IMG/VR virus record: IMGVR_UViG_3300033149_000786
Location: 1 to 41,907 of that record
Strand: one strand, 5' to 3'
Length of the DNA: 41,907 nucleotides
From: a virus
Shown: piece after piece, positions 1 through 41,907 of the stretch
Position numbering within the stretch: the first letter of the stretch is position 1
Layout of the letters: each line of letters opens with the position of its first letter
Program-made: the position numbers and the translations under genes
Notes under the pieces: model-generated
Told to the model about the DNA's origin: nothing
What the model saw: the letters and a program-made list of their open reading frames with translations, nothing else
Databases searched by the model: none

Positions 1-111
1 AGTTTCAAGTGACAGTTGCAATAAAAGTAAAGGTTGGCGGGTACAGTGTCTCTGTTGCCAGCATCAATGGCTAATGGCTGGCTGTTGCGATTCTGGGCAT
101 AGCTGGAGTGG
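1..111. repeat. Terminal direct repeat, left copy (circular assembly overlap)
   Basis: Bases 1-94 are identical to 41797-41890. The next 17 bases match the last 17 of the window with 4 differences. Such redundancy is what an assembler leaves when a circular or circularly permuted molecule is cut open. True fixed terminal repeats of a linear phage are possible but the degenerate outer end and the position in a gene-free gap fit an assembly overlap better. Confidence 0.85.
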
Positions 112-134
112 CTGGCTAAACTGAACTAAACTAA

Positions 135-182
135 ACTAAACAAAATAAAAGCGGAGGAGCTTGACAACTGAACTCCTCCGCT
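135..182 (-). terminator. Rho-independent terminator of the left minus-strand operon
   Basis: AGCGGAGGAG (150-159) and CTCCTCCGCT (173-182) form a perfect 10-bp stem with a 13-nt loop. Read on the minus strand the stem is followed by TTTTATTTTGTTT. It lies about 25 bases past the stop codon of the last minus-strand gene (207), as expected for the end of that operon. Confidence 0.9.
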
Positions 183-206
183 CTGGTACTACTGGCAGTA
201 CGGCTT

Positions 207-740
207 CTAGCTCATGTATCCGCCTTTCTTCAAAAGTGCCTCTCGGATTGCGTATCTCCAGTTTTTATCCGAGTTACTGTCCCACGCTTGCTGGAAGGTT
301 ATGCCATCTTTGTACTCTTCCGCACCAAACTTTTCCAGCAAGTCGGGCGTTGATACATTGAACCTTTTACCAGTTCCGCCGCCTCCGCCGCCCGATTTCC
401 TGGGTGCTGCCTTGGTCAATCTGCATGACGGCTCTTTGTCGCCAAAGTCCCAGTTGAAGAATATCCCGTCAGCCATGTCCAGTTCTCCAGAATCTACCAT
501 TTTAGCCAGGGCTTTCATTATGGTATCTTTGACTGTATTGACCTTAGCGTCCAGGGCTGCTTGCCTGGCTGCCAGCTCTGCAGCTTCTTTGGCTTTTTGA
601 GCTTTGACTAGCTCTTGTGCTACCTTAGCTACGGCTTTGTAGTCTCCGCTGGCAACCGCCTTATTCATCTCCTCCATTAGCGTTTGCTCGGTCTTTGGCT
701 GCTCTTCCGTGGCAACCTGGGCTTGTGCTTCTTCTGCCAT
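207..740 (-). CDS. Hypothetical coiled-coil protein with glycine linker (177 aa)
   Basis: Unrecognised function. The first ~95 residues are Ala/Lys/Glu-rich and should form a coiled coil. A short acidic-aromatic stretch (FFNWDFGDKEP) follows, then a basic linker with six consecutive glycines, and a compact C-terminal segment of ~55 residues containing KRFNVSTPDLLEKFG and many Trp/Tyr/Lys. The layout suggests an oligomerising protein with a small C-terminal domain, perhaps nucleic-acid binding, but this is inference. The ATG at 740 is chosen because GGAGGT lies 7 bases upstream; a TTG five codons earlier would sit on that ribosome site. It is the last gene of the left operon, just before the terminator. 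Confidence 0.8.
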   Translation of the reverse strand: MAEEAQAQVATEEQPKTEQTLMEEMNKAVASGDYKAVAKVAQELVKAQKAKEAAELAARQAALDAKVNTVKDTIMKALAKMVDSGELDMADGIFFNWDFGDKEPSCRLTKAAPRKSGGGGGGTGKRFNVSTPDLLEKFGAEEYKDGITFQQAWDSNSDKNWRYAIREALLKKGGYMS

Positions 741-792
741 TGTTGGCACCTCCAATGTTATTTTATCTTGACATAACTAGCTGTGTTGTCGC

Positions 793-975
793 TCAGCTAG
801 GTATATCCTGCTTTGTTATGCGCCTAATTGCTAATGCTGACTCCTCCACTTGCTCTATAAATGGTGCAAGCTGGTTCCATAAATGTGGTAGGTCACTAGG
901 GAATATATCCCGTATTGTCCTAGTTGCCTTACATATTATCCCTACTTGCTCGGAGATGTAGATGCGCTGCTTCAT
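793..975 (-). CDS. Small hypothetical protein (60 aa)
   Basis: A 60-residue protein starting MKQRIYISEQ, predicted mostly helical, with no motif I recognise. AGGAGG precedes the ATG by 8 bases, and a consensus promoter at 1008-1037 lies immediately upstream, so this is the first gene of its own transcript, followed by the coiled-coil gene. The stop codon falls inside a small 7-bp inverted repeat (777-783/794-800) that could act as a weak attenuator or transcript-stabilising hairpin before the next gene. Confidence 0.75.
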   Translation of the reverse strand: MKQRIYISEQVGIICKATRTIRDIFPSDLPHLWNQLAPFIEQVEESALAIRRITKQDIPS

Positions 976-1007
976 TGTGCTGACCTCCTTTTATCATTGG
1001 TATATCA

Positions 1008-1037
1008 ATCATAGCACATCTGGCAACCAGGTGTCAA
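1008..1037 (-). promoter_or_regulatory. Sigma-70-type promoter, leftward
   Basis: On the minus strand TTGACA (1037-1032) is separated by 18 bases from TATGAT (1013-1008). The predicted start site is about 30 bases before the ATG at 975. The -35 box overlaps the stop codon of the upstream small ORF (1034-1036). Confidence 0.85.
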
Positions 1038-1189
1038 GCTCTCGAAGGTACTGGTATGGAGTGGTACTTTGGTACTAGCTCAAGTGCTCTAGCAGCTGGC
1101 TGGTAGGACTTTACATAACGTCCTGACCAGAACCATTTACAATCCGCCCAAATGGAGAGCACGGCATAGCATCTGGCAGAAAGTCGCAC
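1034..1189 (-). CDS. Small conserved-looking phage protein (51 aa), start uncertain
   Basis: This frame between two annotated genes encodes a Trp/Tyr-rich peptide containing WADCKWFWSGRYVKSY followed by QPAARALELVP and a Pro-rich tail. The phrase resembles a short segment I associate with small phage proteins, so I judge it coding, but I cannot name a family. The frame opens just after a TGA near 1228; GTG at 1189 is the first usual start, without a clear ribosome site. It may therefore be the remnant of a longer gene that has lost its start, or be translated by coupling. Its stop overlaps the -35 box of the next promoter. Confidence 0.5.
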   Translation of the reverse strand: MRLSARCYAVLSIWADCKWFWSGRYVKSYQPAARALELVPKYHSIPVPSRA

Positions 1190-1265
1190 ATGGTACGGTA
1201 GGGCAAGTTTTCAATATGGCTCTTCTTTCTAGGTCTAGGAGGAGAATATTCAAAATGGGATTTGG

Positions 1266-1721
1266 CTACTTAAAAGTAATGGAAAACCTCTTCTTATTGT
1301 CTAATGGGTGATTGTCCTCACGGGGTCTCGAGGGAGTACTCCATGACCTCCCCCGAACTATTTTGTCAAACTTAAACCCAGAAGCTTTTATACTCGAACC
1401 GTCTTCGGACTCGAGAATGTATGTTATGACTTTTTTATAGCCAAGTGCGAAGGCGGCTTTCAACACCGCACTTGTCATTTTGCTAACTACATTAGGAGGA
1501 GTCCAGTCAGTAGTGACTATTCTTGTAATCTCAAGAGTCCTCCCGTCATCAGCTCCTCTGGCTTTGGGAGACTCTACAACTTCTACTCCAACTATATCCC
1601 CGTTTATGGAGTAGCCTATGGAGAATTTATGCCCTATGGGAGGCTTATGGTGCCTGTGGTAAATGCGCACAAACTCCTTTGCCTCATCTAGTGACAGAGG
1701 GACTATTTCACCTTTCCACAT
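1266..1721 (-). CDS. XF1762-family GNAT-like protein (151 aa)
   Basis: The sequence has the signature of the XF1762 family found in phages and mobile elements: YHRHHKPPIGHKFSIG near residue 20, DDGRTLEITRIVT around 60, ALGYKKVITY around 95 and GRSWSTPSRPRED near the C-terminus. The family is thought to have a GNAT (acyltransferase-like) fold; its substrate is unknown. Length is typical. The start is supported by GAGG 8 bases upstream. It lies in the left minus-strand operon after several small cysteine-containing genes. A role in host takeover or modification of nucleic acid is possible but not shown by the sequence. Confidence 0.85.
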   Translation of the reverse strand: MWKGEIVPLSLDEAKEFVRIYHRHHKPPIGHKFSIGYSINGDIVGVEVVESPKARGADDGRTLEITRIVTTDWTPPNVVSKMTSAVLKAAFALGYKKVITYILESEDGSSIKASGFKFDKIVRGRSWSTPSRPREDNHPLDNKKRFSITFK

Positions 1722-1748
1722 TTAATAATCCTCTGATGCCAAAAACTG

Positions 1749-1916
1749 TTATTTGGCTACTTGAGAGTATATAGATTGCAGTTCTTCAAGGTACTTAATT
1801 GTCTGCTCCTCTAGGTAGATAGCGGATGGAGACATAGTGTACCGATACTGCGCCAGACCGTCCCGATGGTACTGCAAGCACTTTGCAATATCCTTTAGGC
1901 GTTCCGAGTTCTCCAT
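1749..1916 (-). CDS. Small hypothetical protein (55 aa)
   Basis: A 55-residue ORF beginning MENSERLKDIAKC and ending in a Tyr/Glu-rich helix (EEQTIKYLEELQSIYSQVAK). AAGGAGG lies 6 bases before the ATG, one of the better ribosome sites in the region. It overlaps the end of the upstream Cys-rich gene by 22 bases in another frame. Function unknown; probably a helical small protein. Confidence 0.75.
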   Translation of the reverse strand: MENSERLKDIAKCLQYHRDGLAQYRYTMSPSAIYLEEQTIKYLEELQSIYSQVAK

Positions 1917-2098
1917 GAGTCCTCCTTCTTAAATCCATACGGTACAGATGATGGACAATAGTTAAAGCACTGCCAGTTGAATGTATGGCAACGCAGAGAC
2001 GCACGGTGACCTTTCAGACATTTCGGGCGGAAATGCGGGTGTCCTGTAGTAGTATAGTGTTCGCATAGTTCAATGAGAGGTTTAGATTCTGGTTGCAT
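1895..2098 (-). CDS. Cysteine/histidine-rich small protein, probable zinc finger (67 aa)
   Basis: The protein carries C and H residues spaced as LCEHYTTTGHPHF, CLKGH, LRCHTF and CFNYCP, enough ligands for one or two zinc sites. GHRASLR between them is reminiscent of compact zinc-binding phage proteins. The ATG at 2098 overlaps the end of the upstream gene by 17 bases, so translation is likely coupled; a GTG three codons upstream is an alternative. The purine-rich GAAAGTGAAG just before the start may serve as a weak ribosome site. Confidence 0.75.
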   Translation of the reverse strand: MQPESKPLIELCEHYTTTGHPHFRPKCLKGHRASLRCHTFNWQCFNYCPSSVPYGFKKEDSWRTRNA

Positions 2099-2426
2099 AA
2101 TCTTCACTTTCGACTAGAACTATTTTGGATAGTTTGGAAGGGATACTAACTTTGGGATATAATGCCTTTGCTTTAATCTCAGTGAAACGAGGAGGAAATC
2201 TTCTTTTAAGCCAGGCAGGAAACCAACGGACCTTAAAGGCGTCCCACCAAGTCGAAGGATAATGTACGATGTCTATTGTTTCTCCCCATATCCTTGCTAC
2301 GAGTCTAAGCCCCATACCATCCCAGCACTCGAGGCTTGGAAAGAACTGAACGTCTATGTTCTCTCTAGGTATATCCAGTACTCTCTGGATATAAAATGTA
2401 GTTTCTTCTAATTGAATCTTGCTCAT
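2082..2426 (-). CDS. Hypothetical phage protein (114 aa)
   Basis: Unrecognised. It has an acidic N-terminal part with IDVQFFPSLECWDGMGLRL and a Trp/Arg/Pro-rich centre (WWDAFKVRWFPAWLKRRFPP) that leads into EIKAKALYPKVSIP. I have the impression that the aromatic-basic centre recurs in unrelated phages but cannot name a family. GGGAGG lies 6-7 bases before the ATG. It sits between two small genes in a tightly packed operon. Confidence 0.8.
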   Translation of the reverse strand: MSKIQLEETTFYIQRVLDIPRENIDVQFFPSLECWDGMGLRLVARIWGETIDIVHYPSTWWDAFKVRWFPAWLKRRFPPRFTEIKAKALYPKVSIPSKLSKIVLVESEDYATRI

Positions 2427-2438
2427 GGTACTTCCTCC

Positions 2439-2603
2439 CTAAATATTCTCCGACTCAGCGACTACGACTTTTGTTTTCTTTCCTGTAAACCTGGCTAACC
2501 TTGCATTGATGTCTATGATAGAGTCTTTTTGGACTAGAAAAACTTTGCTGGTATCATTGTCCACTGCTACAACTCCCTCATATATTTTCTGGTGCTCACT
2601 CAT
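2439..2603 (-). CDS. Small hypothetical protein (54 aa)
   Basis: A 54-residue ORF, MSEHQKIYEGVVAVDND..., with alternating hydrophobics suggesting a small beta-rich fold and a C-terminal KTKVVVAESENI. Its ATG overlaps the TGA of the upstream gene (ATGA), with AAGGAGG 6 bases upstream, so it is translationally coupled. No family recognised. Confidence 0.75.
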   Translation of the reverse strand: MSEHQKIYEGVVAVDNDTSKVFLVQKDSIIDINARLARFTGKKTKVVVAESENI

Positions 2604-2971
2604 GGTACTTCCTCCTTTTTAACTTCTACATCAAACGGATATTCTTTATCCATAATGACTGCCGCTACTGCAATCGGGAACTGTTCAGGAGTCAACGCCT
2701 TGCGGAGGTAATAAATATCCTGTATCTTAGCCATTAACCTCTTAGCAGCAGGATGCTTGTCGAGGACTCTTTGATACCCTCCGTCCTCACCATATATCTT
2801 CATAGAGTTCCCCAGCCTGATGCACTCTTCAATATCATCAGGCATCCATTTTACTCTATGGCATACACTGCACTTGTAAACTGTCCCTCCGTCAACTCTT
2901 GTCCTCCCCACCAGCAAGTGTCCTTTGGTGGGAGATTCCTCACAGTACGCATCCAGCCAGGTTATCCCCAA
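2600..2971 (-). CDS. Hypothetical zinc-ribbon protein (about 123 aa), TTG start
   Basis: The frame has a convincing protein from about residue 10: CEESPTKGH, then YKCSVCHRVKWMP (a CxxC knuckle) and a helical C-terminal half ending EVKKEEVP. The frame is open further upstream to 3316, but that extension is Arg/Gly/Ser low-complexity and lies opposite the coding frame of the next gene, so it looks like a shadow. TTG at 2971, with AGGAG 10 bases upstream and a 10-base overlap with the upstream stop, is the best start. A programmed frameshift joining the two frames is possible but unsupported. Confidence 0.7.
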   Translation of the reverse strand: MGITWLDAYCEESPTKGHLLVGRTRVDGGTVYKCSVCHRVKWMPDDIEECIRLGNSMKIYGEDGGYQRVLDKHPAAKRLMAKIQDIYYLRKALTPEQFPIAVAAVIMDKEYPFDVEVKKEEVP

Positions 2972-3411
2972 CTCTTGGGCGCTCCTCCGAGTGGCACGAT
3001 TTCTGCTTTCAGGTTTTCCAACTGTTCCCCCAGATGAATAATCTGGTCTGTGTCTGGGTTCTCGTTTTCTACCTGCTCTCTTAGCCTTTGCATTACTCTT
3101 GCTCTTCTTCTCAGTACTGCCAGCCTTGCTGCTCTTACCTCCTTTGGTATTACTATTGGCTTTCTCCCTCTCATCTCTACATACGGCTTTTCCTCCATCC
3201 TCTCCAGCCCCTGAAGCACGTAGCAACACTGGTTGTCCTTCTTCCTCTTGGCGTGCCAGTGAAATCTCTTTACCCATCGTCTCACCTCGATTCCTTCGCC
3301 TGTGTACTGTTTCCATAGTTTACCGAAGACACAAGGCTCACCGTTTTCTATGACCTCGCCGCAGTAGTTGCACTTAACCGACCTGTTGCACCTGCTAATC
3401 CAAACGTCTAT
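2962..3411 (-). CDS. Zinc-finger protein with probable AUA start (about 149 aa)
   Basis: The frame begins with a four-cysteine finger (RCNRSVKCNYCGE ... EPCVFGK), then WVKRFHWHAKRK, QCCYVLQGLE, EKPYVEMRGRKP and a basic helical C-terminus. The finger, aromatic core and RGRKP tail read as one continuous DNA- or RNA-binding protein. No ATG, GTG, TTG or CTG occurs between the upstream stop and GTG at 3285, which would cut off the finger. AGGAGG stands 8 bases before an ATA codon at 3411 that overlaps the upstream TAG, so AUA initiation is my best reading. A -1 frameshift from the HTH gene at an A-rich run, or a sequence error, are the alternatives. Confidence 0.65.
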   Translation of the reverse strand: MDVWISRCNRSVKCNYCGEVIENGEPCVFGKLWKQYTGEGIEVRRWVKRFHWHAKRKKDNQCCYVLQGLERMEEKPYVEMRGRKPIVIPKEVRAARLAVLRRRARVMQRLREQVENENPDTDQIIHLGEQLENLKAEIVPLGGAPKSWG

Positions 3412-3710
3412 TGCGGGTGCCTCCTTTTTTGGCTGAGGACTCTCTGGGCTGTTCTTTCCGAGAGCCTCATGCCCTTAGCGATTTCTCTTGGCGACCAGCC
3501 TTTATGATACAGGCTGATTATCCTTGCATCTCTTTCGGCTTTCCTTGCCTTGCTAGGAGTCCGTATCTTTCCTTCCATAACCACACACCTGTCATAAGGG
3601 CAGTGGTTAACACAGAAATCTATCCCCTCCTGACTATTCGGGTCAGTGATTCCTGCCTCAGCCATAGCCTGACAAATCCTGTAAACTCCACTGCTCGGTT
3701 CATTACTCAT
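3408..3710 (-). CDS. Cys-motif helix-turn-helix regulator (100 aa)
   Basis: The N-terminal half has a cysteine cluster (DFCVNHCPYDRCVV, residues ~32-45). The C-terminal half is a clear helix-turn-helix: ARIISLYHKGWSPREIAKGM followed by LSERTAQRVL, residues ~62-92. Small HTH proteins with this CPYDxC cluster are common phage transcription regulators; the target here is unknown. It is the first full gene of the left operon, about 90 bases downstream of a consensus promoter. Its ATG lacks a ribosome site of its own (AAAAGATT) and is overlapped by a 15-codon leader ORF, so translation is probably coupled. Confidence 0.85.
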   Translation of the reverse strand: MSNEPSSGVYRICQAMAEAGITDPNSQEGIDFCVNHCPYDRCVVMEGKIRTPSKARKAERDARIISLYHKGWSPREIAKGMRLSERTAQRVLSQKRRHPQ

Positions 3711-3750
3711 AATCTTTTATGCGGGAGACAGAAGGCGGGCAGAGCACCAT
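3703..3750 (-). CDS. Possible 15-codon leader peptide upstream of the HTH gene
   Basis: GGGAGG is followed closely by an ATG opening MVLCPPSVSRIKDYE, whose TAA lies 5-7 bases inside the HTH gene. The small hairpin GGCAGA/TCTGCC (3738-3755) covers this start and part of its ribosome site. Together they suggest coupled, structure-controlled translation of the regulator. The peptide is very short and could be chance. Confidence 0.35.
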   Translation of the reverse strand: MVLCPPSVSRIKDYE

Positions 3751-3805
3751 CTGCCTCCCTGTTCCTGAATACCAGATAGGCATACATATTTACCTATCTA
3801 TTATC

Positions 3806-3835
3806 ATTATACCATATCGGCTACCCAGTTGTCAA
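3806..3835 (-). promoter_or_regulatory. Consensus sigma-70 promoter, leftward early operon
   Basis: Minus strand TTGACA (3835-3830), 18-base spacer ending ATATGG, TATAAT (3811-3806). Both boxes match the consensus perfectly. It faces the HTH regulator and the left operon. Confidence 0.92.
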
Positions 3836-3858
3836 TAGCCTTTGCTCCTTGGTATAAT
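3829..3858 (+). promoter_or_regulatory. Sigma-70 promoter, rightward, overlapping the divergent promoter
   Basis: Plus strand TTGTCA (3829-3834), 18-base spacer ending TTGG, TATAAT (3853-3858). Its -35 overlaps the -35 of the leftward promoter within the palindrome TTGTCAA / TTGACAA, so the two cannot easily be occupied at once. Confidence 0.6.
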
Positions 3859-3884
3859 AAATTACCGCTTGCTGTTAAATATAC

Positions 3885-3913
3885 TTGACAACGGCATCCA
3901 AATATGGTATACT
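3885..3913 (+). promoter_or_regulatory. Sigma-70 promoter, rightward packaging/virion operon
   Basis: TTGACA (3885-3890), 17-base spacer, TATACT (3908-3913), with the spacer ending AATATGG. The same block ATACTTGACA...AATATGGTATACT recurs at 15281-15313. The transcript would start about 50 bases before the ATG at 3973. Confidence 0.9.
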
Positions 3914-3972
3914 TGGGGTATAGGGGATTGAATAACTCTAAACTGACCGAGCTTGTAAGTACTGGAGGACAC

Positions 3973-4524
3973 ATGACATATCCGCCTGAAATAGTAGAGA
4001 ATAACCCCAAGGGAAGTCCAGAAGTCAGTATAGCCTCATCAGTTGTGCCATACGACCGTGATGACGAGAGAGCTTTATACTTCGGTTATCGGGCTTCTGG
4101 TCTATCAGTCCGTGAAACTCTCCACATGATTCAACGGTCTAAGACCTGGTTATCCTTGCAGAGGCGAGACCCAGAGTTCGTTGACCTTGAGAATAGAATC
4201 CCTGAGTTCCGCCGAGAACTTTCCAAGGAATATGTGGAGATAGAGTTCTTCCGCAACTTCCGCCTCATACTAGAAAAAGACCACCAGATTATCCAGAAGT
4301 CCTTGAACCTGAAAAGTGGAGAGTCATTATCTCGTCAAGACCAAGAGTATCTCATCAAACTCCGCTCCCAGTATTCTCCAACTCAAATCCAAATTCTTGA
4401 GGCTATTGTGGAAGGCGGAAAGGGAGGATTCAATTTTGCTCAGTTCGTGGCAGAACACCCTGACATCATCCAGATGTCAAGAACAGACACAGTAACATTG
4501 GCTAGAGGCAAAAGTGAGGATTAA
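3973..4524 (+). CDS. Putative terminase small subunit / HTH protein (183 aa)
   Basis: First gene of the rightward block and three small genes upstream of the large terminase, the usual place for the small subunit. An N-terminal disordered stretch leads to a helix-turn-helix-like segment (LYFGYRASGLSVRETLHMI, residues ~35-53) and a long helical region rich in Arg/Glu. ATG at 3973 has GGAGG 4 bases upstream; an in-frame ATG at 3904 falls inside the promoter -10 region and is rejected. DNA recognition for packaging is inferred from position and HTH, not from a family match. Confidence 0.6.
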   Translation: MTYPPEIVENNPKGSPEVSIASSVVPYDRDDERALYFGYRASGLSVRETLHMIQRSKTWLSLQRRDPEFVDLENRIPEFRRELSKEYVEIEFFRNFRLILEKDHQIIQKSLNLKSGESLSRQDQEYLIKLRSQYSPTQIQILEAIVEGGKGGFNFAQFVAEHPDIIQMSRTDTVTLARGKSED

Positions 4525-4690
4525 AGCCCGAAAAGCTCCTTCTGCTAAACTCAAGCGTGCAGCTAGGAGAAACATAGCAAAGGCTCATTTGGCTAGGATT
4601 AGGCTCCGTGAGCCCAGGAGCATAGGGAGAGTTAGACCTGCGAGACGGACTAGCTCGAGGCAACTAAGAATGCGTGAGATAAGGAGGTAA
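4514..4690 (+). CDS. Arginine-rich small basic protein (58 aa)
   Basis: GTG start with GAGG 5 bases upstream, overlapping the previous gene by 11 bases. About 40% of the 58 residues are Arg or Lys, with hardly any acidic residues (for example KARKAPSAKLKRAARRN and RVRPARRTSSRQ). Such composition suits nucleic-acid neutralisation, as in protamine-like or DNA-packaging accessory proteins. No family recognised; the assignment to DNA binding is inference from charge. Confidence 0.6.
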   Translation: MRIKARKAPSAKLKRAARRNIAKAHLARIRLREPRSIGRVRPARRTSSRQLRMREIRR

Positions 4691-4692
4691 CA

Positions 4693-4938
4693 ATGCCACC
4701 TGCATTGGTTGAGACACTAGCCACTGGGGGGTCAACTGCTGTTCTTGCCCTAATCATCTTTATTATGTATCGTAGAGACAGGAAAGGCAGTGAAGATAAG
4801 CTGAGGCAGGATAGAATGTTTATGGAAGACAGGCTGACAAAGTTGCTTGATGAGGATAGGAAAACTCGGGAGGACAACACTAGGGCAACCACGGAACTTA
4901 CCATTTTGTTAAAATCTATGAATGGGAGGAAAAAGTAA
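4693..4938 (+). CDS. Single-span membrane protein, holin-like (81 aa)
   Basis: Residues ~8-25 (LATGGSTAVLALIIFIMY) form one transmembrane helix followed by RRDRK and a long charged coiled coil. This N-out, one-helix plus charged-tail plan resembles BhlA/UviB-type holins and some spanin-like or membrane-anchor proteins. AAGGAGG precedes the ATG by 5-6 bases. It lies inside the packaging gene group rather than next to a lysin, so a holin role is only a suggestion. Confidence 0.65.
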   Translation: MPPALVETLATGGSTAVLALIIFIMYRRDRKGSEDKLRQDRMFMEDRLTKLLDEDRKTREDNTRATTELTILLKSMNGRKK

Positions 4939-5156
4939 TGGCTGGAAGAGCAAGAAGAGCATCGAGGTCTCGTAGTACTGGCGGAGGAAGAAGATGGATT
5001 CAGAAAGCTATCAAGCGTCCTGGGGCATTTACTAGAAAGGCTAAGGCTGCTGGTATGTCTGTTCAGGCTTATGCCCGAAAGAAACGCCATGCAGCAGGCA
5101 GGCTTGGCAAGCAGGCTAGGTTAGCTCTGACTCTGAAAAAGATAAGTAGGAAGTAA
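4938..5156 (+). CDS. Basic phage protein with GAFTRKAKAAGMSVQ motif (72 aa)
   Basis: A Ser/Arg-rich head and a tryptophan (RRWIQKAIKRPG) precede the motif GAFTRKAKAAGMSVQAYA and KQARLALTLKK. Short basic modules of this form occur in many phages and large DNA viruses; their biochemical role is unsettled, and DNA or virion association is usual. ATG overlaps the previous stop (TAATG) with GGGAGG upstream, and its own TAA overlaps the terminase ATG, so the four genes are tightly coupled. Confidence 0.75.
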   Translation: MAGRARRASRSRSTGGGRRWIQKAIKRPGAFTRKAKAAGMSVQAYARKKRHAAGRLGKQARLALTLKKISRK

Positions 5157-6862
5157 TGGCTGTTGACACTCAGTACATCTCACAGGAAGAAGCCTTAGAA
5201 CGGCTTTTCTCAAATCGCCGCCTTACCCTTGAGACTCTGCTAGAGATAGAGGACAAGGACAGAAACCTTGTGCCTATGAAGCTGAATCCTATCCAGAAGG
5301 ACATCATCGCTACTAGCACCTGGCGAGATATATATGTCAAGCCTGGGCAGACTGGGTTTACTTCTCTCATAGCTGGTGACTTTCTGATAGACAACATCAC
5401 TATCAACGGTACTGTATCAGTCATTGTTTCCTATGACGAGTTCTCTGCCCAGCGTCTCCTGCTCAAGGCGAAGAAGTACCACCAATCTCTCCAAAGACGC
5501 ATACCATCTATACCTAGGCTAGACCACAAGTCCTCCACTGAACTCAGCTTCGAGGATAAGGATACAGGTTTCTACTCAACATTCTATATATTCTCCGCCC
5601 GAAGCTACGTACTCGGCAGAGGTGAGACAATTCATAATCTTCTGCTCGACGAATATGCCTTCTGGGTCGAAGGAACCCATGAGACTACCTTTGCGTCTGC
5701 CGTCCAGCGAGTTCCTTTGAAGGCAGGTACAAAGATTAGAATCGGCTCAACGCCTAACGGGGAAGATAATCCTTTCTGCGAAATGTACCGAGCAGCAAAG
5801 GAAGGGTATGCTATAGGCTCTGGCAAAATGAAGTCTGTTTATAAGCCTCACTTCTATCCCTGGTTTATTCATCCTGAGTACATAATGTATGCAGATGACC
5901 CGTTCTGCCTTGATGGAGACAACCAAGACCCTCTGCCTCACCTCGACGATGTAGAGAACCAACTGTTGAATATCCTCACTGGGTATTATAAGTTCGACAC
6001 TGCTACCGCTATGGCGAAACTCCGCTGGAGGCGGTATAAGCAGGTCGAGATGAGGTCTATGCGGAGAACTGGCGAGACGATATTTATCTTTGTTCAGGAG
6101 TTTCCTGAGGATGATGAGACTTGCTTCTTGACTGCAGGCGACCAAGCCTATTCGCCTGAGGTCATCGGGCAGAAATTACGGTTATGCTATCCTGCTCCTC
6201 TATCTCATACTTGTGTGAATGAGAAAACTGGAACATCGGCAGTTGCGGATATCTGGATTGACAGAGAAGAGGGCTTGCCTTATGTCCTCTCCATTGACCC
6301 TGGGAAGGGCAAGGTATCTGAGTCAGTAGCCCACGTCTGGCACTTTGAGGAAGGCTATCAGGACAAGGACGGAAATGACCATCCGCCAGTTATGAGACAT
6401 TGTGCAACCTTGGCAGGCTGGTATGATGAGTGGGAAATGGCTCAGTACTGTAAAGACTTAGCTTATTACTACAGCAATGCTGTGATATGTCCTGAGTCTA
6501 ATCTTGACATCGTATCTCATCTGAGAGATTATCCTTATCTGTACTACCGAGAAGATGTCCGTACTGGCAAACTGATTCGGGCAATCGGTTGGGAGACTAA
6601 CACTTCCACCAAGCCTTATATGATAACTGAACTTAACCGCTGCATGGAGGACATTGAGTGCTACGACCAGCGGTTCTGGTCTCAGTGTAGAAACATCCGC
6701 CGAGACCCGACTATGAAGTATGGGATTTCAGTTATAGGTGCAGATGACCATCATGATGCAGGCGCTATAGCAGTTGTCTGCAGGTCTGCTCAAGCAGTCC
6801 ATGCAGGCTATGTAGGTTCATCGGGAGATAATGGAGGATGGGACGAGAAATGGGGTAAGTAG
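5156..6862 (+). CDS. terL: Terminase large subunit (568 aa)
   Basis: DNA-packaging motor with ATPase and RNase H-like nuclease parts. A deviant Walker A lies at residues ~61-70 (VKPGQTGFTS), Walker B at 161-166 (NLLLDE) and the coupling motif GSTPNG at ~197-202. In the nuclease half, SIDPGKG (D381), ICPESN (E447) and GADDHHDAG (D530-D534) supply the expected acidic triad. The motor docks on the portal, encoded shortly downstream. Length is normal for the family. The ATG overlaps the previous stop, implying coupled translation. Confidence 0.95.
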   Translation: MAVDTQYISQEEALERLFSNRRLTLETLLEIEDKDRNLVPMKLNPIQKDIIATSTWRDIYVKPGQTGFTSLIAGDFLIDNITINGTVSVIVSYDEFSAQRLLLKAKKYHQSLQRRIPSIPRLDHKSSTELSFEDKDTGFYSTFYIFSARSYVLGRGETIHNLLLDEYAFWVEGTHETTFASAVQRVPLKAGTKIRIGSTPNGEDNPFCEMYRAAKEGYAIGSGKMKSVYKPHFYPWFIHPEYIMYADDPFCLDGDNQDPLPHLDDVENQLLNILTGYYKFDTATAMAKLRWRRYKQVEMRSMRRTGETIFIFVQEFPEDDETCFLTAGDQAYSPEVIGQKLRLCYPAPLSHTCVNEKTGTSAVADIWIDREEGLPYVLSIDPGKGKVSESVAHVWHFEEGYQDKDGNDHPPVMRHCATLAGWYDEWEMAQYCKDLAYYYSNAVICPESNLDIVSHLRDYPYLYYREDVRTGKLIRAIGWETNTSTKPYMITELNRCMEDIECYDQRFWSQCRNIRRDPTMKYGISVIGADDHHDAGAIAVVCRSAQAVHAGYVGSSGDNGGWDEKWGK

Positions 6863-6863
6863 A

Positions 6864-7044
6864 ATGGAGTATAAAAGAACGAATAGCGCAGACAAATCTG
6901 ACTTGCCAGGAATGTGGCAGGCGGATTAAATCAGGACATGGGTACTTCTGGAAACAGATGGAAAGAGTCCATCCTGTCAGAGGTCATATTATCCGTATTA
7001 TGAGAGTTTGTAAGAACTGTATGGAGAAATCAAATGAAGAATGA
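6864..7044 (+). pseudogene. Small zinc-finger ORF with broken or non-standard start
   Basis: Between terminase and portal one frame encodes LTCQECGRRIKSGHGYFW ... RVCKNCMEKSNEE, a clear CxxC...CxxC zinc finger. Reading back, this frame has no ATG, GTG or TTG before a TAA upstream. An ATG at 6864 with GGGGT 7 bases ahead opens the neighbouring frame (MEYK). Removing one A from the AAAA run at 6873-6876 would join them into a 59-residue protein. Explanations are a homopolymer sequence error, +1 slippage, or an unusual start codon. The end overlaps the portal start by 11 bases. Either way the zinc-finger half looks under selection. Confidence 0.6.
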
Positions 7045-8740
7045 AGCTCAGGCTGTTATATCTCGGTGTAATGAACTTAAGCGCTTCTGGGCACCTCGGG
7101 ATGCCAAGATGAAGGTGTGGTATAAACTTATCCAGATGGTCGACGAACTGGCAACTCCCAAAATGGAGTCCTTTGTAGGCAACGACCCTAGGAGTATGTT
7201 CAACCTTACTCTCCATATGCTAGACGCTCCTGTGCCTCATCGACTCCGCAACATTGACTCTATGGATGCAACAGTTCAAGCAGCCTCCGCCGAGGTTAGC
7301 ACAATTCTCGACCTAGCCTGGGCAGATGTTGAGGAGACATTCAGAAAAACAGGTCCTCGGCAATCTCTCAAGCGCAGCCTGATAGGAACACTCCTTGCTA
7401 CTGGCTGGTACTCATGCTGGTCAGCAGTAGGCGACACTGGGGATAGGGTCTTCCTCGACCTCTGGAGTCCAGCCCAAACTTATCCAATGTGGGATGCTGA
7501 CCTTGGTCTATCTGAAGTAGCCCATATATTTGAAGTTCCTGCCAGCCGCCTCTCAATGATGCAGAAAATGCTAGGCTGGACAGACTTAGGTGCTCTGCAT
7601 GGAGACCAACGTATCTATGACTACTGGTGGATTGAGATTGATTCGGAGTTCCCCTTCTCCACTCGAGTATGGAACGCTGTAGTTGCAGCAAACAAGCTCG
7701 TAAAGTTCGAGCCTACACGCTTCCGCACAATCCCAATCTATGTGGCTCCTGTCGGCGGTCTGCCTGATACAGGTCCTTTGTCTGAAGGCACTCCTTCCAG
7801 TGTCAATGCTGGAGCAGGTCAGGCTAAGGGGGAGCGATGGAAAGAAGAAATCGGACAGGGAATAGTGGCTACTAATGAGAACATCTATAGGTCCTGGAAC
7901 AAGTGGTGGTCGTTTAGCCTCCAGTTGCTTAGGGATACTGCCCAGCCTCGAATCTTTGAACGCAGCAGGTCGGGGAAGGCAATAGTTAAGCCTGAAGATG
8001 TCTTCCGCCGAGGAGCGATATTTAGAGGCGGGGCAGATGATTCAGTTGAATTTATCGGTGCACCTCCAATGCCTCTTGAACTCCGCTCCACTCAACTTGA
8101 CCTTGAAGCCATGATGCAGAGGGGCGGAGTTAGTTGGGCTATGTATGGAAATGTTACTGGGCAACTAACTGCCTACGTCATGTCCCAGATTGCTGCCTCT
8201 GCCAATCAGGCTATGAGACCTTACCATCAGGCTTTGCAGAACCTCTTTGCCGATATAGACAATAGTTGGATAGATGACATGAGGGAAAGAGGGGTTAGAC
8301 TCTACGGGCACTCTCTTCCGACTAATCTTCCCAAGGACGCCAGAGTGTCTGCTGACTTTGAGATAGAAATCCCTGGAGAACTTGTCCAGAAAGCAACGGT
8401 TGCCAGAATGCTCGACCCTGACTTTGCCCTATCCTACTCATACGTGGTAGAAAGGCTGTTCCCTGAGATTAAAAATCCTCTGCAGGAGCGAGCAAGGCGT
8501 TTGGCGGATAGAGCAGAACTAAGCGTAGAAAACGCCACTATAGCCAAGATTCGCTATTATCGGAGGCAAGCAGCGTATCTGGCAGACAAGGATGCAGATG
8601 CTGCTAGACTATATGACCTTGCCGCAGAGGCAGCCGAGGCTCAACTTATCCCTCAAGAAGCACCTGCTGCAGGTCGGGGAGAGATAGGCTCAAGGACAGA
8701 AGGACTACCCAGATACAACATTCCTGAGCTTCCAGTGTAA
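7034..8740 (+). CDS. Portal protein (568 aa)
   Basis: The dodecameric head-vertex channel through which DNA enters and leaves. It follows the large terminase directly, has portal-like length, and shows portal-style features: an N-terminal helical region (AQAVISRCNELKRFWAPRD), a WSPAQTYPMWD wing segment, a central loop near residue 250-280 rich in Gly/Ser, ATNENIYRSWNKWWSFSL, and a GNVTGQLTAYVMSQI segment before a helical C-terminus with many Ala/Arg (stem and barrel). GGAG stands 7 bases before the ATG. Assigned by position and general resemblance rather than one diagnostic motif. Confidence 0.85.
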   Translation: MKNEAQAVISRCNELKRFWAPRDAKMKVWYKLIQMVDELATPKMESFVGNDPRSMFNLTLHMLDAPVPHRLRNIDSMDATVQAASAEVSTILDLAWADVEETFRKTGPRQSLKRSLIGTLLATGWYSCWSAVGDTGDRVFLDLWSPAQTYPMWDADLGLSEVAHIFEVPASRLSMMQKMLGWTDLGALHGDQRIYDYWWIEIDSEFPFSTRVWNAVVAANKLVKFEPTRFRTIPIYVAPVGGLPDTGPLSEGTPSSVNAGAGQAKGERWKEEIGQGIVATNENIYRSWNKWWSFSLQLLRDTAQPRIFERSRSGKAIVKPEDVFRRGAIFRGGADDSVEFIGAPPMPLELRSTQLDLEAMMQRGGVSWAMYGNVTGQLTAYVMSQIAASANQAMRPYHQALQNLFADIDNSWIDDMRERGVRLYGHSLPTNLPKDARVSADFEIEIPGELVQKATVARMLDPDFALSYSYVVERLFPEIKNPLQERARRLADRAELSVENATIAKIRYYRRQAAYLADKDADAARLYDLAAEAAEAQLIPQEAPAAGRGEIGSRTEGLPRYNIPELPV

Positions 8741-8750
8741 GGAGTTTATT

Positions 8751-11700
8751 ATGCCAATAGAACCGATTAAACCTGAACTGCCAAGAGTTAGCCTAGCAGA
8801 GGAGAAAAAGCCAGAAGCTAGACCAAAGATGCCTCCTCCCCCTAAGCCTCCTGAATACTACCCTGGTTACAGGGCTGAGGCGGAGGCTGTTACTAAGAAT
8901 ATCTATCAGGCAAATAAGAGGATTAGAGAAGCTGCCGAGGCTCTGACCAAGGTTCAGCAGCGTGGAGTAGCACATCCTCTTAAGAGTATCGGTAGAGGTA
9001 TCCTGGTCGGGCTATTTCCTCCAGCAGGGCTAACTGCCGAACTTAATCGCCCGTATTCTCAGGAGGACTACGATGCCGCTCTGGCAGAGGCGCAGGCGGA
9101 ACTTGATGCGGCTACTATTGAGCTTCGTTCTACTGAATGGAGATTACAGGTTCTCCACACTCTTCCAGCTTTCCTATCCAGCAGGGCACATACTATCAGA
9201 GGTATTGATGACATAGTTTCTCTGATGCCTAATGAGACTATGTCCGACACTGACCGTACCTGGTTGCAACATACTTTCAAACGACTTGAGCATTTGAACA
9301 ATATTCTGCCTGATGACTTTGAAGGTACGGTTGATGAGGCTCAGAGCAAGATTGTAGAGTCTGTGTTGTCTGAGCCTAAACTCGCTTTGCGGGCAGTTCA
9401 TAATCTTACTGTTGATGAGCTAGAACGCTCTTTTCAGCCTCTCGCTGTTGAGCTTCCTGAAGGATTATCTCCAGAAGATGTTCGGGGTCTAATGAGTAAA
9501 ATGGAGTTGGAGGATGAGGAGGCTGAAAAGGAACTTGAGGCTTATCTCCTAGAGCAAGCTAACCTATGGGCGAAGGAAACAGACCGTATAAATCTTCTCC
9601 GTGCTGGTCTGTTACAGGCTGAATCTCCTGAGCTTACTCCTCTCGAGTTTGCTAAACTAATGTTCGTTCAGCCTCTCATGGGAGGTATTCAACTCCTGGA
9701 TAAGTACTTTGATATGCTACCTAGACCTCTAGCCTCTGCTGCCATTATCGGAGTCCATCGGCTATTCAAGACTCCTGACGATACTCTAGCTGGCAGAATG
9801 GAGCAAATATATCAGTACTACCGAAACAACGGTGAGTCCTCTTGGGCTGCCTATGCTAAGGCTATAAATGAAGTTGATATGCCCTGGTGGCTGAGAATGG
9901 GGATTGAGACTAGCTTTGACCCAACTTCCTATATAGGTCTAGGCGTGGCTACTGCTGCTGCTAACAAAACTGGCTCAATTCTTACCCGAATAGGTTTGAG
10001 AAACATTGGTAGCAGAATCGGTCCTTTCATAGGTAGCCTTGAGAATGGCTTTATCCGAGGCTCTGATGCAATCTTTAAGGCTGGAGTGGAAGTTGTTCTA
10101 TCTCCTATCAAGGGCAGCTTCTGGCTTGCAGGTGCAGGGTATCGGATTCCGAAAACTCTGACAATGATGTCCAGAAACTTTGCTCGCCATACTAGCATGA
10201 ACTTTAAGGCTATACTGGAAAGGCTACATCCAGAAGTCAGAAACATGGCAGGAATGACTGCAAAGGACATCCGTGAGGCAGCCGAGGCTTGTATTGAGGC
10301 TGCTCTGACCAGACCTGGCGAAGGCTTCGATGACATGGTTAGAGTGGGAACTCAGCTTCTGGAGTTTGAGTATCTTGATGACGCAGCAGTAAGGAAGTTG
10401 CTTAAAGGTTTCATTGAGGAAGGCTTCGATATTGATACTATACGACTAGCCAGAGTTAATGACGAGGTCCTGAATATGTTCTCTGGTCAGAGTCCTAAGA
10501 CTACAGCAGGCAATATTCTCTCCAAACTCGGTCTTGAGCAAACAGAGGATTCTGTCACTAAGGTAGTAACAAGACTGGCGACTCTGAAAGATGACATTGT
10601 AGACACTGCAATGAGAGTGTTTAAGTATGATAGCCCTAACAGGCAACTTATCGGTATGTTTGACAACTTGGCAGAAAAGCGGTATAACAACCTCAGAAAT
10701 CCTATATCTGTTCATGCTACTCAGGCAGGTCAGACTGTCTCATGGGTTAGCCGAGTAACAGACAGAATGCTATATGCCTCTCATCTAGTAAACCTTGAGC
10801 GCAAGGTCATAATGCCCTTCGCTCGGTGGAATCTGCTCTTTGCAAACTTCGGTCCTTTCAACTTCCTTGAGAATATGCAGCGGAGTTTTCTCGGCGGAGC
10901 AGAAATAATGTATCCGAAGTCCTATGGTGGAGTAGCTGAGACCAACCGTCTGTTCCGAGGTCTCAAAAACGCTCCTTATGAACTGCAAATGCTGGAGCGA
11001 GGACAGCAACGACTTGAAATGGCTTTGATAGACCCGAAAACTGGCAGCACATCTGCCTTCCGAGGAGGCAAAATCCCATTTGTTACTAAGGGAGTGAAGT
11101 TTAGAGGCAAGGACATCGGTAAAACTATCAATATCCGAGGCGTTGATTATAAGATAACTGACTTCCAGTCTTACAATGATATGTGGGAGGCATTGACTGG
11201 TATCCAGCGAGCCTATGACTATCAGGTTCAATACATGAAGGCTCTGCCCGAAGTAGCTCCAGATGAAATGAAACAGATTACTGAGGCGGTTTTGAAAAGG
11301 CGGAATGAACTGGAGCAGATTACTAAGTTCAGCAAGTCTGACATGAGAGACATTGAGAGAGTTATGATTCAGGATGCTACTGTAGGTCCTGAAGCAGTAG
11401 CTGCTCATGCTGAGATAGATGCCTTGGAGCTAGAGCGGAGGCAGATTTCAAAAGAACTCGGCAAGACATTTGACAAGTGTACTGATGTTCGTGCTATGAC
11501 TAAGCAAGGCATCAGGGATGAAGTACTGGACGGCAGTATCTTTTCAGACATAGACGGCAGAATGGCTGCCTGGGTGGAGCGAGAGAGAGAAATGGACCTG
11601 GTGTCCTTGACAAAGCAGATTGATGCACTACAGGAAGAAGCAGCCCAGTTTGCCAGAGCATATCAGGGCAAGGCTACTTTACTAGACGACCTGACTCAGG

Positions 11701-14700
11701 ATATTACATTGGGTACACCAGAAATCTTAGGAGCACCTGACTTGCCTTGGCGTAAATCTCCTATAATGTTGGAAGGAGAAAAGGTTGGGGAGTTGTCGTA
11801 CCATGCTGGTGCTACTCCTGACGAGTTAGTGGTATCTAAAATTGAAGTTAGTAAGCCTGGCATACTTAATCGTAGGTTTATGCAAGATATGGAACTGCTT
11901 ATTCACAATAGGGCAAAAGAAGAAGGAGCGTCTACGATAAAAATTATGTCTAGGAAGGGTCATGAACTTATGTATTCTGGGTCTGGTTATAAAGAGGTAA
12001 CTAGGGGAATGTATGTCAAAGATGTTATGCAACCTTCCTCTCATGCTCCTCAAAACCTCGATGAGTTCCTTGGCGACATGGAGAACATCTCCGCCATGCA
12101 GAATGCCATAGATGAGAGAATCCATGACTACCGCCGACTGGTGGAGTTGCGGTCTCACAAGCTCACTCCTGGGAAGGAAGTGGATGACTTCCATATAGGC
12201 TCCAACCGTCTACTCAATGAATTCATGGAGCAGTCGAAAGAGCAGATGGACTCAATAATAGATGAGCTACAGGAGTTCCTGACTAAGCGACCTCAGATTC
12301 TCGGTCCTGACGGAAAACCTCTACCAAGGCTGGAACTAACTGAGCCTCAACTTCACGCTGTGGACTCTCTAGCCAACATCTACCGAATGGAGAATGCGAA
12401 TGTTCTGAGTACTCGCAATCGTCTGGCAGAAATTGAGGCTAAGATTCCTCGAACTCCGCCAAAGAAAAGGAACGCCCGCTTCTGGCAACAGCAACGTGCA
12501 GACAAGGCACTTATCTGGGACGAACATACTATAAATGCTAGAAGGCTGAGGAACCTCCGTCTGGATTCTAGCCGACAGTTTCTGGCTGCAGTTGGTAAAA
12601 CTCCTTATCTGCCTGAAACTCTCATGCCAGTAGCTAAGGAGCTAACTCCATCTCACATTGCCTTCCTATTCGGTGCCTCAGGTGATGATGCTTATAGAGG
12701 TCTAACCAGAATATCTCACCATACTACTGTTCGTCCTCGGGAGGATTTCATTGACTATGTGAAGAATCAGGCAAATGCTTATGCTAATAAGTTCCAAACG
12801 ACTGCTGCCGACCTTGGCTTTACTGACGAGGCTATCGGAGAAGTATATGACCAGATGTGGAGGAATCTCGGCATAGAGCCTTCAATGCTGACTCCTGACT
12901 CTCCCACTATGATGCAGATGGAGGAGATTAGGCAGGAGCTAATTAGGCTTCATGCGGCAGTCAAGATGGATGAGACTGACATAGCTAGGTGGAGAGGTTA
13001 TGTTAATGGAGTAGCAGATGATGTGAGGAAGATGCCGATGTATAAAGGAGTTGCTATTAAGTCTCCTGAGGAAGCTGTGAAGAGCGGGTATCTTGTCAGG
13101 GGAGGAGCCGAGCGACCAGTGTATAGCGAGGCTGGTGGTACTTGGTTTACTGAGAGTGTAGAGTATGCCAGAACCTACGGTAAGGAGTTGTCTTTTGCTA
13201 GTAAGCCTAAGAACCTTAAAGTGTATGACAGTCTAGATGACTTCTTGGATGACTTAGCTACTATTACTAATATAGAAGAACTTAAAACTAGTGAGTTGGT
13301 AGCTTTGAAAGGTAGACTTCAGAAAGAGGGCTATGCTGGTATAGAGTATCCTATGAGAGAGTTCGGGGTTAATGAAGTATGGTTGTTTGAGAGACCTCAG
13401 CTTAGGAAGCTAGAGGAGTTAGCAGTTCCTGAGGTAACTTCTAAATGGTGGAATAAAAAGGAGTCTGCTATGGCTCAGGCTCGTTCTCAGCATGAACTTG
13501 CCTATCCCACCTACGATGATGCCAATATTATAGACGAGACAATGCGGAGTATCTTCCCCTTCTGGACTTACGAAGCTTTTAGGTGGAAATGGATTCCTCG
13601 TACCTGGATGCGTACTCCAGGAACAATGACTGGTCTAGCTCGGTACATGGACTATACAGATGGAGGCTATATTCCTGTCCCTGGTACTGACCTTCAGCTA
13701 AATCCTCTCCGAGGTTCAATCTGGATGGGCGGTCTGAGGCGGTTCTACCTCCGAGACTTTCCCGAATACTACGATGCCTTCCCTGGGATGGAGTTCATAG
13801 ACTATATCGGCAGAGCAGGCTTCTATCCAGGCATCCACATCATGGGACCTATTGTAGGCTTTGGTTATGCAGCCGAGGGTAAACCTGAACTTGGTGAAGT
13901 AGCTCCCGCCTGGGTGAAAACTGGTCTTTCTGCCCTCCGTGCCTTATCTCCTGAGCATCTCGGAAAGGTTATTGACATAGTCTATCCTGACCGTTTCCGT
14001 GACTTCCAGACAATGCTGACCCTTGGTGAGGAAGGCTATGATGCAGATGAAATCTGGAGGAAGAAGAAACAGAACATTAAACTTACCGAGGAGGAAGAAA
14101 AAATATGGCTCAGGGCAGAGGCAAGAGCTAACGGTCTGAAAGGTATCCTGATGGAGCAGTCTGGACTCTTCCGAATCCGTCCTGCTGAGTACGAGGAAGT
14201 CCGCCGAGAAATGCGCCTAGCGATTGAGGAAGCTACAGGTGTGCCAGTCCGTGTGCAGGAACAAATTGACCGCTTGTATCCTACTACTGGCAAACGCTTC
14301 TCTGACTACTACAAGCTGGATGTACTACAGCAGAAGCTCCTGTACGAGTTTGAATCCTACCGCCGATGGCAGGGGATTACCACTCCGCTATATCCTTCCT
14401 CCTGGCAGGCTCTGGAGATTAAAATCCGTGATTACTATGAGACTCTGGAAAAGAACTTCAATCAGGCTCGGCGTGAGGGAATATACGAAGATGGCGAACT
14501 AGTCCGTCCTTCCATAGTAGACCTCAACCGCCAACTTGTTTCTGGTGAAATAGGTCCTGACCAGTGGCGGGCTATGAGGTCTGATATACAATCTAAACTA
14601 GCCGAGGTAGCCCGAGTTCTCGGTGAGACTCCTGCATACAAGGATGTACCGAAGACTCTGGAAGAACGGGAAGCCTGGCTGAGGGAAAAGGGTATTCCAC

Positions 14701-15254
14701 TCCCGACTTACGGTCCTGACCAGGAACTGCTCTGGTACTACTACGAACTGGAACCTGAGTACAAGTACAACTGGGACAGCCAGAGAATGGAGCTTGACTT
14801 TGACACTTACTACTCTAAGATTGACATTTTGCTTGACTCTCTAAACGAGGCTCAGAGACAGCGGTTAATAGACAGGATTCAACTCGACTGGACTCCTATG
14901 GAACGACTCTACTGGTCGGTTAGCCGAGAATACTTCCGCCCGTACAGGAATGTCAGGAGTGTAGTGCTTAACCAGTATACTGACGAACAACGCCAGCAGA
15001 TACGGCGGTTTGAAGTTGCACGGGGAGCAGAGCGTGAAGAGCTAAAGCAACTAATAGGACCTGACGGTAAGAAGTTAATCTCAGGATTCAATGAGAGAGT
15101 CCGAGAAGCTCGCCAACGACTCCGCTACTTAGACCCCGACCTGGATGCGTGGTCGTACTTCTTCGGCAACACTGACACGTTTATAACTGGAGCCGCTAAG
15201 GAGAAATATGAGCAACTTAAGAAACGCTACCTAACTGAAGATATGATTGAGTAG
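8751..15254 (+). CDS. Giant modular virion protein with GNAT-like and ADP-ribosyltransferase-like domains (2167 aa)
   Basis: The largest gene, placed between portal and scaffold, so probably an internal or ejected virion protein. A Pro-rich N-terminus leads into long helical regions, including ETSFDPTSYIGLG near 390 and the conserved-looking FPFWTYEAFRWKWIPRTWM near 1600. Two compact segments interrupt the helical background. Residues ~997-1093 look GNAT-like (GELSYHAGATPDELVV, RRFMQDMELLIHNRAKEEG, GHELMYSGSGYKEV). Residues ~1433-1560 match polyvalent-protein ADP-ribosyltransferases: LVRGG, GGTWFTESVEYARTYG, EGYAGIEY and NEVWLFERPQ. Both segments use more TTA/TTG, GTT and AGT codons than their flanks, suggesting later insertion. 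No maturation-protease motif was seen. Confidence 0.85.
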   Translation: MPIEPIKPELPRVSLAEEKKPEARPKMPPPPKPPEYYPGYRAEAEAVTKNIYQANKRIREAAEALTKVQQRGVAHPLKSIGRGILVGLFPPAGLTAELNRPYSQEDYDAALAEAQAELDAATIELRSTEWRLQVLHTLPAFLSSRAHTIRGIDDIVSLMPNETMSDTDRTWLQHTFKRLEHLNNILPDDFEGTVDEAQSKIVESVLSEPKLALRAVHNLTVDELERSFQPLAVELPEGLSPEDVRGLMSKMELEDEEAEKELEAYLLEQANLWAKETDRINLLRAGLLQAESPELTPLEFAKLMFVQPLMGGIQLLDKYFDMLPRPLASAAIIGVHRLFKTPDDTLAGRMEQIYQYYRNNGESSWAAYAKAINEVDMPWWLRMGIETSFDPTSYIGLGVATAAANKTGSILTRIGLRNIGSRIGPFIGSLENGFIRGSDAIFKAGVEVVLSPIKGSFWLAGAGYRIPKTLTMMSRNFARHTSMNFKAILERLHPEVRNMAGMTAKDIREAAEACIEAALTRPGEGFDDMVRVGTQLLEFEYLDDAAVRKLLKGFIEEGFDIDTIRLARVNDEVLNMFSGQSPKTTAGNILSKLGLEQTEDSVTKVVTRLATLKDDIVDTAMRVFKYDSPNRQLIGMFDNLAEKRYNNLRNPISVHATQAGQTVSWVSRVTDRMLYASHLVNLERKVIMPFARWNLLFANFGPFNFLENMQRSFLGGAEIMYPKSYGGVAETNRLFRGLKNAPYELQMLERGQQRLEMALIDPKTGSTSAFRGGKIPFVTKGVKFRGKDIGKTINIRGVDYKITDFQSYNDMWEALTGIQRAYDYQVQYMKALPEVAPDEMKQITEAVLKRRNELEQITKFSKSDMRDIERVMIQDATVGPEAVAAHAEIDALELERRQISKELGKTFDKCTDVRAMTKQGIRDEVLDGSIFSDIDGRMAAWVEREREMDLVSLTKQIDALQEEAAQFARAYQGKATLLDDLTQDITLGTPEILGAPDLPWRKSPIMLEGEKVGELSYHAGATPDELVVSKIEVSKPGILNRRFMQDMELLIHNRAKEEGASTIKIMSRKGHELMYSGSGYKEVTRGMYVKDVMQPSSHAPQNLDEFLGDMENISAMQNAIDERIHDYRRLVELRSHKLTPGKEVDDFHIGSNRLLNEFMEQSKEQMDSIIDELQEFLTKRPQILGPDGKPLPRLELTEPQLHAVDSLANIYRMENANVLSTRNRLAEIEAKIPRTPPKKRNARFWQQQRADKALIWDEHTINARRLRNLRLDSSRQFLAAVGKTPYLPETLMPVAKELTPSHIAFLFGASGDDAYRGLTRISHHTTVRPREDFIDYVKNQANAYANKFQTTAADLGFTDEAIGEVYDQMWRNLGIEPSMLTPDSPTMMQMEEIRQELIRLHAAVKMDETDIARWRGYVNGVADDVRKMPMYKGVAIKSPEEAVKSGYLVRGGAERPVYSEAGGTWFTESVEYARTYGKELSFASKPKNLKVYDSLDDFLDDLATITNIEELKTSELVALKGRLQKEGYAGIEYPMREFGVNEVWLFERPQLRKLEELAVPEVTSKWWNKKESAMAQARSQHELAYPTYDDANIIDETMRSIFPFWTYEAFRWKWIPRTWMRTPGTMTGLARYMDYTDGGYIPVPGTDLQLNPLRGSIWMGGLRRFYLRDFPEYYDAFPGMEFIDYIGRAGFYPGIHIMGPIVGFGYAAEGKPELGEVAPAWVKTGLSALRALSPEHLGKVIDIVYPDRFRDFQTMLTLGEEGYDADEIWRKKKQNIKLTEEEEKIWLRAEARANGLKGILMEQSGLFRIRPAEYEEVRREMRLAIEEATGVPVRVQEQIDRLYPTTGKRFSDYYKLDVLQQKLLYEFESYRRWQGITTPLYPSSWQALEIKIRDYYETLEKNFNQARREGIYEDGELVRPSIVDLNRQLVSGEIGPDQWRAMRSDIQSKLAEVARVLGETPAYKDVPKTLEEREAWLREKGIPLPTYGPDQELLWYYYELEPEYKYNWDSQRMELDFDTYYSKIDILLDSLNEAQRQRLIDRIQLDWTPMERLYWSVSREYFRPYRNVRSVVLNQYTDEQRQQIRRFEVARGAEREELKQLIGPDGKKLISGFNERVREARQRLRYLDPDLDAWSYFFGNTDTFITGAAKEKYEQLKKRYLTEDMIE

Positions 15255-15284
15255 GTATAATAATATACAATTATTTTATTATAC

Positions 15285-15313
15285 TTGACAAGCCGCCATA
15301 AATATGGTATACT
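15285..15313 (+). promoter_or_regulatory. Sigma-70 promoter, capsid operon
   Basis: TTGACA (15285-15290), 17-base spacer ending AATATGG, TATACT (15308-15313). Near-duplicate of the promoter at 3885. A GGTATAATAA block about 30 bases upstream is also shared by both sites. Drives scaffold, capsid and downstream virion genes. Confidence 0.92.
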
Positions 15314-15335
15314 ATACTATGAGGGGGTAAAGCAA

Positions 15336-16040
15336 ATGGTAGAACCTAATGAACCAAAAGGTGCTCCGAAGCAGCCTGAGCCGACTCCGCAGCCTACTCC
15401 TTCCACTCCTCCAGAGCCTGCTGCAACGACTCCGCCAACCTCTGGTCCTGAACCGAAGGTTGAAGTCAAAGACGGCGTTGTTCTGGTGGACGGAAAGAAG
15501 TATGTGAAGGAATCGGACTTGATAGCTGCTAAGGAGAGTTTGCAGGGGCAACTGGAGGCTGCGCAGCAGACACATAATGAAACAGTTGACAAGCTCAACC
15601 TTCAGGTGTCTGAAGCACAACAGGAAGTTGCCAAGGCAAACGCTGCATTGGAAGAAGCAAAGAAAGCCCATGAAGTGGGTGCTACTTCTGAAGAAGAGGT
15701 AGCGAGAATCAAGCAGGAGGCAGAAGCCGCTAAGACCTCTCTCGAGACCGCTAATACTTCTGCTCTGGACTACCGTAGGAAATACATCATGGTAGCCTAC
15801 AATATTCCGCCAGACTCCGAGACTGGTCAAAAGCTACTTGAGAAAGATATGTCTCAGCTTGAGTCTTTTGAAGAGGCTTTGAAAGCCTTAGCAACTAGCC
15901 GAGGCGGACCTGGTAACTATGTTGTAGGAGGAGCTTCTGGTGGAGCAGGTCCTGTTTCAGAAATGGACAGGGCTAAGGCTCTTATTGCTGCTACTCCTAT
16001 ACGAGGAACTAGAAATGAACCGCCTAATAAAGGACAATAA
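15336..16040 (+). CDS. Putative capsid scaffold protein (234 aa)
   Basis: The gene directly precedes the capsid gene. It has a Pro/Thr/Glu-rich disordered N-terminus, a short ordered piece (VVLVDGKKYVKESDL, ~55-69), a long Gln/Glu/Ala coiled coil (~75-150) and a glycine-rich C-terminal part. This is the usual plan of head-assembly scaffolds, which fill the procapsid and leave during maturation. ATG at 15336 has GAGGGGG 8 bases upstream; an earlier in-frame start falls in the promoter. A linked protease was not found. Confidence 0.8.
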   Translation: MVEPNEPKGAPKQPEPTPQPTPSTPPEPAATTPPTSGPEPKVEVKDGVVLVDGKKYVKESDLIAAKESLQGQLEAAQQTHNETVDKLNLQVSEAQQEVAKANAALEEAKKAHEVGATSEEEVARIKQEAEAAKTSLETANTSALDYRRKYIMVAYNIPPDSETGQKLLEKDMSQLESFEEALKALATSRGGPGNYVVGGASGGAGPVSEMDRAKALIAATPIRGTRNEPPNKGQ

Positions 16041-16061
16041 CTTTGAAAGGAGTAAGCTATT

Positions 16062-17138
16062 ATGGCTGATTCAGGTGGACACTGGAAGACACTCGCAGAA
16101 GCTCAAAAACTTACTCAGTCTCTAAAAATTCCTGGCGTTTTTGAAGAGGACATCAAGAGGAATAATCCTGTTGAGAGAATCACAGTTGGTCAGGCTGCGG
16201 GGACTGGTTTGAAGATTGAGTGGCTGAGGGAGAAAACAACTACCGAGGATGCCGTTATCGAGACAGGCATTGGAGACCAGCTGTCCTGGTCAGATGATGT
16301 CGAGTACGAGGAGAAAGAAATGACTCTTCGCCGCATCTACATCCAGCGTAAACTCGACCACTATGTTGAAGGTATTTATAGTACCTACAACAACTACGAG
16401 GCTCGAGTCCTGCTGGAGTCCGAAAAGGGTCTCAAGCGCAAACTCGGTGCAAGGCTTATCTATGCGGATACTACCTATGGAGGCACTCCTACCCAGTTTG
16501 ACGGGTATCATGCCCTGGCGGCAGAACATGGTGCGCCTTATACTGCTGGCAGTTCTAACGATGCCAAGAACATTGATGGTGGTGAGGCAGGGCTGTCTCT
16601 CGGTCTGCTCCGTGTACTAATAGATGAGATGAAACACGGAGTGGATGAAATCCTAGCACCTTACGAGATTATCCGTAGAATGGATGCAGCCTATCAGGAA
16701 AAGGGATTTGCTGGTCTAGCTTATAACTCCGCTGGCAATCTCGGTTTCCTGACCATGGGCTACAACGACATCGGCAAGAGGGTGCTGTTCTGGGATGGAG
16801 TCCCCATTGTCAGAACTGACTATCTGGTGAAGGAAGAAGCTAACACTGGTACTGGCTCAAGTTCAGATGCAAGAGCACTATACTCCAGTGATGCACAATA
16901 TTCTATCTTTGCCGTCAAGTATGGTCAGATGATGCTTGGAGAGCAAAACCCTGGTTTGCAGTTTGCTTATGGCGGAACTGAAGGACAGGGCGACCTCTAC
17001 AAGCTAGTCCGCTTTCCTGAACTGGAAGACTACGATGCAGGCGGCATCAGGCTTGTTACTTACGGAGCGGTACTACTCGGCTCTAGCCTCTGTCTTGGTA
17101 GGATATTCGACATAGAAGATGTGGCTATTACAGTATAG
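16062..17138 (+). CDS. Major capsid protein (358 aa)
   Basis: Position after the scaffold and overall character fit a HK97-fold capsid protein. An N-terminal arm (LKIPGVFEEDIKRNNP) is followed by an extended beta segment with IEWLREKTTTEDA and an acidic E-loop-like stretch (GDQLSWSDDVEYEEKE). A long helix then has SEKGLKRKLGARLIYAD. Downstream come VLFWDGVPIVRTDYL and the C-terminal GLQFAYGG...RLVTYGAVLLGSSLC. The AAGGAG ribosome site and the new promoter upstream suit a highly expressed gene. Related groups are capsids of SU10 and similar podovirus-like phages, but I could not check. Confidence 0.85.
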   Translation: MADSGGHWKTLAEAQKLTQSLKIPGVFEEDIKRNNPVERITVGQAAGTGLKIEWLREKTTTEDAVIETGIGDQLSWSDDVEYEEKEMTLRRIYIQRKLDHYVEGIYSTYNNYEARVLLESEKGLKRKLGARLIYADTTYGGTPTQFDGYHALAAEHGAPYTAGSSNDAKNIDGGEAGLSLGLLRVLIDEMKHGVDEILAPYEIIRRMDAAYQEKGFAGLAYNSAGNLGFLTMGYNDIGKRVLFWDGVPIVRTDYLVKEEANTGTGSSSDARALYSSDAQYSIFAVKYGQMMLGEQNPGLQFAYGGTEGQGDLYKLVRFPELEDYDAGGIRLVTYGAVLLGSSLCLGRIFDIEDVAITV

Positions 17139-17150
17139 CCTGAGCAGGTC

Positions 17151-17183
17151 TGGGTGAGCCTGACTTAATTAAGAAATCACCCA
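17151..17183 (+). other. Hairpin between capsid gene and next virion gene
   Basis: TGGGTGA (17151-17157) and TCACCCA (17177-17183) form a 7-bp stem with a 19-nt loop. No U-tract follows, so it may be an RNA processing site or partial attenuator lowering downstream expression relative to capsid, rather than a terminator. Confidence 0.4.
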
Positions 17184-17221
17184 AATGGACACTGACTCTA
17201 TAAAATTGGAGGTAAAAACAA

Positions 17222-18058
17222 GTGACTATATATATTAACCAGAACGTACGACTTTACAATGGAAGGGGAATCATGCTTCCTCCGTACGTTAGCGGGCAAG
17301 AGGGCTACGGAAAACTTACCCATCCTGATATATCTGTAGCTGACTCATCCCAGAAGTACCCTCTGGGGACAAAGTTCATTGACGGCGACAAGATATACAA
17401 GTATGCTGCCTTCAAGGCAACGGTCAACCAAGACCTGGGTGCTAAGAACGGTCAGCCTCAGGCAGTAGCCTATGCGACTATTGCAGCTAATACTGTCCAG
17501 TATGCTACATCGGTGGTAGTAGATGTTGCAAGCTCTGACGGCGTGTCAGGCGATGGTGAAATCGCAGAGAATTTCTTGGCAGGAGGCGAAATCTTAATCT
17601 TCGATGCAAGTGCCTCTACAGGCTCAATCCGCAGAACCATCGTGTCCAATACTGCTGTTGACAGCGGCGGAGGTGAAATGACTGTTACGGTTCTTGACCC
17701 TATTCCTGTGGCTCTGGTTGCGGACACTGACCATGCTGAACTTATGGCGAGTCCCTATAGTTATGTCAATACTGCCAACGAGAAGCCTGTGGTAGGTCTC
17801 CCGTTACTGGCATATACTGATGGTCAGTATGGTTGGCTTCAAACCTGGGGACCTGCCTGGATTGCTCCTCAAGCTGAAGTTGGTGTAGGTAGCAATAATG
17901 CTATCTGCATCTTCCGTCATGATGGGAGTATTGACGAGCTTGACTACTCCGACTCCTACAACAGCCAAGGTCAGATTGCTGGCTATGTCATGTCTGTTCC
18001 TCAGGCAGGTCATGGCTCTCAGGCTGCTCCGTTTATCTTCCTGATGGTGAGTAGCTAA
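17222..18058 (+). CDS. Putative capsid decoration / virion structural protein (278 aa)
   Basis: GTG start with GGAGG 9 bases upstream, directly after the capsid gene. The sequence is rich in Gly, Ala, Val, Thr and Asp with a repeated beta-strand pattern (VQYATSVVVDVASSD, GEMTVTVLDPIPVAL) and very few Cys (1) or charged helices, typical of phage surface or stabilisation proteins. I do not recognise the family, so decoration is inferred from position and composition only. Confidence 0.65.
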   Translation: MTIYINQNVRLYNGRGIMLPPYVSGQEGYGKLTHPDISVADSSQKYPLGTKFIDGDKIYKYAAFKATVNQDLGAKNGQPQAVAYATIAANTVQYATSVVVDVASSDGVSGDGEIAENFLAGGEILIFDASASTGSIRRTIVSNTAVDSGGGEMTVTVLDPIPVALVADTDHAELMASPYSYVNTANEKPVVGLPLLAYTDGQYGWLQTWGPAWIAPQAEVGVGSNNAICIFRHDGSIDELDYSDSYNSQGQIAGYVMSVPQAGHGSQAAPFIFLMVSS

Positions 18059-18070
18059 AGGGAGGAAACT

Positions 18071-18202
18071 ATGACAAGCAAATATAGTAAATGCCCTAAT
18101 AAGTCTTGCCCAGTAAATTTCCAAATCCACTCTGGAGACGTGAAAAGATGTCCTAAATGTGGGACTAAACTTGTCTCTCTCAAGGAGAAGGATACGGAAT
18201 AG
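18071..18202 (+). CDS. Zinc-ribbon microprotein (43 aa)
   Basis: A 43-residue ORF with GGAGG 5 bases before its ATG. It encodes CPNKSCPV...KRCPKCGTKL, a four-cysteine zinc ribbon, followed by a short Lys/Glu tail. Small ribbons of this sort occur between structural genes of many phages; function unknown. It lies 12 bases after the decoration-like gene. Confidence 0.75.
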   Translation: MTSKYSKCPNKSCPVNFQIHSGDVKRCPKCGTKLVSLKEKDTE

Positions 18203-18211
18203 TCTTAGGGA

Positions 18212-18242
18212 GAGAGGGAGGGGCATGAATCTCCTCCCTCTC
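18212..18242 (+). other. Stable hairpin before a small basic gene
   Basis: GAGAGGGAGG (18212-18221) pairs perfectly with CCTCCCTCTC (18233-18242) around an 11-nt loop. It has no U-tract and stops 5 bases before the next ribosome site (AGGAGG), so it may act on mRNA stability or translation. As RNA its 5' arm itself contains a GGGAGG sequence that would be masked. Confidence 0.55.
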
Positions 18243-18257
18243 GATTAGGAGGTTGTT

Positions 18258-18371
18258 ATGGCTACAAAAGGAGTACCAAGAAGAGATGGTTCTGGCAGAG
18301 GAGTCAGGGCTAACCGAGGACGGGGAGGTTGTAAAACTACTCGAAGTACTGGAAGAGGGAGGAACCGCTGA
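18258..18371 (+). CDS. Arg/Gly-rich microprotein (37 aa)
   Basis: AGGAGG precedes the ATG by 5 bases. The 37 residues are dominated by Arg and Gly (RRDGSGRGVRANRGRGG) with one Cys. RG-rich tails bind RNA or DNA, so a nucleic-acid role is plausible. Similar tiny RG proteins appear near phage capsid genes, but I cannot name a family. Its TGA overlaps the ATG of the next gene. Confidence 0.65.
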   Translation: MATKGVPRRDGSGRGVRANRGRGGCKTTRSTGRGRNR

Positions 18372-18550
18372 TGCCACTCGCTGTAGATAACTTAAACGAA
18401 AACTCCACTATGGAGCAAATCCGAGAAGCCATTTCTGCAACTATAAAATACCTGATGGAGAACGAGGGGAAGACACAGGAACAGGCAGCTGGTCAGGCAT
18501 ACGCAATGGCTAGGGAGAAAACAGGAAAAGAGTTAAACTTCGGCAAATAG
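18371..18550 (+). CDS. Small helical protein (59 aa)
   Basis: The ATG overlaps the preceding TGA. After a short head (MPLAVDNLNENSTME) there are two helices, QIREAISATIKYLMENEGK and TQEQAAGQAYAMAREKTGKE. The second half, with Gln-Ala-Ala...Ala-Arg-Glu-Lys, is of a kind found in small head-region proteins of phages and prophages. Role unknown. Confidence 0.75.
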   Translation: MPLAVDNLNENSTMEQIREAISATIKYLMENEGKTQEQAAGQAYAMAREKTGKELNFGK

Positions 18551-18585
18551 ATAAAATAGTCAGATACCAAAAAAGGAGGTATTAA

Positions 18586-19242
18586 ATGACTAAGATAGCA
18601 TTAACTCCGAGAAAGTTTATCGGAGCTTCAACTGACACAAAACCTACTGGGGCGGAAGTCCCTATAGGTTCCACTTTCTTTGAATACGACACTCACTGTA
18701 TGTATATCACTTATGACTCTACCAACTGGGTATTCAAAGAACTATCACTGGTTCTGAAAGAAGTAGCTGTTGAAAAGGCTATTGCAGCAGCAGGCAACTA
18801 TGCCGCAGAGGACGTAATCAGTGAAAGTGCATCTGCAGGTACAGCATGGACTTTCGCTGGACTGGGCAGAGCTAACGGAGCCTATGGATATATAACAAAG
18901 GCGAAGATTGAGTGGGAGACTACAGCCTTAACTCCTCGCTTAACTCTGTATCTGTTCAATGCAGCACCTACGACTGAGCTTGATGACAACAAGGCTAATG
19001 CTGCCCCTGCATGGGCTGACAGGACTCAGTATGTGGGCAAGATTGACTTTCCTGCACTAGAGGACCTCGGTGGAGTCTCTGAGGCAGTAGTCACTCCGAG
19101 TACTACTGGGAATCTTCCTTTAGCCTTCAAGTGTGCCTCTGATGCTGACGACCTTATCGGTATCCTTGTAACTAGGGATGCTATAACTGGTGAGGCGGCA
19201 GGTGAGAGTATTAGAATCACTCTGACTGTTGAGCAGTTGTAA
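18586..19242 (+). CDS. Virion structural protein (218 aa)
   Basis: Strong AAAGGAGG site before the ATG. The protein opens with a short strand-rich module (PIGSTFFEYDTHCMYITYD) often seen at the head of phage surface proteins, then a beta-sandwich-like body with LTLYLFNAAPTTELDDNKAN and DLIGILVTRDAITGEAAGES. Repeated Ala/Thr/Gly and lack of enzymatic motifs point to a tail or fibre component. No precise family recognised. Confidence 0.7.
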   Translation: MTKIALTPRKFIGASTDTKPTGAEVPIGSTFFEYDTHCMYITYDSTNWVFKELSLVLKEVAVEKAIAAAGNYAAEDVISESASAGTAWTFAGLGRANGAYGYITKAKIEWETTALTPRLTLYLFNAAPTTELDDNKANAAPAWADRTQYVGKIDFPALEDLGGVSEAVVTPSTTGNLPLAFKCASDADDLIGILVTRDAITGEAAGESIRITLTVEQL

Positions 19243-19252
19243 GGAGAACACG

Positions 19253-19975
19253 ATGCGAGGTAGTGTAGCTCTAAGATACCCAAGAAATTCAGATAGGTTA
19301 TTGTGGACTCCTACTGCAGGTGACGGCTGTGTTCTATGGCTTCCTATGCAGGACGACCCTCAGAGTGCAACTGTAAGAGATAGGTCAGGTCAAGGCAACA
19401 ATGGTACAATAACTGGGGCTACATGGACTGTGCTCCCTAGTGGGCTTTGGTGTCTGGGCTTTGACGGTACAGATGATTATGTTGATTGTGGGAGTGATGC
19501 GAGCCTAAACATTACAGATAAAATAACCGTCCTTTGCTGGTTCTACCTGGACAATTGGACACACTATCGTAACATAATTACAAAAAGAGACTTGGCGGGA
19601 GACAACGGCGGTTACTTTATACAGACAGCAGGACCAGAAGATACGAACAAACTTCAATGGGGTGTCAGAGTAGGTGCGAGTTCAAAAGTTGTAACCTCAA
19701 CCAATGCTATATCAGGCACAACCTGGGTTCTCTTGGCAGGAGTTTATGACCGTGTGAATGTTAATCTTTATGTAAATGCAGCAGTGGCAGCAACTCCTCG
19801 GGCTGAAACAGGAGCAATAGATACAGATTCTACAAGCCTGAAAATTAGTAATACAGGAGACCTTACTTTGCCTTCTGGTTGTAGAGTGGCTCTCCCCAGA
19901 GTCTACAACAGGGCTTTGAGTGCCCTAGAGATACTAGGTCACTACAACCGAGAACGACATCTATTTGGAGTATAA
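19253..19975 (+). CDS. LamG/concanavalin-like virion protein (240 aa)
   Basis: From about residue 25 the sequence reads as a laminin-G-like (Laminin_G_3) jelly-roll: DGCVLWLPMQDD, VRDRSGQGNNGTITGATW, FDGTDDYVDCGSDASLNI, ITVLCWFYLDNW, and the final RVALPRVYNRALSALEIL, the typical last strand and helix. Such domains bind glycans or decorate virions, so host-surface attachment is likely. ATG at 19253 has AAGGAG 6 bases before it; an upstream in-frame TTG overlaps the previous gene. Confidence 0.85.
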   Translation: MRGSVALRYPRNSDRLLWTPTAGDGCVLWLPMQDDPQSATVRDRSGQGNNGTITGATWTVLPSGLWCLGFDGTDDYVDCGSDASLNITDKITVLCWFYLDNWTHYRNIITKRDLAGDNGGYFIQTAGPEDTNKLQWGVRVGASSKVVTSTNAISGTTWVLLAGVYDRVNVNLYVNAAVAATPRAETGAIDTDSTSLKISNTGDLTLPSGCRVALPRVYNRALSALEILGHYNRERHLFGV

Positions 19976-19976
19976 T

Positions 19977-20219
19977 ATGACTGACAAAAGAGACTTCAGA
20001 ATAAGAATGGACATTTGCCTACCATATACTGCCGAGAACTATGTAGACCAGATTAGGGACGCCTTGACTCCATTTCTGCAACATAGCGTTGTAATCAACG
20101 AGGGAGCAGACAATGAGGAGAGAGGCTATATAGATACAGAACGGTGCGGGCATAGAATGGGAAAGCCCTGTACCAGACTTGCTCGGTGGGAAGCAGGCAG
20201 AGGTAGAGTATTCCCATGA
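19977..20219 (+). CDS. Hypothetical protein (80 aa)
   Basis: Start at 19977 has GGAG 6 bases upstream and follows the previous TAA directly. Residues 1-45 are mixed helical (MDICLPYTAENYVDQIRDAL), and the end carries ERCGHRMGKPCTRLARWEAGRG, with two Cys and a His that could hold a metal. Unrecognised. It sits between two structural genes. Confidence 0.65.
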   Translation: MTDKRDFRIRMDICLPYTAENYVDQIRDALTPFLQHSVVINEGADNEERGYIDTERCGHRMGKPCTRLARWEAGRGRVFP

Positions 20220-20253
20220 CTTATAGAAGATTAAGTAGTAAAGGAGCTATCTA

Positions 20254-21312
20254 ATGGCTCGGTCAGTATCCGACACTCTCAAAGCTGCCCAGTCTGCATC
20301 TAGCCGAACTCCATACATCCACATGGTCTTTACTAGCTATGATGCAGGCACAACCTATGACCTCAGCACTGACAGCGCAGCATACGGTAATAGGATTCTG
20401 CTCATTGACCACGCAGAAGAGGCGTACAATGACTATGCAGTTGTTTACTTGAGAGACTATGACCGTTCACTCCCAAATCTACTAGGCTACTGGACAGAAA
20501 TCGGGTATGGTGATGTTACTGGTGAAGGAAATGAGTATGCTGCTACTCCTCGCCTCTGGGTCAAACACCAGCAGCACATAAGTGCAGCAGGCAAACTACT
20601 CGTAATCCTCGAGCTTGAAGGTATGTGGGCTAAGTTGAGAGAGACTAAGCTCCGAATGGGTAGCCCTCCATACTACATAGCTACAACTGATGCTGGTGAC
20701 TTTGGAGCAGCTAAAACTGTCTATGGCATACTCGAGTACATCATCGAGAATGAGATAGACCCTGCTATGTCTCTAGATGCTCTGGGTGAAGATGACGGAA
20801 TTATTAACTCTCTAAAACCTGCTTTTGAAGTCAATAATGCCCAGCCTTTCGAGGATGCGGGGCAGGTCATATACCGCCTAATGAAGATGACTAAGAGCTT
20901 CCTCCGTCCGCAGAGCGGTATGGCATGGAAGGTTAAATATCCTCAGGACTCTGACTCTAATGACTTGACCTACTACTCTAATCAGGCTCCTTATTTTTAT
21001 CAGTACACTGAGCGTAAGAATTTACTCATCCCGAACAGAATCTATATCTTTGCTAATGCAGGCTCTGACAATCTCTGGACTGATATTATAACTGGTCAAG
21101 CAGACGATACTGATAGCCAAAATGTCTACGGGGTAGTACCTGAGATTATCCTAGCTCCTGAGATTGACAATCAGGCAGATGCGGATGCTAGAGCAACGGC
21201 TATACTGCAGAGATGGAGAGCAGAATGGGTAGGCGGGAGACTAATAATTCCTCATGACTGCCAGATGGAACTGTATGACCGACTAGGAATTGTAGATGTA
21301 AGGGGAGAATAA
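20254..21312 (+). CDS. Putative tail hub / baseplate-like protein (352 aa)
   Basis: The protein resembles hub-type tail proteins of phages: an N-terminal beta domain with MVFTSYDAGTTYDLS, NRILLIDHAEEAYNDYAVVYL, a middle helical part (ILEYIIENEIDPAM), and the C-terminal ADADARATAILQRWRAEW followed by DCQMELYDRLGIVDVRG, the fold-closing strands common in gp27/gp44 and ReqiPepy6 gp37-like proteins. This comparison is from memory of pattern only. AAAGGAG lies 7 bases before the ATG, and the TAA overlaps the next ATG. Confidence 0.6.
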   Translation: MARSVSDTLKAAQSASSRTPYIHMVFTSYDAGTTYDLSTDSAAYGNRILLIDHAEEAYNDYAVVYLRDYDRSLPNLLGYWTEIGYGDVTGEGNEYAATPRLWVKHQQHISAAGKLLVILELEGMWAKLRETKLRMGSPPYYIATTDAGDFGAAKTVYGILEYIIENEIDPAMSLDALGEDDGIINSLKPAFEVNNAQPFEDAGQVIYRLMKMTKSFLRPQSGMAWKVKYPQDSDSNDLTYYSNQAPYFYQYTERKNLLIPNRIYIFANAGSDNLWTDIITGQADDTDSQNVYGVVPEIILAPEIDNQADADARATAILQRWRAEWVGGRLIIPHDCQMELYDRLGIVDVRGE

Positions 21313-22322
21313 TGCCTGATAATGAGACTTTGCATCCGAACGGTGATGGAGTATATACTGGACTTAAAATGTCTCCTGATAGCCCTGCGACCCACTATGA
21401 CAAGGTGCTGACGTCTGGCGACAGCAAGTACGTGTATAACGATGTTGCCCATGACTATAAGGATACGTATACTTTTGCTAAGCCCACTGTACGAGATTAT
21501 GCAATATCTCAGTTAGATGTTCACATGAGGAAGGCTGCTTCTAACTATTCTGTTTGGTACAAGATTATATTCCGCACGAATGATACAGAATATACGGGAC
21601 CTCAGACCACTTTTGTGGCTTCTGGTTTTGAGTGGAAATCTGTAGAGTTTCCGACTAACCCAGTAACAGGAGACGCATGGACTCTGGATGAACTTGACGT
21701 CTTAGAAGCAGGACTTCATATATACGACTCTGGTATGCCTTCTGGGGGCTATATAGACGTCTTCGAGTTGGTTGTACACTGGGGGGCAGTTTCTCCAAGG
21801 CTTCCTTCCTGGGACTTGTCTCGAGTAACTGGTATCCGCCATATCTACCGACCTGGCAGCTATCGCCTTGAGGCGACTCTGGGTGATGTGTCTACTTCCA
21901 TAGAACTTCCCCAACGAGACATCAGAATTCCTTCAGTTGTCCCTACCAAGGAGATAAAACCTGAGAAGCCTGAAAAGGTTGCTCCGTTGAAAGTGCCTGA
22001 GAAAACCGTCCCTGAGCTTCTTGAGGCTCTGAGGGAGGAAGGCGCATCTGCTGACATAACTGCTCCTGAGCTACTCCCTACCAGACCAGGCATCCTTGAA
22101 CAGTTCAAACCTATATCTCGGGAAGACTTAGAGAAACTTGGCATAATCACAGGTCGTGAGGCTCCTTCAGAACCTAGCCTCTGGCAGCGATTAACTCCCT
22201 GGAAAGAGGAGAGAGGAGAAACATTCGGTACTGCTTTTACTTCTACCTTCCGCCGAGGATTCGGGGAGGTAGCTAAACTGGGAGAGTTCTACAAAAAGTT
22301 CTTCGGAGGTCTATTCGGATGA
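21312..22322 (+). CDS. Virion protein with beta-sandwich head and Pro-rich tail (336 aa)
   Basis: Residues 1-165 look like a beta-sandwich (YSVWYKIIFRTNDTEYTGP, GGYIDVFELVVHWGAV), of the sort seen in fibre or appendage proteins. About residue 200 onward is low-complexity Lys/Glu/Pro (KEIKPEKPEKVAPLKVPEK) with a short helical end (FRRGFGEVAKLGEFYKKFFGG) that may anchor the protein. The ATG overlaps the previous stop. Function inferred from neighbourhood: attachment to the tail hub. Confidence 0.65.
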   Translation: MPDNETLHPNGDGVYTGLKMSPDSPATHYDKVLTSGDSKYVYNDVAHDYKDTYTFAKPTVRDYAISQLDVHMRKAASNYSVWYKIIFRTNDTEYTGPQTTFVASGFEWKSVEFPTNPVTGDAWTLDELDVLEAGLHIYDSGMPSGGYIDVFELVVHWGAVSPRLPSWDLSRVTGIRHIYRPGSYRLEATLGDVSTSIELPQRDIRIPSVVPTKEIKPEKPEKVAPLKVPEKTVPELLEALREEGASADITAPELLPTRPGILEQFKPISREDLEKLGIITGREAPSEPSLWQRLTPWKEERGETFGTAFTSTFRRGFGEVAKLGEFYKKFFGGLFG

Positions 22323-22852
22323 AGGACAAGACAGGTAGACCAGTTTACACCCCTGTGTCTCAAAGGAGTTACCATGACTTAGAGAAACGGGCACCGATGA
22401 TGCCTCCAGATGTAGTTTCTTATATCTACTCTGGTCAGTTCCGTGTGTCCTCCAAGTCAGCATCCTTTACACTCAGTGGAGAAATGGTCATACTGGTGGA
22501 TGCTAGTGCCTGTGACATAACTTTAACTCTACCATCCGCTGCTGACTATCTCCACAAAGTATATACTATCAAAAAGGTGGATAGCTCAGGACATAGCATC
22601 ACTATCGAAGGTGACGAGGATACTGAAACAATAGACGGGGAGGAGTCGATTACTCTTAGCCTACAGTACCAGTACATTACAATTATCTGTGACGGACTGG
22701 ACTGGCATATTATAGGAGGTGAATATGTGAAGATGGAGAATCTGCTAGAACAGCAACTCGATTTACTTGAACAGATTAGGAAAAATACTAAGAACACAGT
22801 TTCCCAGTTGGAGACAGCTTCAGACGAGGAAATTGAGGAAGGAGAAGACTAA
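22319..22852 (+). CDS. Phage fibre/spike-associated protein (177 aa)
   Basis: The central ~75 residues show the repetitive beta pattern common to phage fibre and head-fibre proteins: VILVDASACDITLTLPSAAD, YTIKKVDSSGHSITI, ETIDGEESITL and WHIIGGEY. An acidic coiled-coil tail (ENLLEQQLDLLEQIRKN) follows. ATGA overlap with the preceding gene indicates coupled translation. Likely part of the tail appendage, but the receptor role is unproven. Confidence 0.7.
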   Translation: MKDKTGRPVYTPVSQRSYHDLEKRAPMMPPDVVSYIYSGQFRVSSKSASFTLSGEMVILVDASACDITLTLPSAADYLHKVYTIKKVDSSGHSITIEGDEDTETIDGEESITLSLQYQYITIICDGLDWHIIGGEYVKMENLLEQQLDLLEQIRKNTKNTVSQLETASDEEIEEGED

Positions 22853-23412
22853 TGGAACTTTGGGGATGGGGTAAGAAAAATACAGCAGATGTAACTGCCA
22901 AAGGACAGCTTAAAACATTCGCTGCTATACACCATGAAGACCACGAAGCAGCAGTTGATGGAGATGCTTATGTTCTGGACATAGATGCAGTAGCTGTAAA
23001 CGGCGCAGAACATCTGTGTGTTATCAAGAACGGGCACAGCAGCAAGAAGATAATAATCACTTCCGTACTTCTCTGGGTAGCAACCTATAAGGATACTACT
23101 TTCCTTGAGTGCCTCCTGAACGAAACATTCACTTATGCTGCTGGCGGTACTGCAGTGACTCCTGCCAACATGATTTCAGGCAAGATAAATGGTGCGGAGG
23201 GTGAGTTCTACACAATAGCTGCTGCTGGAACTGACATCACTACCTTCGGCGGGACTTCTGTCTTCGGTGGCAGGTGCATATTCACTACTACTCCATACAA
23301 GTGGACAAAGGAAAGTGGCTGGATTGTTCCGCCTGGGCAGGTGTGGTCACTCTACAACAACGGTAATGATAATACTTACTCTGGCTATGTCTCTTTCTAC
23401 TACCACGATTAG
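22852..23412 (+). CDS. Virion structural protein (186 aa)
   Basis: Has GGAG ahead of an ATG that overlaps the previous stop. The sequence starts with MELWGWGKKNTADV, then a beta-rich body with KKIIITSVLLWVATYKDTTF and an aromatic C-terminus (GYVSFYYHD). The pattern is like small beta-sandwich virion proteins. Unrecognised beyond that. Confidence 0.65.
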   Translation: MELWGWGKKNTADVTAKGQLKTFAAIHHEDHEAAVDGDAYVLDIDAVAVNGAEHLCVIKNGHSSKKIIITSVLLWVATYKDTTFLECLLNETFTYAAGGTAVTPANMISGKINGAEGEFYTIAAAGTDITTFGGTSVFGGRCIFTTTPYKWTKESGWIVPPGQVWSLYNNGNDNTYSGYVSFYYHD

Positions 23413-23422
23413 GAGCTAACTC

Positions 23423-23887
23423 ATGTGGATGTTCCATATAGCAGGGTCACTGAATAAAGTTATTGAGCAATTCCGCACTCCCTGGGGCTATGCTTTGTCT
23501 GTACTTACATATAAGGAAAAGCACGGGCAATGGAAGGCTGTGAGTTGGAGTTCAGAACAGGTAGCCAAAACTGCCATAGCCACTCCTGTCGATGGAGGCT
23601 CTATTGAACTAACGGATATGCTCATTACCTGCAGTAAGGCGAGTGGTGGGACAGTAACTCTGTCCTTCGAGGATGGCACTCATACGGAGACTCTCATCAC
23701 TGTTATCCTCACCAACGAGGCTGTCCGTATAGCCCACTCGATAAGAGGCAGGATGAAAGGCTGGAGGGATGCGGTGTTGTACTATACAGTAGCAGGAGCC
23801 AACTCAACGGGTGCTATGACTATCGGCTATATTAAGAATACGAAGCCTGAGTCCAGACCTTACGATGTCTGGAACTCAGAGCGATAG
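23423..23887 (+). CDS. Virion structural protein (154 aa)
   Basis: GGAG precedes the ATG. The beta-rich sequence has IELTDMLITCSKASGGTVTLSFED and a final strand set (AMTIGYIKN), similar in style to the preceding protein, and may share a fold with it. Lies in the tail/adaptor gene series; no family recognised. Confidence 0.65.
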   Translation: MWMFHIAGSLNKVIEQFRTPWGYALSVLTYKEKHGQWKAVSWSSEQVAKTAIATPVDGGSIELTDMLITCSKASGGTVTLSFEDGTHTETLITVILTNEAVRIAHSIRGRMKGWRDAVLYYTVAGANSTGAMTIGYIKNTKPESRPYDVWNSER

Positions 23888-23896
23888 GGAGGAAGT

Positions 23897-25729
23897 ATGG
23901 CTAAAACTCGATTACAAATGAGAGCAGATTTACGGTTGGACTTGAAGGACTCAGGAGCCTTATGGTCTGATGCTGAACTTAATCGCTGTGTGGAGAGAGC
24001 AGTGGCGGACTTCAGCCGCTTCCTCCCTCGGGAGAGATTTTACGAGGAAGTGCTCAACTTCACTGTAACAGATGAGTCAGTTACAATGCCTAAGGATACT
24101 GATGATGATGCAGTTGTAGATGCAGAGGATTTGTCATCTGCGGAGGCAGGAGATACAGCTACCATTGATGGTCAGCCTGATGTGCCCAGACCTTTGACTG
24201 TCACTCTCACCGATGCAGATGACAGCGTTACTGGTCTGACAATAACCATATCTGGCATTGACAAGGACGGCATTGCGCTTGATGAGACTTTCCATTACAG
24301 TACAGGAGATACTAAAGTCATTGTCGGGAAGCTATACTTCAAGGCAGTATACGCCGTCACAATAGACCAGATTGCTGGTGCAGCAGCCTCTGACACTCTC
24401 GATGTAGGCTATGGTGCTTATACTGATGTCTGGGTTGACCTTGACTATAAGCCTATCAAATGGGGAAGTGAGACTAGCGTGACTGATGGTGACTCTAATA
24501 CTATTGTTAGAGATACCGACTTTTACATTGACTACGCTAAGGGCAGAATTAAGGCTATCTCTGGTGGAGACATAGTTGCCGAGGACACAGTCACTATCAG
24601 CTACACGAAGAATCAGACTGAGATAGACCTCAGTGGACTGGCTGACTTTATCCGAGTACATCGGGTAGAGTATCCTGTGGGCAACATTCCTCAGACATTC
24701 TGTCAAACTGAACTTTTCGGCAGGTTTCTGGCAATTACTGGCTTGGGAGAGTCTGATGAGCAACAGAGCCTCCAGAGCGGCAAACAGGTCAAAATTCAGT
24801 ATGATGCCTTCCACCAGCCTCCCAATGACTATGCCCCTGGCACTATCCCTGAGTTTCTTGAGAACACAGTTATTCAGGCTGCGGCTGCCTATGCTCTTTT
24901 CATCTATGCCCTTAAGCATGAACATCAGGCTTTGACTGACTTAACATCTGCCCGTACTGCAATAGCAGCAGCGGATTCTGACCAGACTCAGCTTGGTACT
25001 GCCCTGACCAACATCAAGAAGTATCTGGACAATAACTCTGACGCAGACGCAGCAGGGATATTGCAGGATATTACTGATGAAGTAGATAATCTCCGTACTG
25101 CTATAACCACTGCCCTTGATGCTGCTAATACTTATCTGGATGGTGTAGCTACTGACCTGACCAATGCAGACACAGTCCGAGACAGCTATATAAATACTAC
25201 TGACTACGTGGATGGCGGAACTGAGCCTGACATTAAAACCTACCTAGAATCTGGTGATGCTCTGCTTAACAAGGTAGCTACTGGTGGTGAGGATGAACGA
25301 ACACCAGAAGTCTACGCAACCTTCGCTCAGGTTGTGAAGAATGCCCTGGTAGCAGCCTTTGAGCAGGACAGGAGATTCTACCAGCAGGATGCTACCGCAC
25401 GAACTAACGCAGCACTCGGCTATGTGCAGGAGGCAGCGCAGCGACTGGCAGATGTCCGCTCTTACATAGAGCAGTCAAATGGCTATACTGCCATAGCCTC
25501 ACTATTTGCCAGAGAGGCTGAAGTTCGGGTTGCTACGATTGAGTCTTATCTCCGAGAAGCTGCCCACTCTATCGAAGCTGCAAATGTTGACCTTGTGATG
25601 TCTGACAGATTCAGGACTGAGGCTCTCGAAAGACGGAATGAAGTCTGGGGTATATGGAAGGATAGGAAGGAGTACATTGGTGACTTCGCTTCCTCTGCCA
25701 TGCTTCAGATGAGAACGGGGGAGAGATGA
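23897..25729 (+). CDS. Large adaptor / tail-accessory protein (610 aa)
   Basis: The N-terminal ~45 residues (TRLQMRADLRLDLKD, LWSDAELNRCVERAVADFSRFLPRE) match the helical head of head-tail adaptor proteins of the gp4/gp6 type. A beta-sandwich segment follows (residues ~85-165, VTGLTITISGIDKDG), then a second adaptor-like block with IEYP-like HRVEYPVG and TIPEFLENTVIQAAAAYALF, and a long Ala/Asp-rich coiled coil to the end. The coiled coil is unusually long for an adaptor, so it may extend along the tail. GGGAGG precedes the ATG. Confidence 0.65.
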   Translation: MAKTRLQMRADLRLDLKDSGALWSDAELNRCVERAVADFSRFLPRERFYEEVLNFTVTDESVTMPKDTDDDAVVDAEDLSSAEAGDTATIDGQPDVPRPLTVTLTDADDSVTGLTITISGIDKDGIALDETFHYSTGDTKVIVGKLYFKAVYAVTIDQIAGAAASDTLDVGYGAYTDVWVDLDYKPIKWGSETSVTDGDSNTIVRDTDFYIDYAKGRIKAISGGDIVAEDTVTISYTKNQTEIDLSGLADFIRVHRVEYPVGNIPQTFCQTELFGRFLAITGLGESDEQQSLQSGKQVKIQYDAFHQPPNDYAPGTIPEFLENTVIQAAAAYALFIYALKHEHQALTDLTSARTAIAAADSDQTQLGTALTNIKKYLDNNSDADAAGILQDITDEVDNLRTAITTALDAANTYLDGVATDLTNADTVRDSYINTTDYVDGGTEPDIKTYLESGDALLNKVATGGEDERTPEVYATFAQVVKNALVAAFEQDRRFYQQDATARTNAALGYVQEAAQRLADVRSYIEQSNGYTAIASLFAREAEVRVATIESYLREAAHSIEAANVDLVMSDRFRTEALERRNEVWGIWKDRKEYIGDFASSAMLQMRTGER

Positions 25730-25992
25730 ACTGGAAGAAGTGGCTAAAGTATAACCCGTATAAGAAGCTCTGGAGCTTGATAGGGGGTCGCCCCTGGACT
25801 TATATTAGCCGAGACTTCTACCATAGGGTAGAATATGTAGTTATAGTAGGATTCACCGCTCTCGGCTATTACCTGCACACCTGGGTATCTCATAAGGATT
25901 TCTGGATAGGAATAGGAATCCTGACTGTAGGCTTTATTCTAGGTCACATCTTCTGGGGCAGAAAATGGATTCCTGGACAGGAGGGGAAATAA
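25726..25992 (+). CDS. Two-span membrane protein, candidate holin (88 aa)
   Basis: ATGA overlap with the adaptor gene and GGGGGAG upstream. After a basic, aromatic head come two hydrophobic helices (VEYVVIVGFTALGYYL and FWIGIGILTVGFILGHIFW) separated by a short loop, with basic residues at both ends. As the last plus-strand gene it is a reasonable holin candidate, but no endolysin partner is adjacent and other membrane roles are possible. Confidence 0.7.
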   Translation: MNWKKWLKYNPYKKLWSLIGGRPWTYISRDFYHRVEYVVIVGFTALGYYLHTWVSHKDFWIGIGILTVGFILGHIFWGRKWIPGQEGK

Positions 25993-26009
25993 CCTGCAAA
26001 GTGGCGGGG

Positions 26010-26034
26010 ATAAATAAGACCTGCCATTGGCAGG
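26010..26034 (-). terminator. Terminator of the large minus-strand block
   Basis: CCTGCC (26020-26025) and GGCAGG (26029-26034) make a 6-bp stem with a 3-nt loop; on the minus strand TCTTATTTAT follows. It lies about 70 bases past the MazG-like gene's stop. The short stem makes it weaker than the plus-strand terminator beside it. Confidence 0.6.
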
Positions 26035-26051
26035 ACCTCCTCCTTTTTATT

Positions 26052-26098
26052 GAGGGGGAGTAGGAGGTCGGCTCTTCTACTCTCCCTCGATTTATTTT
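26052..26098 (+). terminator. Terminator of the virion operon
   Basis: GAGGGGGAGTAG (26052-26063) pairs with CTACTCTCCCTC (26077-26088), 12 bp with one G-U pair, then GATTTATTTT. It ends the plus-strand block 60 bases after the last stop. An alternative stem with GACCTCCT/AGGAGGTC overlaps it, so several folds compete in this convergent zone. Confidence 0.85.
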
Positions 26099-26100
26099 GC

Positions 26101-26439
26101 CTAGCACTTACGATTGTGCATCCTTGGGCGGGTGAAGTTAATTTCCATCTTTCTCATGACTGCACCTTGTATGTCGATTCCGAGTCCACCGCATAGGTCA
26201 AGGGTACGAATAATGATATCTGCAAGTTCCTCTCCAAGGTTGGCTCTATTGTCATCTCTGTAAGCCTCCATAGCCTCAGCAACTTCGGTGACTATGAGCA
26301 TTAACTTCTCAGGTATAAGGTACTCAGCCATGCTAAAGCCTTGATATTGTCTCCATCTAGTGAATTGGATTCCTAACTCTGTCAGGTCTTGGCGTTTGAG
26401 AACCTCTCTAATCTCATGAGTAATATACTCTCTATCCAT
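26101..26439 (-). CDS. MazG-like nucleotide pyrophosphohydrolase (112 aa)
   Basis: The core EKLMLIVTEVAEAMEAYRDD (residues ~44-63) with ELADIIIRTLDLCGGLGID (~71-89) is the ExxE...ExxD magnesium-binding helix pair of the MazG/dUTPase all-alpha family. These enzymes split NTPs to NMP and PPi; phage versions may lower (p)ppGpp or clean nucleotide pools. It ends the minus-strand replication block, 4 bases after the polymerase gene. GGGAG precedes the ATG. Confidence 0.88.
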   Translation of the reverse strand: MDREYITHEIREVLKRQDLTELGIQFTRWRQYQGFSMAEYLIPEKLMLIVTEVAEAMEAYRDDNRANLGEELADIIIRTLDLCGGLGIDIQGAVMRKMEINFTRPRMHNRKC

Positions 26440-26443
26440 CTTA

Positions 26444-28132
26444 CTACTCCCATCGGAAGGTGGTCTTAATCTCGAAAGGTATCCTGTACCCTGGGATATT
26501 CTCTAGCTCTTCCTTCGGTATCTGTTTCTCTACATCCCCATCCCAAGTAATCGAGTCATGCACAGTGATAACCATTAGAGGAGGTCCTAGCCTTCTATGA
26601 CTGCACAGAATAATGGCTCTCTTGATAACCTCCCCATCTGACCCTAGGATAGGATAATTAACTGCCTTCCTCTTCATCCCGTCCTCGCTCTCCTCAGGTA
26701 ACTTTATCTGCCTCCCAAACAAGGTTGGTAGGCTCCAGCCAGTCCTCAGCCCTTCTCTCTGTGCATATATAATCCAGTCCGCCGCTCCTGGGTATGCTCT
26801 GAACCAACTCTCCAGCATTGACTCGCACATTCTTCTATCCCTAGTCTTCAACTGCTCCATCAGGGTCTGCGCAGTAGCTCCGTAAATAACTGCATAGTTA
26901 CATACCTTAGCCAGCTTTCTTGTAGTGCGCATTAGCTCTGCAGTTCTCTGGTGAATATCGTTTAACTTGGGGTCAGGATTATATAGAACTTCCAACATAT
27001 CTCTATCCTGACTCATGTGCGCAAGGAAGTACAGGTGTTCTCTGGCATAATCTCCTGTAGTGAATACTCTATTGTCAGGTATCAACATAAACCTTGCTCC
27101 AGGGTCACCTGTCTCATCGTCCTTCCCTGGGATATTCTGTATGTTCCTATTGCGACTGCTAAGCCGACCTACTGATGTATCCAAATAGTACTCCGTATAA
27201 AACCTATCCTCTCCTGCCAGCGGTTTCAGGTATGTTGACAGGAACTTTGTCTTCTTCCGATAGCCTATCACAGTAGCAGCCATAGGGTCGTCAAGGAATT
27301 CTAAATCTCCAGTACGGGTTCTTAGCTGCCGTTTACTCTTGGTCAGCTTAAGGAAATTCCCTCTCTTTGCAAGGATGTAGCCTACCTGCTGAGGGCTTCC
27401 TGGATTAGTAACTCCATACGACTTAATCATCCTGTCATAAAATTCTATCTCTTTGGTGTATCTGTCCTCGAGGTCCTGCCTAGCCTCTTGGTCTATTGCA
27501 ATTCCGTGCATGGAAATGTCGAGGAGTATAGGTATAACTTCCATTTCAACTTTAAAGTACTCCCCGAACCTTTGCCGAATCTTTTCTGCCCATTCCATGT
27601 ATAGCCTGTATGTAGCCTTAGTGTCTAGCTGGCAGTGGTTAGCCAGTAGCATCGGGTCTTTCCTTACTAGCTCTAGATTATCTCTGCACCCGTGCCTCTT
27701 AAGGATGTCTCCCATAGGCTCGGTGTGCATACCGAACTCATAGCCCAAGGTTGACAGAGAGGTTTCCTGATAGCCTAGCAATCTAGCAGCCACGTTAGTG
27801 TCAAAGATGTTAGCTCGGTCAAGTGAGTTGCCAATGATAGGAATCAGCGGGAATACTCCCATATCGAATACCCAGTTGTGGGCTAGTTTGATAATCCTGA
27901 TGTCAGATATAATCTTCTTCAAGGCTTCTAGCCCCTTAGCTGGAGGTTCTGGTGTCAGGTCAAAGTAGAATGACTCCTCTGGCGAGAAAGCAATTCCTAT
28001 TCCTAACGGGTGCCTTTCATTAAGGCTGATGGTCTCAATATCTATTGCAACTGCAGCTGGTCTGTGCTGTTCCCAGAACTGCCACCGTTCATCTGCATCT
28101 GCATCAGGATAGCCGAAGTAATATACGGACAC
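26444..28132 (-). CDS. polA: Family A DNA polymerase with 3'-5' exonuclease (562 aa)
   Basis: Replicative polymerase. Exo I is AIDIET (D31, E33), Exo II HNWVFD (N86, D90) and Exo III HCQLD (D170, with the usual Tyr replaced). Motif A is DYAREHLY (D361), motif B RKLAKVCNYAVIYG (R405, K409, Y413, Y417) and motif C VHDS (D526). Position 413 is the Klenow Phe762 equivalent and is Tyr. The motif A steric-gate Glu of DYSQIELR appears as His366, and the Glu of motif C HDE as Ser. There is no 5'-3' exonuclease domain. GTG start with GGAGG upstream, 2 bases after the HD gene. Confidence 0.95.
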   Translation of the reverse strand: MSVYYFGYPDADADERWQFWEQHRPAAVAIDIETISLNERHPLGIGIAFSPEESFYFDLTPEPPAKGLEALKKIISDIRIIKLAHNWVFDMGVFPLIPIIGNSLDRANIFDTNVAARLLGYQETSLSTLGYEFGMHTEPMGDILKRHGCRDNLELVRKDPMLLANHCQLDTKATYRLYMEWAEKIRQRFGEYFKVEMEVIPILLDISMHGIAIDQEARQDLEDRYTKEIEFYDRMIKSYGVTNPGSPQQVGYILAKRGNFLKLTKSKRQLRTRTGDLEFLDDPMAATVIGYRKKTKFLSTYLKPLAGEDRFYTEYYLDTSVGRLSSRNRNIQNIPGKDDETGDPGARFMLIPDNRVFTTGDYAREHLYFLAHMSQDRDMLEVLYNPDPKLNDIHQRTAELMRTTRKLAKVCNYAVIYGATAQTLMEQLKTRDRRMCESMLESWFRAYPGAADWIIYAQREGLRTGWSLPTLFGRQIKLPEESEDGMKRKAVNYPILGSDGEVIKRAIILCSHRRLGPPLMVITVHDSITWDGDVEKQIPKEELENIPGYRIPFEIKTTFRWE

Positions 28133-28134
28133 TA

Positions 28135-28698
28135 CTATCCGCCTCCAAACTTAAAGAATCTGGCCATAAAAAGGTCTTCAACTTCCTCAATCGAAAGCTC
28201 AGGCAAGTCAAAGAGGACTCTATCTTCAGGTAGATACCATCCTTCCCCTTTACTGGGCATCAGAGCATGGGCTTCAGTAGCAAGCATAATGTTATCAGCC
28301 TTCTTAATCAAGTTCCATTGTACTCCTATACAGCCAAACTTCAGCATGATTCTACCAGTTATGTAATCGTCTATATCCTTGAGGACTTTGATGCTATGCT
28401 TAACTGGTCTGCTAATGTCATTAGTATATGCCTCTGCTGCATCGTGGAGTAGGGCAGCAAGGCAAGTTCGGTTTATCACCTCGGTGTCATATATGTATCT
28501 GCTCATGTCTCCTTCTACCATATCTACCACATGGATACTATGCTGCCCGACTGAGTAGAACCTGCTACACTGTCCAGTAAATCGGCATAACTGAGACAAA
28601 GGTTTGGCGATGTCCTCGATGCAGATGTCCTCGACTTCAATGTGTAGTGGATTTATTCTCTTTCCAGTTACTGTCTCAATCCAGACTTCTTGCTCCAT
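28135..28698 (-). CDS. HD-domain phosphohydrolase, YfbR-like (187 aa)
   Basis: Metal ligands of the HD superfamily are visible: RFYSVGQHSIHVVD (His ~53), ALLHDAAEAY (HD ~85) and KKADNIMLATEA (Asp ~134). The arrangement matches phage 5'-deoxynucleotidases related to YfbR, which dephosphorylate dNMPs. It lies between polymerase and methyltransferase genes, fitting a nucleotide-pool role. GGAGG stands before the ATG. Substrate is inferred from family only. Confidence 0.85.
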   Translation of the reverse strand: MEQEVWIETVTGKRINPLHIEVEDICIEDIAKPLSQLCRFTGQCSRFYSVGQHSIHVVDMVEGDMSRYIYDTEVINRTCLAALLHDAAEAYTNDISRPVKHSIKVLKDIDDYITGRIMLKFGCIGVQWNLIKKADNIMLATEAHALMPSKGEGWYLPEDRVLFDLPELSIEEVEDLFMARFFKFGGG

Positions 28699-28699
28699 T

Positions 28700-29503
28700 T
28701 TAGCCTCCTTTCCTGAAGAACACTATATCTTCATCATCTACAACTTCCCATCCTCTAGCTCTATATATATGAGTATATACTGACCCAGGAGCCAGCCACT
28801 TGAACCACTCGGCAGGGTCTTGACTAAAACCGACTCTTTTACAGGCATCCACTGCTGCCTGAGTCAGTGGAACTCTCTTCCTTTTCTCCATGTGGTCTTT
28901 TACTATGATAGTCATACTGCCTCCTAGCTTTAATGAGTCATAACACTTCTGATAAACCTTCTCCATGTTCTGCGCCCACATAAAGTCATTCATTAAACCT
29001 ATATTCAACGGGCTAGTGAAGGTATACTCTGCCATCTTATAGTCGGTCTTCTCTAACGTGAGCTTGTCTGTCCCTTTTGACTTCATGATGGAGGCGTATG
29101 GAGGCGAGAATACAATGTGGTCTGCCCAGTTGGGAATTGGAAGAACCGTCTGCAAAGGGGAGTTAATAATGGATACATGACTGGATGCTCCTGGGGCATA
29201 TTCCTCAAGCCTTTCTAGTGCTTGTCTTTGCAACTCAGTATATCTCGGGCTTATGTCTATCAGAATTACACTCCTTCCTATCAAAGTAGCCACCATCAGA
29301 GTCCCAGTACCTCCGAACGGGTCAAGTAGCGTGTCGCCTGACTCGCTAACATACTCTACAATTGCCTGTATCAGATACACATTAGCCTTAGCCTGGTGTT
29401 CGTTTACTTCCTTAGGGAATATCTCTTTTCGGTAGTCTGTGTCAGGAGGAAACAGAATCCATCCTTCCTCATTGCGATTATACTCTGGTGCAAACTCTTT
29501 CAT
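28700..29503 (-). CDS. DNA methyltransferase, N4-cytosine/N6-adenine type (267 aa)
   Basis: AdoMet motif I is DPFGGTGT (residues 61-68) and the catalytic motif IV is SPPY (133-136), with NEHQAKANVYL (34-44) and VILIDISPRY upstream. SPPY is typical of N4-cytosine enzymes, though some N6-adenine ones share it. No restriction partner is nearby, so it is probably a solitary enzyme protecting phage DNA from host restriction or altering gene regulation. ATG has AAAGGA upstream and overlaps the preceding gene's end. Confidence 0.9.
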   Translation of the reverse strand: MKEFAPEYNRNEEGWILFPPDTDYRKEIFPKEVNEHQAKANVYLIQAIVEYVSESGDTLLDPFGGTGTLMVATLIGRSVILIDISPRYTELQRQALERLEEYAPGASSHVSIINSPLQTVLPIPNWADHIVFSPPYASIMKSKGTDKLTLEKTDYKMAEYTFTSPLNIGLMNDFMWAQNMEKVYQKCYDSLKLGGSMTIIVKDHMEKRKRVPLTQAAVDACKRVGFSQDPAEWFKWLAPGSVYTHIYRARGWEVVDDEDIVFFRKGG

Positions 29504-29685
29504 TTCTTGTTATCCTTTCCATGCTTGAAACCATGCACAAATGCTTCTATGTAGAAGTACTCCATTAAATGAAGGTATCTGATATTCTCTCCTAGTAAGC
29601 TGTTGTCGAGGAGAAGAATAATCTCTCTATTGTAGTTCCAGTGGTTCTCGGCTATTCCTTTTGCTTGCTTCTTAGGCTTTGTCAT
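29500..29685 (-). CDS. Small hypothetical protein (61 aa)
   Basis: AGGAGG lies 5 bases before the ATG. After a Lys-rich head the protein has an amphipathic helical body (REIILLLDNSLLGENIRYLH, MEYFYIEAFVHGFKHG). It overlaps the methyltransferase start by 4 bases. No motif recognised; position suggests co-expression with that enzyme. Confidence 0.7.
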   Translation of the reverse strand: MTKPKKQAKGIAENHWNYNREIILLLDNSLLGENIRYLHLMEYFYIEAFVHGFKHGKDNKK

Positions 29686-29886
29686 TTAGTCCTCCTCCAT
29701 GAATGCCTTTATTATCTCTGCCTGCTTGTTGTATATGTACTGGTTATATGCGGAGGAAATAGTAGTGGGCTTATAGAGCTCTAGCCTCCTCCGCCCTTTA
29801 GTGACAGTCATTATCACTTCTACCTCGCAGGACTTAATGGACTCAAAATCATCGTGGAAGGCTTTGATTTCTCCGACTTCACTCAT
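29686..29886 (-). CDS. Small hypothetical protein (66 aa)
   Basis: The ATG overlaps the end of the XPF-like gene, with GGGAGG 6 bases upstream. One central beta stretch (SCEVEVIMTVTKGRRRLELY) and a C-terminal helix (YNQYIYNKQAEIIKAFMEED) are predicted. No family recognised. Confidence 0.7.
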   Translation of the reverse strand: MSEVGEIKAFHDDFESIKSCEVEVIMTVTKGRRRLELYKPTTISSAYNQYIYNKQAEIIKAFMEED

Positions 29887-30692
29887 AGCGTCCTCCCTAG
29901 TGCGGTTAATATCTTCCTAGCTATAGTATTCCCGATACCTTCACACTCAGCTATTTCACTCACATCTGCCATAGCCAGGTCTAGCAGATTCACATACCTT
30001 GCACTTATAGCCCTAGCCTTCTTTTCTCCTATTCCTAACTTGTACGCATCTGACAAGAACATGATTGCCTTCATCAGGCGGAAGTCTTTCTTGTCTTCCT
30101 CCGACATATTCTTGTCTTCTCTCACTCGGAACTTAGGCTTAATTACTCGGGTAAGAGTTGTGTGTTCCTCAGGAGGTTTCTGCTCATTCCTATAAATAGC
30201 CACCAGCAGGCGGGCGGTGCTAACCCAGTTGGTAGTATAATATGTAGGAATCCCTGCCATAGCAAGCCTATGCTCCCAGGCATACAGGGCAGAATCATTG
30301 ATAGCAGAAAAGCTATGCCCTCTTTCAATGTACCCGTTAGGCTGAACCTGATAGCAGAACAGCTTATTGCCGAGGTCTCTGACCGACCCTTTAGCTGCTG
30401 AGTGGTCTCGGATTTCTATTCCTTTTATAGGCAAAGGAGTGATGATGCCTTCGACTATCTGGAAATTATAGTCTGCATTGTTGTAGTAATCTACTAGCTG
30501 GTCTTCCGCCTCGTCAATGTTTCCGACTAGCTCTCCTGCCTGCTTGCGGCTGAACTGCATAGTCTTGCCTTCGTAATTAGCGAAGAAGTAATCCGACCTG
30601 TGCACTCTGTTCAGCGGAGAGACAACGGTGGCTACTGACTGGCGGAGAAGCCTTATGATATTCTCAGGTTCATTGTCGTCAACAAGAATCAT
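29883..30692 (-). CDS. ERCC4/XPF-like nuclease with helix-hairpin-helix (269 aa)
   Basis: The N-terminal part resembles an ERCC4 nuclease: MILVDDNEPENIIRLL, RSDYFFANYEGKTMQFSRKQ, with SRK where the active-site ERK is usual. The C-terminus has tandem helix-hairpin-helix motifs (LGIGEKKARAISARYVNLLD and CEGIGNTIARKIL). Such proteins cut branched or flap DNA. Replacement of Glu by Ser and an unclear third Asp leave catalysis in doubt. It lies beside the methyltransferase and a RecA-like gene, consistent with recombination or replication. Confidence 0.75.
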   Translation of the reverse strand: MILVDDNEPENIIRLLRQSVATVVSPLNRVHRSDYFFANYEGKTMQFSRKQAGELVGNIDEAEDQLVDYYNNADYNFQIVEGIITPLPIKGIEIRDHSAAKGSVRDLGNKLFCYQVQPNGYIERGHSFSAINDSALYAWEHRLAMAGIPTYYTTNWVSTARLLVAIYRNEQKPPEEHTTLTRVIKPKFRVREDKNMSEEDKKDFRLMKAIMFLSDAYKLGIGEKKARAISARYVNLLDLAMADVSEIAECEGIGNTIARKILTALGRTL

Positions 30693-31361
30693 TTAGCTCT
30701 CCTTGTTTTCTTTTGCTCTCTCTACTAAGCCACTGTCCTCCCTTTCCTCAGCTTCATTAACTTCCTTCTCAGGAGCCAAGTCCCTAGCTATTCTTTGCTG
30801 GTCTCTCTTATCTCGGCTTCCTCCGTAATCTGATGGAGTGCCAGGGGGCAGGACTACATCAGGAGCCTTCGCAGCAGCAAGTCGTTCAGCGGAGGGTTGA
30901 TTGTCGCCGAACTCCAGGTTGGTGGACTTAGGCTGAGAATGCTTGTCACTAGCCTCTGCCTCAGCAGCAAGTTCTTCTGCCATCTTTGCAAGAGTGGCTC
31001 TGGCAGGGCTAACATCTGGTGCGTTAACTTCGCTCTCCAACTCTGCAATCCTAGCCTTCTGTGCGTTGTAGTCTTCCTCTTTCTTATCCGCCTCGGACTC
31101 TGCCTCTGGAGTGGTCTCAGGTATATTTCCTCCGTCTTCGGTAATTTCAACTGCAACTGGGGAATTGTCAGGAACCCACTCAATAGGAATCTCAGTTCCT
31201 TTCTTTACAGGATGAGGAACAGACCTGAACATGGGGAAGATAATCTTCTCAGGGTCTTCATTTCTGGTGTAGAACATATACGCCCGTATGTAGGCTGGCA
31301 GGATATAGTTAATATCCCTCCGTTCTATGTCCACCGACTTTCCTTCCTGGTTAACTCTCAT
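30693..31361 (-). CDS. Hypothetical acidic protein (222 aa)
   Basis: The first 75 residues look folded (YILPAYIRAYMFYTRNED, IPIEWVPDNSPVAV). The rest is low-complexity Glu/Ala/Lys, likely disordered or coiled coil, ending in EDSGLVERAKENKES. The ATG overlaps the stop of the upstream CxxC protein, with GGAGG further upstream. It may be a replication accessory or single-strand-binding partner by position only. Confidence 0.65.
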   Translation of the reverse strand: MRVNQEGKSVDIERRDINYILPAYIRAYMFYTRNEDPEKIIFPMFRSVPHPVKKGTEIPIEWVPDNSPVAVEITEDGGNIPETTPEAESEADKKEEDYNAQKARIAELESEVNAPDVSPARATLAKMAEELAAEAEASDKHSQPKSTNLEFGDNQPSAERLAAAKAPDVVLPPGTPSDYGGSRDKRDQQRIARDLAPEKEVNEAEEREDSGLVERAKENKES

Positions 31362-31582
31362 CTGCTCAAAACCTCCTTTATTATCTCTGGTAATGAGTCG
31401 AGTATCACCTCGACTACCCGTTCTGCCATTTCATCCCACTCAGCTACAGCAGACCTAGCATCTCTGTCAATAACACTCTCGAAGTCAATCTCCTGTTGAC
31501 AATGAGGGCATATCAGGTTGACTGGAATATAGTCTGCCACTGCGTCACTGATTCTGTCCTTAAGACTCTCATACATTCCCAT
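31358..31582 (-). CDS. Small CxxC protein (74 aa)
   Basis: GGAGG precedes the ATG by 5 bases. A single knuckle (LICPHCQQEIDF, residues ~23-34) lies between helical stretches (MYESLKDRISDAVADY and ERVVEVILDSLPEIIKEVL). One CxxC pair is too few for a stand-alone zinc site, so dimerisation or a partner may complete it. Unrecognised. Confidence 0.7.
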   Translation of the reverse strand: MGMYESLKDRISDAVADYIPVNLICPHCQQEIDFESVIDRDARSAVAEWDEMAERVVEVILDSLPEIIKEVLSR

Positions 31583-31592
31583 CTGTTCCTCC

Positions 31593-32033
31593 TTACTTCA
31601 ACATCATTCCTGCTGGATTATCTTTCCTCGAAATCCACTCGAACTTGACATCTATGTTCTGAGTCATCTGCCATATCTGTTGCGCCAGTTTCCTGAGCCT
31701 CTCATTACCTATGTGGTACTGCCGAGTCAGCTGCTTAACTACAACTTCATTATCCGAGCGCACCTTGACAGGAGGCGGCAGCGGTCTGACAGTGCGGTCA
31801 GCAGGAGTTCCTACTCCATCTATAAAGTCTTTAGTCTCTGGGTCAAGGTCGCTGTACCTAGCGTCAAGCTCTTTGTTCCACTTGAGGAAGTACTCGTTCA
31901 ATCCGTAAATGATTGCCGTGTACTCGGCGGACATAGAGGTATGACCTAGCGGCAACTCTTGATACCCGCTTCCTCCTCCGTCAAGTACATAAGCTACCAT
32001 TCTTGGGTTAGCATCTACATAAAGTATAGGCAT
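31593..32033 (-). CDS. RNase H-like protein (146 aa)
   Basis: Acidic residues fit the RNase HI/RVT_3 pattern: ILYVDANPRM (D ~5), SAEYTAIIYGL (E), KVRSDNEVVVKQL (D) and a final RKDNPAGMM. Such enzymes degrade RNA in RNA-DNA hybrids, for example replication primers. A Pro-rich insertion (~75-85) separates E and D. ATG at 32033 is preferred: GGAGGAG stands 6 bases upstream and it follows the previous TAA by one base. Confidence 0.8.
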   Translation of the reverse strand: MPILYVDANPRMVAYVLDGGGSGYQELPLGHTSMSAEYTAIIYGLNEYFLKWNKELDARYSDLDPETKDFIDGVGTPADRTVRPLPPPVKVRSDNEVVVKQLTRQYHIGNERLRKLAQQIWQMTQNIDVKFEWISRKDNPAGMMLK

Positions 32034-32034
32034 A

Positions 32035-32988
32035 TTATTCTCCTCCATTTTGTACTCCTGTTATCAGGTTCCTTAAACTAACAATCCCGTCGAAAGAGGC
32101 AGTAATCTCCATTCCGACTGCATCTAGTCCCATGCCTTCAATTCCGCACTTTGTAATCTTAGCAACAGGCTGGCGGACTACTTTTGTCTTACCGTCTGCG
32201 CCTACAACGGAGTTTTCCTTGACTCTTGTCCAGACAATCAGGCTGCACTCCTTCTTGGTATGCTTAAAGCCATCTATGACCAGGTTACCTGTCTTGCCCT
32301 CTGTCAAGCCTCCCTTTCCGTCAGGAACCATTCCGTACTCATCAGTAGGATAATGGGTGAGGATTAGATTCTTCCTGAATGACTTCCCAGTATCCATCAG
32401 GGTTGTCATTCTGTCATTAGGCTGTGCGTACTCTATAGGCTGTAAGCGTTCCCGATACTCATCTTCTGGCATGGGCACATTCTTAGTAGCAGGGTCTTTC
32501 TTCCACTTGTATTCCTGAATATCCTGCAACTCCTGCAACCTAGCATTGTGGGCTATGTTCCAGAGCTTAGTGGCAGAGTCAAATACTATAGTAGCGATGT
32601 TCTGTTGCCCTACATATACGAAGTCAGTAACGATGGTCTGCCATAGTTCCTTCATCCCTTCCACTCTCTTCGGCTGCTGGAACTTCCGAACTGACGGAGC
32701 ATTTCCTGTCAATGCTCCTTTCAACTTATCAACTTGCAGTGGCTTTGGGTAAGGCTTAGTAACAATGTCGTACTGAGCAATGTCAATCTTAGTAACATCA
32801 TCGTCCCTGCCAAGTTGCTTAATCTTCATATCAGGATTCTCCTGCATAAACCTCCATGCTGCTCTTCTAAACCCATCCATATCAAGTTCAAAGTGGAACA
32901 TAGGTTTCGGGAATGACAGAGCCATTGTAGTTTTACAACTGCCTTCATCCCCGACTATTGCTATTACTCCTATATAATCAAAGTCCAT
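32035..32988 (-). CDS. RecA-fold ATPase, Sak4/AAA_24-like (317 aa)
   Basis: Walker A is VGDEGSCKTT (residues 12-21) and Walker B IATIVFDSATK (~130-140). RKNLILTHYPTDE downstream fits a sensor/L1 region of phage RecA-like NTP-binding proteins. Related Sak4 proteins pair homologous single strands with the help of an SSB. It overlaps the Cas4-like nuclease gene by 11 bases, which suggests they act together in recombination. Confidence 0.85.
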   Translation of the reverse strand: MDFDYIGVIAIVGDEGSCKTTMALSFPKPMFHFELDMDGFRRAAWRFMQENPDMKIKQLGRDDDVTKIDIAQYDIVTKPYPKPLQVDKLKGALTGNAPSVRKFQQPKRVEGMKELWQTIVTDFVYVGQQNIATIVFDSATKLWNIAHNARLQELQDIQEYKWKKDPATKNVPMPEDEYRERLQPIEYAQPNDRMTTLMDTGKSFRKNLILTHYPTDEYGMVPDGKGGLTEGKTGNLVIDGFKHTKKECSLIVWTRVKENSVVGADGKTKVVRQPVAKITKCGIEGMGLDAVGMEITASFDGIVSLRNLITGVQNGGE

Positions 32989-33652
32989 TGTCTGCCCTCC
33001 TCAGTGTCTCACATATCAGCTTGTATCGGCAGTTCTTACACTCCCAGTCGTAGCAATGCCCAAACGGAGTAGGCGGTTTGTTCTGCTCTAAAGCACTATC
33101 CAGCACTTCCTTATTATGCTTTATAGTGTGCCAGTTATCCTCAATCTCCTCTTCGGTGAAGTAAAATGTGTCGGTATATAGCTGAGGAAATGGAGGCGAG
33201 TAGCCTCCCATCATATATAAAACAATCAGGTCGTACTGGTTTGTGTCTCGAATCTTGCATCCCCCCATCATGTATGCCAGCCAGGTGACTGGGATTTCCT
33301 CATCAATATAGTGCTTCTTAGCAGACCTCCGTGTAGTTTTGAGCTCTTGGAGTCTCTCGACCTCGCCTCTGGTCATAGTCATATCAGGTCGGTATATAAT
33401 GCCCTCGAACTCATAGGTCTCAGCGGTTGCATCTTTCGGTGTTAGGACATCTTGCAGTCCATAACCTAAAGCAAACAACATCACTTCCTCATCGGTAGGT
33501 TCTATTGCCTGCTTCTGGTCTAGAAATCCTTTGGTTCTGCAGTAGACGTAACTGCTCAGATGGTTTGGCTCTCGGACTTCTTTAATCTTATATAGACTTG
33601 CAAGATGGTCGAGGATTTTACGGCTTAGTTCTGGATTTTCTACTCGTTTCAA
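32978..33652 (-). CDS. Cas4/RecB-like PD-(D/E)XK nuclease with probable Fe-S cluster (224 aa)
   Basis: The nuclease core has YRPDM (D90) and LQELKTTR (E103-x-K105). Cysteines C38 and C200/C205/C208/C214 (CYDWECKNCRYKLIC) match the 4Fe-4S-binding pattern of Cas4 and AddB. These enzymes trim DNA ends, often 5'-3'. The start is TTG at 33652 with AGGAGG upstream. A gene-free 330-base stretch with strong RNA structure lies directly before it. No CRISPR genes are near, so a recombination role with the RecA-like neighbour is likelier. Confidence 0.88.
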   Translation of the reverse strand: MKRVENPELSRKILDHLASLYKIKEVREPNHLSSYVYCRTKGFLDQKQAIEPTDEEVMLFALGYGLQDVLTPKDATAETYEFEGIIYRPDMTMTRGEVERLQELKTTRRSAKKHYIDEEIPVTWLAYMMGGCKIRDTNQYDLIVLYMMGGYSPPFPQLYTDTFYFTEEEIEDNWHTIKHNKEVLDSALEQNKPPTPFGHCYDWECKNCRYKLICETLRRADNGL

Positions 33653-33679
33653 CTTTAATCTCCTCCTTCTATGTGGTTC

Positions 33680-33983
33680 GGGGTGAGGCTGGTTCAGTTA
33701 GTCTGGTAGCGTCCTTCCACAAGTTTCTCTGTTATCTCCGGCTCCACACCATTTCGCCTAGTTTCAACCTCACCCCTTTCCTGCCAGCTAGTAGCCTGTG
33801 TGCACTTATTCTGAGACTTGATTGTTAGCTACCAACTACATCTCATCATTGCATCTTCAACTACTGTCCTGACTCGCCCTTTCGGGTAGCTGGCAGGCTT
33901 GCTGGCTTGGTTCTTCGGAGTTAAAACTCCTATCTGAGCGAGCCAAATTAAGTCCACGCTCACATCTGGACACCAGCAAGCCT
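33680..33983 (-). ncRNA. Candidate structured RNA, about 300 nt, unknown family
   Basis: The 332 bases between two genes hold no credible ORF but three long complementary pairs in series on the minus strand: P1, AGGCTTGCTGG with CCAGCAAGCCT (33983-33973 / 33905-33895, 11 bp); P2, CCTGCCAGCTA with TAGCTGGCAGG (33897-33887 / 33790-33780, 11 bp); P3, GGGGTGAGGTTG with CAGCCTCACCCC (33776-33765 / 33691-33680, 12 bp, one G-U). P1 and P2 share three bases, so they could stack or switch. P1 contains GGAGT/ACTCC; P2 contains a CCC-GAAA-GGG GNRA hairpin. It ends about 15 bases before the nuclease ribosome site. It fits a free RNA or a large leader; tRNA, tmRNA and group I/II signatures were not found. 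Confidence 0.65.
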
Positions 33984-33984
33984 C

Positions 33985-34743
33985 TTATACCTTATGGAAC
34001 ACCTCATCTTCGCCCTTGATGAACTTCTTCGCCGCCAGCATAGTATTGGTAAAGGAGTTCGGTGCGCTCGCAGGCATACCGATTGAGGTGAGCAGGCTGA
34101 CATCACTCCTTATCAACTCATTAGCCAAAGCTGCGCTGTTAAACTCGGACAGAGTCCTACCATCAAGAAGCTCCATAGCCTTATCCATCGGAGACATACC
34201 TCCGCCACCTGCGACTCCGATACCTTCTACCATGTATACTTCCCAGGTCGGAGTCGGCACGTCCTGCCCTCTGGGATGCTCCTCATCCCTAGCTCTTCCG
34301 TCAAAAAGGTCGTGCTTTGGAGGTCTGCCGTCCTCACCATCTGCCATGACTAAGCCGAGCCTTTTACCGATACAATCTTTCAAGTCCATGCGGTCAGACG
34401 GCTTGATATACTCAGGACTTGACGGGTCTAACTGAGCCTCGGAGTACTGGGTATCGAGGATGTCAGTGAGAGAAGTGCCGAGCACTCCCCATCTAGACTT
34501 TTTCCTGTTAGACTCAGTAAGCGTAATAGTATAGATTGGAAACTGGTAAGGCTCAACAGCCTCGACGACTTCCAGGTCCTTAAAATTCAGGCTGCGTCTT
34601 ACGGATTTCCTTTCATTCGGAGTGCCCTCATCCCACACCTGCTCCTCGCCTGGTATGGAGTCAAGAACTCCTGTGAATCTCCTCAGAGGTCCTATGTCTG
34701 AATCAACCAGACCTCTTACGCTTGGAAAACTTTCTTCTGCCAT
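33985..34743 (-). CDS. Hypothetical replication-region protein, possibly SSB-like (252 aa)
   Basis: Starts MAEESFPSVRG. A beta-rich central part (YQFPIYTITLTESNRKKSRWGVLG, KDCIGKRLGLVMADGE) may be an OB-like fold, then an acidic-Pro linker and a helical end (TMLAAKKFIKGED). Position beside RecA-like, nuclease and ATPase genes makes single-strand binding possible, but I see no diagnostic motif. ATG at 34743 follows AGGAATTAAAACC; an ATG six codons upstream would lie on the ribosome site. The start overlaps a small membrane-protein ORF by 41 bases. Confidence 0.65.
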   Translation of the reverse strand: MAEESFPSVRGLVDSDIGPLRRFTGVLDSIPGEEQVWDEGTPNERKSVRRSLNFKDLEVVEAVEPYQFPIYTITLTESNRKKSRWGVLGTSLTDILDTQYSEAQLDPSSPEYIKPSDRMDLKDCIGKRLGLVMADGEDGRPPKHDLFDGRARDEEHPRGQDVPTPTWEVYMVEGIGVAGGGGMSPMDKAMELLDGRTLSEFNSAALANELIRSDVSLLTSIGMPASAPNSFTNTMLAAKKFIKGEDEVFHKV

Positions 34744-34843
34744 TGGTTTTAATTCCTCCATCGTTTGCTACTTTTACTGTTATTATCGGTAGAAAGATTC
34801 CGACAATAATCCCGATAACTACAATTACTCCTTCAATGTTCAC
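34703..34843 (-). CDS. Small single-helix membrane protein (about 44-46 aa), start unusual
   Basis: The first ORF after the promoter at 34868-34897. It encodes EGVIVVIGIIVGIFLPIITV, one transmembrane helix, followed by a polar linker and the basic tail GRRKFSKRKRSG. The GTG at 34843 lies within the ribosome site (GGGAGGTG), whereas GGGAGG stands 5 bases before an ATT codon two codons later (34837). ATT may therefore be the real start. It overlaps the next gene by 41 bases in another frame. Confidence 0.5.
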   Translation of the reverse strand: MNIEGVIVVIGIIVGIFLPIITVKVANDGGIKTNGRRKFSKRKRSG

Positions 34844-34867
34844 CTCCCTGTTAATTCAGTATAATAT

Positions 34868-34897
34868 ATTATATCACAGAGAATAATCAGTTGTCAA
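34868..34897 (-). promoter_or_regulatory. Consensus sigma-70 promoter, replication genes
   Basis: Minus strand TTGACA (34897-34892), 18-base spacer, TATAAT (34873-34868). Perfect in both boxes. It faces the small membrane ORF, the SSB-like gene, the structured RNA and the recombination genes downstream. Confidence 0.92.
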
Positions 34898-34981
34898 CCC
34901 CACAGATAAAGCAAGTAAGCGTTTACTGAGAAGTGGAGCGTCACCTGCCAGTGGGGTATAATAAAATAGCGTATATTAGAG

Positions 34982-35479
34982 CTATATGATTCCTATTTCA
35001 TTTATTTCTTTAGTCTCCTCAAAAGGAATAGCTCTTCTATCACCGATGTCATCTACTCTAATACAACGAAGGACATAGGCTAGATGCTTAGTATACTCTT
35101 GCGCTCGAGGTCTATCATTGAAGAATGCTATCAACTTCGTAGCCTTGGTCTCATAGGCTTTCCATCTCGGGTACTGGTGCTTAAATATCCTAAACACTTT
35201 TTTTGATGGAATCTGATTCTTGACGTCTATAACAAATATGCCTCGAGGAGTAGTGGCTCTGAGGTCAAAAGGAGAATAGTGATTATCGCACTCCTCATAG
35301 CTTATGTCTTCGACTTTAGCTCCTAGAGACTCAAGGATAGCTTTTACCCTCTGCTCGGCTAACTTCCCATCCATTAGTCTCTTCACGAAGGTATCCGTGT
35401 TCTCTTGTATGAAACGTGGGTACTTGTTATTGTATTCTTCTCTTTTTAGCCTAGCTCTAATTCTTTCTATCCTTTCCAT
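34982..35479 (-). CDS. PD-(D/E)XK endonuclease, resolvase-like (165 aa)
   Basis: The C-terminal two-thirds has the nuclease core: GKLAEQRVKAILESLGA, SPFDLRATTP (D ~71) and FVIDVKNQIPSK (D-x-K ~86-88), with KLIAFFND on the following strand. The fold is that of small Holliday-junction or restriction-type nucleases. The N-terminus is basic and helical (RIRARLKREEYNNKYPRF). AGGAGAG stands before the ATG; an AT-rich stretch upstream (35490-35552) may carry a weak promoter. Exact substrate unknown. Confidence 0.8.
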   Translation of the reverse strand: MERIERIRARLKREEYNNKYPRFIQENTDTFVKRLMDGKLAEQRVKAILESLGAKVEDISYEECDNHYSPFDLRATTPRGIFVIDVKNQIPSKKVFRIFKHQYPRWKAYETKATKLIAFFNDRPRAQEYTKHLAYVLRCIRVDDIGDRRAIPFEETKEINEIGII

Positions 35480-35552
35480 CTAACTCTCCTATTCTCATAT
35501 ATATATAAATAATATACATATAGCTTATGTAACAGATAATTTTTTATACCGA

Positions 35553-36518
35553 CTATTCGAGGTTCTGGAGAAGCGAATCACCTCGGAGCTCTATTTCGTC
35601 CTCTGGATAATGAGGTAGGACACGCTGGAGAATCCGAGGATGCAGAGTGCCTTTATCCCAGCGGACTTTGATTAGTTTTGGGAGGAGACCTTCGGCATCT
35701 CTGCCGTGCTTAGTAAAGGTTATATTTACAGATGTCTTAGTGTCATCAGTATCATCAAGGCTAGTATTGATTATTGCATCCGACCACCAGCTGAGTTGTT
35801 TAGCCCCGAAGGATTCTTCCGAGCCTTGGGATACCTTGTTGCCTTCACTGTCAACTCCCGCTTTCCTAGAGTGATGGACAAATACTAAGGCTAGTTGTTG
35901 CAGAGTGCCGTTTCTGACCTGGTTGTAATCGTGCAAAAGTAAATCCATGTTCTCACAGAAGTAATTGACTTCTCTAGCTACTACTAGGTCATGGTGAAAC
36001 ATCTTATACAGGGGGTCGAGGATAAGGACAAGAGGCAAAGCTGGTGACTCCATGATTACTTCATCAATCTTCCTCCGTAGTGATGCTATGCCAGCCTGCT
36101 CGTCAAGATGGACAAACTGGATAACCTGGGTATAGACATTAGGAGGATAGGCTAGTGCTTCTGCTCGCTCCAACTCCAGCGGCACATCACCAGGTTTGGC
36201 GAGGAAGATTCTCTTTGTCCCTTCACAATATTTGACAGTACGGTTGCGGACTGAGTTTAATCCCATCTCGCCTTGGATATAGATAACATTGGCGGGAGAA
36301 GTTTTGAAGCCGAACCATCTACGACCAGTGGCTATGGAGTATGCCATGTGGATGGCAGACATGGACTTCCAACTTCCTTCATCTCCGAACAACTGGAGCC
36401 TGTGCCCTACATCGAGAACTCCATCCCAGATTATATGATGGATAGGGGGAGGTTTCCAGTTAATTAAATCTCGAGCAGTGTAAAGGTCTTTGTCCTGCTT
36501 GTGAATGTTGCTAGGCAA
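35553..36518 (-). CDS. RepA/DnaB-type RecA-fold ATPase, probable helicase (321 aa)
   Basis: Walker A is LFGDEGSWKS (~43-52), Walker B LVLILDPLY (163-171), and LALVFVHHSRKAG supplies the sensor histidines of hexameric RepA-like helicases (AAA_25). IQGEMGLNS on the strand after Walker A fits this family. It is likely the replicative helicase or a loader for the phage polymerase. TTG start with AGGAGG 6 bases upstream, just after a consensus promoter. Confidence 0.85.
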   Translation of the reverse strand: MPSNIHKQDKDLYTARDLINWKPPPIHHIIWDGVLDVGHRLQLFGDEGSWKSMSAIHMAYSIATGRRWFGFKTSPANVIYIQGEMGLNSVRNRTVKYCEGTKRIFLAKPGDVPLELERAEALAYPPNVYTQVIQFVHLDEQAGIASLRRKIDEVIMESPALPLVLILDPLYKMFHHDLVVAREVNYFCENMDLLLHDYNQVRNGTLQQLALVFVHHSRKAGVDSEGNKVSQGSEESFGAKQLSWWSDAIINTSLDDTDDTKTSVNITFTKHGRDAEGLLPKLIKVRWDKGTLHPRILQRVLPHYPEDEIELRGDSLLQNLE

Positions 36519-36560
36519 AGTAGCCCTCCTATCCGTAATGTATTTCTAACGGTATCTGTA

Positions 36561-36590
36561 ATTATAGCATACTTGATGGGCAGGTGTCAA
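36561..36590 (-). promoter_or_regulatory. Consensus sigma-70 promoter before the helicase gene
   Basis: Minus strand TTGACA (36590-36585), 18-base spacer, TATAAT (36566-36561). The -35 overlaps the stop codon of the upstream small gene. Start site about 35 bases before the helicase TTG. Confidence 0.9.
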
Positions 36591-36796
36591 TTGTCGGATA
36601 ACTGGCTGAAGAGCTTCGCCTCTAATACTCTGTCGTAGGCTGCGTCAATTCTGTCTGCCTCACGGTCATGGTAGTCAGCTTCTGCTTTGTTCCATATCTC
36701 AATCTGGAGGTTATCTGGCAGGTTGTAGAAGTCTTCGCCATACTGCTCTTCGGCTAGTTGCTCGGCTCTGCTCTGAATCCAATCTTTATCAACCAT
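36587..36796 (-). CDS. Small acidic helical protein (69 aa)
   Basis: GAGGAG precedes the ATG. Two acidic helices (DWIQSRAEQLAEEQYGEDFY, EIWNKAEADYHDREADRID) and a short tail; no motif recognised. It overlaps the upstream HTH gene by 8 bases. Confidence 0.7.
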   Translation of the reverse strand: MVDKDWIQSRAEQLAEEQYGEDFYNLPDNLQIEIWNKAEADYHDREADRIDAAYDRVLEAKLFSQLSDN

Positions 36797-37082
36797 CTTT
36801 GCTCCTCATATACTCTTGATACCTTTTGCGCCATTTACTGATAGTAGACCTGTCAACTTCGCCATTGAGGAATTCTACCACTTGTCTCAGGCTGCCGTCA
36901 AACAGAACAACTTCCAGCTTGATGTGATACTTGTACTCCAGCTTCTTCATGCGGTCAGTTTTGGGGAAGAGGTCAGGTTGCTCATCTACCTTCAACAGAC
37001 GCTTTGTTTTCTTAGCAGGAACTACGCCTCTACGCCCGAGTATCTGACGGCGGAGTTTCGCTGCTGGTGTTCTGCTTGTCAT
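36789..37082 (-). CDS. Helix-turn-helix protein (97 aa)
   Basis: A basic N-terminus (KLRRQILGRRG, AKKTKRLLKVDEQ) is followed by a homeodomain-like HTH: LFDGSLRQVVEFLNGE then VDRSTISKWRKRYQEY (residues ~60-90). The recognition helix resembles transposase or sigma-region HTHs. It probably binds DNA, as a regulator of the early block. Strong GGAGG site upstream. Confidence 0.78.
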   Translation of the reverse strand: MTSRTPAAKLRRQILGRRGVVPAKKTKRLLKVDEQPDLFPKTDRMKKLEYKYHIKLEVVLFDGSLRQVVEFLNGEVDRSTISKWRKRYQEYMRSKDG

Positions 37083-37176
37083 AGATTACCTCCTGCATTT
37101 GTTCTAGCAGATAGGACAGTCGGTAAGCTGCTATGTCTCGGGATGCTGCTAGTGCTTGTAAAGTTTCTTGGTTCAC
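37030..37176 (-). CDS. Small helical protein (48 aa)
   Basis: GTG start with GGAGG 6 bases upstream, overlapping the previous stop (GTGA). It encodes NQETLQALAASRDIAAYRL and SYLLEQMQEVIYD, one long helix, then a Ser/Thr/Pro tail. The 3' end overlaps the HTH gene by 53 bases in another frame and even contains that gene's ribosome site. Unrecognised. Confidence 0.65.
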   Translation of the reverse strand: MNQETLQALAASRDIAAYRLSYLLEQMQEVIYDKQNTSSETPPSDTRA

Positions 37177-37523
37177 TTTATCCCTCCTTTCACTTGCTTC
37201 TCAAACTCATCCAGTAGTGCCCGTATATGCCCGATGGCATCAAGCCTGCCCTCCTTGCGACCTACTAAGTAATCAGGATGCCGCTTTTCGAGAGGCACTA
37301 CAGGCATTTCAGGGAATTGAGATGAATATCGGTTAACTAACACTGCCTCCAGCCATGCAATCTCTTGACGGCAGTACTCCTGCATACCTTCGTCCTCATT
37401 AGGAAGCCGTCTCTTAAGTAGAGCAATGATGTTCTTGAGCCACTTGTTATCTATGTCTTCGATGGTGAATACTCCGTCTGCAGTTTTCCACTGGAAGTCA
37501 TCTGGATTAAAACTTGCCGCCAT
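37173..37523 (-). CDS. Hypothetical helical protein (116 aa)
   Basis: Starts MAASFNPDDFQW just after the stop of the upstream zinc-ribbon gene, with GGAGAG upstream. DIDNKWLKNIIALLKRRL and EYCRQEIAWLEAVLVNRY are helical; RKEGRLDAIGHIRALLDEFE near the end likewise. No family recognised. Confidence 0.7.
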   Translation of the reverse strand: MAASFNPDDFQWKTADGVFTIEDIDNKWLKNIIALLKRRLPNEDEGMQEYCRQEIAWLEAVLVNRYSSQFPEMPVVPLEKRHPDYLVGRKEGRLDAIGHIRALLDEFEKQVKGGIK

Positions 37524-37524
37524 G

Positions 37525-37671
37525 TTATCTCTCCTTATACTCTAGCCAGCTAGAACTGTAGCAAGCAGGGCATACTGGAATCATATTACCCAGTTTGTGT
37601 AAGTCCTTTGCTGTGCCTTCCCATCCGCATCTGTTACAGCGGACTTGAGTGTCATCTATGTCACTGTTCAT
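37525..37671 (-). CDS. Zinc-ribbon microprotein (48 aa)
   Basis: GAGGAGG precedes the ATG. The 48 residues carry VRCNRCGWEG and IPVCPACYSS, a standard four-cysteine ribbon. It belongs to the run of small zinc-binding genes at 37.5-40.9 kb. Function unknown. Confidence 0.82.
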   Translation of the reverse strand: MNSDIDDTQVRCNRCGWEGTAKDLHKLGNMIPVCPACYSSSWLEYKER

Positions 37672-37680
37672 TGTTCCTCC

Positions 37681-37902
37681 TCACGGTTGTTCTGCTACAT
37701 ACTCCCAGCTGCTATGGCAGGATATACAAAACCATCTGCGGTCATAGCCTGAGTACTCTGGGCTGAGTACACATACATGGTCAGAACCACAGGATGGGCA
37801 GTATATCATTAGCCAGTCAGGAGTGTAGTCATGATTGTAAGAATAGCTACCTTTAAGGCTAGGTATTATCTTGCCTAAAGGGCTAGGATAAGTTTCAGTC
37901 AT
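37681..37902 (-). CDS. Zinc-ribbon small protein (73 aa)
   Basis: MIYCPSCGSDHVCVLSPEY and RWFCISCHSSWEY give four Cys in a ribbon in the C-terminal half, with a Ser/Tyr/Pro-rich head. ATG at 37902 lies one base after the upstream stop, with GGGGT ahead; an earlier TTG is inside the upstream gene. Confidence 0.78.
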   Translation of the reverse strand: MTETYPSPLGKIIPSLKGSYSYNHDYTPDWLMIYCPSCGSDHVCVLSPEYSGYDRRWFCISCHSSWEYVAEQP

Positions 37903-37903
37903 A

Positions 37904-38113
37904 CTATACCCCAAACATCTTGTCCTGGCACTCTTGGCAAAATCCAGATAAGGTATACTCTATACGGGATAGCTCATCTCTGAACTCAGTAGCAGGCTTG
38001 CCGCACCAGCTGCAGATGTCATGCTTGATGCTGTCTACTCTCTTCCTGCCTGATGGGTTGATAGCATCTATCAGGTCCTCAATCTCTTGTGCCTTCTTAG
38101 ATGGTTCTGCCAT
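37904..38113 (-). CDS. Four-cysteine phage protein with FRDELSR motif (69 aa)
   Basis: CSWCGKPATEFRDELSRIEY and GFCQECQDKMF form a compact zinc finger that recurs, in my reading, in many unrelated phages (CxxC ... FRDxLSRxEY ... CQxCQD). The N-terminus is helical and charged. GGAGG precedes the ATG. Its role is not established; regulation or replication accessory is possible. Confidence 0.82.
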   Translation of the reverse strand: MAEPSKKAQEIEDLIDAINPSGRKRVDSIKHDICSWCGKPATEFRDELSRIEYTLSGFCQECQDKMFGV

Positions 38114-38255
38114 TGCCGACCTCCTTATGTCCGTTCCTTCTTAGTTGTCGCTTATGACCTTCTGTCCTCAAATGCTTCTCCATATTATAGACATGGTGAT
38201 TGCATACTGGGCAGTAAGGTATCCGCTTGTAAGATGTATCCTTCTTTACCGCCAT
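38097..38255 (-). CDS. C2H2-type zinc-finger microprotein (52 aa)
   Basis: The ORF contains RIPYCPVCNHHVYNMEKHL followed by RTEGHKRQLRRN: CxxC, a 12-residue finger and two His about 5 apart, the plan of a classical C2H2 finger, with a basic tail. Such fingers are scarce in bacteria but known in a few (Ros/MucR) and in phages. It overlaps both neighbours (9 and 17 bases). The ribosome site is weak (GGTGG), so coupling is likely. Confidence 0.72.
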   Translation of the reverse strand: MAVKKDTSYKRIPYCPVCNHHVYNMEKHLRTEGHKRQLRRNGHKEVGNGRTI

Positions 38256-38446
38256 ATCTGCCACCACTTTTTAGGACGGTATCCGTGAGCAGCAGTCAAG
38301 TGCTTGAGCAGGTTGTTAGGATTGGTATACTTTATGCAAGTGGAGTCCTGCACCTTGCTACAATGTCGCCAACATATCGCACAATCCTGGCTGTACTGTA
38401 CCGCAACTTTGAGTAGCTTATAGTGCTCTTTATCTCCCGTCTTCAT
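38246..38446 (-). CDS. Cys/His-rich small protein (66 aa)
   Basis: AVQYSQDCAICWRHCSKVQD, STCIKYTNPNNLLKHL and AAHGYRPKKWWQIW provide C and H ligands for one or two zinc sites; the second half resembles a BED/C2H2-like finger (NLLKHLTAAH). AAAGGAGG precedes the ATG. Neighbour of a C2H2 microprotein. Probable nucleic-acid binder. Confidence 0.78.
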   Translation of the reverse strand: MKTGDKEHYKLLKVAVQYSQDCAICWRHCSKVQDSTCIKYTNPNNLLKHLTAAHGYRPKKWWQIWR

Positions 38447-38723
38447 TGCCGTTCCTCCTTTCTTCAGAATGATATCTTATGAAGTAGTGAATGTGGCAGT
38501 ACGGGCAGTAGAATATCCACTTTGTTTTATCAGATTCAGGGTCTTGGTAGATACACTGCCCGATGTCTCCGCAATCGGGGTCAGGACACTGGTGACGAGG
38601 AAGATAATGCAACTTGCTATCATCAATAGCCTCGACCTTTAGCTGCACTCGCTCCCAGACATGAGTGGTGTTGGAGATGTAGGAATCTTTACGCTCTGTC
38701 TCCAAAATGTCTCCGTTATTCAT
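38430..38723 (-). CDS. Zinc-ribbon protein (97 aa)
   Basis: The C-terminal half has HQCPDPDCGDIGQCIYQDP and WIFYCPYCHIHYF, a five-cysteine ribbon. The N-terminal part (TTHVWERVQLKVEAIDD) is beta-like. AAGGAGGAG precedes the ATG, and it overlaps the HNH gene by 4 bases. Function unknown. Confidence 0.8.
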   Translation of the reverse strand: MNNGDILETERKDSYISNTTHVWERVQLKVEAIDDSKLHYLPRHQCPDPDCGDIGQCIYQDPESDKTKWIFYCPYCHIHYFIRYHSEERRNGNEDGR

Positions 38724-38995
38724 AACTCCTCCTTATGTATATTATCCTTTACATGATATGCCTTGTGGCAGACACGATGGACTAGGACTCTGTTCTCCAG
38801 CTTCATATTCATGTGGTCTCCGTCTATGTGATGCTCTGTCAGGTTGTCAGTTCCTCGAGCAGGCAGAGCATCCAGATACACAAATGGTTCTCCACATATC
38901 CCGCAGTTAGGTTGGTGTTTCTGAATCATCATCCAAAGGAAGTATCTGAGCCTTGCTTTCTCATTTGACAAGTTAGAGCGTCTACGTTTAACCAT
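38720..38995 (-). CDS. HNH endonuclease (91 aa)
   Basis: NCGICGEPF and the metal-finger LTEHHIDGDHMNMKLENRVL followed by VHRVCHKAYH make a typical HNH (beta-beta-alpha-metal) site with two structural Cys pairs. Small HNH proteins are homing nucleases or packaging partners; this one lies among early genes far from terminase, so a homing or host-DNA-attack role is likelier. Start is only weakly supported by GGTGAG upstream. Confidence 0.88.
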   Translation of the reverse strand: MVKRRRSNLSNEKARLRYFLWMMIQKHQPNCGICGEPFVYLDALPARGTDNLTEHHIDGDHMNMKLENRVLVHRVCHKAYHVKDNIHKEEL

Positions 38996-39122
38996 TTCTC
39001 ACCCTGACTGCACACTTATGGCAGATACCATGAGTTACTCCCCAGTGTTTGCTTCGTTTGAAGCCTAGTATCCTCGGTCTACCATAGTGCTGCTTATGCC
39101 ATGCACATATTCTGAGTAGCAT
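38988..39122 (-). CDS. CAWH-type Cys/His microprotein (44 aa)
   Basis: AGGAGG lies 6 bases before the ATG. RICAWHKQHYGRPRILGF and THGICHKCAVRVRNG form a C-x2-H...C-x2-C site of a type seen in many phages (CAWHK ... THGICxxC). It overlaps the HNH gene start by 8 bases. Role unknown. Confidence 0.8.
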   Translation of the reverse strand: MLLRICAWHKQHYGRPRILGFKRSKHWGVTHGICHKCAVRVRNG

Positions 39123-39123
39123 T

Positions 39124-39198
39124 TTAATCCTCCTTGCTGTCCCATATTACTAGAGCTAGTAGAGTTAGGATAAATAATACTACAAAGGCTGCTTCCAT
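39124..39198 (-). CDS. 24-residue membrane microprotein
   Basis: The ATG overlaps the preceding TGA (TGATG). MEAAFVVLFILTLLALVIWD is a single transmembrane helix with a short acidic tail. The stop is one base before the next gene's ATG, and the last codons (AAG GAG GAT) double as that gene's ribosome site. The exact gene spacing makes it credible despite its length. Confidence 0.6.
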   Translation of the reverse strand: MEAAFVVLFILTLLALVIWDSKED

Positions 39199-39443
39199 CA
39201 GTTACTCCAAATGTCTCTCATGTCGAAGATAGAGAAGTGGAGGCAGCCCCCGAACTCTCGGATAATCTCTTCCCTTGCCTGATGCGCTCCTAACAGAGTG
39301 GCTATGAGTTCTGGCGGACTACACTGTTCCAGATGCTCAATAGCTGTCTGTGAGTATTCAGGAGGCACCAGTCCTGCTTCTATCATAGTACAGGCGCAGG
39401 ATAGAATGAGGGACTTTCTGTGCACTATTATTGGCTCTACCAT
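39198..39443 (-). CDS. Hypothetical protein (81 aa)
   Basis: AGGAGG 5 bases before the ATG. Helical with three scattered Cys (ILSCACTMIEAG, HLEQCSPPELIATLLGAHQ, FGGCLHFSIFD). No family recognised. It precedes the 24-residue membrane protein in the operon. Confidence 0.7.
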   Translation of the reverse strand: MVEPIIVHRKSLILSCACTMIEAGLVPPEYSQTAIEHLEQCSPPELIATLLGAHQAREEIIREFGGCLHFSIFDMRDIWSN

Positions 39444-40150
39444 GTACTCCTCCTTTCACGATTCATTTCTATAATAGTAGGTATTGCTCGGTAGTTTACA
39501 AGGACCTCCCGCCAGAGGAATAGCTTTCTCTGATACGGTGAGACCATGTAGATAGGAGTGCTGGGATAGTTATGCTTGAGAAGTTCGTATACACCAGTGA
39601 TGAAGAGTACAACTTCATTTTGATTATCAATTGTGAGGAAGAGGCAGACGATTCTGGCACACTCAGCTCTCAGTACTCCATCTTTGTGCTCAACTACCTT
39701 GCCGTACAAGTCTACGATGCCAGATACAAAGTCATTGTAGTGGTTATCCTCCCAGTTCTCCAGCCTTGTAGCATGGAGACCATGATGATTAGATATATCT
39801 GGCACTTCATCTGCAAACGCTATTTCTTTGTCCCATGTGTTACTGGAGGATATAATTGTTGGGGATAGAGAGCCTTTAATCTTCATTTCCCAGGCTCGGT
39901 AGGCTAGAATACCTTTAAGGTTCTTGCGGTTGATAGGAGGAGGAAGCGGAGAAGCTAGGCTTTGGACAAGAGGGACTGCGCATCCTACCCTTCTCCGCAA
40001 CTTATTGTAGTGGGTGTCAAGGTTGGTAATGAGTTCCTCAGCTTGAGTGCGGAGTGTGCCCTCCTCATTCTTCACAAGCTGCTCAAGTGATAGCCTAGCC
40101 CGCTTGTACTCGTCCACTATTGCCTGCCACGTGTAGGAATTCTCAATCAT
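39437..40150 (-). CDS. Hypothetical protein (237 aa)
   Basis: The N-terminal ~50 residues are a coiled coil (DEYKRARLSLEQLVKNEEG, RTQAEELITNLDTHYNKLRR). A folded C-terminal domain has VLRAECARIVCLFLTIDNQN, LFITGVYELLKHNYP and FLWREVLVNYRAIP. No motif recognised. It overlaps the Pro-rich gene upstream by 8 bases. Confidence 0.7.
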   Translation of the reverse strand: MIENSYTWQAIVDEYKRARLSLEQLVKNEEGTLRTQAEELITNLDTHYNKLRRRVGCAVPLVQSLASPLPPPINRKNLKGILAYRAWEMKIKGSLSPTIISSSNTWDKEIAFADEVPDISNHHGLHATRLENWEDNHYNDFVSGIVDLYGKVVEHKDGVLRAECARIVCLFLTIDNQNEVVLFITGVYELLKHNYPSTPIYMVSPYQRKLFLWREVLVNYRAIPTIIEMNRERRSTW

Positions 40151-40313
40151 CTCCTTGTTCCCTTCTCACTGGTACTGGCTCTCTGACAGGTTGTGTAGCT
40201 GGAATTGGAGTCACCCAGTGTTTCTTATCTGGTGCTGGTAACATAGCAGGAGGCTTATATGGCTCACTGCCAGGAATGTCATGTTCTCGTACTGCTGGTG
40301 CACTAGTTCCCAT
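40143..40313 (-). CDS. Proline-rich microprotein (56 aa)
   Basis: GGAGG 6 bases before the ATG. Twelve of 56 residues are Pro (YKPPAMLPAPDKKHW, TPIPATQPVREPVPVRRE), so it is probably unstructured. Such peptides can bind SH3-like or host surfaces; function unknown. Overlaps both neighbours by a few bases. Confidence 0.65.
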   Translation of the reverse strand: MGTSAPAVREHDIPGSEPYKPPAMLPAPDKKHWVTPIPATQPVREPVPVRREQGDD

Positions 40314-40656
40314 TGGAGACCTCCTTTACCCAATTAGATATCTGTTCCTTAGGCAGCCCAACTGCCTCGGCTATCTCGTCTAACAGATGGTGAGCGTCTA
40401 CTGTCCAGCGAGGGTGAGGAGTTAGGAATGACGACTCCTTTACAGCATTCTTAGCTACCCACTTAACTATACGCTCTTCAGGACTTATCATTGCCATATT
40501 AGCTATCCTCCTTGCTTCGCTTATTGTATATATTAGTTTGTCAAGTTTCTTGCCTTCCTGAATGTTCAGGTAGTCTAGAGTAGCATCCTGAACCTGCTGA
40601 AGAGAAGGCTCGATTCCCCTTTTCTTGAGCTTCTTGTACTCTTCATAAGCCCCCAT
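40303..40656 (-). CDS. Hypothetical helical protein (117 aa)
   Basis: AGGAGAAG precedes an ATG overlapping the previous TAA. Helices include AYEEYKKLKKRGIEP, KLDKLIYTISEARRIANMAM and HLLDEIAEAVGLPKEQISNW. The last resembles an HTH half but is not decisive. Unrecognised. Confidence 0.68.
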   Translation of the reverse strand: MGAYEEYKKLKKRGIEPSLQQVQDATLDYLNIQEGKKLDKLIYTISEARRIANMAMISPEERIVKWVAKNAVKESSFLTPHPRWTVDAHHLLDEIAEAVGLPKEQISNWVKEVSNGN

Positions 40657-40871
40657 TATACTTCTCCTTTCAGAAAAGCAATTATGTCGGCTACCTGGTC
40701 TTCTGTTATTTCTCCTCCACTCCGTTCCATAAGTTGCTTCTCAATCTCCATGTACTCCATGTGGTCTACTCCATGCAGCAGTCCGCCGCATCTGCAAGTA
40801 CATCGGGGCTTAGTAGCGTTGGTGCAGGCGTCCGACTGATGTAGCGTCAAGGGGCGTTTGAAAACTCTCAT
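40656..40871 (-). CDS. Cysteine-rich protein with CTCRCGG motif (71 aa)
   Basis: Start chosen at 40871 because AGGAGG lies 6 bases upstream. SDACTNATKPRCTCRCGGLLHG carries four Cys and a His, a compact CRCGG..HG module I have seen in proteins of phages and bacteria. The C-terminal part is acidic and helical (EITEDQVADIIAFLKG). Zinc binding is likely; role unknown. Confidence 0.78.
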   Translation of the reverse strand: MRVFKRPLTLHQSDACTNATKPRCTCRCGGLLHGVDHMEYMEIEKQLMERSGGEITEDQVADIIAFLKGEV

Positions 40872-40882
40872 TTGATTCCTCC

Positions 40883-40960
40883 TTATACTAGCAGCTTTAG
40901 TAGCAGAGCCACCAGCGTGCCTGTAATCAGTGCTAGTGCCACTGTATCTTTGAAACTCAT
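40883..40960 (-). CDS. 25-residue membrane microprotein
   Basis: AAGGAG stands before the ATG. MSFKDTVALALITGTLVALL then LKLLV forms one transmembrane helix with a Lys near each end. It overlaps the upstream gene's stop by nothing (4 bases apart) and ends 11 bases before the next ATG. A similar tiny membrane ORF lies at 39124. Possibly a toxin-like or membrane-anchoring microprotein. Confidence 0.6.
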   Translation of the reverse strand: MSFKDTVALALITGTLVALLLKLLV

Positions 40961-40963
40961 ACC

Positions 40964-41140
40964 TCACTCCTTCCGATAAAACTTTAGTATAATCCTTCCG
41001 AGCCTTTTATGACCTGCATCCATGTACCACCTATGCCACCAGGCGGCTAGGTCAGCTATAGTATAGTCATGCCCGTCACCAAGCTCGGTCTCTGCTACGT
41101 CGGCAGCAGCATCCATCTCTTCTGGTGTCTTGTACTCCAT
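40964..41140 (-). CDS. Small phage protein with AGHKRLGRI motif (58 aa)
   Basis: ATG at 41140 has GGAGGTAACAGGT just upstream; an earlier TTG overlaps the ribosome site. The sequence has YTIADLAAWWHRWYMDAGH followed by KRLGRIILKF, a form that recurs in small phage proteins as AWW...AGHKRLGRI. Function unknown; the basic aromatic helix suggests nucleic-acid or protein binding. Confidence 0.75.
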   Translation of the reverse strand: MEYKTPEEMDAAADVAETELGDGHDYTIADLAAWWHRWYMDAGHKRLGRIILKFYRKE

Positions 41141-41145
41141 ACCTG

Positions 41146-41490
41146 TTACCTCCAAATATCAATCATTTCTTGCAGTAGTTTGCTGAACTCATATCCGTGC
41201 TTGCCAGTTCCGTTTCTGCCTAGCTCATGAGTAATGTGGTGAGCTAGTTCGTGGAGTAGAACTCCCTGCCACTCCTGATTATAACTAAGCACCCTGGTCT
41301 TAGGATGATAGCAACCTTTGAACTGAATACTTAGCGGCGCAGGATTGCGCTTGAGGACAGGCTCATCTACTCCATACCACGAACAGAAGAATGTGGTCAT
41401 AAACTCCGCATCGCAGGGAGTCTTGAACTCATCTGCTGTGAATGGTCTGGGTAGTCGGGACTCACCAGTTGCTATGCTTAGTCCAGCCAT
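41146..41490 (-). CDS. SprT-like zinc metalloprotease domain protein (114 aa)
   Basis: VLLHELAHHITHELG contains HELAHH (HExxH), the zincin active site, preceded by a beta strand with KTRVLSYNQEW. Spacing and short length fit SprT-like minimal proteases. The substrate could be a host DNA-bound protein, by analogy with SprT/Spartan, but this is inference. It is the second gene of the leftward block, so it is probably expressed early. Confidence 0.82.
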   Translation of the reverse strand: MAGLSIATGESRLPRPFTADEFKTPCDAEFMTTFFCSWYGVDEPVLKRNPAPLSIQFKGCYHPKTRVLSYNQEWQGVLLHELAHHITHELGRNGTGKHGYEFSKLLQEMIDIWR

Positions 41491-41491
41491 G

Positions 41492-41650
41492 TCAACTCTC
41501 CTTATACTTCATTAGCTGGCAACGCACATCCTCTAACTCTGGGTCTTCCAACTTTCCATCATCTGTCCAGTCCTCGTCGTAGAACATGAGACAGTAGTGG
41601 TCGGTCAGGTACTCTAGTTGCCTCTTGTTGACGTCAAGCTTTACCTCCAT
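41492..41650 (-). CDS. Small acidic hypothetical protein (52 aa)
   Basis: ATG at 41650 has AAAGGAGG 6 bases upstream and follows the promoter at 41682-41710; an in-frame start at 41722 lies beyond that promoter. MEVKLDVNKRQLEYLTDHYC and an acidic middle (YDEDWTDDGKLEDPELED) are its features. First gene of the large leftward block. DNA-mimic behaviour is conceivable for such an acidic early protein but untested. Confidence 0.7.
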   Translation of the reverse strand: MEVKLDVNKRQLEYLTDHYCLMFYDEDWTDDGKLEDPELEDVRCQLMKYKES

Positions 41651-41681
41651 TTCAACCTCCTTTGTCATTATTCCTACACAT

Positions 41682-41710
41682 ATTATACCATACTCCGTTG
41701 CCGTTGTCAA
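41682..41710 (-). promoter_or_regulatory. Consensus sigma-70 promoter of the large leftward block
   Basis: Minus strand TTGACA (41710-41705), 17-base spacer ending GTATGG, TATAAT (41687-41682). Perfect boxes and a TGG just before the -10. It starts the operon of small early genes. Confidence 0.93.
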
Positions 41711-41796
41711 CCCCCAGTACACTAGCGGTGAGGTTTTACTATCCGCTCCTGGCGGGCTATACAGAACTTTCCGCAGAGTTGAAAACTATAACTTTG

Positions 41797-41907
41797 AGTT
41801 TCAAGTGACAGTTGCAATAAAAGTAAAGGTTGGCGGGTACAGTGTCTCTGTTGCCAGCATCAATGGCTAATGGCTGGCTGTTGCGATTCTAGAAATAGCT
41901 GGAATGG
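41797..41907. repeat. Terminal direct repeat, right copy
   Basis: 41797-41890 equals 1-94 exactly; the final 17 bases match 95-111 with 4 mismatches. The unique length after closing the circle is therefore about 41.8 kb. See left copy. Confidence 0.85.

Follow-up and report, generated by a model that had tools for sequence, protein, structure and literature searches.

Why a phage should keep a giant gene between its presumed portal gene and its capsid gene, and what the enzyme-like segments in the middle of the product might do, are questions raised by the window analyzed here, the 41,907 nt of IMG/VR record IMGVR_UViG_3300033149_000786. The gene (8,751–15,254; all features described below are likewise on the + strand) begins with ATG and is uninterrupted for 2,167 codons. 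An initial annotation, made from the letters alone, had read an ADP-ribosyltransferase (ART)-like segment at residues ~1433–1560 and a GNAT-like fold at ~997–1093, and had pointed to polyvalent proteins, whose domains would be first-strike enzymes if ejected with the DNA. The ORF, the quoted ART strings, and the GNAT-like stretch are found in the translation where they had been placed, the strings being LVRGG (residues 1448–1452), TWFTESVEYARTYG (1464–1477), EGYAGIEY (1526–1533), and NEVWLFERPQ (~1540–1549). Queried directly, neither the whole protein nor either module matched anything significantly in Pfam, PHROGs, PDB sequences, or phage records, and so the motif reading alone could not settle the domains.

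The giant gene adjoins virion genes, as the initial annotation implied by placing it after a portal. Homology supports the identities of the terminase large subunit (TerL; 5,156–6,862), which by tblastn against annotated terminases matches podovirus-type records among others (the best, of podovirus type, at E 7e-22), and of the major capsid protein (16,062–17,138), which matches PHROG 212 (E 3.5e-9) and annotated capsid proteins. The portal itself (7,034–8,740; 568 aa), however, had no match in family searches and is presumed only from its size and from a gene order that is constant among relatives: terL, portal-like, giant, coiled-coil, capsid. The coiled-coil protein (15,285–16,040), likely the scaffold, is placed by position and conserved order, with weak matches only; its gene begins 31 bp downstream of the giant gene and is kept also in relatives without modules. 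Apart from the giant ORF none in the window exceeds 620 aa, leaving no candidate tape measure protein, and the phage is probably short-tailed. Searches of PDB profiles with the portal-like protein, TerL, and the C-terminal part of the giant protein gave nothing useful.

A search of viral contigs found 61 related loci, among which the frame of the giant protein is conserved, and aligning 30 relatives, together with distant ones, yielded a map of where its contents vary. Sequence searches of Pfam, PHROGs, and the PDB turned up no entry for the frame, which therefore represents an undescribed family among virion genes; no relative was found among sequenced phages or in prokaryote genomes, the latter searched for a host or prophage. 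The N-terminal frame (residues 1–966; 8,751–11,648) has few insertions in relatives, namely 49 aa at residue 332 in one clade and 151 aa at residue 604 in L023. The C-terminal frame (residues 1563–2167; 13,437–15,251) is the best-conserved part of the protein. Between them, enzyme-like domains occupy fixed slots, each of which may be filled in one relative, empty in another, and refilled in a third. In the window, slot A (residues 967–1097; 11,649–12,041) and slot B (residues 1433–1562; 13,047–13,436) are filled, and slot C (residues ~1170–1206; 12,258–12,368) is empty, consisting of a linker only. The aligner also places 113–167 aa of L011, L026, and L041 at a further insertion site, residue 1406 (12,966–12,968), perhaps by splitting slot B.

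Structure prediction, the check that the initial annotation had named, gave a clear GNAT fold for slot A and a moderate ART model for slot B. Most relatives have a junction of ~13 residues at slot A. The AlphaFold2 (AF2) model of the window's segment (residues ~983–1095), built on an eight-row alignment, has pLDDT 86.2 and pTM 0.81; its best Foldseek match in the PDB has E 3.4e-5 and probability 1.00, with 137 matches at E <= 1e-3, and in VIA it matches Elp3 with Z 11.4 and rmsd 3.0 over 105 aligned residues. This segment thus has a GNAT fold. It lacks the canonical Q/RxxGxG/A acetyl-CoA loop and has KPGILNRRF in its place; a GxLNRR-type motif is kept across its family, and this GNAT type retains conserved positions in different lineages.

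The module in slot B probably has an ART fold. Its AF2 model (pLDDT 77.6, pTM 0.62) has as its top PDB match 6kyf, the crystal structure of AcrIF11 (PMC12421852), a weak match at E 0.021, probability 0.93, and Z 2.2; further matches to MbcT, NatT, ParT, and diphtheria toxin reach only Z 2.0–3.7, with unrelated chains interspersed. A profile made from seven other ART-like modules of the giant-protein family, excluding the window sequence, scored 17.6 bits against residues 1430–1562, aligning residues 1450–1532, versus 11.9 bits for the best of ~4,800 scored shuffles. Together with the fold search on the GNAT segment, this comparison spoke against chance motif matches, which were rejected; hhalign on the small module alignments was too weak to decide. 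ART-PolyVal and HYD2 ARTs have an H-Y-D active site, with H in strand 1, Y in strand 2, and D in strand 5. The alignment instead places in the window R1450 in strand 1 (13,098–13,100; R or H in relatives), TWFTES in strand 2 (residues 1464–1469; 13,140–13,157), and, within GYAGIE (residues 1527–1532; 13,329–13,346), A1529 at the conserved strand-5 position that is D in most relatives, with E1532 three residues on. Several relatives retain the strand-5 D together with R in strand 1. The earlier ART reading stands as to probable fold, but the replacement in strand 5 makes the activity of the window's module uncertain; it may be inactive or altered in function. A scan of the viral contigs with this module alone recovered no relatives, which leaves its ART type an orphan for now.

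The stronger point, invisible to a reader of a single sequence, is that the modules are exchangeable at fixed slots. Across relatives slot B may be empty or contain an ART, a GNAT, a nucleotidyltransferase, or an HExxH-protease-like module, and six relatives have slot C filled, with modules that are ART-like, GNAT, NTase-like, HExxH, or of unknown type. Pfam detects ART-PolyVal in slot B of L023 and L007 (E 4e-7 and 9e-6) and of L054 and L052 (E 1e-4 and 3e-4), NTP_transf_2 in that of L022 (E 1.9e-7), and Acetyltransf_1, above the cut-off, in that of L019. Many ART-like assignments in relatives were made by motifs or mutual similarity; the modules of L011, L056, and L062 show by eye an R...ST-like...ESEL pattern. 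Of the R-S-E active site of T4 Alt/VIP2 ARTs, the model of the window module allows only the R (R1450) to be assigned, not the S and E. Nearly identical frames differ in slot B: empty versus GNAT at 93% frame identity (L060/L064), GNAT versus ART at 91% (L049/L052), empty versus ART at 86% (L046/L051), and, at 84.5%, ART in the window versus empty in L010. In the converse case, L030 and L051 share 36% identity in the frame but 49% in the module. On a frame tree of 43 rows the state of slot B changes 24 times, no fewer than with shuffled labels (mean 20.9). Modules also appear in different slots by lineage: the GNAT type in slot A of the window is found in slot C of L036 (E 1.5e-21) and slot B of L049 (E 1e-7), and the slot C module of L011 corresponds to the slot B module of L066 (E 4e-24). 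Cargo is therefore exchanged at the slots; an assembly artefact was rejected, as this frame and slot recur in many independent metagenome contigs.

A comparison with polyvalent proteins (Iyer et al. 2017, PMC5512222) shows both likenesses and disparities. The giant is a large multidomain protein encoded among late virion genes, has at least two effector-type domains (the GNAT fold and the probable ART) in 2,167 aa, and belongs to a family with ART, GNAT, and metallopeptidase-type modules; one GNAT family typically has an ART neighbor in the same polypeptide (Iyer et al. 2017, PMC5512222). The presence of ART-PolyVal, Acetyltransf_1, and NTP_transf_2 in relatives at the position of the window's ART fits the polyvalent-protein idea of the initial annotation, although the window's own modules fall below detection. 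Unlike those proteins, the giant has a frame that Pfam and PHROGs do not recognize, its modules sit in fixed internal slots and are swapped between near-identical frames, and an identical module type can occupy different slots. One phage protein here (L022) has a polymerase-beta-type nucleotidyltransferase module, a kind that Iyer et al. 2017 (PMC5512222) report for conjugative elements only. Like the giant, whose upstream neighbor is a presumed portal gene, the MuF polymorphic toxins of temperate phages are encoded directly downstream of the portal gene, and their effector domains vary, with ART and metallopeptidase among them (Jamet et al. 2017, PMC5576092). Membership in that group was rejected: the giant carries its cargo internally and not as an extension of the C-terminus, its gene is not directly followed by a small immunity ORF, and no Pfam MuF model matched at E <= 1, although sequence profiles could miss a distant MuF domain. 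The parallel with T4 Alt concerns delivery and does not extend to family: both would bring an ART into the cell with the DNA, as proposed for the giant, but Alt is a member of the R-S-E Alt/VIP2 clade, whereas the window's module appears ART-PolyVal-like and lacks the strand-5 acid.

We favor, as moderately probable, a polyvalent-type virion protein with exchangeable enzyme-like cargo, packaged near the portal and ejected with the DNA. In the mechanism that we infer, the conserved frame (residues 1–966, ~1100–1430, and 1563–2167) would be built into or beside the virion, its gene holding the position of MuF/gp7 proteins in other phages, and the middle slots would bear exchangeable enzyme-like domains, here the GNAT fold (A) and the probable ART fold (B). 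The protein would most likely be packaged near the portal and enter the host alongside the DNA, where the modules would modify host or defense proteins, and recombination would swap them as hosts change. A conserved position among the head genes, between the portal-like gene and capsid, would also suit a protein of assembly or of the portal vertex that remains in the particle or the producing cell, with modules acting late (e.g., in assembly, lysis, or on superinfecting phages). Such modules do not require delivery, and many relatives keep the frame without any module, which points to a structural core role. We consider this unlikely, as Iyer et al. (PMC5512222) assign module types such as these (ART, GNAT, metallopeptidase) to polyvalent proteins that are injected, and as the module turnover would be expected of an arms race against changing hosts.

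That many slots are empty, that two intein-occupied sites lie near slot B, and that the window's ART, a possible example, has lost its strand-5 D could also mean that slot contents are mostly tolerated passengers that do little once inserted, in surface loops open to domains and inteins alike. This seems quite improbable: the modules lack splicing and homing parts, keep the reading frame in every relative read, come mostly from a few enzyme classes and are not random domains, and include a GNAT type with positions conserved across lineages. Within the favored reading of ejected cargo, the modules could be specifically anti-defense proteins rather than agents of T4 Alt-like take-over. AcrIF11, the top structural match of the window's ART, is an ART that modifies Csy1 (PMC12421852), and rapid replacement fits variable host defenses. 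We hold this sub-case to be doubtful: the weak match indicates fold, not target, and none of the other slot contents is known to act against defenses. AcrIF11 itself is a small stand-alone protein, and nothing in the window module clearly corresponds to its essential D115.

If the frame is ejected, it would offer enzyme cargo a natural delivery chassis whose insertion sites are defined, and new anti-defense and host-modifying enzymes could be sought in its slots, every filled one being a candidate effector already delimited by comparison. Polyvalent proteins could then evolve by slot exchange and not by free domain accretion. A broader proposal, plausible but somewhat short of probable, is that this is a tailed-phage family with a dedicated effector cargo bay, in which unrelated modules (ART, GNAT, nucleotidyltransferase, metallopeptidase) are exchanged at several fixed slots of a conserved giant protein next to the portal and enter the cell together with the genome, a first strike on host defenses that can be altered.

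The modules are not themselves inteins, as they have no splicing signature and real inteins are found separately, elsewhere in the protein. These are the sole insertions in the C-terminal frame and occur at two sites, both empty in the window: site 1, between W1605 and T1606 (13,565–13,566), is filled in L008, L010, L016, L027, L048, L055, L062, and L066, and site 2, between Y1635 and T1636 (13,655–13,656), in L004 and L008. Both lie close to slot B.

The reading frame at 8751-15254 (+) is open across 2167 residues, and its translation carries the strings quoted in the initial annotation where that annotation had placed them. Searches of Pfam, PHROGs, PDB sequences and 50,697 phage records found no significant resemblance to the giant protein as a whole. 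A first search yielded three relatives and a second eight; a profile built on the C-terminal part recovered 61 related loci (L-numbers below), every one in a viral contig; a search of prokaryote genomes found none. Over the conserved frame (aa 1-966, ~1100-1430 and 1563-2167) relatives range from ~85% down to ~28% identity with the window, and the C-terminal frame of aligned relatives is insertion-free apart from inteins.

Large differences in the protein alignments are limited to a handful of sites. In six members, the window and five distinct relatives, slot A (aa 967-1097) contains a GNAT (acetyltransferase-fold) module; all remaining near-clade members have a 13-residue junction there instead. 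Slot B (aa 1433-1562) varies from a ~20-residue linker to ~270 residues, and six relatives carry a module in slot C (~aa 1182). An extra site at aa 1406, used in three relatives, may be slot B split by alignment, and a 49-aa insert lies at aa 332 in one clade. One relative has an insert at aa 604; this helical-looking 151-residue insertion (L023 aa ~668-796) occupies a site unused by other near relatives. The frame family is undescribed, and its slot organization is the new point.

Our main result, the exchange of modules, is directly evident from sequence. A given module type can sit in more than one slot. The window's GNAT type is found in slot A, in slot C (L036, E 1.5e-21) and in slot B (L049, E 1e-7), and one ADP-ribosyltransferase (ART) type is shared between the slot-C module of L011 and the slot-B module of L066 (E 4e-24). 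Slot-B contents differ despite frame identities of 93% (L060/L064), 91% (L049/L052), 86% (L046/L051) and 84.5% (window/L010), and L030 and L051 share modules 49% identical on frames only 36% identical. A quick tree built from the C-terminal frame requires 24 or more changes of slot-B class over its 43 rows, which is not below the number for shuffled labels (mean 20.9), the prior removal of identical rows slightly favoring this outcome.

For the GNAT-like segment proposed in the initial annotation, structure prediction confirms a GNAT fold. The AlphaFold2 model from eight aligned copies (pLDDT 86.2, pTM 0.81) matches 137 PDB chains at E <= 1e-3 in Foldseek, GNATs at the top. In VIA-align it reaches Z 11.4 against the GNAT portion of Elp3 and Z >10 against many GNATs, acetylating toxins among them. 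Its cofactor loop is non-canonical (KPGILNRRF), with a conserved GxLNRR-like pattern.

The slot-B module of the window, likewise proposed as ART-like, probably has an ART fold. Its best AlphaFold2 model (seven heterogeneous rows; pLDDT 77.6, pTM 0.62; the other four lower) has as top Foldseek match 6kyf (E 0.021, probability 0.93), which is AcrIF11, an ADP-ribosyltransferase (PMC12421852). A second structural comparison is weak, placing MbcT, NatT, ParT, diphtheria toxin and AcrIF11 at Z 2.0-3.7 amid unrelated chains; among viral predicted structures, annotated PARP and PolyVal ART proteins match at E 0.09-0.3. A profile from seven other modules, with the window left out, aligns R1450 to E1532 at 17.6 bits, against 11.9 at best for ~4,800 scored shuffles. 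The catalytic state is uncertain because A1529 replaces the strand-5 D of GYDGI, with E1532 nearby.

Of the 43 distinct rows, slot B is empty in 18, ART-like in 15 and GNAT in three, the rest being nucleotidyltransferase-like (two), HExxH-like (two), unknown (two) or short (one). Pfam matches there include ART-PolyVal (L023, 4e-7; L007, 9e-6; L054, 1e-4; L052, 3e-4), NTP_transf_2 (L022, 1.9e-7) and Acetyltransf_1 (L019, 3.6e-5); only L022 and L019 clearly exceed the curated cut-off, whose level L023 just reaches; the rest of the ART matches fall short of it. The L003 module is linked to that of L054 (E 4e-21). The remaining ART-like labels and the HExxH-like ones (L008 HEFMH; L033 HELGH, slot C) draw on motifs and mutual similarity; in L026 the HExxH is degenerate. 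L054 appears to hold two tandem ART-like modules in slot B (L054 aa ~1260-1500), the second identified by motif only. Nucleotidyltransferase-like modules (GS...DxD) occur in slot B of L022 and L013 and slot C of L041, with clear Pfam support for L022 only; they sit in phage giant proteins, whereas Iyer et al. report this domain from conjugative polyvalent proteins only (PMC5512222). Slot B of L031, L041 and L004 and slot C of L026 contain no recognized domain and are candidate new effector types.

Intein-like insertions of ~300 aa (first residue C or S, last GN before T/S) occupy two giant-protein sites 30 residues apart, in L004 (3505-4401), L008 (both sites, 14528-15466 and 15557-16474), L010, L016, L027, L048, L055, L062 and L066; with Pfam Intein_splicing, one of them gets no further than E 0.0014.

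The combination of a constant frame, encoded among head genes, and exchangeable enzyme-like cargo agrees with the polyvalent-protein model (PMC5512222), under which proteins of this kind undergo packaging and injection. The giant protein would be packaged near the portal and ejected, and its modules may act catalytically on targets. Like MuF toxins, it combines a gene placed after the (presumed) portal gene with a variable effector; unlike them, it showed none of the MuF features looked for. The initial annotation was right in what it observed, and its interpretation finds partial support.

On one side of the giant gene lies that of a 568-aa presumed portal protein, so named from position and size, with no family or record match found; on the other, a coiled-coil gene precedes that of the major capsid protein, which matches PHROG 212 (E 3.5e-9) and annotated capsid proteins. 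The product of 5156-6862 matches annotated terminases, the best (E 7e-22) from a record described as Podoviridae and others including a Pseudoalteromonas virus. Related contigs repeat the arrangement terL, portal-like, giant, coiled-coil, capsid, to the extent that each contig reaches and individual genes can be detected. The window is an entire viral record (41,907 bases). Apart from the giant ORF it has none longer than 620 aa, which leaves no candidate tape measure, and we infer a phage with a short tail. Elsewhere, a Sak4-like ATPase adjoins a protein weakly matching a Cas4-type nuclease (E 0.014) at 32035-33652 (-), and the product of 28135-28698 (-), adjoining a family A DNA polymerase, strongly matches phage deoxyribonucleoside 5' monophosphate phosphatase (PHROG 318, E 5e-53).

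Follow-up and report, generated by a model that had tools for sequence, protein, structure and literature searches.

The minus strand of the window, a virus record of IMG/VR analysed over its whole length of 41,907 nt, bears at positions 33680-33983 an A-B-E array of consecutive RNA domains that is almost certainly a genuine, conserved RNA structure. The initial annotation had proposed an unannotated structured RNA in this stretch from the letters of the sequence, and that proposal is borne out by the fold z-scores, by covariation and by the homologous loci. Related arrays are widespread in uncultured phages, and we tentatively favor, with somewhat less than even confidence, the view that they specify a portable, multi-domain phage ncRNA whose action does not depend on the neighboring genes.

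The array fills a gap of 332 nt that runs, on the coding strand, from the stop codon of a gene for a 258-aa protein (33985) to the start of a Cas4-like ORF (33652), in a leftward operon that continues into a RecA/Sak4-like ATPase (Table 1). This gap had been set against a genome whose genes otherwise overlap or nearly touch; it is real but not unique, since positions 34762-34981 form a second gap, which holds a consensus promoter. That promoter (34868-34897) likely drives the transcription unit holding the window array. Together with two other perfect 12/12 sigma-70 promoters with an extended -10 on the minus strand (41682-41710 and 36561-36590), it likely marks the start of a leftward transcription unit. 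On the minus strand, we found no intrinsic terminator, that is, a U-tract directly 3' of a GC hairpin, after the window array, and no strong terminator between it and the end of its operon. Elsewhere in the window, terminator-like hairpins face each other at 26020-26091, where the late (plus) and early (minus) blocks converge, and two adjacent plus-strand ORFs (5156-6862 and 7034-8740) are each exactly 568 aa long with unrelated sequences. The 258-aa protein has no match in Pfam or NCBIfam and none of significance among the PHROGs. Its fold model (pLDDT 74) retrieved structural matches that were all insignificant, some of them single-stranded-DNA-binding proteins, and an SSB role was set aside on account of that insignificance.

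Table 1. Features of the RNA array and of its locus, in window coordinates.
Feature	Positions	Strand	Remarks
Sigma-70 promoter	34868-34897	-	TTGACA-18-TATAAT, extended -10, 12/12; upstream of the 258-aa gene
Upstream gene, 258 aa	33985-34761	-	Flanks the RNA array at about half of the B loci
Domain A (P1)	33895-33984	-	Closing stem GGCUUGCUGG/CCAGCAAGCC, internal hairpins, pseudoknot
P1 helix	33973-33983 with 33895-33905	-	11 bp, perfect
A pseudoknot, predicted	33907-33946	-	UUGG 33943-33946 with CCAA 33907-33910
Domain B (P2)	33780-33897	-	Closing stem CCUGCCAGCUA/UAGCUGGCAGG; compensatory changes in relatives
P2 helix	33887-33897 with 33780-33790	-	11 bp, perfect inverted repeat
GNRA hairpin CCC-GAAA-GGG	33877-33886	-	Directly inside the B closing stem
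B pseudoknot, possible	33791-33832	-	GUAGCU 33827-33832 with GGCUAC 33791-33796
Domain E/D (P3)	33680-33776	-	Closing stem GGGGUGAGG.../...CCUCACCCC
P3 helix	33765-33776 with 33680-33691	-	12 bp
Spacer, single-stranded	33653-33679	-	Holds the Shine-Dalgarno of the Cas4-like ORF, AAGGAGGAG; outside the stems
Cas4-like PD-(D/E)XK nuclease ORF	32978-33652	-	Weak cas4 and phrog_1706 matches
RecA/Sak4-like AAA ATPase	32035-32988	-	Next after the Cas4-like ORF in the leftward operon

The three long helices and the GNRA hairpin are all present with the lengths and at the positions that the initial annotation had given them. The minus strand of 33680-33983 folds at -109.9 kcal/mol against -87.9 ± 5.6 kcal/mol for 100 dinucleotide shuffles (z = -3.9, 0/100 as good), and the plus strand of the same stretch reaches z = -3.1. 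Folded singly, domains A, B and E give z-scores of -4.67, -4.74 and -3.66, respectively, with 0/200 shuffles as good. P1 and P2 do share three bases in the window (33895-33897), as had been noticed, but the overlap is unconserved, the A and B domains of relatives being usually adjacent or 1-5 nt apart; because it is usually missing there, the stacked or switching P1-P2 junction suggested on its basis is rejected as a fixed switch.

Homologous loci were gathered by protein searches with the 258-aa upstream gene and the Cas4-like ORF. The number of tandem long-stem domains in the corresponding gap ranges from zero to about seven, and they belong to recurring types, recognizable by their ends: A (GCUUGCUGGUGUCC...CCGAGCCAGCAAGC), B (GCCAGCUACCCGAAAGGGC...GGCUACUAGCUGGC), C (GCCUGAGCCGA...GUAGGCUCAGGC) and D/E (...UGGGGUGAAAG...AGCCCCA...). 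At 42 loci of the upstream gene, some of them redundant, we counted 55 stems with 8 or more base pairs, against 9.2 in mononucleotide shuffles. Pattern scans of IMG/VR, with a 17-mer of domain B and then with the B ends enclosing a free interior, brought the B type to 34 clear distinct copies. A covariance model of B had matches in 31 of the 49 full virus records, usually a single match in each, with E-values that are indicative only, as many of these records had fed the model and its calibration was short; the positive records include phages of 40-65 kb and one of 148 kb with three matches. A 14-mer of domain A was set aside as a search probe, the matches listed for it being mostly chance. 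The one match to the B pattern in prokaryote genomes, in Klebsiella, was likewise judged a chance hit, its interior being devoid of the GNRA hairpin. Among 50,697 known phages, no nucleotide relatives of the window or of two other arrays were found. Beyond the gap, ORFs between the Cas4-like and RecA-like genes at L191 and L010 resemble LAGLIDADG homing endonucleases, as judged from their translated starts; in L190 and L181 the Cas4-like ORF of about 230 aa is replaced by ORFs of 485 and 513 aa, respectively, which may represent fusions or in-frame insertions.

Several features of these relatives point to selection on base pairing. In the B closing stem, two-sided changes occur at 5 of the 10 pairs across 23 copies (for example, GCUGGCUA/UAGCCAGC, GCAAGCUA/UAGCUUGC and GCCAGCCA/UGGCUGGC), with a covariation score that 0/500 shuffles reach; most of these copies were chosen by core pairing and the others by the model, so that the percentage of the core that is paired is partly imposed, and among the pattern-found copies invariance is set by the search patterns, with the outer pairs alone free to vary. 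Further tests are free of this pairing-selection bias. The first concerns the predicted pseudoknot of domain A, which in most relatives pairs UCGG with CCGA and whose 3' partner adjoins the 5' side of the closing stem's 3' arm; its pairing is equaled in 1 of 1000 permutations over all copies and in 3 of 2000 over the nine copies that lack CCGA. The second is the E closing stem: 18 of 37 arrays have it, whereas shuffles give 0.35 and downstream coding controls 1 of 36. A comparable pseudoknot in domain B (GUAGY with RCUAC) is suggested, no more, by 5/500 permutations over all copies, with 127/2000 in the variant-only subset; it would compete with the predicted MFE pairing, and its match is absent from L136/L172 and L177.

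The stems also bear on whether the selected entity is RNA or DNA. A cruciform, a replication or recombination site or the ends of a mobile element would also yield inverted repeats, and conserved ends around exchanged interiors do have a cassette-like aspect. However, on the transcribed strand, lone non-Watson-Crick positions in otherwise paired stems comprise 17 G-U against 6 A-C (1.35 and 0.95 in shuffles), an excess that argues for a sense RNA and not DNA; the loop pseudoknots and the fact that array and flanking genes share a strand likewise speak against a DNA-level element, which we regard as very improbable. An absence of covariation among homologues had been named in advance as the observation that would count against the RNA; instead, the closing stems vary compensatorily and the A pseudoknot covaries. 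Compensatory changes and tolerance of G-U, with the core B pairs partly pairing-selected, are thus those of a structured RNA of the transcribed strand.

This RNA has no counterpart among the catalogued families. The search of Rfam that the initial annotation had recommended gave no match in the window to any Rfam 15 covariance model at the gathering score, including GOLLD, ROOL, introns, ribozymes, riboswitches and tmRNA, and extending it to an E-value of 5 over the array region produced implausible weak matches alone. Among 19 homologous loci, Rfam detected one unrelated tRNA and nothing else. Neither in the window nor across array regions from 52 loci did ARAGORN find a tRNA or tmRNA. Pieces resembling a tRNA T-arm (GGGTTCGATTCCC; GGTTCAAGTCCCTCC...CACCA) lie in or beside the arrays downstream of the 258-aa homologue at L208 and L209, where ARAGORN reports no tRNA.

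Across about 40 phage loci of IMG/VR the domains follow the order A-B-(C)-E, which is kept in unrelated gene contexts, with domains of 50-130 nt and mostly one array per genome. Within this fixed syntax, domain interiors are exchanged between phages, and the order and the closing ends are kept. One case is provided by L182 and L183, whose upstream genes are 98.9% identical and whose B-C-D domains are identical, yet whose A interiors are wholly replaced between conserved ends. Near-identical interiors recur in B at L167, L178 and L224, in C at L135 and L216, and in D at L154 and L218. The window takes part in this traffic: 44 nt of its E interior are 89% in common with the D domain of L135 (one record with L185), whereas the neighboring domains differ.

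The gene neighborhoods show a comparable freedom. The upstream gene family precedes B at 15 of 35 loci, and the other B loci adjoin unrelated genes, among them an integrase, the ClpP protease, the terminase small subunit and unknown genes. At L156 an A-B-E array has a ClpP gene on one side and a hairpin on the other, and, the next gene being convergent, there is no downstream cistron. Three loci carry B alone. The B of L152 has a promoter 24 nt ahead of it and a terminator 27 nt behind it, with a small ORF and the terminase small subunit coming next, and at L140 and L142 promoters lie upstream of B and strong terminators 57 and 80 nt past it, respectively. The initial annotation had offered, beside a free ncRNA, a regulatory leader of the Cas4-like/RecA-like gene pair. 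As a general function this is not supported, for domains in the same order flank unrelated genes and no downstream gene is consistent; a leader dedicated to that pair is unlikely because some arrays have no following gene and a solo B can stand between a promoter and a terminator. A leader, attenuator or riboswitch for whichever gene lies downstream could still be read from the abutment of the array on the Cas4-like Shine-Dalgarno, from the nuclease gene downstream at several loci and from the attenuation-like succession of B, terminator and ORF at L140, L142 and L152. The lack of relationship among the downstream genes, the missing downstream cistron of L156 and the position of the window Shine-Dalgarno outside the stems make it improbable.

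The preference for a gene-independent ncRNA follows from the module being real, acting as sense RNA, portable and tied to no particular neighbor, as exemplified by L156 without a downstream gene and by L152, where B has its own promoter and terminator and needs no upstream gene. A point against it is that at most loci the array sits within an operon and lacks a promoter and terminator of its own, as would a cis-acting element. The main rival is of this type: the chain would act as an intercistronic insulator at the stop codon, shielding the 3' end of the upstream cistron from 3'-5' exonucleases, and perhaps also blocking the 5'-3' RNase J, so that synthesis of the upstream protein exceeds that of the nuclease. 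It is the main rival because the site just past the 258-aa gene nearly always has a strong stem. At most loci of that gene the stems begin no more than about 40 nt past its stop codon, a long stem is present at nearly all of them even without A or B, and the array is in the sense orientation without a terminator. Long hairpins unrelated to A and B often take the site when these are absent (e.g., L181, L190, L203 and L221), implying that structure there may itself be selected. A simple stabilizer, however, has no need of pseudoknots, a fixed domain order or conserved domain ends; it would be expected in several copies per genome, where usually one copy of B is seen; and the solo promoter-B-terminator units do not fit it. 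We therefore judge the insulator less likely than the gene-independent ncRNA, though it is the alternative to be taken most seriously.

The placement of B between a promoter and a terminator at L140, L142 and L152, which is not seen in the window operon, raises by analogy another candidate, namely a nascent-RNA antiterminator that would act on RNA polymerase to permit terminator read-through or Rho resistance. The put element of phage HK022 is such an antiterminator and shows that RNAs of this kind occur in phages (PMC9378689). The position of the L152 copy upstream of the terminase small subunit, the strong terminators that follow B at L140 and L142, and the portability and gene-independence of B and of whole arrays would suit a put-like element. 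In the window, no strong terminator separates the array from the end of the operon, and the array lies about 0.9 kb into the transcript, whereas put lies at the transcript start; hence, we consider this quite unlikely, if slightly better placed than the downstream leader.

Returning to the portable ncRNA, we envisage that the window array would be co-transcribed with the 258-aa gene from the promoter at 34868-34897, would fold as a compact, nuclease-resistant chain and would probably be freed by cleavage of the flanking mRNA, while other phages would supply the RNA with a promoter and terminator of its own. The freed RNA could then operate apart from the neighboring genes. More specifically, the conserved closing stems and pseudoknots may constitute a chassis, with the exchangeable interiors conferring specificity, most likely toward a host factor, for which the RNA would serve as decoy, scaffold or inhibitor. 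A more speculative extension, to our minds less probable than the insulator, is that the ordered chain of pseudoknotted domains acts in trans on a host factor as an RNA-based counter-defense or decoy with recombining specificity modules. The known classes of large structured RNA from phages are few and their functions open, and this array adds one that is widespread in uncultured phages with clear covariation. Such visible domain shuffling is unusual for RNA, and the solo promoter-B-terminator units offer direct handles for functional tests.

These arrays may be compared with several known systems. Like REP-like intercistronic stem-loops, they place stable hairpins directly 3' of a stop codon within an operon, though their domains of 50-130 nt are pseudoknotted, fixed in order and mostly present as a single array per genome. 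The xrRNAs of flaviviruses, which are unrelated viruses, provide a parallel in their tandem arrangement of domains, in which a pseudoknot adjoins every closing stem, a likeness that here concerns predicted pairing alone. HK022 put resembles them, by placement alone, as a gene-independent phage RNA element, given that a promoter and a terminator bracket some copies of B, and differs in that the array of the window occupies a mid-operon position where it has no terminator to overcome. The nearest kind is represented by GOLLD and ROOL, phage-encoded large, multi-helix, pseudoknotted RNAs of unknown function (PMC12286853). The array shares these general features without an Rfam match to either; GOLLD and ROOL are often near tRNA islands and have a single architecture, whereas the array strings interchangeable domains together in a linear chain within protein operons.
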